Positions 1 through 38,948 of a stretch of 38,948 nt of DNA are shown here, piece by piece. The notes beneath the pieces are model-generated. The model worked only from the letters and a program-made list of their open reading frames with translations. It was not told where the DNA came from and ran no database searches. The stretch is from Chloroflexota bacterium (GTDB lineage: Bacteria; Chloroflexota; Anaerolineae; Aggregatilineales; Phototrophicaceae). Position numbers and translations under genes: made by a program. Every line of letters begins with the position of its first letter. The stretch's first letter is position 1. The stretch covers positions 1 to 38,948 of the forward strand of contig RFHA01000066.1 of the NCBI GenBank assembly GCA_003696565.1, in the 5' to 3' direction.

Positions 1-639
1 CGTGTATTAGATGTCGCCTGTGGTAACGGTGTGATGGCGCGGCGATTAGCAGCACTTGGGGCTATCGTCACTGCCGTTGATTTTAGTGCTGAATTAATTG
101 AACGGGCAAAAGCACGTGGGCAACAATCTGGGCATCCTATTGATTATCGTGTAGTGGATGCTACAGACCAAGTCGCATTGGTGGCATTGGGTCAATTTGA
201 TGCAATTGTTTGCACAATGGCATTAATGGATATTCCCGATATTGCCCCACTATTTCTTGCTGCACGGCAGATGCTTCGACCTGAGGGGCGATTTGTGTTT
301 GCGACAGCACATCCAGCATTTAACTCCAACAATCCAATTTTTTATGCTGAAATGGAAGACAGTAATGGGCAATTAATTCATACCCGGGGTATGAAAATCA
401 ACAAATATTTACATATCCCACCGATGAAAGCATTGGGTGCAATTGATGAACCCAATCCGCATTATTATTATCATCGCCCGTTGCATCAATTATTGGGGGA
501 GGCTTTCCAAGCAGGGCTAGTTCTCAATGGCATTGAAGAAGCAGCTTACCCCCCAGGGCAAGAGGATAATCGTGCTTTATCTTGGCGGCATTTATCACAA
601 ATTCCACCAGTATTAGTGGGGCGGCTTATCGTTAATTAA
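1..639 (+). CDS. Class I SAM-dependent methyltransferase, 5' end outside window
   Basis: The reading frame is open from base 1, so the gene starts upstream and only its last 212 codons are present. The first residues VLDVACGNG form motif I of class I (Rossmann) methyltransferases, which binds S-adenosylmethionine. The acidic end of the second strand (AVDFS) and the strand FDAIVCTMALMDI follow as expected, then LRPEGRFVFATAHPAF, the usual post-motif III segment. The family matches Methyltransf_11/25-type enzymes. The substrate cannot be told: the C-terminal part, rich in His and Tyr near HYYYHRP, is not diagnostic to me. It is convergent with the feo operon, which ends 70 bases away. Confidence 0.85.
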   Translation, partial: RVLDVACGNGVMARRLAALGAIVTAVDFSAELIERAKARGQQSGHPIDYRVVDATDQVALVALGQFDAIVCTMALMDIPDIAPLFLAARQMLRPEGRFVFATAHPAFNSNNPIFYAEMEDSNGQLIHTRGMKINKYLHIPPMKALGAIDEPNPHYYYHRPLHQLLGEAFQAGLVLNGIEEAAYPPGQEDNRALSWRHLSQIPPVLVGRLIVN

Positions 640-651
640 CATCAAGAAAAC

Positions 652-683
652 AAAAAAGGGGCGAACAACACCGATTCGCCCCT
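652..683 (-). terminator. Rho-independent terminator of the feo operon
   Basis: A perfect 9-bp stem (657-665 with 675-683, AGGGGCGAA/TTCGCCCCT) has a 9-base loop. Read on the minus strand it is followed directly by six T. It lies 27 bases past the feoB stop codon. The plus strand has no T tract after the stem, so it serves the minus strand. Confidence 0.85.
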
Positions 684-709
684 GAATGATCTTGATCCCA
701 TCGCATTAC

Positions 710-2110
710 TTAAAATATGTGTACCAGTAAATTTACGCTGAAGGTCACGATGATGCCCATAGCAAGAGGCAAAAAGGTTGCTACGGCTGTCCATTTAAGG
801 CTTTTGGTCTCATTCCAGATGGTCAGGATCGTGGTGCTGCATGGGTTGTGCAACAAGCTGAACAGCATTAGATTCACGCCAGTTAATAACGTCCACCCGC
901 CTACTTGTGTCAACACGGTATAAACTTCTGCATCCCCAAGTTCTAGCATCACACCAGATTGCGCACCAGCAATATTTTGACCTAGGGTCAGTGTCAACAT
1001 CAGGATAGTAGGGATGATGATTTCATTCGCGGGAATAGCAACGATATACGCCACTAAAATCACCCCATTCAACCCTAACAGCAGCCCTACCGGATTCAGG
1101 AAATTCACCATGTGCCCGGCAATGCTTGTATCCCCAATGATAATATTGCTCGTCAGCCAAATAACCGCGCCAGCTGGGGCTGCCATCACCACAGCACGTG
1201 AAAGCACAATCAATGTACGGTCAATTAAAGAAGTATACAAAGTTTTCATCACCTGTGGCGGGCGATACGGCGGTAATTCCAAACTAAAAACGGAAGCCTC
1301 ACCCTTAAGCCAAGTGCGGGATAGCCCCCAAGAGACAATCAAGCTCATGACAATGCCTAAAACCGCCACCGCAACCACACTCAATGCGGCAACTAGGCTC
1401 GCCAATGCCGGCGGTGCAGTATTACCAATAAACAGCGTGCCAATTAAAATCAACGTGGGCCACCGCCCATTACAAATGCTGAAGTTGTTGGTGATAATGG
1501 CAATCAACCGTTCACGTGGGCTATCAATAATGCGCGTGGCAACCACCCCTGCCGCGTTGCACCCAAAGCCCATCATCATAGAAAGGGATTGCTTGCCATG
1601 CGCACCCGCTTTGGCAAACAGCCGATCCAAGTTAAATGCTACACGTGGTAAATATCCAAAATCTTCTAATAAGGTAAATAAGGGGAAGAAAATCGCCATC
1701 GGCGGCAGCATCACAGAGACCACCCATGCCGTCGCTAAATAGACCCCATCAATAAAAAACCCGGTAATCCAAGCTGGTGTCGATAGCGCAGCAGCAAACT
1801 CGTGTAGCGTATTATACACCGCCCCTAGCAGAAAATCCGCCAACATTTGAGAAGGAATATTGGAGCCAACAATGGTGATCCAAAACACAATGAAGAACAT
1901 GATACCCATCGCCACAAACCCCCCAATAGGGTGTGTTAGGATGCGATCCAGCATTTTATCGAATGTCAGGCGCGCTTTTTTGGTATCATGAGACACACAA
2001 CTATCGGCAATTTGCGCAGCATCGGTATAAATTGCTTCGATCAACAAATCATGATAATCCGCCCCAAGCTCCGCGCGTAATCGTTTTGCTGTATCCAAAA
2101 TCGTAGACAT
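710..2110 (-). CDS. feoB: FeoB membrane (permease) half of split ferrous iron transporter
   Basis: This is the transmembrane half of FeoB, which moves Fe2+ across the cytoplasmic membrane. Its 466 residues begin with a soluble linker, then LTFDKMLDRILTHPIGG, the stretch that normally joins the GTPase domain to the membrane part. About eight hydrophobic segments follow. The two gate repeats carry their cysteines: C184 in GFGCNAAGV, C213 in FSICNGRWP, and C424 in LLHNPC. From memory, the CNGR-type gate belongs to a known FeoB subclass, in contrast to the GCNVPA type of E. coli. The ATG overlaps the stop of the GTPase half by one base (TGATG), so translation is probably coupled. The two halves together are 736 residues, a normal whole FeoB length. 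Confidence 0.92.
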   Translation of the reverse strand: MSTILDTAKRLRAELGADYHDLLIEAIYTDAAQIADSCVSHDTKKARLTFDKMLDRILTHPIGGFVAMGIMFFIVFWITIVGSNIPSQMLADFLLGAVYNTLHEFAAALSTPAWITGFFIDGVYLATAWVVSVMLPPMAIFFPLFTLLEDFGYLPRVAFNLDRLFAKAGAHGKQSLSMMMGFGCNAAGVVATRIIDSPRERLIAIITNNFSICNGRWPTLILIGTLFIGNTAPPALASLVAALSVVAVAVLGIVMSLIVSWGLSRTWLKGEASVFSLELPPYRPPQVMKTLYTSLIDRTLIVLSRAVVMAAPAGAVIWLTSNIIIGDTSIAGHMVNFLNPVGLLLGLNGVILVAYIVAIPANEIIIPTILMLTLTLGQNIAGAQSGVMLELGDAEVYTVLTQVGGWTLLTGVNLMLFSLLHNPCSTTILTIWNETKSLKWTAVATFLPLAMGIIVTFSVNLLVHIF

Positions 2111-2922
2111 CAGGAAACCGCCTCCAATGCAATCACACCTGGTTCATTATTACGGGTCAAATCTCCCAAACGTCCTTCGCGGATTGCTTGCTCAATACTG
2201 GCATCACCATCTAATAAGCGCAGCGCAACCCAGCGAGCATTGGGTAAATCTGGATATTCGGCATGAATCGCCTCCACTAAGGTTTGAACGGCTTGCTCTA
2301 ATCGTTCATCGTATTGCCGAATACGATATGGGCGGGTGACATATGCCCCCGTCGCAACTTGTTCAATCGCCTGGAGCAGCTCCGGCACACCTTGCATTTT
2401 ACGGGCGACCATCGGCACAACAGGCACACCTAATTTGCGAGAAAGATGGCGCACATCAATCTGGATACCATGCCGTTCCGCCTCATCCATTAAGTTCAGT
2501 GCAACCACCACCCGATCTGTGATCTGTAAAATTTGCAGTGCCAAGTTCAGGTTACGTTCCAAGCGGGTAGCATCCACCACCACAACCGTCACAGAAGGCT
2601 GACCAAATAAGATGAAATCACGTGCAATCTCTTCATCGACACTCGTAGAAAGCAAAGAATATGTGCCAGGTAAATCAATCACTTTATATTTTTTATCATT
2701 GAAACGGAAAGCCCCCTCTGCACGGGAAACAGTTTTACCTGCCCAGTTCCCAACGTGTTGACGTAAACCAGTCAGCGCATTAAAAACAGTACTTTTACCT
2801 GTATTGGGGTTACCTGCTAAAGCGATAATGTAATCAGCAGCTTCTACCTGAACGCCTAATTTTTTGAGCGCAGCAGCATTATATGCTGGGCATGTTTCGC
2901 AGGTGGCGGTAACGGCAGTCAT
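2110..2922 (-). CDS. feoB: FeoB N-terminal GTPase half of split ferrous iron transporter
   Basis: This is the cytoplasmic G-protein part of FeoB as its own 270-residue protein. G1 is GNPNTGKST (about 37-45). The G2 region VGNWAGKTV keeps its threonine, G3 is DLPGTYSL and G4 is NLMD. A helical GDI-like region follows and ends where full-length FeoB would enter the membrane. The N-terminus carries a Cys pair, CETC (8-11), which could bind metal. It starts 3 bases after the feoA stop, with a purine-rich ribosome site (GGAGAGG) inside the end of feoA. It is expected to gate the membrane half encoded just downstream. Confidence 0.92.
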
Positions 2923-2925
2923 GGG

Positions 2926-3171
2926 TTATTCCTCTCCTTCTATTAAGTCAATTTCAATCTGCTGGGCTTGTTCACGACGCAGGGCGATCAACGCTCCACG
3001 TACTCGATATGCCACTGGGTCACCCAATGGGCTGCGCATTTCTGCTTGGAGTTGTGTGCCTGGTAAAATGCCTAAGTCCATCAATCGGCGACGGTTAATC
3101 CCATCAACAGATAACCGTTTGACAACGGCTTTTTGTCCAATTTGTAGCTGGTCTAACGTTTGGGTATTCAT
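2926..3171 (-). CDS. feoA: FeoA SH3-like partner of the ferrous iron transporter
   Basis: An 81-residue FeoA family protein of typical length. It shows the core pattern of a glycine/leucine turn followed by LMDLGILPGTQLQ, then a strand with DPVAYRVRGALIALRREQAQQIEI, which is the SH3-like barrel shared with the C-terminal domain of DtxR. FeoA is needed for Feo function and is thought to act on the FeoB cytoplasmic domain. It is the first gene of the three-gene feo operon. The start ATG has a GGGG stretch upstream at suitable distance. Confidence 0.9.
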   Translation of the reverse strand: MNTQTLDQLQIGQKAVVKRLSVDGINRRRLMDLGILPGTQLQAEMRSPLGDPVAYRVRGALIALRREQAQQIEIDLIEGEE

Positions 3172-3211
3172 TCAATAAACCCCATGATTTATTTTGATTA
3201 TTCTCAACTAA

Positions 3212-3240
3212 ATTTTAGATTAGTCTAAATAAAAATTCAA
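3212..3240 (-). promoter_or_regulatory. Promoter of the feoAB operon
   Basis: On the minus strand a -35 box TTGAAT (3235-3240) and a -10 box TAAAAT (3212-3217) are separated by exactly 17 bases. Transcription would begin near 3205, leaving a leader of about 35 bases before feoA. A palindrome resembling iron-regulator boxes fills the spacer. Confidence 0.65.
3214..3233. promoter_or_regulatory. Candidate DtxR/IdeR-type iron operator
   Basis: Bases 3214-3229 form an inverted repeat with 6-bp arms, TTTAGA and TCTAAA, around TTAG. The 19-mer from 3215 matches 14 of 19 positions of the DtxR/IdeR consensus TTAGGTTAGGCTAACCTAA, counted by eye. It sits between the -35 and -10 boxes of feoA, where an iron-loaded repressor would block polymerase. 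No DtxR/IdeR gene lies in the window. Fur boxes look different (GATAATGATAATCATTATC), so the DtxR family is the better fit. Confidence 0.6.
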
Positions 3241-3309
3241 GCAAGAATTATGAGTAAATTATGAGAAATAAAACCGCTTTAGCAGTCATAATGTTATAAC
3301 AATTACACC

Positions 3310-3339
3310 TTGCTACTATGGCAAGAAATTAAGTAATCT
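3310..3339 (+). promoter_or_regulatory. Possible promoter of the UgpB-like transporter operon
   Basis: TTGCTA (3310-3315) and TAATCT (3334-3339) are 18 bases apart, a modest match. A small inverted repeat, CTTGC-N7-GCAAG (3309-3325), overlaps the -35 box and could be an operator. The downstream gene has a good ribosome site, AAGGAG, 8 bases before its ATG. Confidence 0.3.
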
Positions 3340-3414
3340 TAAACGAGTTCGCCCTGTCGCTTAAAATAAATTAGATATCCTCGTTAGGGCATTTGAAATA
3401 AAGGAGATTTAAAA

Positions 3415-4770
3415 ATGCGCAAGCTATTTTTGATGTTAATATTGGCACTGTTGGTAATGGTTATTCCAGCAGCAGCCCAAGACGATGAAGCCACCGACAT
3501 TGTTGTGTGGATCGCGTTTACAGATGGTCGCTTGGATTGGGCACGTGAACGCGCCGCTGAATTCAACGAACTTTACCCGGAATATAACGTTATTATTGAA
3601 GGCTATGGTAGCTACAACGAAGCCTTTGATGCCACCTTATTGGCAGCAGAGCAAGGCAACCCGCCAGCGATTACCCACTTCTTTGAAGCCGCTACCCAAG
3701 AAGCCCGTGATGCCGTCACCGACAGCGGCGAACCGTTGTTTAAATCTGTTGAAGCTGCTATTGCCGGGCGTACCGAAATCAACGGCGTGCCTGTCATTCT
3801 GGATGATGTGATTTCCGCGGCTGCCAATTATTACACCCTAGACGGTGAATTTACTTCCATGCCCTGGAACACCTCCAGCGCGATCATGTTCACCAACATG
3901 GACATCCTAGAAGCCGCCGGTATTGAGGAAATCCCCGCCACCTGGCAAGAACTAGAAGCTGCTTGTGAAGTCATCATGGCGATGGAAAGCGCGCCAGAAG
4001 CCTGCATCACTTGGCCCAATCATTCATGGTTCTTTGAACAATCAATGGCGCAACAAGGGGCAGACCTGGCAAATAACGGCAACGGTCGTGAAGCCCGTGC
4101 TACTGAGGTATTCATCAACAGTGATGCCGCTGTCGCCTACCTGGATTGGTGGAAGCGCATGTACGATAACGGTTACTATGTCTATACCGGTGTCGTGCGG
4201 GATTGGACAGGCACATACAATGCCTTCATCGCCCAACAAGTTGCTTTCTTGATTTACAGCAGCTCTGATACCACCCTCATCACGAACGACAGCCAAGAAG
4301 CAGGCTTTACCGCAGTTGCCAGCTTTATGCCACACAACGGTGAGGTGGAATACGTTGGTAACTTGATCGGCGGGGCAACCCTGTGGTTGAACAACGGGCT
4401 GGACGAAGAAACCGAAACCGGCGCGCTGATGTTCATGAACTGGTTCAGCAACCCACAAAACGCCGCCGATTGGCACAAGTTCACCGGCTATGTACCCATC
4501 ACTAACGCCGCCATTGAATTGCTGGAAGAAGAAGGCTGGTACGAAGAAAACCCCAACAGCCGTGTCGCCAGCGCACAGTTGGAAGCAGCTCAACCCAGCA
4601 GTGCCACCGCAGGCGCGTTAATTGGCAACTTCGTCGCCATCCGCGATGTCATCACCAGCGCAGTGGAAGAAATTCTGCTGAATGATGTGGACGTGGTAGA
4701 AGCATTGAACGCAGCTAATGAAGAAGCCAATCAACTGTTGAGTGACTACAACGAACTCTACGGCGAATAA
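3415..4770 (+). CDS. ABC transporter substrate-binding protein, UgpB-like (COG1653)
   Basis: A 451-residue extracytoplasmic solute-binding protein. The N-terminus MRKLF plus a hydrophobic core ends at AAAQDDE, a signal peptidase I site, with no lipobox cysteine. The body resembles UgpB: IVVWIAFTDGR start, MPWNTSSAIMFTNMDIL followed by PATWQELEAACE, and the late GYVPITNAAIELL, which parallels the substrate-loop region of E. coli UgpB. Glycerol-3-phosphate or a related glycerophosphodiester is therefore a reasonable guess, but other sugars are possible. The start is fixed by AAGGAG 8 bases upstream. It heads an operon with two permeases, and a hairpin after it probably lowers permease expression relative to this protein. 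Confidence 0.85.
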   Translation: MRKLFLMLILALLVMVIPAAAQDDEATDIVVWIAFTDGRLDWARERAAEFNELYPEYNVIIEGYGSYNEAFDATLLAAEQGNPPAITHFFEAATQEARDAVTDSGEPLFKSVEAAIAGRTEINGVPVILDDVISAAANYYTLDGEFTSMPWNTSSAIMFTNMDILEAAGIEEIPATWQELEAACEVIMAMESAPEACITWPNHSWFFEQSMAQQGADLANNGNGREARATEVFINSDAAVAYLDWWKRMYDNGYYVYTGVVRDWTGTYNAFIAQQVAFLIYSSSDTTLITNDSQEAGFTAVASFMPHNGEVEYVGNLIGGATLWLNNGLDEETETGALMFMNWFSNPQNAADWHKFTGYVPITNAAIELLEEEGWYEENPNSRVASAQLEAAQPSSATAGALIGNFVAIRDVITSAVEEILLNDVDVVEALNAANEEANQLLSDYNELYGE

Positions 4771-4791
4771 ATCAGAATCTCACAACGTCAC

Positions 4792-4826
4792 AAATGGGGT
4801 GAAGCAGCCTTCTTCACCCCATTTTT
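4792..4826 (+). terminator. Intra-operon terminator/attenuator after the binding-protein gene
   Basis: A 13-bp stem (4792-4804 with 4812-4824) has a 7-base loop and ends in TTTTT. It sits 21 bases after the stop of the binding-protein gene and before the first permease. Such partial terminators are common where a binding protein is made in excess of its membrane partners. Confidence 0.75.
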
Positions 4827-4850
4827 GTACTCAGATAAAGGATAATCGTC

Positions 4851-6065
4851 ATGGTGTTTCATGCTAATATGCTTCCATTTTTTATCATCACGGGGATCAT
4901 CGGGGGGGCTTATCTCGGCTTTGTTTTTCGGCAGAGCAACCGTTCCTTAATAAACGGTATGATGTTAGGTGGTGCAGCCGGGTTAGTTGGTCCCTGGTTA
5001 TTCATGACTCCACTACGTTCCTGCACATTTGAAACCGAACGCACCAATACCGATTTTCTGTTAGGGTTATTTTTCTTTTTCTTTGGTGCAGCACTTGTCA
5101 TCTGGTTGGTGCAATACATCTCCCTCTTCTTTCATCCAGATATAAAAATGCGCCCATCCCTGATTGGAAAACAAGATTCAAGAGGCGTGTTCCGATCTAA
5201 TTTTTTGGTGCCTTTTCTACTACTGCTACCAACGTTAATTATCTTGGCATTGTTTTTATACTATCCAGCTTATGAAACGTTCCGATTGGCGACATTTCGG
5301 TATCGCTTAGGCGCACCACGCACCCCCTTTAAGTGTGTGGATAACTTCACCGAGCTGCTAACTGCAGACTATGGCGAAATCATGATCATCACCCTGACGC
5401 TATCCGCATTGATTGTGATTTTTGCCTTAATCATCTCATTGGCAATTGCTTATTTGGCATACCAACCTGTCAAAGGAGCCAGCATCTATCGCACGTTGTT
5501 GATTTGGCCCTATGCTATCTCACCACCTGTGGCGGGGATCATCTTCTTTGTGATGTTTGATCCTGTTGCTGGGGTTATCGATCATCTGACCACCACATTC
5601 TTAAACACCGGTATTCCGGCATGGAGTGAAAGCCCTAATTTTGCACGGTTTATTATCGTCGCAGCAAGTGTATGGAAAGTTTTAGGGTATAATATCTTAT
5701 TCTATATTGCAGGGTTACAAACAATCCCCAAAGACTTAATTGAAGCCGCCGCCATCGATGGTGCAAACGGTTGGCAGCGTTTCCGTAATGTGGTGATTCC
5801 GTTACTTTCTCCCATTACGTTCTTCCTGATTATTACTAATTTGACGTATGCCTTTTTTGAAACATACGGCACTATTGATTACCTCACACGCGGCGGACCA
5901 ACCGGCGCGACCACAACCGCCATCTACAATATTATGATCACTGCCAAACAAGATAAATGGTTAGGGCGTGCCGCTGCACAATCGGTCGTATTGTTTGTCA
6001 TCGTAATTGGCATTACGGTGTGGCAATTCCGCACCAGCGGTAGACAAGTAAACTATGGAGCGTGA
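4851..6065 (+). CDS. ABC transporter permease, UgpA/MalF-like with extra N-terminal membrane region
   Basis: A 404-residue inner-membrane permease of the carbohydrate ABC class. The conserved EAA loop reads EAAAIDGANGWQRFRNVVIPLLSP and contacts the ATPase. The canonical permease begins near residue 120 (FLVPFLLLLPTLIILALFLYYPAYET). Before it lie about 115 residues with three hydrophobic stretches, which usual UgpA-type permeases of about 295 residues lack. The start ATG has AAAGGA 8 bases upstream, so this extension is very likely translated. No ATPase gene follows. The next permease begins within 5 bases of this stop codon. Confidence 0.88.
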   Translation: MVFHANMLPFFIITGIIGGAYLGFVFRQSNRSLINGMMLGGAAGLVGPWLFMTPLRSCTFETERTNTDFLLGLFFFFFGAALVIWLVQYISLFFHPDIKMRPSLIGKQDSRGVFRSNFLVPFLLLLPTLIILALFLYYPAYETFRLATFRYRLGAPRTPFKCVDNFTELLTADYGEIMIITLTLSALIVIFALIISLAIAYLAYQPVKGASIYRTLLIWPYAISPPVAGIIFFVMFDPVAGVIDHLTTTFLNTGIPAWSESPNFARFIIVAASVWKVLGYNILFYIAGLQTIPKDLIEAAAIDGANGWQRFRNVVIPLLSPITFFLIITNLTYAFFETYGTIDYLTRGGPTGATTTAIYNIMITAKQDKWLGRAAAQSVVLFVIVIGITVWQFRTSGRQVNYGA

Positions 6066-6069
6066 TGTC

Positions 6070-6915
6070 ATGGAACAAGCAATCCCTCAAACAAAAGTTC
6101 AATTGACCAACTCAAACGGTATTCTGCCCAAACGCTGGGGCGTGCATGTGCTGTTATGGATCGCATGCTTTTTAGTTGGGTTCCCGCTGTTATATGCTAT
6201 TCTGGTTAGCACTCAAACCAACGCCGAAGTCACTAATTTTAAGCTCACCTTTGGAACATCTTTTGAGCAGAACCTAAAAGCCGTAATGGTCAACCGCAAT
6301 TTAGGGGATTACATGCTCAATAGCACGCTGCAAGCGATTATCATCACAGTTGGTAAAACTGTGTTATCGCTTTTGGCAGGGTTGGCGTTTGTCTATTTCC
6401 GCTTTCCAGGCAAGTGGATTGTATTCGGATTTGTGTTAATTACGCTGATGATGCCTACAGAGATTATGGTCATTGCGTTATTCCGGCTAATGTCTGAGCT
6501 AGGATGGGGACAATTACCGTCCTTAACAGTGCCATTTTTAGCCAGTGCTACCGGGGCTTTTTTATTCCGGCAGCATTTTGCTAATTTACCGACTGAGCTT
6601 TCTGAAGCAGCACAGCTTGATGGCGCAAACCCGCTGCAATTCTTGTTCATGGTGCTGATTCCACTCAGTTGGAATACAATCGGCGCATTAGCAGTCATTC
6701 AATTTGTCTATGTATGGAATATGTATTTGTGGCCCCAATTGTTACAAGCGGATGTCGTACAAGTGGGTTTAGGGGCACTGCTCAACTTTGATGGATCGTT
6801 ATCATACGGACCAATGATGATGGGGGCGGTGGTCGCCAGTATCCCGCCGGTGATTGTCTTTTTATTATTACAACGGCAATTTATGAACGGCTTCGCAATT
6901 TCAGCAGAAAAATAA
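6070..6915 (+). CDS. ABC transporter permease, UgpE/MalG-like
   Basis: Second permease of the UgpB-like transporter, 281 residues from this start. It has six predicted membrane segments and the EAA loop EAAQLDGANPLQFLFMVLIPLSWN. An ATG at 6055 would overlap the previous gene. I prefer the ATG at 6070 because TGGAG (6056-6060) lies 9 bases before it, and because it clears the upstream stop. With UgpB- and UgpA-like partners it forms the membrane channel. The ATPase must come from elsewhere in the genome, as with shared MsmX/MsmK-type subunits. Confidence 0.88.
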   Translation: MEQAIPQTKVQLTNSNGILPKRWGVHVLLWIACFLVGFPLLYAILVSTQTNAEVTNFKLTFGTSFEQNLKAVMVNRNLGDYMLNSTLQAIIITVGKTVLSLLAGLAFVYFRFPGKWIVFGFVLITLMMPTEIMVIALFRLMSELGWGQLPSLTVPFLASATGAFLFRQHFANLPTELSEAAQLDGANPLQFLFMVLIPLSWNTIGALAVIQFVYVWNMYLWPQLLQADVVQVGLGALLNFDGSLSYGPMMMGAVVASIPPVIVFLLLQRQFMNGFAISAEK

Positions 6916-6943
6916 ACAAGAGGGGTAGATATTCCCCTCTTGT
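6916..6943 (-). terminator. Terminator hairpin between convergent ugpE-like and hydrolase genes
   Basis: A perfect 10-bp stem (6916-6925 with 6934-6943, ACAAGAGGGG/CCCCTCTTGT) with an 8-base loop. On the minus strand it is followed by TTTATTTTT, so it fits the hydrolase transcript best. It begins right after the permease stop and may also stop plus-strand transcription without a T tract. Confidence 0.75.
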
Positions 6944-6963
6944 ACATGATGCTTAAACCCCGT

Positions 6964-8286
6964 TTATGGTGCGGCGTGTTCCACGCGCAAGCTCATCCCC
7001 ACAGCAGTACGTGGTAAAAAGCCAGCCCAATAAGTATGATTTTCAGTCGGATTGCCATCCGAATCCAGATCAACCACGCCATCATTAGCATTCTCTACAG
7101 CAGGGTTCAAATACACCTCATAATCCTGCCCTAAAAGATATTGCCCCAAAAACGCCGTGATAAAATGCTGATTAATGTTATTAATGCGTGCTTCATCCCA
7201 AGCCGGTTCAGAATACCGTTCATAATCAGGGAAATCACGGACATCCGGCGGGGGCGGGTTCGGTGCCACATTATGCAGCGCGTTAGCATAAGTTAACAAA
7301 TAGCGTTCAGAATTGACAGCACTATCAAACAAGCTCACGATCGCTTCGTAATTCGCTACATCGTCTAAATCACCCGCAACCCAGAAGGATGGTATCTCAA
7401 TACCTGCTAGGGCTTCTAAATCCCAAAAGCCTTGCCCTGCACGTCCAAACGCGCTTAAATCCCCACCCCAGGGGGCAAAAACCACAATCGCTTTAATACG
7501 TGGATCAATAGAAGCCTCATAATCTGGGTTGCCAGCCATACGGCTTTCAATAACAGGCAAGAAGGTTTGCAACACGGCGTTATATCCAGCCCCAGCCGCG
7601 TTTAACGCACCGTATCCACCCATAGAATACCCAATGATGGCGGTATTATCAGCATTCACCAACCCGTTTAAAAAGCCTTCTTCTTCATTTAACCGCGCCA
7701 TTTCATTTAACACAAACATTTGATCCAGCGCACGGTTATACAATGTAATAAAGAAATTACCAGTATCGCTAAATGTTGAATCGGTGTGGTCTATTGCCAC
7801 TACCACATACCCCTTAGAAGCCAGGTTTTCTGTTAGGTAAGTCATCATATAACGGCTGCCAGGGTATCCATGAGAGACAATAACCAATGGATAAGCTGCG
7901 CCAGATGTGTCTGGTTCGGCATCCCGCAAAGCGCGCCCCAAAAAGGTGAACGGTTCCACATTGTTCTGGTCGGCACGCCCTAACTGGCTTTCATAAGTAG
8001 TTAGCTCTTGTGCGTCATCGGGGATAATCGCCGGATACCAGACCTCAATTGTCAGGGGACGATCATAACGCACACTGGGGTCATTTCGTGTGTTGCTGAT
8101 GTCGATCTGATCCGGGTTGACCAGTTCCAACGTCCGAACACCAACACCATACTCACCGCGTGCCGCCAATTCTGGCGCATCTGGCAGCAAATCCCCATAG
8201 ATAAAATCATCGTCCTGGGCAAAAACGCCGAGGCTGGTCACCATCAACAAGCCCAATACCATCAACCATTTAGACATGTTTAGCAT
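6964..8286 (-). CDS. Secreted alpha/beta hydrolase, PAF-acetylhydrolase/chlorophyllase-like
   Basis: About 440 residues, exported through an N-terminal signal peptide ending at GVFAQDDD. The alpha/beta-hydrolase core has an oxyanion region, IVSHGYPGSR, then IDHTDSTF and the nucleophile elbow GYSMGGYG. The acid is probably in WVAGDLDDVANYE, and the catalytic His is in ANALHN. The layout, with HTDST after the second core strand, resembles platelet-activating-factor acetylhydrolase and polyester-hydrolase relatives, so an ester substrate is likely but unspecified. A GTG at 8298 also opens the frame, but GAAAGG lies directly against it. The ATG at 8286, 11 bases downstream of GAAAGG, is the better start. 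It is monocistronic. Confidence 0.82.
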   Translation of the reverse strand: MLNMSKWLMVLGLLMVTSLGVFAQDDDFIYGDLLPDAPELAARGEYGVGVRTLELVNPDQIDISNTRNDPSVRYDRPLTIEVWYPAIIPDDAQELTTYESQLGRADQNNVEPFTFLGRALRDAEPDTSGAAYPLVIVSHGYPGSRYMMTYLTENLASKGYVVVAIDHTDSTFSDTGNFFITLYNRALDQMFVLNEMARLNEEEGFLNGLVNADNTAIIGYSMGGYGALNAAGAGYNAVLQTFLPVIESRMAGNPDYEASIDPRIKAIVVFAPWGGDLSAFGRAGQGFWDLEALAGIEIPSFWVAGDLDDVANYEAIVSLFDSAVNSERYLLTYANALHNVAPNPPPPDVRDFPDYERYSEPAWDEARINNINQHFITAFLGQYLLGQDYEVYLNPAVENANDGVVDLDSDGNPTENHTYWAGFLPRTAVGMSLRVEHAAP

Positions 8287-8321
8287 ATAACAAAACACCT
8301 TTCAAAATAACCATTTTTTAA

Positions 8322-8349
8322 ATTATAACGTTTTGCCTAATTGAATCAA
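8322..8349 (-). promoter_or_regulatory. Promoter of the secreted hydrolase
   Basis: On the minus strand TTGATT (8344-8349) and a consensus TATAAT (8322-8327) are 16 bases apart. They lie about 35 bases upstream of the start codon and just past the hairpin that ends the tRNA transcript. Confidence 0.65.
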
Positions 8350-8380
8350 AAAATCGCCATAGGGGGATCGGCGATTTTTT
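8348..8380 (-). terminator. Terminator downstream of tRNA-Gln
   Basis: An 11-bp inverted repeat, AAAAAATCGCC/GGCGATTTTTT (8348-8358 with 8370-8380), with an 11-base loop. The A/T ends make it functional on either strand. It lies 23 bases beyond the 3' end of the minus-strand tRNA. Confidence 0.75.
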
Positions 8381-8403
8381 AGCAGATATTTATCAAAAAT
8401 GTG

Positions 8404-8475
8404 CTGGGGAGGTAGGATTCGAACCTACGAATGCCGGATCCAAAGTCCGGTGCCTTACCGCTTGGCGACTCCCCA
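8404..8475 (-). tRNA. tRNA-Gln (anticodon TTG)
   Basis: A 72-base cloverleaf on the minus strand. The acceptor stem TGGGGAG (8475-8469) pairs with CTCCCCA (8411-8405), followed by discriminator G. The anticodon stem CCGGA/TCCGG encloses the loop CTTTGGA, giving anticodon TTG, which reads CAA glutamine codons. The T arm has GTAGGTTCGAATCCTAC. The 3' CCA is not encoded. The window also holds gatB, and GatCAB would make Gln-tRNA from a Glu-charged form of this tRNA if the organism lacks GlnRS. Confidence 0.96.
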
Positions 8476-8490
8476 AACTAGACTGGCAAT

Positions 8491-8520
8491 ATCCTATCAT
8501 AAACCAGAGGAGAAATTCAA
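8491..8520 (-). promoter_or_regulatory. Possible promoter of tRNA-Gln
   Basis: Minus strand TTGAAT (8515-8520) and TAGGAT (8491-8496), 18 bases apart, place a start about 10 bases before the tRNA. The match is moderate. Confidence 0.4.
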
Positions 8521-8592
8521 GGGTTGTATTCTTCATTGTGTTGATCAGTTTTTTTCGAGATAATGTAAATAGAACAATGAACTAATATTGAA

Positions 8593-11500
8593 ATGACAAA
8601 TTTGATGACAGATAGAACGTCGATCTTATTGGTCAGTGCTAAGCCCGATGTTATCTTACCAGCATTAGAAGATTTTGGTGTATATTGTGCTGAATCAATA
8701 GATGTTGCATTACAAACCTTACAAACCGAACAACCCATGTTCGTTTTATTGGATTCCAGACTAGAAGATGCAACAACCATTTGTGCTGCCATCCGCCAAC
8801 AGATCGATACCGAATTAACGCTGATACTTGGCTTATGTGATGAACCAGCAGTCGAGCGATTAATCGCCGCCGGCGCAGATGACTGTATTATCATGCCAGC
8901 TAGCGATGCTCTGATTTATAACCGCATCAAAACACTAGCACGGCTTAAACGGCAGATCACCCAACAAGCGGAGCGCAAATATCAACATCTATTTGATTCC
9001 GCAAAGGATGCTATTTTTATTATCGATCAACGTACCAATCAGATTTTGGATGCAAACCAGCAAGCAGAAGCCTGGTTAGGTTATACCCGAGCTGAACTAC
9101 TCAATATGACTCATAATGAGTTAGAAGTCTCTTTAGAGGGTTATCCCTCTATCACCGAGATCATCGATCCTATACAGCCTGAAGAATATCAAATTTTTGA
9201 ACAAGGGTATCGTACAAAAGATGGGCGTGTTATCCCAGCAGAGATTAGCTCACAGTTTTTGCAGTATGACGGTGTCCCAACAATTCTTTGTTTTGCACGA
9301 GATATTACCCGCCGCAAGTTAATTGAAACGCAAGAAAAAGCTCAGCGTCAACTAGCAGATGCCTTACGAGAAACTGCTGCTATACTCAACAGCACCCTGA
9401 ATATGGATGAAGTCATTCAACATATATTAGAGCAAGCGGCGCAAGTTTTTGATGCAGAAGCAGCAACCGTGATGATGCTCACCCCGTCTGATCAAGTTCA
9501 AATTGTGGGCTTTTGGGGATACACTGAACAAGATCAACAACAATTATCTAACATTTTCCCAGTCCGGTTATCAGATTTTTATAATCTACACTGGATTACC
9601 CAACACAAGCGTCCTTATCTGATCAGTGATACCCAGCAAGACCCTAACTGGGCAATTATTGATGGGACGAAGTGGATTCGTGCCAATGTCGCCGCCCCTC
9701 TTTTTGTAGATAAACAAATTATTGGATTTATCAGCCTGGAGCATTCACAACCGAAACAATTCAATGAAACCGATGCACAAAATTTGATGGCGTTTGCACA
9801 TCAAGCTGGGATCGCCATTCAAAATGCCCGTTATCATGAAGTGTTGCAACAAGCCAATGAAGCCTTAGCACAAAAAATAGCAGAAGCGACTGCCGAGCTA
9901 ACACAAGCGAACCAACAATTAAAAGAACAGATTATTGAACGGGAACAAGCCCAAGCACAACTCGATGAAGAACGTAACTTATTACGCACATTGATCGATA
10001 CTTTACCAGATCATATTTATGTTAAAGACACACTATCCCGTTTTATCACCGTGAATCACGCCACTATTCAACATATGAAGGCACAATCGTTAGAGGATGT
10101 AATCGGCAAAACTGATTTTGATTTCTTTCCGTTGGAAAAAGCCAGCGAATATTATCAAGAAGAACTCACAATTTTTGAAACTGGTCAGTCATTAATTGAC
10201 AAAGAAAACATCATCATTGATCCACAAACAAAAGAAGAGCGATTTTATCTCAGCAGCAAAATTCCATTTCGTAATCGGCATGGACAAATCATCGGGATTG
10301 TTGGGGTTAACCGTGATGTGACAGCGTTGCGCTTGGCAGACCGCGCCTTAGAACAAGAACGCAATCTATTACGTTCTGTGATTGATAATATCCCGGATGA
10401 AGTCTATTACAAGGATATGGATGGTCGCTTAGTACTGGCAAATAAACCATATCTGGAACGGCTAATTAAACAAGCACCACACATCAATCCCATCGGCGCG
10501 ACAAATTATGACTATTTTGACGAAGAAATTGCAAATGCCAAACAGGTAGCAGCAATGCATCTCATCCAAAACATCCGTCAACCTATCACCGTGGAAATAC
10601 AAGCCTCTACCCCCACTCAAGAACGGGAATGGCTTTTAGCAACACAAGTCCCTCTTTATAATTCTGATGGCGAACCACTTGGATTGATTGGCATCACGCG
10701 CAACGTAACCAGCCTTAAACAAGCAGAAGACAGATTAGCGCATGTGGTAAGTGGTGCCCATTGTTTATTGTGGTCAGCTATTGTATATGATGTGGACAAC
10801 TTAACGCTCAACCTCAATATCTCCAGCGAAGCCGCAGCGCGTAACTTCCTCCCCCTGATGATGTCTCCAGGGCAATCTTATGCAGATGCCCTACAAGCCA
10901 GCATCTTGCCGGATGACTGGGCACAGTTAATACGAGAAAGCTATCATGCTATTCAAAATAATCGCCAAACCTATGCGGTTGAGGTGCGTTGCCGCCGGGC
11001 GGATGGGTCTTTACGCTGGTTGCGCAAAGAAATTCAAGTGCAACCTTCAACAAACAACACCTATAGCCTAGTAGCGGTTTGTACCGATATTACGGAACGC
11101 AAACAAGCAGAATTCACCTTACGACGTGCTAATGAGCTGTTAGAACAACGGGTAGAAGTCCGCACGGCTGAACTTAAAAAATCCAATGAGGAACTACGTG
11201 AGCAAATCCGTGAGCGGTTACGCGCAGAACAAGCCGAACGTGAACAACGACTATTAGCTGAGGCACTCAGTGCAGCCGCTGCATCACTCAGTGAATCACT
11301 AGAATTAGAAACTGTTTTAGATCGTATTTTAAGCTATGCTGAGCGAGTTGTTCCACCACATGATGCCGCCGCGATTATGCTAGTGGAAAATGACATCTTT
11401 CTTAGAACTATTCGCTATCGAGAATGGCAACATGGTATCAGCATAAACATGGCATCTAACGCGCGTTATTACTTGGATTCCTTGCCATTACACAGCCAGA

Positions 11501-12870
11501 TTTATAATACGCGGCAGGGTGTGGCTATCTCCGATGTAACAACCCTTGACAAATGGGTGGCATTAGAGCCAAATGAATGGCTACGCGCCTATTTGTGTGT
11601 GCCTATTCAAGCAGAAGGGCGTGTTATCGGTTTTATCAGTATGGGCAGTCGTTTTGAGGGGCAATTCACCCAAGAAGATACTCATCGCTTACAAGCTTTC
11701 TCTAACCAGGCAGGGATTGCTATCCGCAACGCTCAACTGTTTGATGCCACCCGCCGGCATGCTGATGAACTCAATCAGCGTGTAAAGGAAGCAACAATTG
11801 AACTAGAGACTGAGCGCGCCCGTCTTCAGGCTATTCTGGAATCGATGATAGAAGGTGTAATCTATTTTGATATCGACGGACATGCTCGCTATATCAACCC
11901 AGCCTTTGAGTTGTTAACCGGGCACTCTGCTGATGAGTGGATGACAGATAGCACCCTATGGCATAGTCTGTTCCATCAAAATCCAGATTTAGGGTATACA
12001 ATCATCCAAGAAGTTTACAAACAACAAATTTGGCGCGGAGAAAGTCAAGTCCAACGCGGGGATGGCGTGATCGATGTTGCCATCATCGCTACAGCGACCC
12101 GCAATGCTGATAGTGATATTGTAGGGGTTGTTGTGGTGATGCGAGATATTAGCGCAGAAAAGCGGTTAGAAGCCCAAAAAGCGCGCTTTATCTCCACCGC
12201 ATCACATGAATTGCGTACACCTATCACAAATATGAAAACACGTCTGTATTTGCTCAAACGTAAACCAGAAACGATCGACGTGCAACTCCCTGTCTTAGAA
12301 AGTGTTACAGACCGCATGCGCAAGCTTGTAGATGATCTATTAGATGTTTCTCGGTTTGAACAGGGGGTTATCAAACTCGAACCAGAACCCATTATCTTAC
12401 AAAACATTGTTGCACGGGTGGTAGAAATTCAACAGCCAGAAGCGCATAAAAAATCACAACAACTTGAAATCAATATGCCGACAACTCCTCTACATCTTTA
12501 TGCTGATCCAGAACGCATGAATCAGGTCATCACCAACCTCATTACAAACGCGATTAACTACACCCCAGAAGGCGGAAAGATCAGCGTGTTGGTAACTCAG
12601 CAACAAGGGCAGATTATCCTATCTATTTGTGATACTGGCATCGGCATTCCTGAACATCTTTTACCAGAAGTGTTTAAGCCATTCTTCCGGGTGCAAAATG
12701 ATGGCACCGGCGCGGGGTTGGGTTTAAGTATCACCAAGGAAATTGTTGAGCTGCATCATGGAGAAATCACCGTAGAGAGTAAAGAAAATGAAGGCACATG
12801 CTTTACAATACGGCTACCGTTAACGAATGAAACAGACATACATTCCACACACATGAACAACACCAGCTAG
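8593..12870 (+). CDS. Soluble multi-sensor hybrid-like histidine kinase (REC-PAS-GAF-PAS3-GAF-PAS-HisKA-HATPase)
   Basis: A 1425-residue sensor kinase with no membrane segment, so it probably reads cytoplasmic signals. Order: receiver-like domain (9-118), PAS (128-240), GAF (255-415), coiled coil, PAS (460-580), PAS (588-708), PAS (715-838), coiled coil, GAF (885-1050), PAS (1073-1190), HisKA with H1205 in SHELRTP, and HATPase with an N box near 1315-1320, DTGIGIP and GTGAGLGLSI. The receiver keeps Asp54 (LLDSR) but lacks the acidic pair near its start, and the usual KP is MP (101-102), so phosphoryl transfer there is doubtful. The PAS domains at 460 and 588 begin alike (RNLLRTLID, RNLLRSVID), suggesting internal duplication. 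No clear ribosome site precedes the ATG. A start four codons later is possible. No partner regulator is adjacent. Confidence 0.92.
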   Translation: MTNLMTDRTSILLVSAKPDVILPALEDFGVYCAESIDVALQTLQTEQPMFVLLDSRLEDATTICAAIRQQIDTELTLILGLCDEPAVERLIAAGADDCIIMPASDALIYNRIKTLARLKRQITQQAERKYQHLFDSAKDAIFIIDQRTNQILDANQQAEAWLGYTRAELLNMTHNELEVSLEGYPSITEIIDPIQPEEYQIFEQGYRTKDGRVIPAEISSQFLQYDGVPTILCFARDITRRKLIETQEKAQRQLADALRETAAILNSTLNMDEVIQHILEQAAQVFDAEAATVMMLTPSDQVQIVGFWGYTEQDQQQLSNIFPVRLSDFYNLHWITQHKRPYLISDTQQDPNWAIIDGTKWIRANVAAPLFVDKQIIGFISLEHSQPKQFNETDAQNLMAFAHQAGIAIQNARYHEVLQQANEALAQKIAEATAELTQANQQLKEQIIEREQAQAQLDEERNLLRTLIDTLPDHIYVKDTLSRFITVNHATIQHMKAQSLEDVIGKTDFDFFPLEKASEYYQEELTIFETGQSLIDKENIIIDPQTKEERFYLSSKIPFRNRHGQIIGIVGVNRDVTALRLADRALEQERNLLRSVIDNIPDEVYYKDMDGRLVLANKPYLERLIKQAPHINPIGATNYDYFDEEIANAKQVAAMHLIQNIRQPITVEIQASTPTQEREWLLATQVPLYNSDGEPLGLIGITRNVTSLKQAEDRLAHVVSGAHCLLWSAIVYDVDNLTLNLNISSEAAARNFLPLMMSPGQSYADALQASILPDDWAQLIRESYHAIQNNRQTYAVEVRCRRADGSLRWLRKEIQVQPSTNNTYSLVAVCTDITERKQAEFTLRRANELLEQRVEVRTAELKKSNEELREQIRERLRAEQAEREQRLLAEALSAAAASLSESLELETVLDRILSYAERVVPPHDAAAIMLVENDIFLRTIRYREWQHGISINMASNARYYLDSLPLHSQIYNTRQGVAISDVTTLDKWVALEPNEWLRAYLCVPIQAEGRVIGFISMGSRFEGQFTQEDTHRLQAFSNQAGIAIRNAQLFDATRRHADELNQRVKEATIELETERARLQAILESMIEGVIYFDIDGHARYINPAFELLTGHSADEWMTDSTLWHSLFHQNPDLGYTIIQEVYKQQIWRGESQVQRGDGVIDVAIIATATRNADSDIVGVVVVMRDISAEKRLEAQKARFISTASHELRTPITNMKTRLYLLKRKPETIDVQLPVLESVTDRMRKLVDDLLDVSRFEQGVIKLEPEPIILQNIVARVVEIQQPEAHKKSQQLEINMPTTPLHLYADPERMNQVITNLITNAINYTPEGGKISVLVTQQQGQIILSICDTGIGIPEHLLPEVFKPFFRVQNDGTGAGLGLSITKEIVELHHGEITVESKENEGTCFTIRLPLTNETDIHSTHMNNTS

Positions 12871-12880
12871 CAATAGACTA

Positions 12881-14995
12881 TTATGACTGTTTCTGCTGGT
12901 TTTGCATCTCATCAATAAAACTCTCTGTAAATTCGCCGTCGTTTGTTAGGCGGACTTGTGGGGGGATATATTCATCAAGTTCTTCAATTTTACGCTTTTT
13001 AACAGGTTGATTGATGCCAACCAGCTCACGCTCCCGGGCAATTTCACGCTGAATTGCCCGTTCCCGGTCATCAATACCCGTCAGCCAGGTGAGTATATTC
13101 ACCACACCATGAATCAGCACAGAGACATACATCAAAATCATCACAATATACGGCACCGGCGGCAATATTAACGGCACACGAGACGTTTCATCTAATCTGT
13201 GAAGGTTTTGGATCATTTCACTAATCGGCTCCCAGCCTATAGAAACCACGACAGTAATCGCCGTCGCCGCCACAAAATGAGATAACAACGCCACAATTTT
13301 ATTGGCACGTTTTTCTACACTTCGCCGCACACGCTGATATGTCGCATCACTGACCTCATCCTGCCAGTTTTCACCATAATACATCACCATATCGCGCTGA
13401 ATACGCTCTCGCTTACGCCGTAACCGCGCCCCGGAGTTATAAAATACACGCAAAGCATGGCTAACCAACCCACTACCCCATATCAAAGCAACAAACATCG
13501 CCCAAGGTAACTGAGCCAAAGGCATTAACGCCTCACCAATTTGTGCACCACGCGCCCCAACTTCGGCAGCAAACTCTGGCGAGCTTAAGCCTTGAACAAT
13601 TGCCAAACTTGTCATCTCTTGAAAGCTGAATAACACTAGCATAACAAGGAAATAAACCAGTGTGTGGATAATCAAACCGCGCCGTTGTCTAAGCCGTTTT
13701 TTGGCGCGTCGGCGGATAGAAGCCTCATCCGTCCCCCATTCACTGTTAATCTCTACAACACGTCTGTTTGAATAACGCGGTGTTGCCGGTTCTTCTGCTT
13801 GTGTTGATGGCACAGGGGAAGGGATTTTACTCAAATTTTGGCTAAGGTTAGAACTAAGGTTAGTTGGTAATACCCGCTGAACATCTTCCCGAATGTCATA
13901 AACAACTTCTTCAAAACGTGTGCGGAAATTACGATCTCGCCATTGCTGACGCATATCCTCAATTGCCAAACGAACGCGCTGCACAAACAGTTCCACCCAT
14001 TCTATCGGGCTTAGGTTCAACGTTGGTGGGTTGTCTACAATTGGAACAACGACCACCCGTTTACCAAATTGATCCACCCGTAAACTATTGTATTGTCCAC
14101 CACCGGGTGTAAATTGTTGTAGATGAGATGCCAATTGTTTGGCTTTTTCTACACGACTGGAATCTAACTCTTGCAACCCTGAATCCATCAGTGCGTTTTC
14201 AAAAGCACGCATCAGATCATTCGGGGTTTTATAACGCTTGTTAGGGTCTTTTTCTAAAGCCTTTAACAAGACATTTTCCACTTGTAAGGGTAAATCTTGG
14301 TTTAAATCTGTTGGGCGGGGTGGTGCAGCATAAATCTGCTTATGGATAATGGCATAGGCTGATTCACCCGTAAAAGGCACCCGCCCCACCATCATCTCAT
14401 ATAAAATCACACCAATAGCATAAACATCTGTGCGCGCGTCCAAATTTGGCAAGCCTTGCGCTTGCTCCGGCGACATATAAAACGGTGTGCCGAGTGTCGT
14501 ATCTACACTGAGAGTTGATTCACCTTGTTGTGCTATCCGTGCCAGCCCAAAATCGGTTAAATAAGGGATTCCTTCAGAATCAATGATAATGTTAGACGGT
14601 TTGATATCGCGATGTAACACCCCTTTACTATGGGCATAAGTCAGCGCATCACAAATGGCAGACATCACTTGCCGAATCTCTGGCAAGGTCAGCGGTTGCT
14701 CCTCCATATAGAATTTGAGCGTGCGTCCCTCAACATATTTCATCACCAAATAAGGCTGCCCATTGAACGTATCAGAATCATAGACAGGTACGATATTCGG
14801 GTGGTCTAAACTGGCGACAATCCGCGCTTCGCGTTCAAACCGTGCCACAAAATTGTTATCCTGCATAAACGTTTGATGCATGAGTTTGATCGCTACATAA
14901 CGATCTAATTTGGGTTGGTGCGCTTTGAATACTGTTGCCATGCCACCCGCACCAACCTGTTCCATGATTTGATATTGCCCAATTGTTTGAAGCAT
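12881..14995 (-). CDS. Ser/Thr protein kinase with two C-terminal 2TM modules
   Basis: A Hanks-type kinase of about 704 residues. The glycine loop VGAGGMATV lies near the N-terminus, the catalytic lysine is in VAIKLMH, the loop is HRDIKPSN, then DFGLA and MSPEQ. A linker of about 150 residues contains a short NLS repeat (NLSSNLSQNLSK). Two consecutive modules follow, each a basic helix, a hydrophobic hairpin and a basic tail (RRAKKRLRQRR... and RRSVEKRANK...). These match the pattern of the 2TM domain, present twice. The gene starts 72 bases after the cellobiose phosphorylase stop. The ATG at 14995 has GGGA 6 bases upstream. An alternative ATG at 15022 would leave almost no leader after the TATAAT at 15030-15035. 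It is convergent with the long histidine kinase, 10 bases apart. Confidence 0.88.
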   Translation of the reverse strand: MLQTIGQYQIMEQVGAGGMATVFKAHQPKLDRYVAIKLMHQTFMQDNNFVARFEREARIVASLDHPNIVPVYDSDTFNGQPYLVMKYVEGRTLKFYMEEQPLTLPEIRQVMSAICDALTYAHSKGVLHRDIKPSNIIIDSEGIPYLTDFGLARIAQQGESTLSVDTTLGTPFYMSPEQAQGLPNLDARTDVYAIGVILYEMMVGRVPFTGESAYAIIHKQIYAAPPRPTDLNQDLPLQVENVLLKALEKDPNKRYKTPNDLMRAFENALMDSGLQELDSSRVEKAKQLASHLQQFTPGGGQYNSLRVDQFGKRVVVVPIVDNPPTLNLSPIEWVELFVQRVRLAIEDMRQQWRDRNFRTRFEEVVYDIREDVQRVLPTNLSSNLSQNLSKIPSPVPSTQAEEPATPRYSNRRVVEINSEWGTDEASIRRRAKKRLRQRRGLIIHTLVYFLVMLVLFSFQEMTSLAIVQGLSSPEFAAEVGARGAQIGEALMPLAQLPWAMFVALIWGSGLVSHALRVFYNSGARLRRKRERIQRDMVMYYGENWQDEVSDATYQRVRRSVEKRANKIVALLSHFVAATAITVVVSIGWEPISEMIQNLHRLDETSRVPLILPPVPYIVMILMYVSVLIHGVVNILTWLTGIDDRERAIQREIARERELVGINQPVKKRKIEELDEYIPPQVRLTNDGEFTESFIDEMQNQQKQS

Positions 14996-15029
14996 GGATA
15001 TTCCCGTGTGTCGTTTGACCATTTGCCCT

Positions 15030-15035
15030 ATTATA
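15030..15035 (-). promoter_or_regulatory. Possible -10 element of the 2TM Ser/Thr kinase
   Basis: A perfect TATAAT on the minus strand lies in the gap after the phosphorylase gene. Transcription would start near 15023, giving a short leader to the ATG at 14995. No good -35 box is seen, so read-through from the sugar operon is equally possible. Confidence 0.35.
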
Positions 15036-15067
15036 ACATTACGACACTTTGGGTAAAAAGTTGCAAC

Positions 15068-17506
15068 TTACTCTCCCATAATGACCTCAACAGTGACGGA
15101 CGTTTTACCCGTTTGGACAGGGATAATCGGTGTATCAATTGGTTGACCATCCACCACAACAGAAGCCACGCCCTTATTCACCCCATGTGGATTGCGTACC
15201 GTGATATGATAAGTCACCCCACGATAGTGCCTCTGTACAGAAAACGCCGTCCAATCTGCAGGAATGCATGGGTCTATCAATAACCCATCATATGTTGGTC
15301 GAATACCCAATATCCATTGAGTGATCGCCACATAATTCCAAGAAGCCGTGCCAGTTAACCAACTGTTTTTTGCCTCGCCATGGGTAGGGGCATCTTTGCC
15401 AGCGATCATCTGAGCATATACATATGGCTCACAGCGGTGAATATCACTGAGTTTTTCCCGTGCGGAAGGGTTAATTCGTTTATAATAATCAAACGCGCGG
15501 TCTGCCCGCCCAATCCGTGTTTCAGCAATCATCACCCAAGGGTTCGTATGACAAAAAATACCCGCGTTTTCTTTATACCCAGGCGGATAAGATGAAATTT
15601 CTCCTAAATGGATATAATAGCGTGAATAAGCCGGCTGTTGTAAGACAATACCATGTGGCGTTGCTAAGCGTTCATAAACCGAATCAAGAGCTTGCTGTGC
15701 CTTGCCATTTTGTAAGCCCAAGCCAGCCAATACACACATCCCTTGCGGTTCAATAAAAATCTGCCCTTCTTCACAAGAGGATGAGCCAACCTTCTCCCCA
15801 AAGTGGTCATAAGCCCGTAAGAACCACGCACCATCCCATCCATGTTCCCAAACAGCTTGTTCCATTTGTGCTAAAGCCGCCTGATAATGCGCTACGCTGG
15901 ATGTGTCTTGCCGATGCTCAGCAATTGCCACTAGCTCCGTTGCCGCAAGGATAAACAATCCAGCAATAAAAACCGATTCAGCAGTTTTGCCATCTTTACT
16001 ATCCGCCGTCTGAAAAGACTCCCCAGGTTCAGCAGAAAATGTATTTAAGTTCAAGCAGTCATTCCAATCTGCCCGCCCAATCAACGGCAAACCATGCGGA
16101 CCCAGTCGGTCGAGTGTATATTGCAAACTCCGTTGTAAATGGTCATAAAGTGGCTGTTCTGTTCCGGGTTGATTGGCATATGGCACAGGTTCATCCAAAA
16201 TCGCCCAATCTCCGGTTTCCTTCAAATAAGCGGCAACCGCCAAAACTAACCACAGCGGATCATCGTTAAAATTTCCGCCGATTGCATCATTCCCGCGCTT
16301 GGTCAATGGTTGATATTGATGATACGCTCCACCATCAGGCAATTGTGTGGCAGCAATATCCAAAATACGCTCCCGCGCACGTTCTGGGATCATGTGAACA
16401 AAGCCCAACAAATCCTGGTTTGAATCACGAAACCCCATACCACGCCCCACCCCGGATTCATACCCCGAAGCCGAGCGAGATAAATTAAACGTCACCATAC
16501 ACTGATAGGCATTCCAGATATTAACCATGCGGGTGGTGTCATCATCTGGCGTTTGTACCTGCATCATGCCTAATAGATTATCCCAATAAGCTTTTAGTTG
16601 AGAAAATGCCGCTTCAACCGTCTCAGATTTGAGATAAGTTTCAATGATGGGTTTAACCGTCTGTTTATTGATAATATTTGGGGCTTCAAATTTGGCATCT
16701 TGGGGATTTTCATGATAGCCGAGGATGAAAATAATCCGGCGGCTTTCACCGGCATCAAGCTGAAGATTGACCTGATGTGAACCAATCGGTGCCCAACCAT
16801 AAGCATGCGAATTAGTCGCCTGCCCTTGTTCAACAACAAGCGGTGCATCAAATCCACGATACGCCCCTAAAAAAGCATCCCGCGCTGTATCATACCCGGC
16901 GATTGGTTCTGAACAGGCAAAATAAGCAAAATGGTCGCGCCGCTCACGATATTCTGTTTTGTGGTAGATCACGCCATCCACAATCTCAACTTCGCCAATG
17001 CTATAATTACGCTGGAAGTTGGTCATGTCATCGTAGGCATCCCATAAATTGAACTCCACCAAGGAGAATAAACTTAAATCAGCTGGTGCATGGCGTTCAT
17101 TGGTTACATCAAGTGTCCACACTTCCAAGTTTTGCCCAGGGGGGACAAAATAGCGCACTTTGGCACGGATACCCGCGTTAACCGATTCAATGATCGTGTA
17201 GCCCATCCCATGACGACAAGTGTAAAAATCTAATGGAGCGCGCACAGGCTGCCAGGTAGACGACCAATACGCCCCAGTTGCATTATCCCGCACATAAATG
17301 TAACGCCCACCTGTATCCGATGGAACATTGTTATACCGATACCTTGTGATGCGGCGTAACCGAGCATCTTTATAAAAAGAATACCCGCCCCCTGTATTGG
17401 AAATAATCCCAAAATATGCCTCGCTTCCCAGGTAATTCAACCAAGGTAACGGCGTATCAGGGCGAGTAATGACATATTCTCGTTGTTGATCATCAAAATG
17501 GCTCAT
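15068..17506 (-). CDS. cbpA: Cellobiose phosphorylase (GH94)
   Basis: A cytoplasmic enzyme that cleaves cellobiose with inorganic phosphate into glucose 1-phosphate and glucose. The 812 residues follow the Cellvibrio (Cellulomonas) gilvus cellobiose phosphorylase closely as I remember it. Matching blocks include [63 protein letters not shown] and [20 protein letters not shown]. The catalytic Asp is in [10 protein letters not shown]. This close match favours cellobiose over chitobiose as substrate. I chose the ATG at 17506, which gives the family N-terminus MSHFDDQQ. An upstream in-frame start would add 16 residues unlike the family. It is downstream of the sugar ABC genes and a secreted glycosidase, which fits uptake of cellobiose or cello-oligosaccharides. 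Confidence 0.93.
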
Positions 17507-17542
17507 GATATTTTGTCCATTCGTGAGGTAAAAACAAGCAAC

Positions 17543-17574
17543 ACAAAACAACATCCACGCGCTTCAGCGTGGAT
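17543..17574 (-). terminator. Terminator-like hairpin between glycosidase and cellobiose phosphorylase
   Basis: An 8-bp perfect stem (17553-17560 with 17567-17574, ATCCACGC/GCGTGGAT) with a 6-base loop is followed on the minus strand by GTTGTTTTGTG. It may reduce read-through from the ABC operon into cbpA, or mark the operon end. The T tract is interrupted, so it is probably partial. Confidence 0.6.
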
Positions 17575-17600
17575 CAGCACTAATCACTAAAAACCAAAGG

Positions 17601-18833
17601 CTAATTGCTAATGACAAACAACGTAATGGATTGCGGCGTTAGCGTTAAAGTCGGGTCTGCTTGGGTAAACCCCGCTTGGTCAAATCGCCACATCTCAATA
17701 GGTTGTAAATCGTCAAATGTAATCGTCTGGACTTCGTCAGATAAATTAACAACAATGACTGTTAACGCGCCATCATCACGCAATGCTGCATAAGCGGTTA
17801 CGTCATCCACTGGTGATTCAGCCTTAACCAATTGTGTCCCAAATCGTTGGTAAATTTGATAGACATAATATGTTGGGCGTGGCTCATAACGTGCCATAAG
17901 TCCCGTTCCGCCACGGGGTGGGCTACTTTGTAAATCAAAATAAGCCACAGCAAACGGCTCATCCAATAGCAAACGCCCTAAAACATCTGCCCACCAAATA
18001 GCATTAAAGTGTGAATCAGGGGAGGCTTCTCCACCAGCAGCAGAACTCCAATGTGAATTAACTTCGGTTAACGCAACGGGTAACTCACGCCCTGTAATGG
18101 TGAATGCCATCTCACGTAATGTTGGTAATAGATCGTCCCATTCCGTCACATTTGCCCGCAAATCATCAATTGTTGTTACCGGGGCACTGAGGCTCCGCGG
18201 GAAAGGATAGCGATGCACCGTCACAATATCAACCAAATCCCCATTTGCCCGCAAAAATTCCTCTACCCAATCCCGACCAGCAGAGTCTTTAGGATTATTG
18301 GCTAAATCCGCTGTAAATTGTGAGGTATCCGGTCCCATCAGCAGAATAGACGGATCAACTTCTAACATTGCTTCTGCAATTGCCCGCCATTCTTGGTTAT
18401 GCTGCACGGTGTCATAATCATCAAACAGGTTCGGCTCATTACCAATACTCCATAAACGGACATTGTGCCCGCCTTCAATATTGACCAACCGAACTAGTTC
18501 TGCTGCTTGTTCTGGTGTACCATTTTCCAGCCGTACACTAATACTTACTTCAGCATCTGTCATGCTAGCAATGCGCATCAAATCATCGATTTGAGTAGAC
18601 CGGATATCGTTTTCGTCCCCCCAGCGTCCACCTGGGAATCGTAAATAATTCAAACCAGATTGTTGCATAGCAGGGATTAAATCTACTGTGACAACTTGTA
18701 GTGGACCGTAATTCGCCCCATAACTTAGTTGGCTAACCGCCCCAATAACTTGATCTGGATCAACTGTTATTGGGATCGGCTCATCAGATGGTTGCAAGAA
18801 CCATGTCAGAATAAATAACAATAGAAGATGCAT
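17601..18833 (-). CDS. Secreted clan GH-A glycoside hydrolase (family unresolved)
   Basis: A 410-residue (beta/alpha)8-barrel glycosidase with an N-terminal hydrophobic export segment (MHLLLLFILTWFL). The acid/base is Glu in RLWSIGNEPNLF and the likely nucleophile is Glu in VALTEVNSHW, the arrangement of clan GH-A on strands 4 and 7. LNYLRFPGGRWGDEN early in the barrel resembles GH51/GH39/GH79/GH44-type enzymes. I cannot choose among them. A small beta domain at the C-terminus ends the protein. The ATG overlaps the stop of the preceding permease by one base (TAATG), so it is translated with the transporter. It probably releases the oligosaccharide imported by that transporter. Confidence 0.75.
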   Translation of the reverse strand: MHLLLLFILTWFLQPSDEPIPITVDPDQVIGAVSQLSYGANYGPLQVVTVDLIPAMQQSGLNYLRFPGGRWGDENDIRSTQIDDLMRIASMTDAEVSISVRLENGTPEQAAELVRLVNIEGGHNVRLWSIGNEPNLFDDYDTVQHNQEWRAIAEAMLEVDPSILLMGPDTSQFTADLANNPKDSAGRDWVEEFLRANGDLVDIVTVHRYPFPRSLSAPVTTIDDLRANVTEWDDLLPTLREMAFTITGRELPVALTEVNSHWSSAAGGEASPDSHFNAIWWADVLGRLLLDEPFAVAYFDLQSSPPRGGTGLMARYEPRPTYYVYQIYQRFGTQLVKAESPVDDVTAYAALRDDGALTVIVVNLSDEVQTITFDDLQPIEMWRFDQAGFTQADPTLTLTPQSITLFVISN

Positions 18834-19951
18834 TACTTATCTACACCTGTTACAACTACGCCCTGCATAAAGAACCGTTGCATCATAAAGAACAATGCCA
18901 CCGGGACAAGCAACGTAATCAAGACCGATGCTTGTAACAGCCCCTGCTGTTGATCATAAATGTAGTTGTAGTTCTGAATACCAATTGAAATCGGCTGTAA
19001 TTCCGGCTTCCCTTGCAAGTAAAGCAATGGTTCAAAATAATCGTTCCAGGCATATACAAAATGGAACAAGCTAACTGCCATAATAACCGGGAAGGATTGC
19101 GGGATAATGACCCGAATCAGGATTTGTAACGGATTCGCCCCGTCAATCATCGCCGCTTCGTCTAACTCACGCGGGATAGTCATAAAATATTGCCGGAACA
19201 AAAAGACATTATACGCATTGGCAAAAAAGTGCGGCACAATCAATGGTAGCCAAGTCCCTTTCCATCCCAAAGCAACAAACAGCGCATAAGTCGGCACCAA
19301 AGTCACTTGGCGTGGCAAAATAATTGTACCAATCAAAACAAGGAAGATTGTCCGCTTAAAGGGTAAGGGGAAACGCGCAAAAGCGTATGCCACCACTAAA
19401 GATGACATCACCGTGCCAATGACCCCAAAAACGGCGATTAAAATCGTGTTCAGCATCAACCGTGGCAGTCTAACCATCCCTTGCTGCCCTTCCCAAACGA
19501 GCTTGAAGTTTTCCCAATGTGGGTTTAACTTCCAGACAGGTTGCAGTTGCGGGCGACGAATTTCCAGTTCAATGGGTGGCGCAGTGGGATTTTCCGGGTC
19601 AAGCATGTATTGCATACGGAGCGTGCTTTCCGGTAGGCGTGCTAATTCACGCTCTTCACCATCTGGCAATGTCACCCGATAAAGCTGTAACTGCTGCCCT
19701 TCCCATTCAAACGTAGCATGATCTACTGGCAAAATAGGACCGTTGGCACTGGTCACAATTTGCTCGCGTGTTTTGAGTGATGTTAAAGCACCATAAGCAA
19801 ATGGCATCAAATATGCTGAAACCAGAATGAGTGCAAATAACGTTACAGAACCAACCGCACCCATATACTTTAATTGGCGAAAGTAAGCCGGCACGGTGTT
19901 GACATGGCTGCGTGCCTTTGTGGTCGTTAACTCAAGGGGTTGTGTGGTCAT
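18833..19951 (-). CDS. Carbohydrate ABC transporter permease, MalG-like with large external insertion
   Basis: A 372-residue permease with six membrane segments and the EAA loop EAAMIDGANPLQILIRVIIPQSFP. Usual MalG-type permeases have about 280 residues. Here the first outside loop (about 56-160) holds an insertion of some 80 residues rich in charged and beta-prone sequence (EGQQLQLYRVTLPDGEERELA). It may form a small extracytoplasmic domain touching the binding protein. The start overlaps the MalF-like stop by one base and its own stop overlaps the glycosidase start. These couplings tie the three genes into one translation unit. Confidence 0.9.
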   Translation of the reverse strand: MTTQPLELTTTKARSHVNTVPAYFRQLKYMGAVGSVTLFALILVSAYLMPFAYGALTSLKTREQIVTSANGPILPVDHATFEWEGQQLQLYRVTLPDGEERELARLPESTLRMQYMLDPENPTAPPIELEIRRPQLQPVWKLNPHWENFKLVWEGQQGMVRLPRLMLNTILIAVFGVIGTVMSSLVVAYAFARFPLPFKRTIFLVLIGTIILPRQVTLVPTYALFVALGWKGTWLPLIVPHFFANAYNVFLFRQYFMTIPRELDEAAMIDGANPLQILIRVIIPQSFPVIMAVSLFHFVYAWNDYFEPLLYLQGKPELQPISIGIQNYNYIYDQQQGLLQASVLITLLVPVALFFMMQRFFMQGVVVTGVDK

Positions 19952-20883
19952 TAGTCACGTTCCTCCGCGCCATAATACACCCAAAAACGAGCAGACATAA
20001 AAATTAAAATCGTCGCACCCATTGCCAAAACAAAAATGACCCATGCCAATACAGAAGCATACCCCATATCGTTCAGCGCAAACCCTTCTTTATATAGATA
20101 AACGTTTGGGAACATGGTTGCCGCTTGGTTTGCACTTTGATCTTCCCGTAGAATATATGGCACTTCAAAGTAACGGAAGATACCGATCACACTTAAAATC
20201 AAGTTATAGAAGATCACAGGGGAGATCATAGGGATAGTGATACTAAAAAACCGCCGGATTGGACCCGCCCCATCAACTTTAGCCGCTTCATACAATTCAG
20301 TGGGTACCCCTTGCATCGCTGCCAACATAATCAGCATCGCATTACCTAAAGTCCATAAGCCAATAATGTTCAACGCCGGGTAAATAAACGCCGCATCTTG
20401 TAGCCAATTCGGTCCTTTGATGCCAATTTCCGCCAGGATACGATTAATCCAGCCTGCCTCTGTTCCCAACATACCACGCCAAATATATATAGCGGAAATA
20501 ATGGGAACAACATACGGCATATAGAATAGCGTTCTAAAAATAGATTTCCCAAACAGATATTTCGAATTCAACAATGCAGCCAACAACAAGGGCATCACAA
20601 TCGAAAGCGGTAAAGCAATCGCTGCGAAACGCAGGGTATTCAAAATTGCGTCTTTAATCACTGTATCTTGGGTGAATAACCGCCGCCAGTTCTCAAAATT
20701 ATTAAACTGGATCGCCTCTCCACTTGTCAGTCTAAAATCTGTAAATGAGAATATCAGCGAAGCGATAATCGGAATTAACCCAAAGGCTAAAAAACCGAAC
20801 ACCCAAGGAGAAAGAAAGATCAACCCCCATCGACGCTGTTGCCGCATCAATGGTGACATCGTGCGTTTTTTCTGTACAGCCAT
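19951..20883 (-). CDS. Carbohydrate ABC transporter permease, MalF-like
   Basis: A 310-residue permease beginning with a basic segment (SPLMRQQRRWGLIFLSPWVFGF) that leads into the first membrane helix, the typical start of this family. The EAA loop reads EAAKVDGAGPIRRFFSITIPMISP. It pairs with the MalG-like protein encoded next. It lies 69 bases after the binding-protein gene, a gap that holds a strong stem-loop. No ABC ATPase is encoded in the operon. Confidence 0.9.
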   Translation of the reverse strand: MAVQKKRTMSPLMRQQRRWGLIFLSPWVFGFLAFGLIPIIASLIFSFTDFRLTSGEAIQFNNFENWRRLFTQDTVIKDAILNTLRFAAIALPLSIVMPLLLAALLNSKYLFGKSIFRTLFYMPYVVPIISAIYIWRGMLGTEAGWINRILAEIGIKGPNWLQDAAFIYPALNIIGLWTLGNAMLIMLAAMQGVPTELYEAAKVDGAGPIRRFFSITIPMISPVIFYNLILSVIGIFRYFEVPYILREDQSANQAATMFPNVYLYKEGFALNDMGYASVLAWVIFVLAMGATILIFMSARFWVYYGAEERD

Positions 20884-20903
20884 GAGACTTACTCCATAAG
20901 TGT

Positions 20904-20929
20904 CAGGGCATGGTAATGCCCATGCCCTG
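20904..20929 (-). promoter_or_regulatory. Stem-loop between binding-protein and permease genes
   Basis: A perfect 10-bp stem, CAGGGCATGG/CCATGCCCTG (20904-20913 with 20920-20929), with a 6-base loop and no T tract. This is more likely an RNA-stabilising or processing element than a terminator. It would protect the binding-protein mRNA and so set a binding protein:permease excess, like the malE-malF region of E. coli. Confidence 0.6.
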
Positions 20930-20952
20930 ACGATTCATTAACATCATTGAGG

Positions 20953-22347
20953 TTAGCTACCGCTACCAACACCGGTATCTACGTCGCTGGATTCTTCATC
21001 TGCCGTCTCATACAACACTTGTAGATCAGCGATTAAAGCATCCAGCTCGGCTTGAATATCCAGTCCAGGGGTATTTTCATACAAGACTTGGAATTCACCA
21101 ATCCGATCAGTCACACGGCGGAAGTTTGGCAGATAAGATTCATGGTTGGGGCTATCTGCATAAGCTAGGCTATCGATAGCGACCTGCCAATTAACACCTT
21201 GTGGATAAGTTTCATCCAGTGTTGCAAAGAAGTCCTCTTGTAGCTCAGGTAATGCAGGCATACCACCATAAACCTGGAGCAATTGGGGTGCAGCGTCACC
21301 GGCGATGAGGTAAGTCAATACTTCAAAGGCTTCTTCAGGATGTTCGGTGCTATTGAGGATACGGAAAGTATCACCATGTAATTTTGCGGTGGTCACACCA
21401 TTATAGGATGGTACCGGTGCGATATCCCAGTTATCGGTGACATCACCCAAGCAGCAGGTATACCACAGATGCGTGTGTGCCATCGCCACATTACCAGAAG
21501 CAAAAGCGTTACCATTCGCTAAAATGTCACTACCAGCTTGCGCACCATTGGGGATAAAGTGATCTTCCCAAATTCCCTTGTAGAACCAATCAAAAGCGGC
21601 ACGCCAGCTATCCGGCACATAGGCGTTACCATCTTCATCAATCGGGTTGGCAGCCCCAAACAAGCTCGCATGACCACGCGGATCAGTCCATTGTGAAACA
21701 AAACCCCATTGAATAATGGCATCCGGGTTGAATTCTTCTTCTGTTGCGTTATAGCCATTTTCATCCAGAGTCAGAAGCATACCAATTTCACGCAGTTTAT
21801 CCATTGTCCATTCATCACCATCAGCGTATGGTTCACCATATGCAGAGGGTGGATACGGAATACCGGATTCATCAAACAGATCACGACGATAATAAATGAA
21901 GGATGGGAATGTTGCGAATGGTAGACCTACCAGCCCTTCATCTGTGCGATAAGAATCCACGGCAGCTTCATCATAACGAGACAGATCAAAACCAGAGGAT
22001 TCTACCAGTGGTTCCAGGTCTAACCAGTTACCAGCAAAAGCATTTGAACCTGCTAAACCAACTGGACCAACAATATCTGGGGCATCACCTGTAGCAATCA
22101 ATGTACCCAGGGTATCTTGCGCCACATTGTTATCAACAATGATGATCTCTAGCACAATATCATCTTGAGAGGCGTTGAAGGCTTCTACCACAGCGTTTTG
22201 CGCTGCAATTTGCTCTGGTTGACCACCAGCCCCTAACCCGACGAACCAAGTAATGGTCACTGGTCCATCCTGTGCAAAAACTGGGAATGATCCCAAAATC
22301 AGCGCAAAAAGCACGCTGATAGCAAAAAAATAACGTTTGGTTGACAT
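20953..22347 (-). CDS. Sugar ABC transporter substrate-binding protein (COG1653)
   Basis: About 464 residues. A signal peptide, MSTKRYFFAISVLFALIL, ends at VFAQDG with no lipobox cysteine. The mature start VTITWFVGLGAGG and the later YRRDLFDESGIPYPP and HPEEAFEVLTYLIAG segments are typical of COG1653 sugar-binding proteins. Within its operon (glycosidase, cellobiose phosphorylase) a cello-oligosaccharide or cellobiose ligand is the natural guess. A GTG at 22362 also opens the frame but overlaps the ribosome site. The GAGGAG at 22355-22360 is 7 bases from the ATG at 22347, which decides the start. The C-terminus is acidic and ends in GVGSGS. Confidence 0.9.
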   Translation of the reverse strand: MSTKRYFFAISVLFALILGSFPVFAQDGPVTITWFVGLGAGGQPEQIAAQNAVVEAFNASQDDIVLEIIIVDNNVAQDTLGTLIATGDAPDIVGPVGLAGSNAFAGNWLDLEPLVESSGFDLSRYDEAAVDSYRTDEGLVGLPFATFPSFIYYRRDLFDESGIPYPPSAYGEPYADGDEWTMDKLREIGMLLTLDENGYNATEEEFNPDAIIQWGFVSQWTDPRGHASLFGAANPIDEDGNAYVPDSWRAAFDWFYKGIWEDHFIPNGAQAGSDILANGNAFASGNVAMAHTHLWYTCCLGDVTDNWDIAPVPSYNGVTTAKLHGDTFRILNSTEHPEEAFEVLTYLIAGDAAPQLLQVYGGMPALPELQEDFFATLDETYPQGVNWQVAIDSLAYADSPNHESYLPNFRRVTDRIGEFQVLYENTPGLDIQAELDALIADLQVLYETADEESSDVDTGVGSGS

Positions 22348-22423
22348 AAACATTCTCCTCACTGAATAGATACTAATTTTTGTCTCAAAAGAGGATAACC
22401 CTCTCTTGTTACCTAAGTTTGGG

Positions 22424-22447
22424 CATTCTGGTATCGTTCCCAGAATG
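22424..22447. promoter_or_regulatory. LacI-family operator upstream of the sugar transport operon
   Basis: CTGGTATCGTTCCCAG (22428-22443) matches 14 of 16 bases of the perfect palindrome before lacI (23570-23585) and keeps its central CG. A wider inverted repeat, CATTCTGG/CCAGAATG, extends it to 22424-22447. It lies about 80 bases before the binding-protein ATG. Confidence 0.75.
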
Positions 22448-22479
22448 GCATAAAAAATTTTAGTTTATGTTTATAAAAC

Positions 22480-22508
22480 GGCTAGACCATGTTTTTAGGT
22501 GGTTAGCC
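22480..22508 (-). terminator. Possible terminator of lacI
   Basis: Minus strand hairpin GGCTA...ACC / GGT...TAGCC with a small internal loop, followed by GTTTTAT. It starts 20 bases after the lacI stop. The stem is imperfect. Confidence 0.4.
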
Positions 22509-22527
22509 TAGCTTCTTGTTAACATCG

Positions 22528-23556
22528 CTATTCTTTTTGAACAATATACCCACACGTTTCTCGAATGACCAATTGCGTTGCCAATAATTTCTGTTTGGGT
22601 GGCTTTACTTTATCCTCAATCAGGTCAATCAATAAGGTTGTTGCATCCACCGCTTTACGATTAATCGGTTGCCGGATGGTGGTCAAGTTATATTTTGCCG
22701 CAATCGGAAAATCATCAAACGCAACAATAGCCAAATCATGCGGCACATTTAAGCCCTGCTCTTGCGCTGCTTCAATCACGCCTACACCAATCAAATCGCT
22801 CCCAGCAAAAACGGCATCAATATCGTGCTCCGCCAATAACAGCTTGGCTGCAGAATACCCGGTTTGACGATCATACCGCCCATGCACCACCAGGTTTTCA
22901 TCGTAGGGGATGTTAAACGCCCGTAATGCACGCTTATACCCCTCCAAACGGTCATGACTATCGACATTATCCCAATCTCCGGTGATGTGAGCGATGCGCC
23001 GCTTCCCTTGTGAAAAAAGATGCTTAACGGCTTCTTCCGCAGCTGCGACATTATCAACCGTCACATAGCTGACTTGATCCGCGAAGTTGATCGGTCTGCC
23101 TAATAAGACAAACGGCGTTTCGTTTTTCAGCAAGTCCTTGACTAGCAACTCCTCACCGATAACCGACGCGACGATCACTAACCCGTCCATCAATCTGTTT
23201 TTAAGAATGCGTTGGTAAAATTGCTCAGCAGATTCTGATACATTCCCTACCCACACCAGCATTGCATAGCCACGTCGTTGGGTAACTTCTGAAATCCCCT
23301 GAATAATGGCATTATAATAGTAGGGGTCCGTTGCGGAAAACACATCGCTCAGTGGTCGCGGGATCACAACGCCAATCACTTCTGTTCGTTGTGTCCGTAA
23401 AATGCGCGCAGCAGGATTCGGGATAAAGCCTACTTCTTCAATCACCTGCATCACTTTTTGACGTGTTTTTTCGCTTACATAGTTATCTCCATTAATTACC
23501 CGTGATACGGTTGAACGAGAAACCCCTGCACGTTTTGCAATATCATTCAGGTTCAT
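22528..23556 (-). CDS. LacI-family transcriptional regulator of the sugar operon
   Basis: A 342-residue repressor of standard length. The N-terminal helix-turn-helix is NLNDIAKRAGVSRSTVSRVING, with the hinge PNPAARILRTQRT, then a periplasmic-binding-protein-like sensor domain (IGVVIPRPLSDV through VIRETCGY). It is encoded just upstream of the binding-protein gene in the same direction. A perfect LacI-type palindrome lies 14 bases before its ATG and a close copy precedes the transport operon. It therefore probably represses itself and the sugar genes until a sugar ligand binds. The ligand is inferred to be related to cellobiose. Confidence 0.92.
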   Translation of the reverse strand: MNLNDIAKRAGVSRSTVSRVINGDNYVSEKTRQKVMQVIEEVGFIPNPAARILRTQRTEVIGVVIPRPLSDVFSATDPYYYNAIIQGISEVTQRRGYAMLVWVGNVSESAEQFYQRILKNRLMDGLVIVASVIGEELLVKDLLKNETPFVLLGRPINFADQVSYVTVDNVAAAEEAVKHLFSQGKRRIAHITGDWDNVDSHDRLEGYKRALRAFNIPYDENLVVHGRYDRQTGYSAAKLLLAEHDIDAVFAGSDLIGVGVIEAAQEQGLNVPHDLAIVAFDDFPIAAKYNLTTIRQPINRKAVDATTLLIDLIEDKVKPPKQKLLATQLVIRETCGYIVQKE

Positions 23557-23569
23557 CAGTCTCCACTTT

Positions 23570-23585
23570 CTGGGAACGTTCCCAG
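23570..23585. promoter_or_regulatory. LacI-family autoregulatory operator
   Basis: CTGGGAACGTTCCCAG is a perfect 16-base palindrome with the central CG typical of LacI/CcpA-class operators. It lies just after the predicted transcription start of lacI and before its ATG, a classic repression position. Confidence 0.8.
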
Positions 23586-23602
23586 TTAGATTAAATCTAA
23601 CT
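23584..23602. repeat. Second palindrome beside the lacI operator
   Basis: AGTTAGAT-TAA-ATCTAACT is a perfect inverted repeat with 8-base arms, overlapping the LacI operator by two bases and covering the lacI -10 box. It could be the site of a different regulator or help form a DNA cruciform. Its binder is unknown. Confidence 0.5.
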
Positions 23603-23622
23603 TAGAAATTAAAAGTTGTCAA
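23594..23622 (-). promoter_or_regulatory. lacI promoter
   Basis: Minus strand consensus TTGACA (23617-23622), a 17-base spacer, then TAGATT (23594-23599). The operator at 23570-23585 begins roughly at the transcription start. Confidence 0.7.
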
Positions 23623-23643
23623 GCAATTCATGTTATATAAAAT
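23616..23643 (+). promoter_or_regulatory. Divergent promoter of the STAS-like gene
   Basis: Plus strand TTGTCA (23616-23621), a 16-base spacer, and TAAAAT (23638-23643). Its -35 box overlaps the lacI -35 box on the other strand, so the two promoters compete for polymerase. The leader to the gene would be about 100 bases. Confidence 0.45.
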
Positions 23644-23748
23644 GTACGAATCAAAAATGGTACCACCGTACTATTCTTAACGCTTATCTCATGCAAAAAA
23701 TACAAAGTCCGGTTATGCTTTAAAAAAATATGTTTAGGAGGCGGCGGC

Positions 23749-24210
23749 ATGACAACAATCATCAACCTAGAAAACGGCGCAAAAGCAGAAATCGACGAAG
23801 AAAATAATATTATAATCGGCACATATGGTGACATTTTAACAGCGGACATGACGGCACAAGTCTATATCACGGGCTTGCGTTTTGTTCAAAAAATCGGGGT
23901 GGAAAATTTGCGAGGAATCATCTTTGACTTCCGGCAGGTCAAACGCTTTAGTCGTGATAACTTACCCGCCGCACAATCTGAAAGCTACCGCGCCAATCGT
24001 AATGACAACTTAGAACACATCCCTGTTGCGATGATTGTTGAAACGCCAGTCCAAGAGCAAATGGTTCGTATCTCTATGCAATCCACCCCTGGCAAGCATC
24101 GTAAACGGATTGTCCGTAGCCGAGAAGAAGGCTATGCTTTTATTACGGAATGGCATAAGAAAACTACCGCCGAAATTGCAAAATTAGAGGAAGAAGACAA
24201 TCTCAATTGA
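23749..24210 (+). CDS. Small STAS/SpoIIAA-like protein, function unknown
   Basis: A 153-residue soluble protein. The pattern of a strand pair (ENNIIIGTYGDILTADMTAQVY), a long helix, then LRGIIFDFRQVKRFSRDNL recalls the STAS/SpoIIAA-like fold, in which one strand-turn-helix serves as the contact surface. The C-terminal helix (EEGYAFITEWHKKTTAEIAKLEEE) is amphipathic. I do not recognise a specific family. The start is well supported by AGGAGG 7 bases upstream. Its last codons overlap the start of the esterase gene, so the two are probably co-translated. It could report on, or interact with, that hydrolase or a local kinase, but this is a guess. Confidence 0.6.
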   Translation: MTTIINLENGAKAEIDEENNIIIGTYGDILTADMTAQVYITGLRFVQKIGVENLRGIIFDFRQVKRFSRDNLPAAQSESYRANRNDNLEHIPVAMIVETPVQEQMVRISMQSTPGKHRKRIVRSREEGYAFITEWHKKTTAEIAKLEEEDNLN

Positions 24211-24998
24211 CATTACCAACTTTAATGCCCGGAGCAGAACCGCTTTTACATTTACAGGGCAGAATTGGCTGCCTGTGTTTACATGGAATCAGTGCGTCCC
24301 CCCACGAAGTGAGGTGGTTATGTGATTATTTAGCCGAAAAAGGGATCAGTACCCATGCACCACGCTTAACCGGACATGGCGCAACCGATTATCGGCTGCA
24401 CCGTCATGCACATTGGCAAGATTGGTATCTTAACGCGCTGGATGGCTATCATCTCTTGCGGCAACACTGTGATCATGTCTTTGTTGCTGGGCTTTCTATG
24501 GGTGGTCTGTTAGCTACTCTCTTGGCAGCCTCACAACCTGTAGATGGCTTGATCGTCATGGCTTCTCCATTAGAGTTACATGGCAACAAATTGCTACCTT
24601 ATGCCAGGTGGATTAAGTTTATCCGCCCGTTCATCCACCTACCAGATCACAGTGAGTTCCCAGAACGCCTTAAAGCGTTTCAACAAAAACGTGGCGATCG
24701 GGTCATTGGGCGGGTGCGTTATGATACTTGGTCAACACAAGCCATAGAAGAACTGACCAAACTCATGACGTTGGCGGCATCATATGCCCCCCAAGTAACC
24801 GCGCCAGCCCTGTTGCTTTACTCTCAAGCAGATCCAACCGTGCCATTGATTAATCAACAACGCCTGGCAGAAAAACTTGGCAGCACTCAAATAAGTTGCC
24901 ATACGTATGAAACCAGTGGGCATATCCTCACGCAGGATGTGGAGCATCAAGATGTCTTTGAGCGGATTCACCACTTTATTATGCAAATTACAGCTTGA
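24207..24998 (+). CDS. Carboxylesterase / monoacylglycerol-lipase-like alpha/beta hydrolase
   Basis: A 263-residue serine esterase without a signal peptide. CLCLHGISASPHEV provides the oxyanion hole and GLSMGG the nucleophile. YSQADPTVPL carries the catalytic Asp and ETSGHILTQD the His. The spacing and the start near HGISASP resemble Est30-type carboxylesterases and bacterial monoacylglycerol lipases, which act on short or medium acyl esters. The start is a TTG that overlaps the upstream TGA stop by two bases, with a GAGGAAG stretch upstream. An ATG at 24225 is possible but has no ribosome site. Confidence 0.85.
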   Translation: MTLPTLMPGAEPLLHLQGRIGCLCLHGISASPHEVRWLCDYLAEKGISTHAPRLTGHGATDYRLHRHAHWQDWYLNALDGYHLLRQHCDHVFVAGLSMGGLLATLLAASQPVDGLIVMASPLELHGNKLLPYARWIKFIRPFIHLPDHSEFPERLKAFQQKRGDRVIGRVRYDTWSTQAIEELTKLMTLAASYAPQVTAPALLLYSQADPTVPLINQQRLAEKLGSTQISCHTYETSGHILTQDVEHQDVFERIHHFIMQITA

Positions 24999-25014
24999 AC
25001 CTAATCAAGCATAA

Positions 25015-25035
25015 CTCTCAATCACCTATTGAGAG
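25015..25035. terminator. Hairpin between convergent esterase and Ser/Thr kinase genes
   Basis: An 8-bp perfect stem, CTCTCAAT/ATTGAGAG, with a 5-base loop, spanning the kinase stop codon. T runs are weak on both sides, so termination strength is uncertain. Confidence 0.4.
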
Positions 25036-26000
25036 GCAAGAACTAACAGAATCAACGCCAAGATAACGCCACAACCAGCTACCAACCACCAATAACGGCG
25101 GATAGCGTGAAATGATTGTGGCGATATGGCAGGAGCAGGTGAATTCATTTGTAGCGACCGGGAGGGCATGAACACCTGCACAAAATCCGCTATAAATGCC
25201 CCAGCAGTTGGATAGCGTTGGGATGGAATTTTTGCCAGTGCCCGCGCTATGATTGCATCAATTTGTGGCGGCAACATTGGCATCACCTCTGTTACACGAG
25301 GAATAGGCGCGCTCATGTGCATAATGCCAATCTGCTGCTCATGCGCACTATCATAAGGATACCGCAACGTTAACAATACATACGCCAAAATACCGAGCGA
25401 ATACACATCTGAGCGTCCATCAATATCCGCCTTCCCTGCTACCTGTTCTGGAGACATATAATGAATAGTCCCCGGCATTGTCACACCGACAACCGTAATC
25501 TGGGATCGCCCAGCAATACGCGCCACACCAAAATCCGCTAAATAGACATTTTCCGCCCGGTCCATCAAAATATTCCCCGGTTTAATATCTCGATGCACCA
25601 CGCCACGACTGTGCGCATAATCCAACGCGCTAGCCAATTGACTGAGCCAGCGAATGACTTGGTCAATTGGTAAAGGGGCACGTGCCGCCTTTAGACGATC
25701 AATCAGCGTGCCGCCATCCATCAGGCGCATCGTCATATAAAGTTGATCGTCAATCCGCCCGGCATCATATAACGGCACAATATGCTGGTGATTCAACGCG
25801 CGGATAATTTGCGTTTCTCGTTCAAAGCGTTTGACAATATCTCGGTCGCGGGTTAGCTCTTGATGTAAAGCCTTAAAAGCAACATCAACCCCACGATATT
25901 TATCATACGCTCGATAAACCGTCGCCATCCCCCCTTCGGCAATCACCTCACGGATGACATAATTACCAACTGTTCGGTTTACCAGTGTCGCATCACTCAT
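25026..26000 (-). CDS. Tail-anchored Ser/Thr protein kinase
   Basis: A 324-residue Hanks-type kinase: glycine loop IAEGGMATV, K43 in VAFKAL, HRDIKPGN with D138, DFG at 156-158, and MSPEQ. The kinase domain ends near 275. A Ser/Pro-rich stretch leads to a single C-terminal membrane helix (about 303-322) and only LASQ remains outside, so it has no sensor domain of its own. Its ATG overlaps the end of the TIR gene by 8 bases (ATGAGTGA), so both are translated together. This makes the TIR protein the obvious partner, perhaps supplying the outside SH3-like sensor that the kinase lacks. Confidence 0.9.
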   Translation of the reverse strand: MSDATLVNRTVGNYVIREVIAEGGMATVYRAYDKYRGVDVAFKALHQELTRDRDIVKRFERETQIIRALNHQHIVPLYDAGRIDDQLYMTMRLMDGGTLIDRLKAARAPLPIDQVIRWLSQLASALDYAHSRGVVHRDIKPGNILMDRAENVYLADFGVARIAGRSQITVVGVTMPGTIHYMSPEQVAGKADIDGRSDVYSLGILAYVLLTLRYPYDSAHEQQIGIMHMSAPIPRVTEVMPMLPPQIDAIIARALAKIPSQRYPTAGAFIADFVQVFMPSRSLQMNSPAPAISPQSFHAIRRYWWLVAGCGVILALILLVLASQ

Positions 26001-26976
26001 CAGATACTGCTTCTAACACGTCTGCCGGCAACCAGCCAATAATGCCCTGTGGTTCATACCATATATAAAACCACAACCGCCCATCAACAATTTCCCAAAC
26101 AGGCATCACATCATCTTCATTTTCTTCATCCAAATAAGTCAGCACAACGCGCTTACCAGCAGCAAGTGTATGCGGCTCATATGGTTCACCGCCGGGTTCA
26201 TTGCTGACGGCAGTTGTTTCTGTAAGATATAACTCCTGATGAAGATGCCAACCAAACGGTGCCCTACCATTCGCAATATCTGTTTGAGCCACTTCTAAAT
26301 CATCCAAGTTAGATTGAGGGGAATCATCTGTATTGATGATTAAGGTTGCCAGCAATACACCTACCACAATTAATATCGCCAATATCCCACCAACTAACAA
26401 GCCACTAAGGGCAACCCCATCTCTAGGAGTTTCATACTTGGCTGATGGCACACCAACCTGAAAACCTGTTTTATCTTGATGAGGATCAGCTGTTTCTTGA
26501 TAGGAAACACGCTTATCCGCATTTTGTTTGGTGACAATCTTATTGAGTTGGTCAATCAACCGTTCCACATCACGCCTAAAATCTGGATCATGACGAATCA
26601 CAACCGCGTTACGATATGCTAACGCCTGCAAATCGTCTGGCAGGTTATGCGCCGTGGGCATTTGTGCCCCATCCACCAACACCGGGATCACAGTCATGCC
26701 CTCATGCTGTAAGGCAGTTGCAACTTCAAACCGGACAAAATCGTCATCATCAAACAACCGCTTATCTTGTGCCCATTCTTTACCAATTAGCACCAACAAT
26801 ACATCGCACTCATCCAACGCTTCCCGCAAAACTGTACGAAAATCTGCACCAGGCGTAATATCGTCTACATCTTTAAAGACGTTGTCGTCGCCAAACGCCA
26901 TTTCTAACCGATCATAAAGCCGACCGGCTATTGCACGTGTATCTGACCTGCGATATGAGATAAATATTTTTGGCAT
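25993..26976 (-). CDS. TIR-domain membrane protein with external SH3-like domain
   Basis: A 327-residue protein. TIR domain 1-145: IFISYRRSD start, VFKDVDDITPGADF, CDVLLVLIG and DFVRFEVATAL. E84 is at the position of the catalytic Glu of NAD-cleaving TIR domains. A charged linker leads to one membrane helix (189-213). The outside part (about 248-323) resembles a bacterial SH3 domain, with WEIVDGRLWFYIWYEPQGIIGWLPADVL. TIR domains hydrolyse NAD or act as adaptors, and which applies here is not shown. It is encoded upstream of a tail-anchored Ser/Thr kinase with 8 bases of overlap, and divergent from pspA. Confidence 0.85.
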   Translation of the reverse strand: MPKIFISYRRSDTRAIAGRLYDRLEMAFGDDNVFKDVDDITPGADFRTVLREALDECDVLLVLIGKEWAQDKRLFDDDDFVRFEVATALQHEGMTVIPVLVDGAQMPTAHNLPDDLQALAYRNAVVIRHDPDFRRDVERLIDQLNKIVTKQNADKRVSYQETADPHQDKTGFQVGVPSAKYETPRDGVALSGLLVGGILAILIVVGVLLATLIINTDDSPQSNLDDLEVAQTDIANGRAPFGWHLHQELYLTETTAVSNEPGGEPYEPHTLAAGKRVVLTYLDEENEDDVMPVWEIVDGRLWFYIWYEPQGIIGWLPADVLEAVSDE

Positions 26977-27047
26977 TGGTCATCGCTCACTTTTTTTGAG
27001 TATCTTAACCGATGTATTTTATACAAGCAAGCAAAATTGCAACAACA

Positions 27048-27056
27048 TGATATAAT
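27048..27056 (+). promoter_or_regulatory. Extended -10 promoter of pspA
   Basis: TGATATAAT is an exact extended -10 element (TGnTATAAT), about 40 bases before the pspA ATG. No good -35 is visible, which such promoters do not need. Confidence 0.55.
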
Positions 27057-27095
27057 CGGTATGAAAAAGCATGGATTGAAAGGATTAGTCTAGCG

Positions 27096-27791
27096 ATGCC
27101 CTCATTCTTTGAAAAAGTACGCACGCTCATCAACGCCAATTTGCACGGGATTGTTGACCGCGCGTTAGAAGCCAATTCGTTAAAAGTCATGGATGAATAC
27201 ATCCGCCAAGCTGAGCAAAACCTGGAAGCATTGGAAGATTCCGCAGCAACAGTTGGCGGCTCGGTGCGCACCCTCAAGCGCAAGTATGAAGAATTCGCCG
27301 CTGCCGCAGATAAACTAGATCGTGATATCGATACGCTTATTATGCGTGGCAAAGATGACCTTGCCGCTGCCGCCCAGGCAGAACTCAACACTAAACAGCA
27401 GCTTGCCCAACAATATTATGAACAGTGGCAAGAACAACAAAAACAATATGATGCCATGCTGAAGATGCGCCGTCAGTTAGAAGCCAAAATGACGACCATC
27501 AAGCAAGAACGTGAGCATTTGCGTTCATTGATTGAACTTGCAGAAGCAAAGAAAGTGACCACAAAAACAATCAAGAGTCTGGATGGTCTTGCCAAAACAG
27601 GCGATGCAGAAATCAGCAGCATGGCAGAAAAAATCCGCGCGCGGTTGGACCGTGAAGATGCCCGCCTAGATATGGCAACCTCACGCCTCACCGATGAAAT
27701 TGATGAAGCTGTTGGGCAAAGTGAAATTGACCTGCAATTGGCAGAACGCAAACGTCGGTTAGGTTTAGCTGGCGGTGAATCCGGCGAGTAG
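27096..27791 (+). CDS. pspA: PspA/IM30 (ESCRT-III-like) membrane maintenance protein
   Basis: A 231-residue, almost wholly helical protein of the PspA/Vipp1 family, which coats and repairs stressed membranes. The N-terminal amphipathic helix is MPSFFEKVRTLINANLHGIVDRA, followed by LKVMDEYIRQAEQNLEAL, a region matching the family core. Long coiled-coil helices then run to the end. Length is typical. An AAGGA ribosome site lies 12 bases before the ATG. It is followed by a gene for a two-helix membrane coiled-coil protein on the same strand and is divergent from the TIR/kinase pair. I see no PspF-, PspB- or PspC-like gene nearby. Confidence 0.9.
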   Translation: MPSFFEKVRTLINANLHGIVDRALEANSLKVMDEYIRQAEQNLEALEDSAATVGGSVRTLKRKYEEFAAAADKLDRDIDTLIMRGKDDLAAAAQAELNTKQQLAQQYYEQWQEQQKQYDAMLKMRRQLEAKMTTIKQEREHLRSLIELAEAKKVTTKTIKSLDGLAKTGDAEISSMAEKIRARLDREDARLDMATSRLTDEIDEAVGQSEIDLQLAERKRRLGLAGGESGE

Positions 27792-27812
27792 CTTGCAATA
27801 CCATACGCCCGT

Positions 27813-27843
27813 CATCTGTAGGATACAATGTGTCCTACAGATG
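27813..27843. terminator. Strong hairpin after pspA
   Basis: An 11-bp perfect stem, CATCTGTAGGA/TCCTACAGATG (27813-27823 with 27833-27843), with a 9-base loop, starting 21 bases after the pspA stop. No T tract follows, so it could stabilise the pspA mRNA rather than end it. Confidence 0.5.
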
Positions 27844-27940
27844 GTATCATTACATTGCAACGTTGATCACCTATCATACGTAAGTAACTTGTTGATACCC
27901 AGCTTTTTATAAGTGTTCAGGATAATAAGCAGAAGGCAAT

Positions 27941-28765
27941 ATGTCTGAAAAAATTTCAAAGGATGAGATTCGTAGTCGTGCTGTTGGTGCGGTATTGCAA
28001 CGGGCTATTTTTAGCTGGCAAGTTGGGATCACGGTCATTTTTACGCTGCTATTATTCGCCCTGGCTCCACAGCCATTTGATGGCTGGCAAAATTGGTTTT
28101 GGTTGGTCGGTGGTGGGCTAACAGCAGGGGCGTTTGTTTTATCTACCCTGACAGACGAAGAAGCCACGCAAGAGGCAATCGCACGTCAGTTTGAGCAGCA
28201 GTTTGACCTGGGTCAAATTAAAAATCGTGTTTCACGTAAACGCATTGAAGACGCAATGGAATATCGCCGTAATATGATGACGCTAGCAAAACGCGCCCGG
28301 GGCGCACTACGTGCCAGCCTGTTACAATCTGTTGAGGATGTTAATGACTGGATCGCCCACATGTACAGCCTGGCGTTACAAATTGATTCATTTGAGGAAA
28401 ATGAGCTAGTCGAGCGTGACCGCCGCATGGTGCCGCAACAACTAGATAAAGTCCGCATCCGCATGGAACGTGAACAAGACCCAGAAGTGCGACGAGAACT
28501 AGAACGCCAGGTTCAACAACTTGAACAACAGCTCGCCAATTTAGAAGCCACCGTCAACGGCGTAAAACGGGCAGAAATCCAGTTAGAAACCACGCTATCC
28601 TCCCTGGCAACGGTCTATGCACAAATGTCCCGCTTGGGTACCAAAGAAGTGGACAGTGGACGGGCACAACGCCTCCGGCTAGAAATTCAGGACGAGATCA
28701 ACAGCTTGCAAGATACCATTGAAGCGATGGACGATGTACAAGCGCAAAGCTTACGGTTACGCTAA
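27941..28765 (+). CDS. Membrane-anchored coiled-coil protein next to pspA, unknown function
   Basis: A 274-residue protein I do not recognise as a named family. Two hydrophobic segments (about 22-43 and 51-70) form an N-terminal membrane hairpin. The remaining 200 residues are predicted helical, with heptad-like stretches (REQDPEVRRELERQVQQLEQQLANLEA and later DEINSLQDTIEAMDDV). The cytoplasmic coiled coil could bind PspA, which also forms coiled coils. The gap from pspA is 149 bases and holds a hairpin, so co-transcription is likely but not certain. Its stop codon overlaps that of the convergent hydrolase gene. Confidence 0.7.
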   Translation: MSEKISKDEIRSRAVGAVLQRAIFSWQVGITVIFTLLLFALAPQPFDGWQNWFWLVGGGLTAGAFVLSTLTDEEATQEAIARQFEQQFDLGQIKNRVSRKRIEDAMEYRRNMMTLAKRARGALRASLLQSVEDVNDWIAHMYSLALQIDSFEENELVERDRRMVPQQLDKVRIRMEREQDPEVRRELERQVQQLEQQLANLEATVNGVKRAEIQLETTLSSLATVYAQMSRLGTKEVDSGRAQRLRLEIQDEINSLQDTIEAMDDVQAQSLRLR

Positions 28766-29637
28766 ACCGATGCCTGGTTTAAAAAGCGTTTAACCACTGC
28801 AAAATATTCATCTCGTTGGGTGGCTGCCGGCGAATGTCCCGCATTATGGAACACGTGATGCGCTGCCTGAGGATACAACGCTCGCACACGGGAGCGCGTT
28901 TCTTCATCGAACGTGGCATCATCATCTGATTCTAAAATCAGCGTTGGACCATTCCAATCATCTGAAGATAAAGGGATGTTCTGGGCAAAGTCCAACAACG
29001 CCTCATATGTGCTAATCAACGCGGCTTTATCGACACGATACGTATAGAGTTCCTTTAGATATGCGCGATAAAACGCAGCTTGATCATCCGGCGGGGCGAT
29101 GATCTGAAACATCATTTGTTGTGCAACTTCCGTCACTTGTTGCGGCGGCATTGGTCGAATCATCTCAAGAGCCTGACGATACCGCTGGGCAGAATCCGCA
29201 TCTAATACGGCTGTTGTAGAAAGCACAAGCTTATCAATCAAATGACGATGCCGCCGAACAAACACCTGCGCCAACATCCCACCAAAAGACCCCGCCAACA
29301 CGTGTACCTTTCCTAGTCCTTCATGGCGTAAAATTGCCGCGATTCCATCACTCAAGGCTGTCATCGTGTTCAATGGTGGATAAGATGGAGCAATCACGCG
29401 GAAGGTATCAGCCAGTAATGGGATGTTGGCGTGCGCTGCATCCGCCATCCGTAAACCACCAACTAACAACAGCAAGGTCTGCTCCCCTGTTTGGGTATCA
29501 ATATATGACCAGCCTTCATATAACTTAGGTGGATATTGCAGCCGGAAGCGACGTAATGCCTCACGCTGCTCTACTGGCACATCGGCGTAAATTTCATCAA
29601 AACGGTCTTGATAACTAGGGTTATTATGATCTGTCAT
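28762..29637 (-). CDS. Alpha/beta hydrolase (alpha/beta fold family, AB_hydrolase-1-like)
   Basis: A soluble hydrolase of about 291 residues. LLLLVGGLRMADAAH lies where the oxyanion motif is usually HGxG, here altered to VGGL. VLAGSFGGMLAQVF is the nucleophile elbow with GSFGG, LESDDDATF holds the acid, and FHNAGHSPA the His. The cap region is short (PQQVTEVAQQMMFQI...). The substrate is unknown. I chose the ATG giving MTDHNNPS, 7 bases after the stop of the zinc-ribbon gene. A longer start would overlap that gene. It is last in a three-gene minus-strand unit after a cNMP/PH membrane protein and a zinc-ribbon membrane protein. Confidence 0.78.
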   Translation of the reverse strand: MTDHNNPSYQDRFDEIYADVPVEQREALRRFRLQYPPKLYEGWSYIDTQTGEQTLLLLVGGLRMADAAHANIPLLADTFRVIAPSYPPLNTMTALSDGIAAILRHEGLGKVHVLAGSFGGMLAQVFVRRHRHLIDKLVLSTTAVLDADSAQRYRQALEMIRPMPPQQVTEVAQQMMFQIIAPPDDQAAFYRAYLKELYTYRVDKAALISTYEALLDFAQNIPLSSDDWNGPTLILESDDDATFDEETRSRVRALYPQAAHHVFHNAGHSPAATQRDEYFAVVKRFLNQASV

Positions 29638-29644
29638 GTGCTGT

Positions 29645-30325
29645 TTAATTCCATTTTGCTTGTTCAGAGTCTTGATTGAGCAGGTCATTTAAACTGACCG
29701 AAGACTCACTTGTGGTTAAACTGTTACGAGTTATAAGCGGCGTGGTATAAAATTCGTTGATACGCTCAACAATAAACCGCGCTTGCGACTCAGTCAAATA
29801 TCCTAGTAATTTGATAGGCTTATCTTTGTGATTAATGATATAAACCGTGTGCCCACCAGCCGATTCACCACAGACCACCCGCTGAATATGATCACGCTTA
29901 ACGATTTTATTGGCAAAAAATCGTAATACGCTGCCTGTTCGGGTACGGATACCGTTTTTATCCGCAATAATGTACAGCCGATTGTTTAATAAATATTCTA
30001 ATGCCAAAAACACCCCCGCGCCTAAAATTGTCCCAATGGCTGTGAGGACAATCCCCGGTGCAACAAACAACACAAACGCAATGACAGCCAACACCATCAC
30101 AGCAGCGAGATATTGCGTCAGTTCCTTGCGGGAATAGTATTGATAAAGCAACCTTAGTTCATCCGCGGAATCCATGACAATGATCCGCTCCGTTGGTTTA
30201 CGTTTACGGTTTGCCTCAAAGTGAAAGAGTGTATCACAGTGTGGGCAAAGTGCGATCTGATCTTTGATATTGATATGATTAGCGGGGATTGGTTTTCCAC
30301 AATGAATACAAGTCAGTTTCATCAT
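29645..30325 (-). CDS. Zinc-ribbon, two-helix membrane protein of unknown function
   Basis: A 226-residue protein. The N-terminus has a zinc ribbon, CIHCGKPIP then CPHCDTLFH, binding one metal by four cysteines. After a basic stretch (RKRKPTER) come two membrane helices (about 75-115). The rest is soluble and begins with a PH-like pattern (NRLYIIADKNGIRTRTGSVLRFFANKIVKRDHIQRVV...), similar in style to the neighbouring PH modules. No enzymatic motif is seen. The gene starts with ATGATG overlapping the stop of the upstream cNMP/PH gene, with GGAGG as ribosome site. Tight coupling suggests the two proteins form a complex. Confidence 0.7.
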   Translation of the reverse strand: MMKLTCIHCGKPIPANHINIKDQIALCPHCDTLFHFEANRKRKPTERIIVMDSADELRLLYQYYSRKELTQYLAAVMVLAVIAFVLFVAPGIVLTAIGTILGAGVFLALEYLLNNRLYIIADKNGIRTRTGSVLRFFANKIVKRDHIQRVVCGESAGGHTVYIINHKDKPIKLLGYLTESQARFIVERINEFYTTPLITRNSLTTSESSVSLNDLLNQDSEQAKWN

Positions 30326-32139
30326 TCATCCTCCTGTTTGGTATTAGGCACAGAGGGCGGGCGTACCCCGCGCACTGGGCGATTGCCGACACTTGGGCGG
30401 TTACGTGGTAAGCGGCGTGGTGGGCGTTGTTGATGTGGCGGCGGCGTAACAGATGATGATTGTGTTGGGATCAGCGGGCTAATATCTGGATCAATCTGTG
30501 GCGCACTTTGTGCAGCGTGTTCCCCTTGCACCGTTTCATGATAGACGGCAAGATACTCGGCAATTTCTTCCCGGCGTTTACGCTCTGCCTCAGCTTCTTT
30601 TTTATTACGTTGTCTTTGTTGGCGGCGAGTAATTTCTGCTTGAACGTCCTGCGGGCGGGGTATAGCCACAAACCACTTTTCATCACCTTTATCCCCACCC
30701 AACAACGAAATTTTGACATCCCCATAATTCAAAAGCGTACGAAAAAAACCATTCCGAAAAGACGCAACATTATCAATACGCTCTACTAAAATCTGATCTT
30801 CCTCATTTTGGAACCACAACGGGCGTTTATGGATGATCTTAATCATCTCATCCCCCACCACATACATATCGTTACGCCAATCCCAATCTACCCAATATAT
30901 CCAACCTGCTGACAATAAGAACAACAGCCCATCCAATAGATACCCTAAAAATCCTAAGCCAAGCCCACCACCCAAAATTAACACAAAGAAGAAAACCACC
31001 GTGCCCAACATCAACATCGCTGGTAGCCAGATACCCCGCAACCAATAGATAACATGCTTACGATATATCGTCTCACCTTTTTCATTTACAAACCTAGTCT
31101 GGAAAGGCGTATTAAAGCCCGTTTGCCGTGTGACAACACGCGCTTCTGTTTTGGTTTGTTGAGGGGCTGTCTTTCCTTTCAAAATCTGATCAATTTCAGC
31201 ACGGATAACATTGCGGGTTTCGCTCTCTTGATTGGCTTGATGACGATCACGATTCTGAAAAATTAACGCTTGAATACCTTCCGGGTCTGGCATGAGGGTC
31301 ATACGAATGTTGCCAGCATCCCCCGCCGTGCGGATTTCTACCGTGCCATAATTAAAAATACGGGAGAAAATATCCGCCGTTACAATATCCGCGTTAATCT
31401 GTTGCACACTAGAAAGCGGTACTTCAGTAATATCTGTCTTAAAACTATGGATAATTTGGTGAATACGGATAATGCGTTGATCTGTGATGATGACATGGTC
31501 ATTGCGCCATTCCAGATAATAATACACCATCATCGTGCCAGGGATCACCACGCCAAAGAAACCCGCTACAACCAAGCTTAAAAACGCTATGGGTAAAACC
31601 GCAGCCACACCAAACGCCACACCCATCAGCAATAGCGGGAGCCAAAAACGCCGAGCAAATGCCCACCAGTGCCGCCGTATATCCAATAGGATTTTTTCAC
31701 TCTCACGTTGCCCTTTGAAGACTTGCTTGCTCGCCATATCCTGTGCAGCTTCCACAGGAATAGGCAGATAGTGCTTCAGTTCAGGATGATATGAAACAAT
31801 GCGCCATAACAAATCACGAGAGATCAATAACACTGTTGCCGTTTGGGTGACTTCTAATGAGGCGGTTTCTTGCCCTTCGCGGAATAAAGCCTGCTCATTG
31901 AGATATTGCCCAGGACGGACAACAGCTAACTCCTGCATACGTCCATCCGGCAATTGCCTAACTAGCACCGCCTCCCCGGTCACCATCATGTATAACCCAC
32001 GTGCTACATCCCCCTGACGAAAGACATACTCCCCAGGGTCAACACGCATCAAACGGCACGCTTCCCGAATCCATTCCATATATTCATCCGGCAGCCGGGT
32101 AAATAATGGCAACTGCCGGATCAACTGTTCATAGCGCAT
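30322..32139 (-). CDS. cNMP-binding-like domain fused to two membrane PH-like (bPH2) modules
   Basis: A 605-residue protein. Residues 10-128 form a cyclic-nucleotide-binding-like beta roll (GEYVFRQGDVARGLYMMVTGEAVLV). Its phosphate cassette, NEQALFREGQETASLEV, lacks the Arg that holds the phosphate in CRP (Thr here) and has Asn for the Gly. Two similar halves follow: a hydrophobic hairpin (165-210) then a bPH2-like domain (211-295), and a hydrophobic hairpin (365-418) then a second one (419-490). Each domain begins WRND. A charged helix (500-535) and a Pro/Arg-rich tail end the protein. bPH2 (YdbS-type) domains occur in membrane proteins of largely unknown role. It heads the operon with the zinc-ribbon gene. 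Confidence 0.8.
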   Translation of the reverse strand: MRYEQLIRQLPLFTRLPDEYMEWIREACRLMRVDPGEYVFRQGDVARGLYMMVTGEAVLVRQLPDGRMQELAVVRPGQYLNEQALFREGQETASLEVTQTATVLLISRDLLWRIVSYHPELKHYLPIPVEAAQDMASKQVFKGQRESEKILLDIRRHWWAFARRFWLPLLLMGVAFGVAAVLPIAFLSLVVAGFFGVVIPGTMMVYYYLEWRNDHVIITDQRIIRIHQIIHSFKTDITEVPLSSVQQINADIVTADIFSRIFNYGTVEIRTAGDAGNIRMTLMPDPEGIQALIFQNRDRHQANQESETRNVIRAEIDQILKGKTAPQQTKTEARVVTRQTGFNTPFQTRFVNEKGETIYRKHVIYWLRGIWLPAMLMLGTVVFFFVLILGGGLGLGFLGYLLDGLLFLLSAGWIYWVDWDWRNDMYVVGDEMIKIIHKRPLWFQNEEDQILVERIDNVASFRNGFFRTLLNYGDVKISLLGGDKGDEKWFVAIPRPQDVQAEITRRQQRQRNKKEAEAERKRREEIAEYLAVYHETVQGEHAAQSAPQIDPDISPLIPTQSSSVTPPPHQQRPPRRLPRNRPSVGNRPVRGVRPPSVPNTKQEDE

Positions 32140-32266
32140 AATTCAAGACCTGTCTTTGACGTTTATTCTCCATTCTCATTGTAACGGAAAATCGTCTATT
32201 ACGGGTCAAATCGTACAGGAAGCCAGAACCGCGTGGGGATTTTAAGGAGCAGCATCCCTTGGTAGG

Positions 32267-32301
32267 TTTTGGGCAGGATAACGCCACGCCCTGCCCCAAA
32301 A
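32267..32301 (-). terminator. Hairpin after ssb
   Basis: An inverted repeat, TTTTGGGCAGG (32267-32277) with CCTGCCCCAAAA (32290-32301), one bulged base and a 12-base loop, three bases past the ssb stop. It has no separate T tract but the stem ends in an A/T run. A termination role is plausible. Confidence 0.35.
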
Positions 32302-32303
32302 TC

Positions 32304-32726
32304 CTAAAATGGGATGTCGTTCATATCAGTTGGAGGCGGACCATATTCATCATCCTGGTTATACCCACCAGCGGTATCTCCTGCTTGTGAATCACGTGAG
32401 CCTAAAAAGCGCACATCACGTGCCGTCAGGTCTAAGCTTGCTGCCGCTTCGCCGGCATTATTCATATAGGCATTTGCCTCCACAGTGCCAACGACCATGA
32501 TCTGCATCCCTTTATGCACAAATCGATTGGCGGTTTCTGCCAGTTGCCGCCAACAGGTCACCCGATACCAGGTGGTTTTTTCTCGTTGTTCGTTGCTCTG
32601 TCGATCATTCCATTTTTCACTCACGGCGACAGAAAAGCTGCAAACCGGTGTTCCGCTTGGTGTATAGCGCAATTCTGGGTCACGCCCAACATTACCAACA
32701 ATAATTGTCTGGTGCCAGCCTGCCAT
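32304..32726 (-). CDS. ssb: Single-stranded DNA-binding protein
   Basis: A 140-residue SSB. It binds and protects single-stranded DNA in replication and repair. The OB fold reads HQTIIVGNVGRDPELRYTPSGTPVCSFSVAVSEKW, then TTWYRVTCWRQLAETANRFVHKGMQIMVVG. The acidic tail ends in DMNDIPF, the conserved tip that recruits partner proteins. Length is slightly short because the linker is small. GAGGAG lies 8 bases before the ATG. It follows gatB on the same strand after a 79-base gap that holds a weak hairpin (32788-32806). Confidence 0.95.
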   Translation of the reverse strand: MAGWHQTIIVGNVGRDPELRYTPSGTPVCSFSVAVSEKWNDRQSNEQREKTTWYRVTCWRQLAETANRFVHKGMQIMVVGTVEANAYMNNAGEAAASLDLTARDVRFLGSRDSQAGDTAGGYNQDDEYGPPPTDMNDIPF

Positions 32727-32805
32727 GCTGTTTTCTCCTCGTCACTCTTTGGAACATATATTCTACTATAAAATTTAACTTAGCAATACCCCTAGAGATG
32801 AGGGG

Positions 32806-34263
32806 TTATGACTTTCTTTCGTTGATCTTATCTTGGAGTATCTTATTAACAACCTGAGCGTTTGCCCGCCCCTTAAATGCCCCCATAACTTTACCAACCA
32901 GCGCGCCAAAGAGTTTTTGCTCACCGGCTAAAAAGCGGTCTACCAAGCCAGCATTTGCCGCTAATACCTTATCCACTTCCGCCCCAATAACGGCTTCATC
33001 ACTGACCTGCGCCAAGCCCTCACGTTCAACAATTGCCTGTGGAGAGTCGCCTGTTTGCCACATCATGCTTAATACCTTTTCACCAGTGCCTTTGTTGATG
33101 GTGCCGGAATCCACCAGTTTAACCAGTTCTGCCAGGTTCGCCGCACTGATGGGCGTGTCATTCACGGTCTCGCGGTCAACGCCTTCTTTATTAAACAGGC
33201 TGAACAAACTGACGAGAATCCAATTAGCGGCAGATTTGGCATCTGCCCCGGCAGCTAACACATCTTCATAGAAATGTGCGATCGCCTGCTCCGCGACTAG
33301 CTGCCGCGCGTCATATTCACTTAACCCCAAAACATCCATAAACCGAGCTTTTTTAGCATCTGGCAATTCAGGTAATTTTTGCCGCACGGATTCAACGTAT
33401 TCCGGTTGCATCTCCACGATTGGCAAATCCGGCTCAGGGAAGTAACGATATTCATCCGCGCGTTCTTTATAGCGTTGGATGAGAATTTTACCATTCTGCT
33501 CATCCCAGCCCAGGGTAGCAGGCTTAACAGTATCCCCACTTTCATATAGCTTGATCTGACGGGCAATTTCATAATCAATTGCGCGTACCATGCTGCGGAT
33601 ACTGTTCAGGTTTTTGATTTCAGTACGGGTGCGGAAGCCTTTGTCATCTTTGTGCATCACGCTCACATTTGCCTCAAAGCGCAAGATACCTTTAGACATA
33701 TCCCCATGATTCACGCCTAAATATTGCAAGATAGCGCGGAGCTTGCGGGCATATGCCTCGGCTTCTGCACTACTGCGGATATCCGGCTCAGAGACGATTT
33801 CTAGCAAAGGCACGCCAGCACGATTGTAATCCACCAGGCTTGCCCCATGCCCAACGTGGGTTAGCTTACCGGTGTCCTCCTCCATATGTGCGCGGGTAAT
33901 GCCGATGCGTTTGATGTCACCATTTTCTAGTGTGATGTCAATATACCCATTCACCGCCAGGGGATACTGATATTGGCTGATTTGATACCCTTTGGGTAAA
34001 TCAGGATAAAAGTAGCTCTTGCGGGCAAATTGATTAAAAGGCGGGATTTCACAATTGAGTGCCAAACCAACCATCAACCCATATTCCATAGCCAGTTGAT
34101 TAATGACTGGTAGCGTTCCGGGCATCCCCAATGATAAGGGATCAACGGCGGTGTTGGGTGCCGCTTCCACACTATCCACCACCGGGCACGCACTAAACAT
34201 TTTGCTGCGCGTCAACATTTCAGCATGTACTTCCAAACCAATAATTGGAGTCCACTCGCTCAT
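32806..34263 (-). CDS. gatB: Asp-tRNA(Asn)/Glu-tRNA(Gln) amidotransferase subunit B
   Basis: A 485-residue GatB of normal length. It is the kinase/tRNA-binding subunit of GatCAB, which turns Glu-tRNA(Gln) into Gln-tRNA(Gln), and Asp-tRNA(Asn) likewise. Signature segments are IIGLEVHAEMLTRSKMFSAC, LGMPGTLPVIN, ARKSYFYPDLPKGYQISQY and HMEEDTGKLTH, with GVPLLEIVSEPD next. The C-terminal YqeY-like tail is present (LFGALVGKVMGAFKGRANAQVVNKIL). gatA and gatC are not in the window. A GAGGAT site precedes the ATG by 5 bases. Confidence 0.96.
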   Translation of the reverse strand: MSEWTPIIGLEVHAEMLTRSKMFSACPVVDSVEAAPNTAVDPLSLGMPGTLPVINQLAMEYGLMVGLALNCEIPPFNQFARKSYFYPDLPKGYQISQYQYPLAVNGYIDITLENGDIKRIGITRAHMEEDTGKLTHVGHGASLVDYNRAGVPLLEIVSEPDIRSSAEAEAYARKLRAILQYLGVNHGDMSKGILRFEANVSVMHKDDKGFRTRTEIKNLNSIRSMVRAIDYEIARQIKLYESGDTVKPATLGWDEQNGKILIQRYKERADEYRYFPEPDLPIVEMQPEYVESVRQKLPELPDAKKARFMDVLGLSEYDARQLVAEQAIAHFYEDVLAAGADAKSAANWILVSLFSLFNKEGVDRETVNDTPISAANLAELVKLVDSGTINKGTGEKVLSMMWQTGDSPQAIVEREGLAQVSDEAVIGAEVDKVLAANAGLVDRFLAGEQKLFGALVGKVMGAFKGRANAQVVNKILQDKINERKS

Positions 34264-34392
34264 AAATCATCCTCAGTTATTTATTATGTTTTTGATGGCA
34301 TCCTTAAGAGCCAACACAGGCTAATCAATCATGCGAGGATTTTACCATTGATTACAGTAGTGTGCATCCACATCTCTTAGTAAAAAGAAGAA

Positions 34393-35877
34393 TTAGCGTC
34401 GGATAATAGCAATACGAGGACGAGTAGCGCGTTTATGTGCGTCTCGGTTGAGGTGATGATCTTGCGTGTGAGTATCATCATAAACCGGGATGGTAACAGT
34501 AAACGTTGTGCCTTGGTTAGGCTTACTGGTCACATTGATGACTCCTTCATGCGCTTCCACAATCCATTTGGCAATTGATAACCCTAAGCCAAAGCCACCA
34601 CTGCCGTTAGCCGTGCGTGATGTTTCTGACTGGAAGAAGCGATCAAACACACGCGGCAAGTCCTCTTCGCAGATACCAATCCCAGTATCTCGCACCCATA
34701 ACACTGCATGATCGTTGATGTTTTCCAACCCGATGATAACTTCTCCACCGTCCGGCGTGAATTTAATAGCGTTGCTTGCCAAGTTTAAAATCACCTGCTT
34801 CATCCGATCGGCATTGCCATAAATCCGCACCGGTGTAAACTGCCCTAAACTGACCGTCAAATCACGATCTTTTGCTAAAACACGGATTTGCTGGAAAGCT
34901 TCCATCACCACTGTATCTAAATCAAGTGGATAGCGGTCTACCGTCACACCACCATAATCTGCGCGTGCCAACATTAGCAAGTCATTCACCAAACGCGCCA
35001 TCCGCTTAGCTTCACTTTCTAGAGCTTCTAGGGTTTCGTCATCCGCCCCATACATACGCATCAGTTCTAAATTGCCGTTGATAGCGGTTAAGGGTGTACG
35101 GAGTTCATGGCTAATATCGGCAACAAACCGCTGTTGCACACTAAAGAGATGCTCAAGCCGCGCCATCATCTGGTTAAACACAGCGACCAACTGCCCAAGT
35201 TCATCGTACGGACCATGCCAATCTAGGCGAGTTTTGAGGTCGTTGGTTTGTGCCACAGAAGCAGCGGTACGGGTGATTTCCCCAATCGGCTTCAGCGCAC
35301 GATGAGAGAACCACATCCCCAATATCCATGAGCCAACAATCGCCACAGTAGAAAGCACAATCATCACAATCAAAAGTGTTTCGGAAGCTTGGTTAACTGT
35401 GTGTAAATCCACCGCGACTTGAATATTACCAACAAACCGCCCACTACCACTTTGGATAATGGGCTTAGTCAGCACGCGCATTTCTACCCCGGCAACGGTT
35501 GCGTTACTAAAATAATCGTGGTCAATACCAAGCGCGTTAGGGTCTAGGGGGTTATCTAACAGGGCAGCCGCTGTAATGGACGCGCCTTTAAACTCAAAAT
35601 ATCCGTCATTTATTGCCCATGCCTGAACATAAACGCCAGGCGCACGCAATAGATTTAATGATGGGAGTTCAATTTCAAACGGCGTAGATGTGCCGATTTG
35701 TGTAGCCGGTAAAATACGGCTATTTGTCACAATTAAGCTAGCTGTTTCTGCCAAGCCGCTGTCGATGTTGCTAATCATCGTAAAGCGCATCACGCCATAG
35801 GTGACTACCCCAAAGAAGATAATAATGGTTGTCAACAAAGCGGCATACGACAGTGTAAGCCGTTTACGAATAGTCAT
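34393..35877 (-). CDS. HAMP-containing sensor histidine kinase
   Basis: A 494-residue membrane kinase. First membrane helix 9-30, an external sensor region of about 135 residues, second helix about 168-190, then HAMP (193-245). HisKA has H257 in FVADISHELRTPLTAI, followed by the ATPase domain (NLASNAIKFTP, DTGIGI, GGFGLGLSIAKWIVEAH). The basic tail ends in RATRPRIAIIRR. It signals to the response regulator just upstream, whose stop codon directly abuts this ATG (TAAATG). The outside domain has no motif that tells me its signal. Confidence 0.93.
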   Translation of the reverse strand: MTIRKRLTLSYAALLTTIIIFFGVVTYGVMRFTMISNIDSGLAETASLIVTNSRILPATQIGTSTPFEIELPSLNLLRAPGVYVQAWAINDGYFEFKGASITAAALLDNPLDPNALGIDHDYFSNATVAGVEMRVLTKPIIQSGSGRFVGNIQVAVDLHTVNQASETLLIVMIVLSTVAIVGSWILGMWFSHRALKPIGEITRTAASVAQTNDLKTRLDWHGPYDELGQLVAVFNQMMARLEHLFSVQQRFVADISHELRTPLTAINGNLELMRMYGADDETLEALESEAKRMARLVNDLLMLARADYGGVTVDRYPLDLDTVVMEAFQQIRVLAKDRDLTVSLGQFTPVRIYGNADRMKQVILNLASNAIKFTPDGGEVIIGLENINDHAVLWVRDTGIGICEEDLPRVFDRFFQSETSRTANGSGGFGLGLSIAKWIVEAHEGVINVTSKPNQGTTFTVTIPVYDDTHTQDHHLNRDAHKRATRPRIAIIRR

Positions 35878-36558
35878 TTATTCCTCGCGCAAAACGTACC
35901 CTACGCCGCGCACTGTATGAATAAGACGTGGCTCTGATTCGGCTTCAGTCTTTTGGCGTAAATAACGCACATAGACCTCGATGATGTTGCTCTCGCCACC
36001 AAAGTCATACCCCCAAACACGGTCAAAAATCACGTCTCGTGTTAAGACCTGGCGGGGGTTACGCATGAACAATTCCAACAGTTCATATTCTTTGGCAGTC
36101 AAGTCAATCGCTCGTTCACCACGATGGGCACGGTGTGTCCCAGTATCCAGTGTTAAATCAGAAAAACGCAAAATTTCTGGGCGGGAAGTTGGGGTTACAC
36201 GGCGGAACAACGCCCGAACCCGCGCCATTAATTCATCTACAGAGAAGGGTTTGACTAAATAATCGTCGGCACCAGCATCTAAGCCCGTTACGCGGTCGTT
36301 GATGTCATCCTTAGCGGTTAACATCAAAATCGGCACATCGCTTGCTGCACGCAACCGCTTACACACTTCTAACCCATCCAAACCGGGTAACATCCAATCT
36401 AATATGACCAAATCCGGCGGGTTATCCCGTGCAATCGCCAACCCAGTTTGACCATCGCGCGCCACATTCACACGATACCCCTCATAAATCAAACCACGCT
36501 CAATAAACTGCGCAATACGCGCCTCATCTTCAATTACTAAAATACGTTCGCTTGTCAT
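35878..36558 (-). CDS. OmpR/PhoB-family response regulator
   Basis: A 226-residue regulator: receiver with acidic pair in VIEDE, Asp54 in [12 protein letters not shown], and the switch Lys in DDYLVKPFS. The C-terminal winged helix ([31 protein letters not shown]... through [11 protein letters not shown]) binds DNA. The reading frame stays open 70 codons upstream, but a GGGG site and the ATG at 36558 yield [12 protein letters not shown], the normal start. The extension would be unlike the family. The gene is divergent from hom and probably controls its own operon or others. Confidence 0.95.
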
Positions 36559-36681
36559 ATATGTTATCCCCTGTTTGGTAAACCGTATCTCTTGATTATG
36601 AGAATGATACACGCATCGGATTAACGTTAAGTAAATTTTATGCTTCATTAAGCCTTTAGAAGTTAAGTAATTGGATAGTAA

Positions 36682-36710
36682 TTTACGGTATGGTGCAATA
36701 CAATTATATG
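36682..36710 (+). promoter_or_regulatory. Possible hom promoter
   Basis: TTTACG (36682-36687) and TATATG (36705-36710) are 17 bases apart, each with four matches to consensus. The start would be near 36717. A GGAGAAA site follows before the ATG. Confidence 0.3.
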
Positions 36711-36755
36711 GTTTGAAAATTATCGGGGTATTTTTCAGGTTGGAGAAATAACTGC

Positions 36756-37751
36756 ATGAAAATTGCACTCAATGGCTTTGGAACAGTTGGCAAAGCATTT
36801 GCTCAAATTTTACAGGAAAAAGCACAAACTCTGCGACAAGATTATCACCTAGACATTCAGATTGTCGCTATTCATACCCGCACACGCGGCACTTTATATA
36901 ACCCCAATGGGTTGGATATAAAAACTGTGTTAACACGAAACGATTATCATGATTTACCAGATGCCACACAAGAAGCGTTTTTATCGCTCATCACCCATGA
37001 TGAAATTGATGCCGTTGTCGATGTTACCCCAACCGACCTCCAAACCGGGCAGCCCGGGTTAGATGTTTGCCGTCAGGCGTTAAGTGCTGGTAAACACGCT
37101 GTTTTGGCAAGCAAAGGTGCCTTAGCCGTGGCATTTCAGGAATTACAAAGCAAGGCAGAACAAACACGTTCTCATTTACTGTATGAAGCCACAGTTATGG
37201 CAGGCACGCCCGCCATCCGTTTAGCCAAGCAAGCCTTAGCCGGCTGCGCCATTACAGAGGCACGCGGAATCCTCAATGGCACCACCAATTACATCCTGAC
37301 CCAAATGGAAAGCGGCATGACATACGCCGATGCCTTAAAACAAGCCCAACAACTAGGCTATGCAGAACCAGACCCAAGCGGCGACGTAGAGGGGTGGGAT
37401 GCCGCGGCAAAAATCCTTATTCTTAGTGCAGCCATATTCGGATTAGAATTAACATTAAGCGACCTAGACGTAACTGGCATTACGCAAATTACGCCGGAGG
37501 ACATTGCCGCCGCCCAAGCTGCTGGTGAGCGTTATAAGCTGATAGCATCTATCACCTGTGACGGTGGAAGTGTGCGCCCAATGCGCTTGCCACTCACTGA
37601 CCCACTCGCAAACGTCAATGGGGCGACAAACGCCATCACGTACCGTACCGATTTAATGGGCGATATTACACTCATCGGTGCGGGGGCTGGTCCGCGTCAA
37701 ACAGGGTTCGCATTACTTTCCGATTTAATCGATATTCACCGTAGAGGATAA
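36756..37751 (+). CDS. hom: Homoserine dehydrogenase
   Basis: A 331-residue oxidoreductase that reduces aspartate semialdehyde to homoserine in threonine and methionine synthesis. The NAD(P) fold begins [12 protein letters not shown], followed by LASKGALAV. The catalytic domain has [26 protein letters not shown] and [18 protein letters not shown], the last holding the catalytic lysine region. It lacks the C-terminal ACT domain of longer forms, so threonine feedback by that route is absent. The next gene starts one base after its stop. Confidence 0.95.
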
Positions 37752-37752
37752 A

Positions 37753-38673
37753 ATGGTCAGACTGGAATCAATCTGTGAAGGTGTTGCCGGACGTATCAAT
37801 GAAGATGCCCTATTTTACGCCAACGATGGACGCTTTATCACCATGGCAGTCATCGACGGTGTGACGGATCGCGTGGTATCATGTCGCAATTGGGGCGCAT
37901 TAGATGGTGATATTGATCTCACTGGCGCGGCATTCGCGGCGAGTGTTGTGCGGGATAGCATCATCTCATTATTAAATGAATCATGGGTGATGAACAACGT
38001 CCTATTAAGTTGTAACCGGCGATTACGCATGTTCGCACGGGATGTTTATGGCGATTTCACGCCGCAGGCAATTTTTGAGGCAGAGCCTGGGCTTGCCCCT
38101 TATGCTGATGATCCGCGTTATTTTCGGTTGGTTCTGCCGGCTTGTGTGGTGACAATCGCCCGTGTGGATTTACAACAACGGTTATTAGATTATGCTCATG
38201 TCGGGGATACAGAGTTGATAGTTTTTACTCAAGATGGACGTGTTGAAAGTATCACTCAAACAATCCCACCACACTGGGAAAAAGGCTTAATCAATGCGCA
38301 AGATGCAGACCCCATCATCCGCAAAAATAAACGGCGTGGTTTATTACACAATTATACTGACCCACAAGGCAATACTGACCCCAACATCGGAATCGGAGTA
38401 TTAAATGGCATGGAAGAACTGGCAGATTATGTGCAAACCAATCAAATCTCATTAGACGGTGTGACGGATGTTATATTGTGTAGCGATGGCTTTTTATTGC
38501 CGCCAGAAGCCCCAAATCGACTATCATTGATGGCGGAATGGGTCGATCAGCAAGGTATTCAGGCATATTTGCAGCATCTACGCACGATTGAACAACACGA
38601 TTCCGAGCGAAAACACTATCCCAGACCTAAGATTCATGACGATGCCACTGCGATTCACCTGAGGCTTTCATAA
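37753..38673 (+). CDS. PP2C-like protein phosphatase
   Basis: A 306-residue protein with the PP2C metal-site pattern, in a divergent form: NEDALFYA, then AVIDGVTDR (usually ADGMGG), YAHVGDTELIVF, LCSDGFLLP and the late HDDATAIHL. These Asp residues are those that hold the two Mn/Mg ions. No membrane segment is seen. PP2C enzymes remove phosphate from Ser/Thr and typically oppose Hanks kinases. Two such kinases lie in this window but not beside it. The start is one base after the hom stop, so it is translated from the hom transcript, an odd pairing. Confidence 0.8.
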   Translation: MVRLESICEGVAGRINEDALFYANDGRFITMAVIDGVTDRVVSCRNWGALDGDIDLTGAAFAASVVRDSIISLLNESWVMNNVLLSCNRRLRMFARDVYGDFTPQAIFEAEPGLAPYADDPRYFRLVLPACVVTIARVDLQQRLLDYAHVGDTELIVFTQDGRVESITQTIPPHWEKGLINAQDADPIIRKNKRRGLLHNYTDPQGNTDPNIGIGVLNGMEELADYVQTNQISLDGVTDVILCSDGFLLPPEAPNRLSLMAEWVDQQGIQAYLQHLRTIEQHDSERKHYPRPKIHDDATAIHLRLS

Positions 38674-38713
38674 AATTTCATAAAAAACTAACTTCAAACA
38701 CTATGAGTTAATC

Positions 38714-38719
38714 TATAAT
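38714..38719 (+). promoter_or_regulatory. -10 element of the final response regulator gene
   Basis: A perfect TATAAT, 38 bases before the ATG. The -35 (CTTCAA, 17 bases earlier) is weak. Confidence 0.45.
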
Positions 38720-38757
38720 AGAATTGTTACTTTCGGTAATTAGCATGAAATAAACCT

Positions 38758-38948
38758 ATGTCAAAAAAAGCGACGCTACTTGTTGTAGAAGATGAACCTA
38801 ATTTATTACTCGGTATACGAGACATCCTGGAACTAGATGATTACACTGTGATCACCGCACAAAACGGTAAAGAAGCCCTAGAGGTGATGAACAGCTTAAC
38901 ACAAGTGCCAGACTTAATTGTCTCAGATATTATGATGCCATATATGGA
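38758..38948 (+). CDS. Response regulator, 3' end outside window
   Basis: The first 63 codons of a receiver domain: LLVVEDEPNLLLGIRDILE with the acidic pair, then LIVSDIMMP with the phospho-accepting Asp. The rest lies past the window edge, so the output domain is unknown. A partner kinase may be next. No clear ribosome site precedes the ATG. Confidence 0.88.
   Translation, partial: MSKKATLLVVEDEPNLLLGIRDILELDDYTVITAQNGKEALEVMNSLTQVPDLIVSDIMMPYM

Follow-up and report, generated by a model that had tools for sequence, protein, structure and literature searches.

Do two overlapping genes for membrane proteins, one carrying a TIR domain and the other a Ser/Thr kinase domain, encode the halves of a single signalling switch, or have two unrelated proteins come to share a transcript? 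The question is raised by a gene pair in a 38,948-nucleotide stretch of DNA from a Chloroflexota bacterium (contig RFHA01000066.1; the whole stretch is referred to here as the window). A reading made from the sequence alone had taken the pair to be a two-protein switch, with the TIR protein supplying the outside sensor and one partner controlling the other. In bacteria, TIR enzymes are familiar chiefly from intracellular phage defence. SARM1, the human axon-death enzyme, has a TIR domain that is an NAD+ hydrolase.

Both window proteins are built of already known kinds of parts. Diverse TIR-domain architectures have been documented in bacteria (PMC7075850), and TIR and kinase domains occur among the conflict-system effectors of multicellular bacteria, including chloroflexi (PMC7159879, PMC8195603). 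In the literature searched, which excluded most subscription journals, we found no description of a TIR-TM-SH3 receptor with a tail-anchored kinase, of a TIR protein linked to PspA, or of the kinase-TIR-TM-TPR fusions discussed below.

Architecture of the receptor and the kinase

The TIR-TM-SH3-like receptor gene (25993..26976, minus strand; 327 residues, PF13676 match) and the gene for the tail-anchored Ser/Thr kinase, which has no ectodomain (25026..26000, minus strand; 324 residues, PF00069 match), overlap by 8 bp at 25993..26000 on the minus strand (ATGAGTGA), the same overlap as had been noted before, and this makes co-translation of the two proteins probable. Each protein has one hydrophobic helix. 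In the receptor, hydropathy and the structural model both place it at about residues 192-214 (26335..26403, minus strand), and the flanking charges (N-terminal 0, C-terminal -6) are compatible with an N-in/C-out topology. The kinase helix, located by hydropathy, spans about residues 302-324 (25029..25097, minus strand), leaving at most a few residues beyond it, in line with the four counted previously. The pair is flanked by a convergent hydrolase gene and, at its other end, by a divergent pspA, and the surrounding window genes have housekeeping, transport and stress functions. A further Ser/Thr kinase of 713 residues, matching the 2TM domain PF13239, is encoded at 12881-15022 of the window.

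The cytoplasmic part of the receptor is a SARM1-like TIR domain (residues 1-150; 26527..26976, minus strand) that matches TIR_2 (PF13676, E 2.4e-15) over residues 4-138. Human SARM1 TIR is its top PDB match by sequence (phmmer E 3.2e-9). A full-length receptor model, built from 15 related sequences and of high confidence across the TIR part, likewise has SARM1 TIR structures as its top matches (Foldseek E 1.5e-9, TMt 0.84-0.86). The receptor motif DFVRFE84VATAL aligns with SARM1 DWVHKEIVTAL, which puts E84 (codon 26725..26727, minus strand) on the catalytic Glu, as the sequence-only reading had proposed. Of 112 TIR domains gathered from the bacterium's own genome, its relatives and GTDB genomes, 107 could be aligned at this position, and 104 of these keep the Glu. 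Taken together, the SARM1-like fold and the retained Glu suggest that the window TIR domain is equipped for NAD chemistry.

Searching the genome contigs with the receptor as the only query gave no match in a first attempt, and plasmid matches fell mainly over the TIR part. Relatives were found in Anaerolineae, Phototrophicales and Aggregatilineales. Single-pass proteins with more than 60 residues past the membrane helix account for 46 of the 112 TIR domains, the window receptor included; most come from Anaerolineae, others from Planctomycetota and Pseudomonadota. The receptor thus points to a large and little-described set of bacterial TIR membrane receptors. In one TIR paralog from the same genome (G000:C200, L092:2536-3927), the TIR domain is joined to a formylglycine-generating-enzyme-like domain (PF03781, E 7.6e-35).

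Beyond the membrane helix, the receptor carries an SH3-like ectodomain (about residues 240-325; 26002..26259, minus strand). Residues 226-327 were modelled as an SH3 fold (AF2, pLDDT 82), and the top 50 PDB matches of this model are all SH3 domains or SH3-containing chains (best E 0.015, probability 1.00); the modest E-values are what so small a fold would be expected to give. Pfam assigned no family to the ectodomain. The combination of PF13676 match, hydropathy and SH3-fold model agrees with the earlier description of the protein as TIR domain, membrane helix and SH3-like domain outside.

The 98 genomes of the bacterial family yielded four convincing sequence relatives of this ectodomain. 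Two belong to TIR-TM proteins from a single sister genus, g18 (L109:3476-4726 and L111:987-2264); the other two are ectodomains of receptor kinases, encoded in the bacterium's own genome (G000:C257, L091:8818-10326) and in genome G006. The receptor shares 36% identity over 78 residues with the ectodomain of the kinase from its own genome (Z 14 above shuffles) and 29% with those of the g18 receptors (pairwise Z about 10); the g18 members were partly found with a profile that already contained the window sequence, and the pairwise scores alone also support them. We considered a kinase with the homologous ectodomain as the direct donor of the receptor SH3-like domain, a point that identities of 36% versus 29% do not decide. 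A weaker SH3-like match (E 6e-5) occurs elsewhere in the same genome in a 69-residue frame (L332, G000:C178:5347-5541), perhaps a fragment.

The kinase domain (residues 14-263; 25212..25961, minus strand) matches Pkinase (PF00069) with E 5.3e-49, and its motifs are complete: VAFK at residues 40-43, HRD at 136-138, DFG at 156-158 and an APE-like SPE at 183-185. The earlier description of a complete kinase is borne out. In the kinase tree, it falls with both SH3-like-ectodomain kinases into one ten-row clade (support 99/100), and most other members of this clade have long ectodomains. Based on this shared clade, the window kinase resembles a receptor kinase that lacks the ectodomain carried by its sisters. 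The PADLOC PD-T4-6 profile matches it with E 3.8e-88, but so do models for other kinases and about 20 PD-T4-6 models that differ among themselves, so the match is generic.

Genomic company of the receptor

Conservation of the pair in relatives had been named as a check on the sequence-only reading. Whole-genome searches of the 98 family genomes found the TIR-kinase pair nowhere else. The TIR-TM-SH3-like protein itself occurs in two further genomes only, G017 and G034, both of genus g18, where the next two genes encode, in this order, another TIR protein (214-216 residues, itself tail-anchored) and a transporter; no kinase lies beside it in either genome, the outcome that was to speak against that reading. 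Two TIR-domain trees left the window TIR unplaced and its orthology with the g18 proteins without resolution. A test of a single clade joining the window and g18 TIRs favours that grouping (p-AU 0.977), the free search compared being a short one. The second TIR and transporter genes of g18 lie at L109:2756-3400 and L109:1061-2752, and at L111:2372-3022 and L111:3027-4544. The L109 transporter has a match to the family of TLC ATP/ADP transporters (PF03219, E 1e-10), and a nucleotide carrier near the two g18 TIR proteins is a possible reading of that match.

We then asked how often the two kinds of gene meet at all. A kinase lies within 600 bp of 3 of 106 distinct TIR genes, the window included, where about 1.5 such cases are expected by chance, given about 33 kinase candidates per average genome of 4.6 Mb and an assumed one gene per kb. 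With a figure this near chance, adjacency by itself is no evidence of coupling. In G029 (L113:5437-11014), a soluble-looking TIR protein is followed by two same-strand kinases; TPR repeats and a von Willebrand A-like match were seen in the first of these.

The other neighbour of the receptor has more to say. Across a divergent intergenic region of 119 bp (26977..27095) lies pspA (27096..27791, plus strand; PF04012, E 5.3e-17), as had been pointed out before. It is followed by CC274 (27941..28765, plus strand), a coiled-coil membrane protein that is a near-universal PspA neighbour in the order. CC274 is present in 135 of 151 genomes, and in the majority of the 40 loci sampled it adjoins pspA; it received no convincing Pfam or NCBIfam name, and we regard it as a candidate conserved PspA partner. 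A promoter scan of the 119-bp region gave no consensus promoter above chance.

In G034 and G017, the TIR-TM-SH3-like gene lies on the strand of CC274 and 12-14 bp downstream of it; in the window, the receptor gene is divergent from pspA-CC274. Among the 40 other CC274 loci no closely related TIR lies alongside, the one weak TIR match being 6 kb off. As it is only the SH3-like-domain TIR proteins that adjoin CC274/PspA, their tie to the membrane-stress locus gives the best supported clue to what the receptor does. The receptor is tied to this locus in two genera; its kinase partner is seen only in the window genome. The membrane-stress link first suggested by pspA alone is therefore strengthened by the two sister-genus genomes, and it raises a testable question, whether a bacterial TIR NADase can be triggered by envelope stress.

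A different kind of evidence comes from single proteins. Kinase-TIR fusions occur in eight family genomes from three genera (L320:5318-8470, L156:4129-5721, L321:4264-7335, L322:4382-7471 and L323:3904-7023 are five of the loci). The five fusions given here have one membrane helix, and most have a long ectodomain. Over the whole set, seven of eight have sequence past the helix, amounting to about 480-500 residues in six, and TPR repeats were seen there in the one fusion scanned (G083). Judged from these predicted proteins, kinase, TIR domain and ectodomain do occur in the family as one polypeptide at one membrane. The catalytic Glu of the fusion TIR is kept in three of the eight and replaced by Gln or Ala in five, so that a kinase-linked TIR need not be an NADase. 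For the proposed two-protein switch, the outcome is divided: that kinase and TIR act together gains indirect support from the eight fusions and from the shared SH3-like domain, and the conservation of the pair did not hold.

A proposed envelope-sensing switch and its rivals

Our preferred reading, held tentatively at a probability of roughly 0.42, is that the pair is a small operon for an envelope-sensing switch, made of a SARM1-type TIR receptor and a lineage-specific kinase regulator. The receptor, with its TIR domain inside, a single membrane helix and the SH3-like domain outside, would sense an envelope signal. Clustering of the receptor would then lead the TIR domain to cleave NAD or to make an NAD-derived signal. 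The active-looking kinase, which its C-terminal helix anchors in the membrane, would take its input from the receptor, on which it probably relies since it has no sensor of its own. By phosphorylation it would set the activity or threshold of the receptor, much as JNK does for SARM1: JNK phosphorylation of SARM1 at Ser-548 is a precedent for activation of a TIR NADase by a kinase (PMC11033528). For the window proteins we infer the NADase activity, the physical contact, and the phosphorylation and its direction. The kinase link raises a testable question of its own, whether bacteria hold a parallel to the kinase control of SARM1-type TIR domains.

A close rival, only somewhat less probable and poorly separated from this reading by the evidence, assigns the receptor alone to a PspA/CC274 membrane-stress module and takes the kinase for an unrelated, lineage-specific neighbour on a shared transcript. 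It is favoured by a receptor-CC274/PspA link kept in two genera beside a kinase link kept in none, and by a genome that encodes about 20 TIR domains as well as some 32 kinase candidates, with adjacency near chance. It accounts less readily for the 8-bp overlap of the two genes, for a kinase without an ectodomain standing next to a protein that bears the homologous one, and for the kinase-TIR fusions elsewhere in the family.

The likeness between the receptor ectodomain and those of the lineage's receptor kinases also allows a more specific and rather unlikely proposal, that of a split receptor. The SH3-like sensor of the receptor kinases would have moved to the TIR protein, the tail-anchored kinase would be signalled in trans by the TIR receptor, and the two would convert an envelope signal into NAD cleavage gated by phosphorylation. 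If true, this would be a bacterial counterpart of the control of SARM1 by a kinase.

The roles could also be reversed, with the TIR domain serving as an assembly scaffold and the kinase as the effector, so that ligand-driven clustering switches on phosphorylation and NAD cleavage is unneeded. The loss of the catalytic Glu from five of the eight fusions would suit such a scaffold; we nevertheless judge it improbable for the window, where the TIR domain keeps its Glu together with 104 of 107 alignable relatives and three of the fusions. Least probable of all is anti-phage abortive infection, in which an infection sensed at the envelope would lead the TIR domain to deplete NAD: the SARM1-type TIR, weak partial matches to the ThsB and ThcB4 defence TIR models and the PD-T4-6 set of PADLOC kinase matches lean towards it, but the ThcB4 score is 55 against a cut-off of 220, the kinase defence models match Hanks kinases generically, the window genes examined include neither ThsA nor another defence partner and are otherwise of housekeeping, transport and stress types, and no relative occurs among 50,697 phage records.

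Comparison with known systems

Three candidate assignments were set aside. Membership in Thoeris was rejected on the ThcB4 score (55 of 220 bits) and on a PADLOC ThsB match that is partial, covering residues 3-63. A Pfam scan of 20 window genes showed no ThsA-type effector, and PADLOC covered the pair. The receptor TIR matches the ThsB/ThcB profiles weakly and partially, and the receptor differs from these proteins by its membrane helix and ectodomain. A phage origin was rejected for want of any match in the phage records. Membership in the PASTA (PknB) kinases was likewise rejected, given a protein that ends with its membrane helix and an NF033483 score of 283 below the cut-off of 450. Like the PknB-type Hanks kinases, the window kinase combines a complete kinase domain with a membrane helix at its C-terminus; unlike them, it has neither PASTA repeats nor another ectodomain.

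In its working, the receptor resembles the Toll-like receptors, which likewise cross the membrane once, between a domain outside and a TIR domain in the cytoplasm, and we claim no common descent from this likeness. The order is reversed in the window protein, with the TIR domain N-terminal and the ectodomain C-terminal, and the ectodomain is SH3-like rather than made of leucine-rich repeats. The kinase-TIR-TM-TPR fusions of Anaerolineae, from the same bacterial family (represented by L320), also bring kinase and TIR domain together at one membrane receptor. They differ from the pair in being one polypeptide, in having a TPR ectodomain and, for five of eight, in lacking the catalytic Glu.

The nearest known counterpart of the TIR domain itself is that of SARM1, its top PDB match by sequence and by structure, with the same fold and the same position of the catalytic Glu. 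The aromatic residue ahead of this Glu is Trp in SARM1 and Phe in the receptor (DFVRFE). SARM1 has ARM and SAM domains; in their stead, the receptor has a membrane helix together with an SH3-like domain on the outside.
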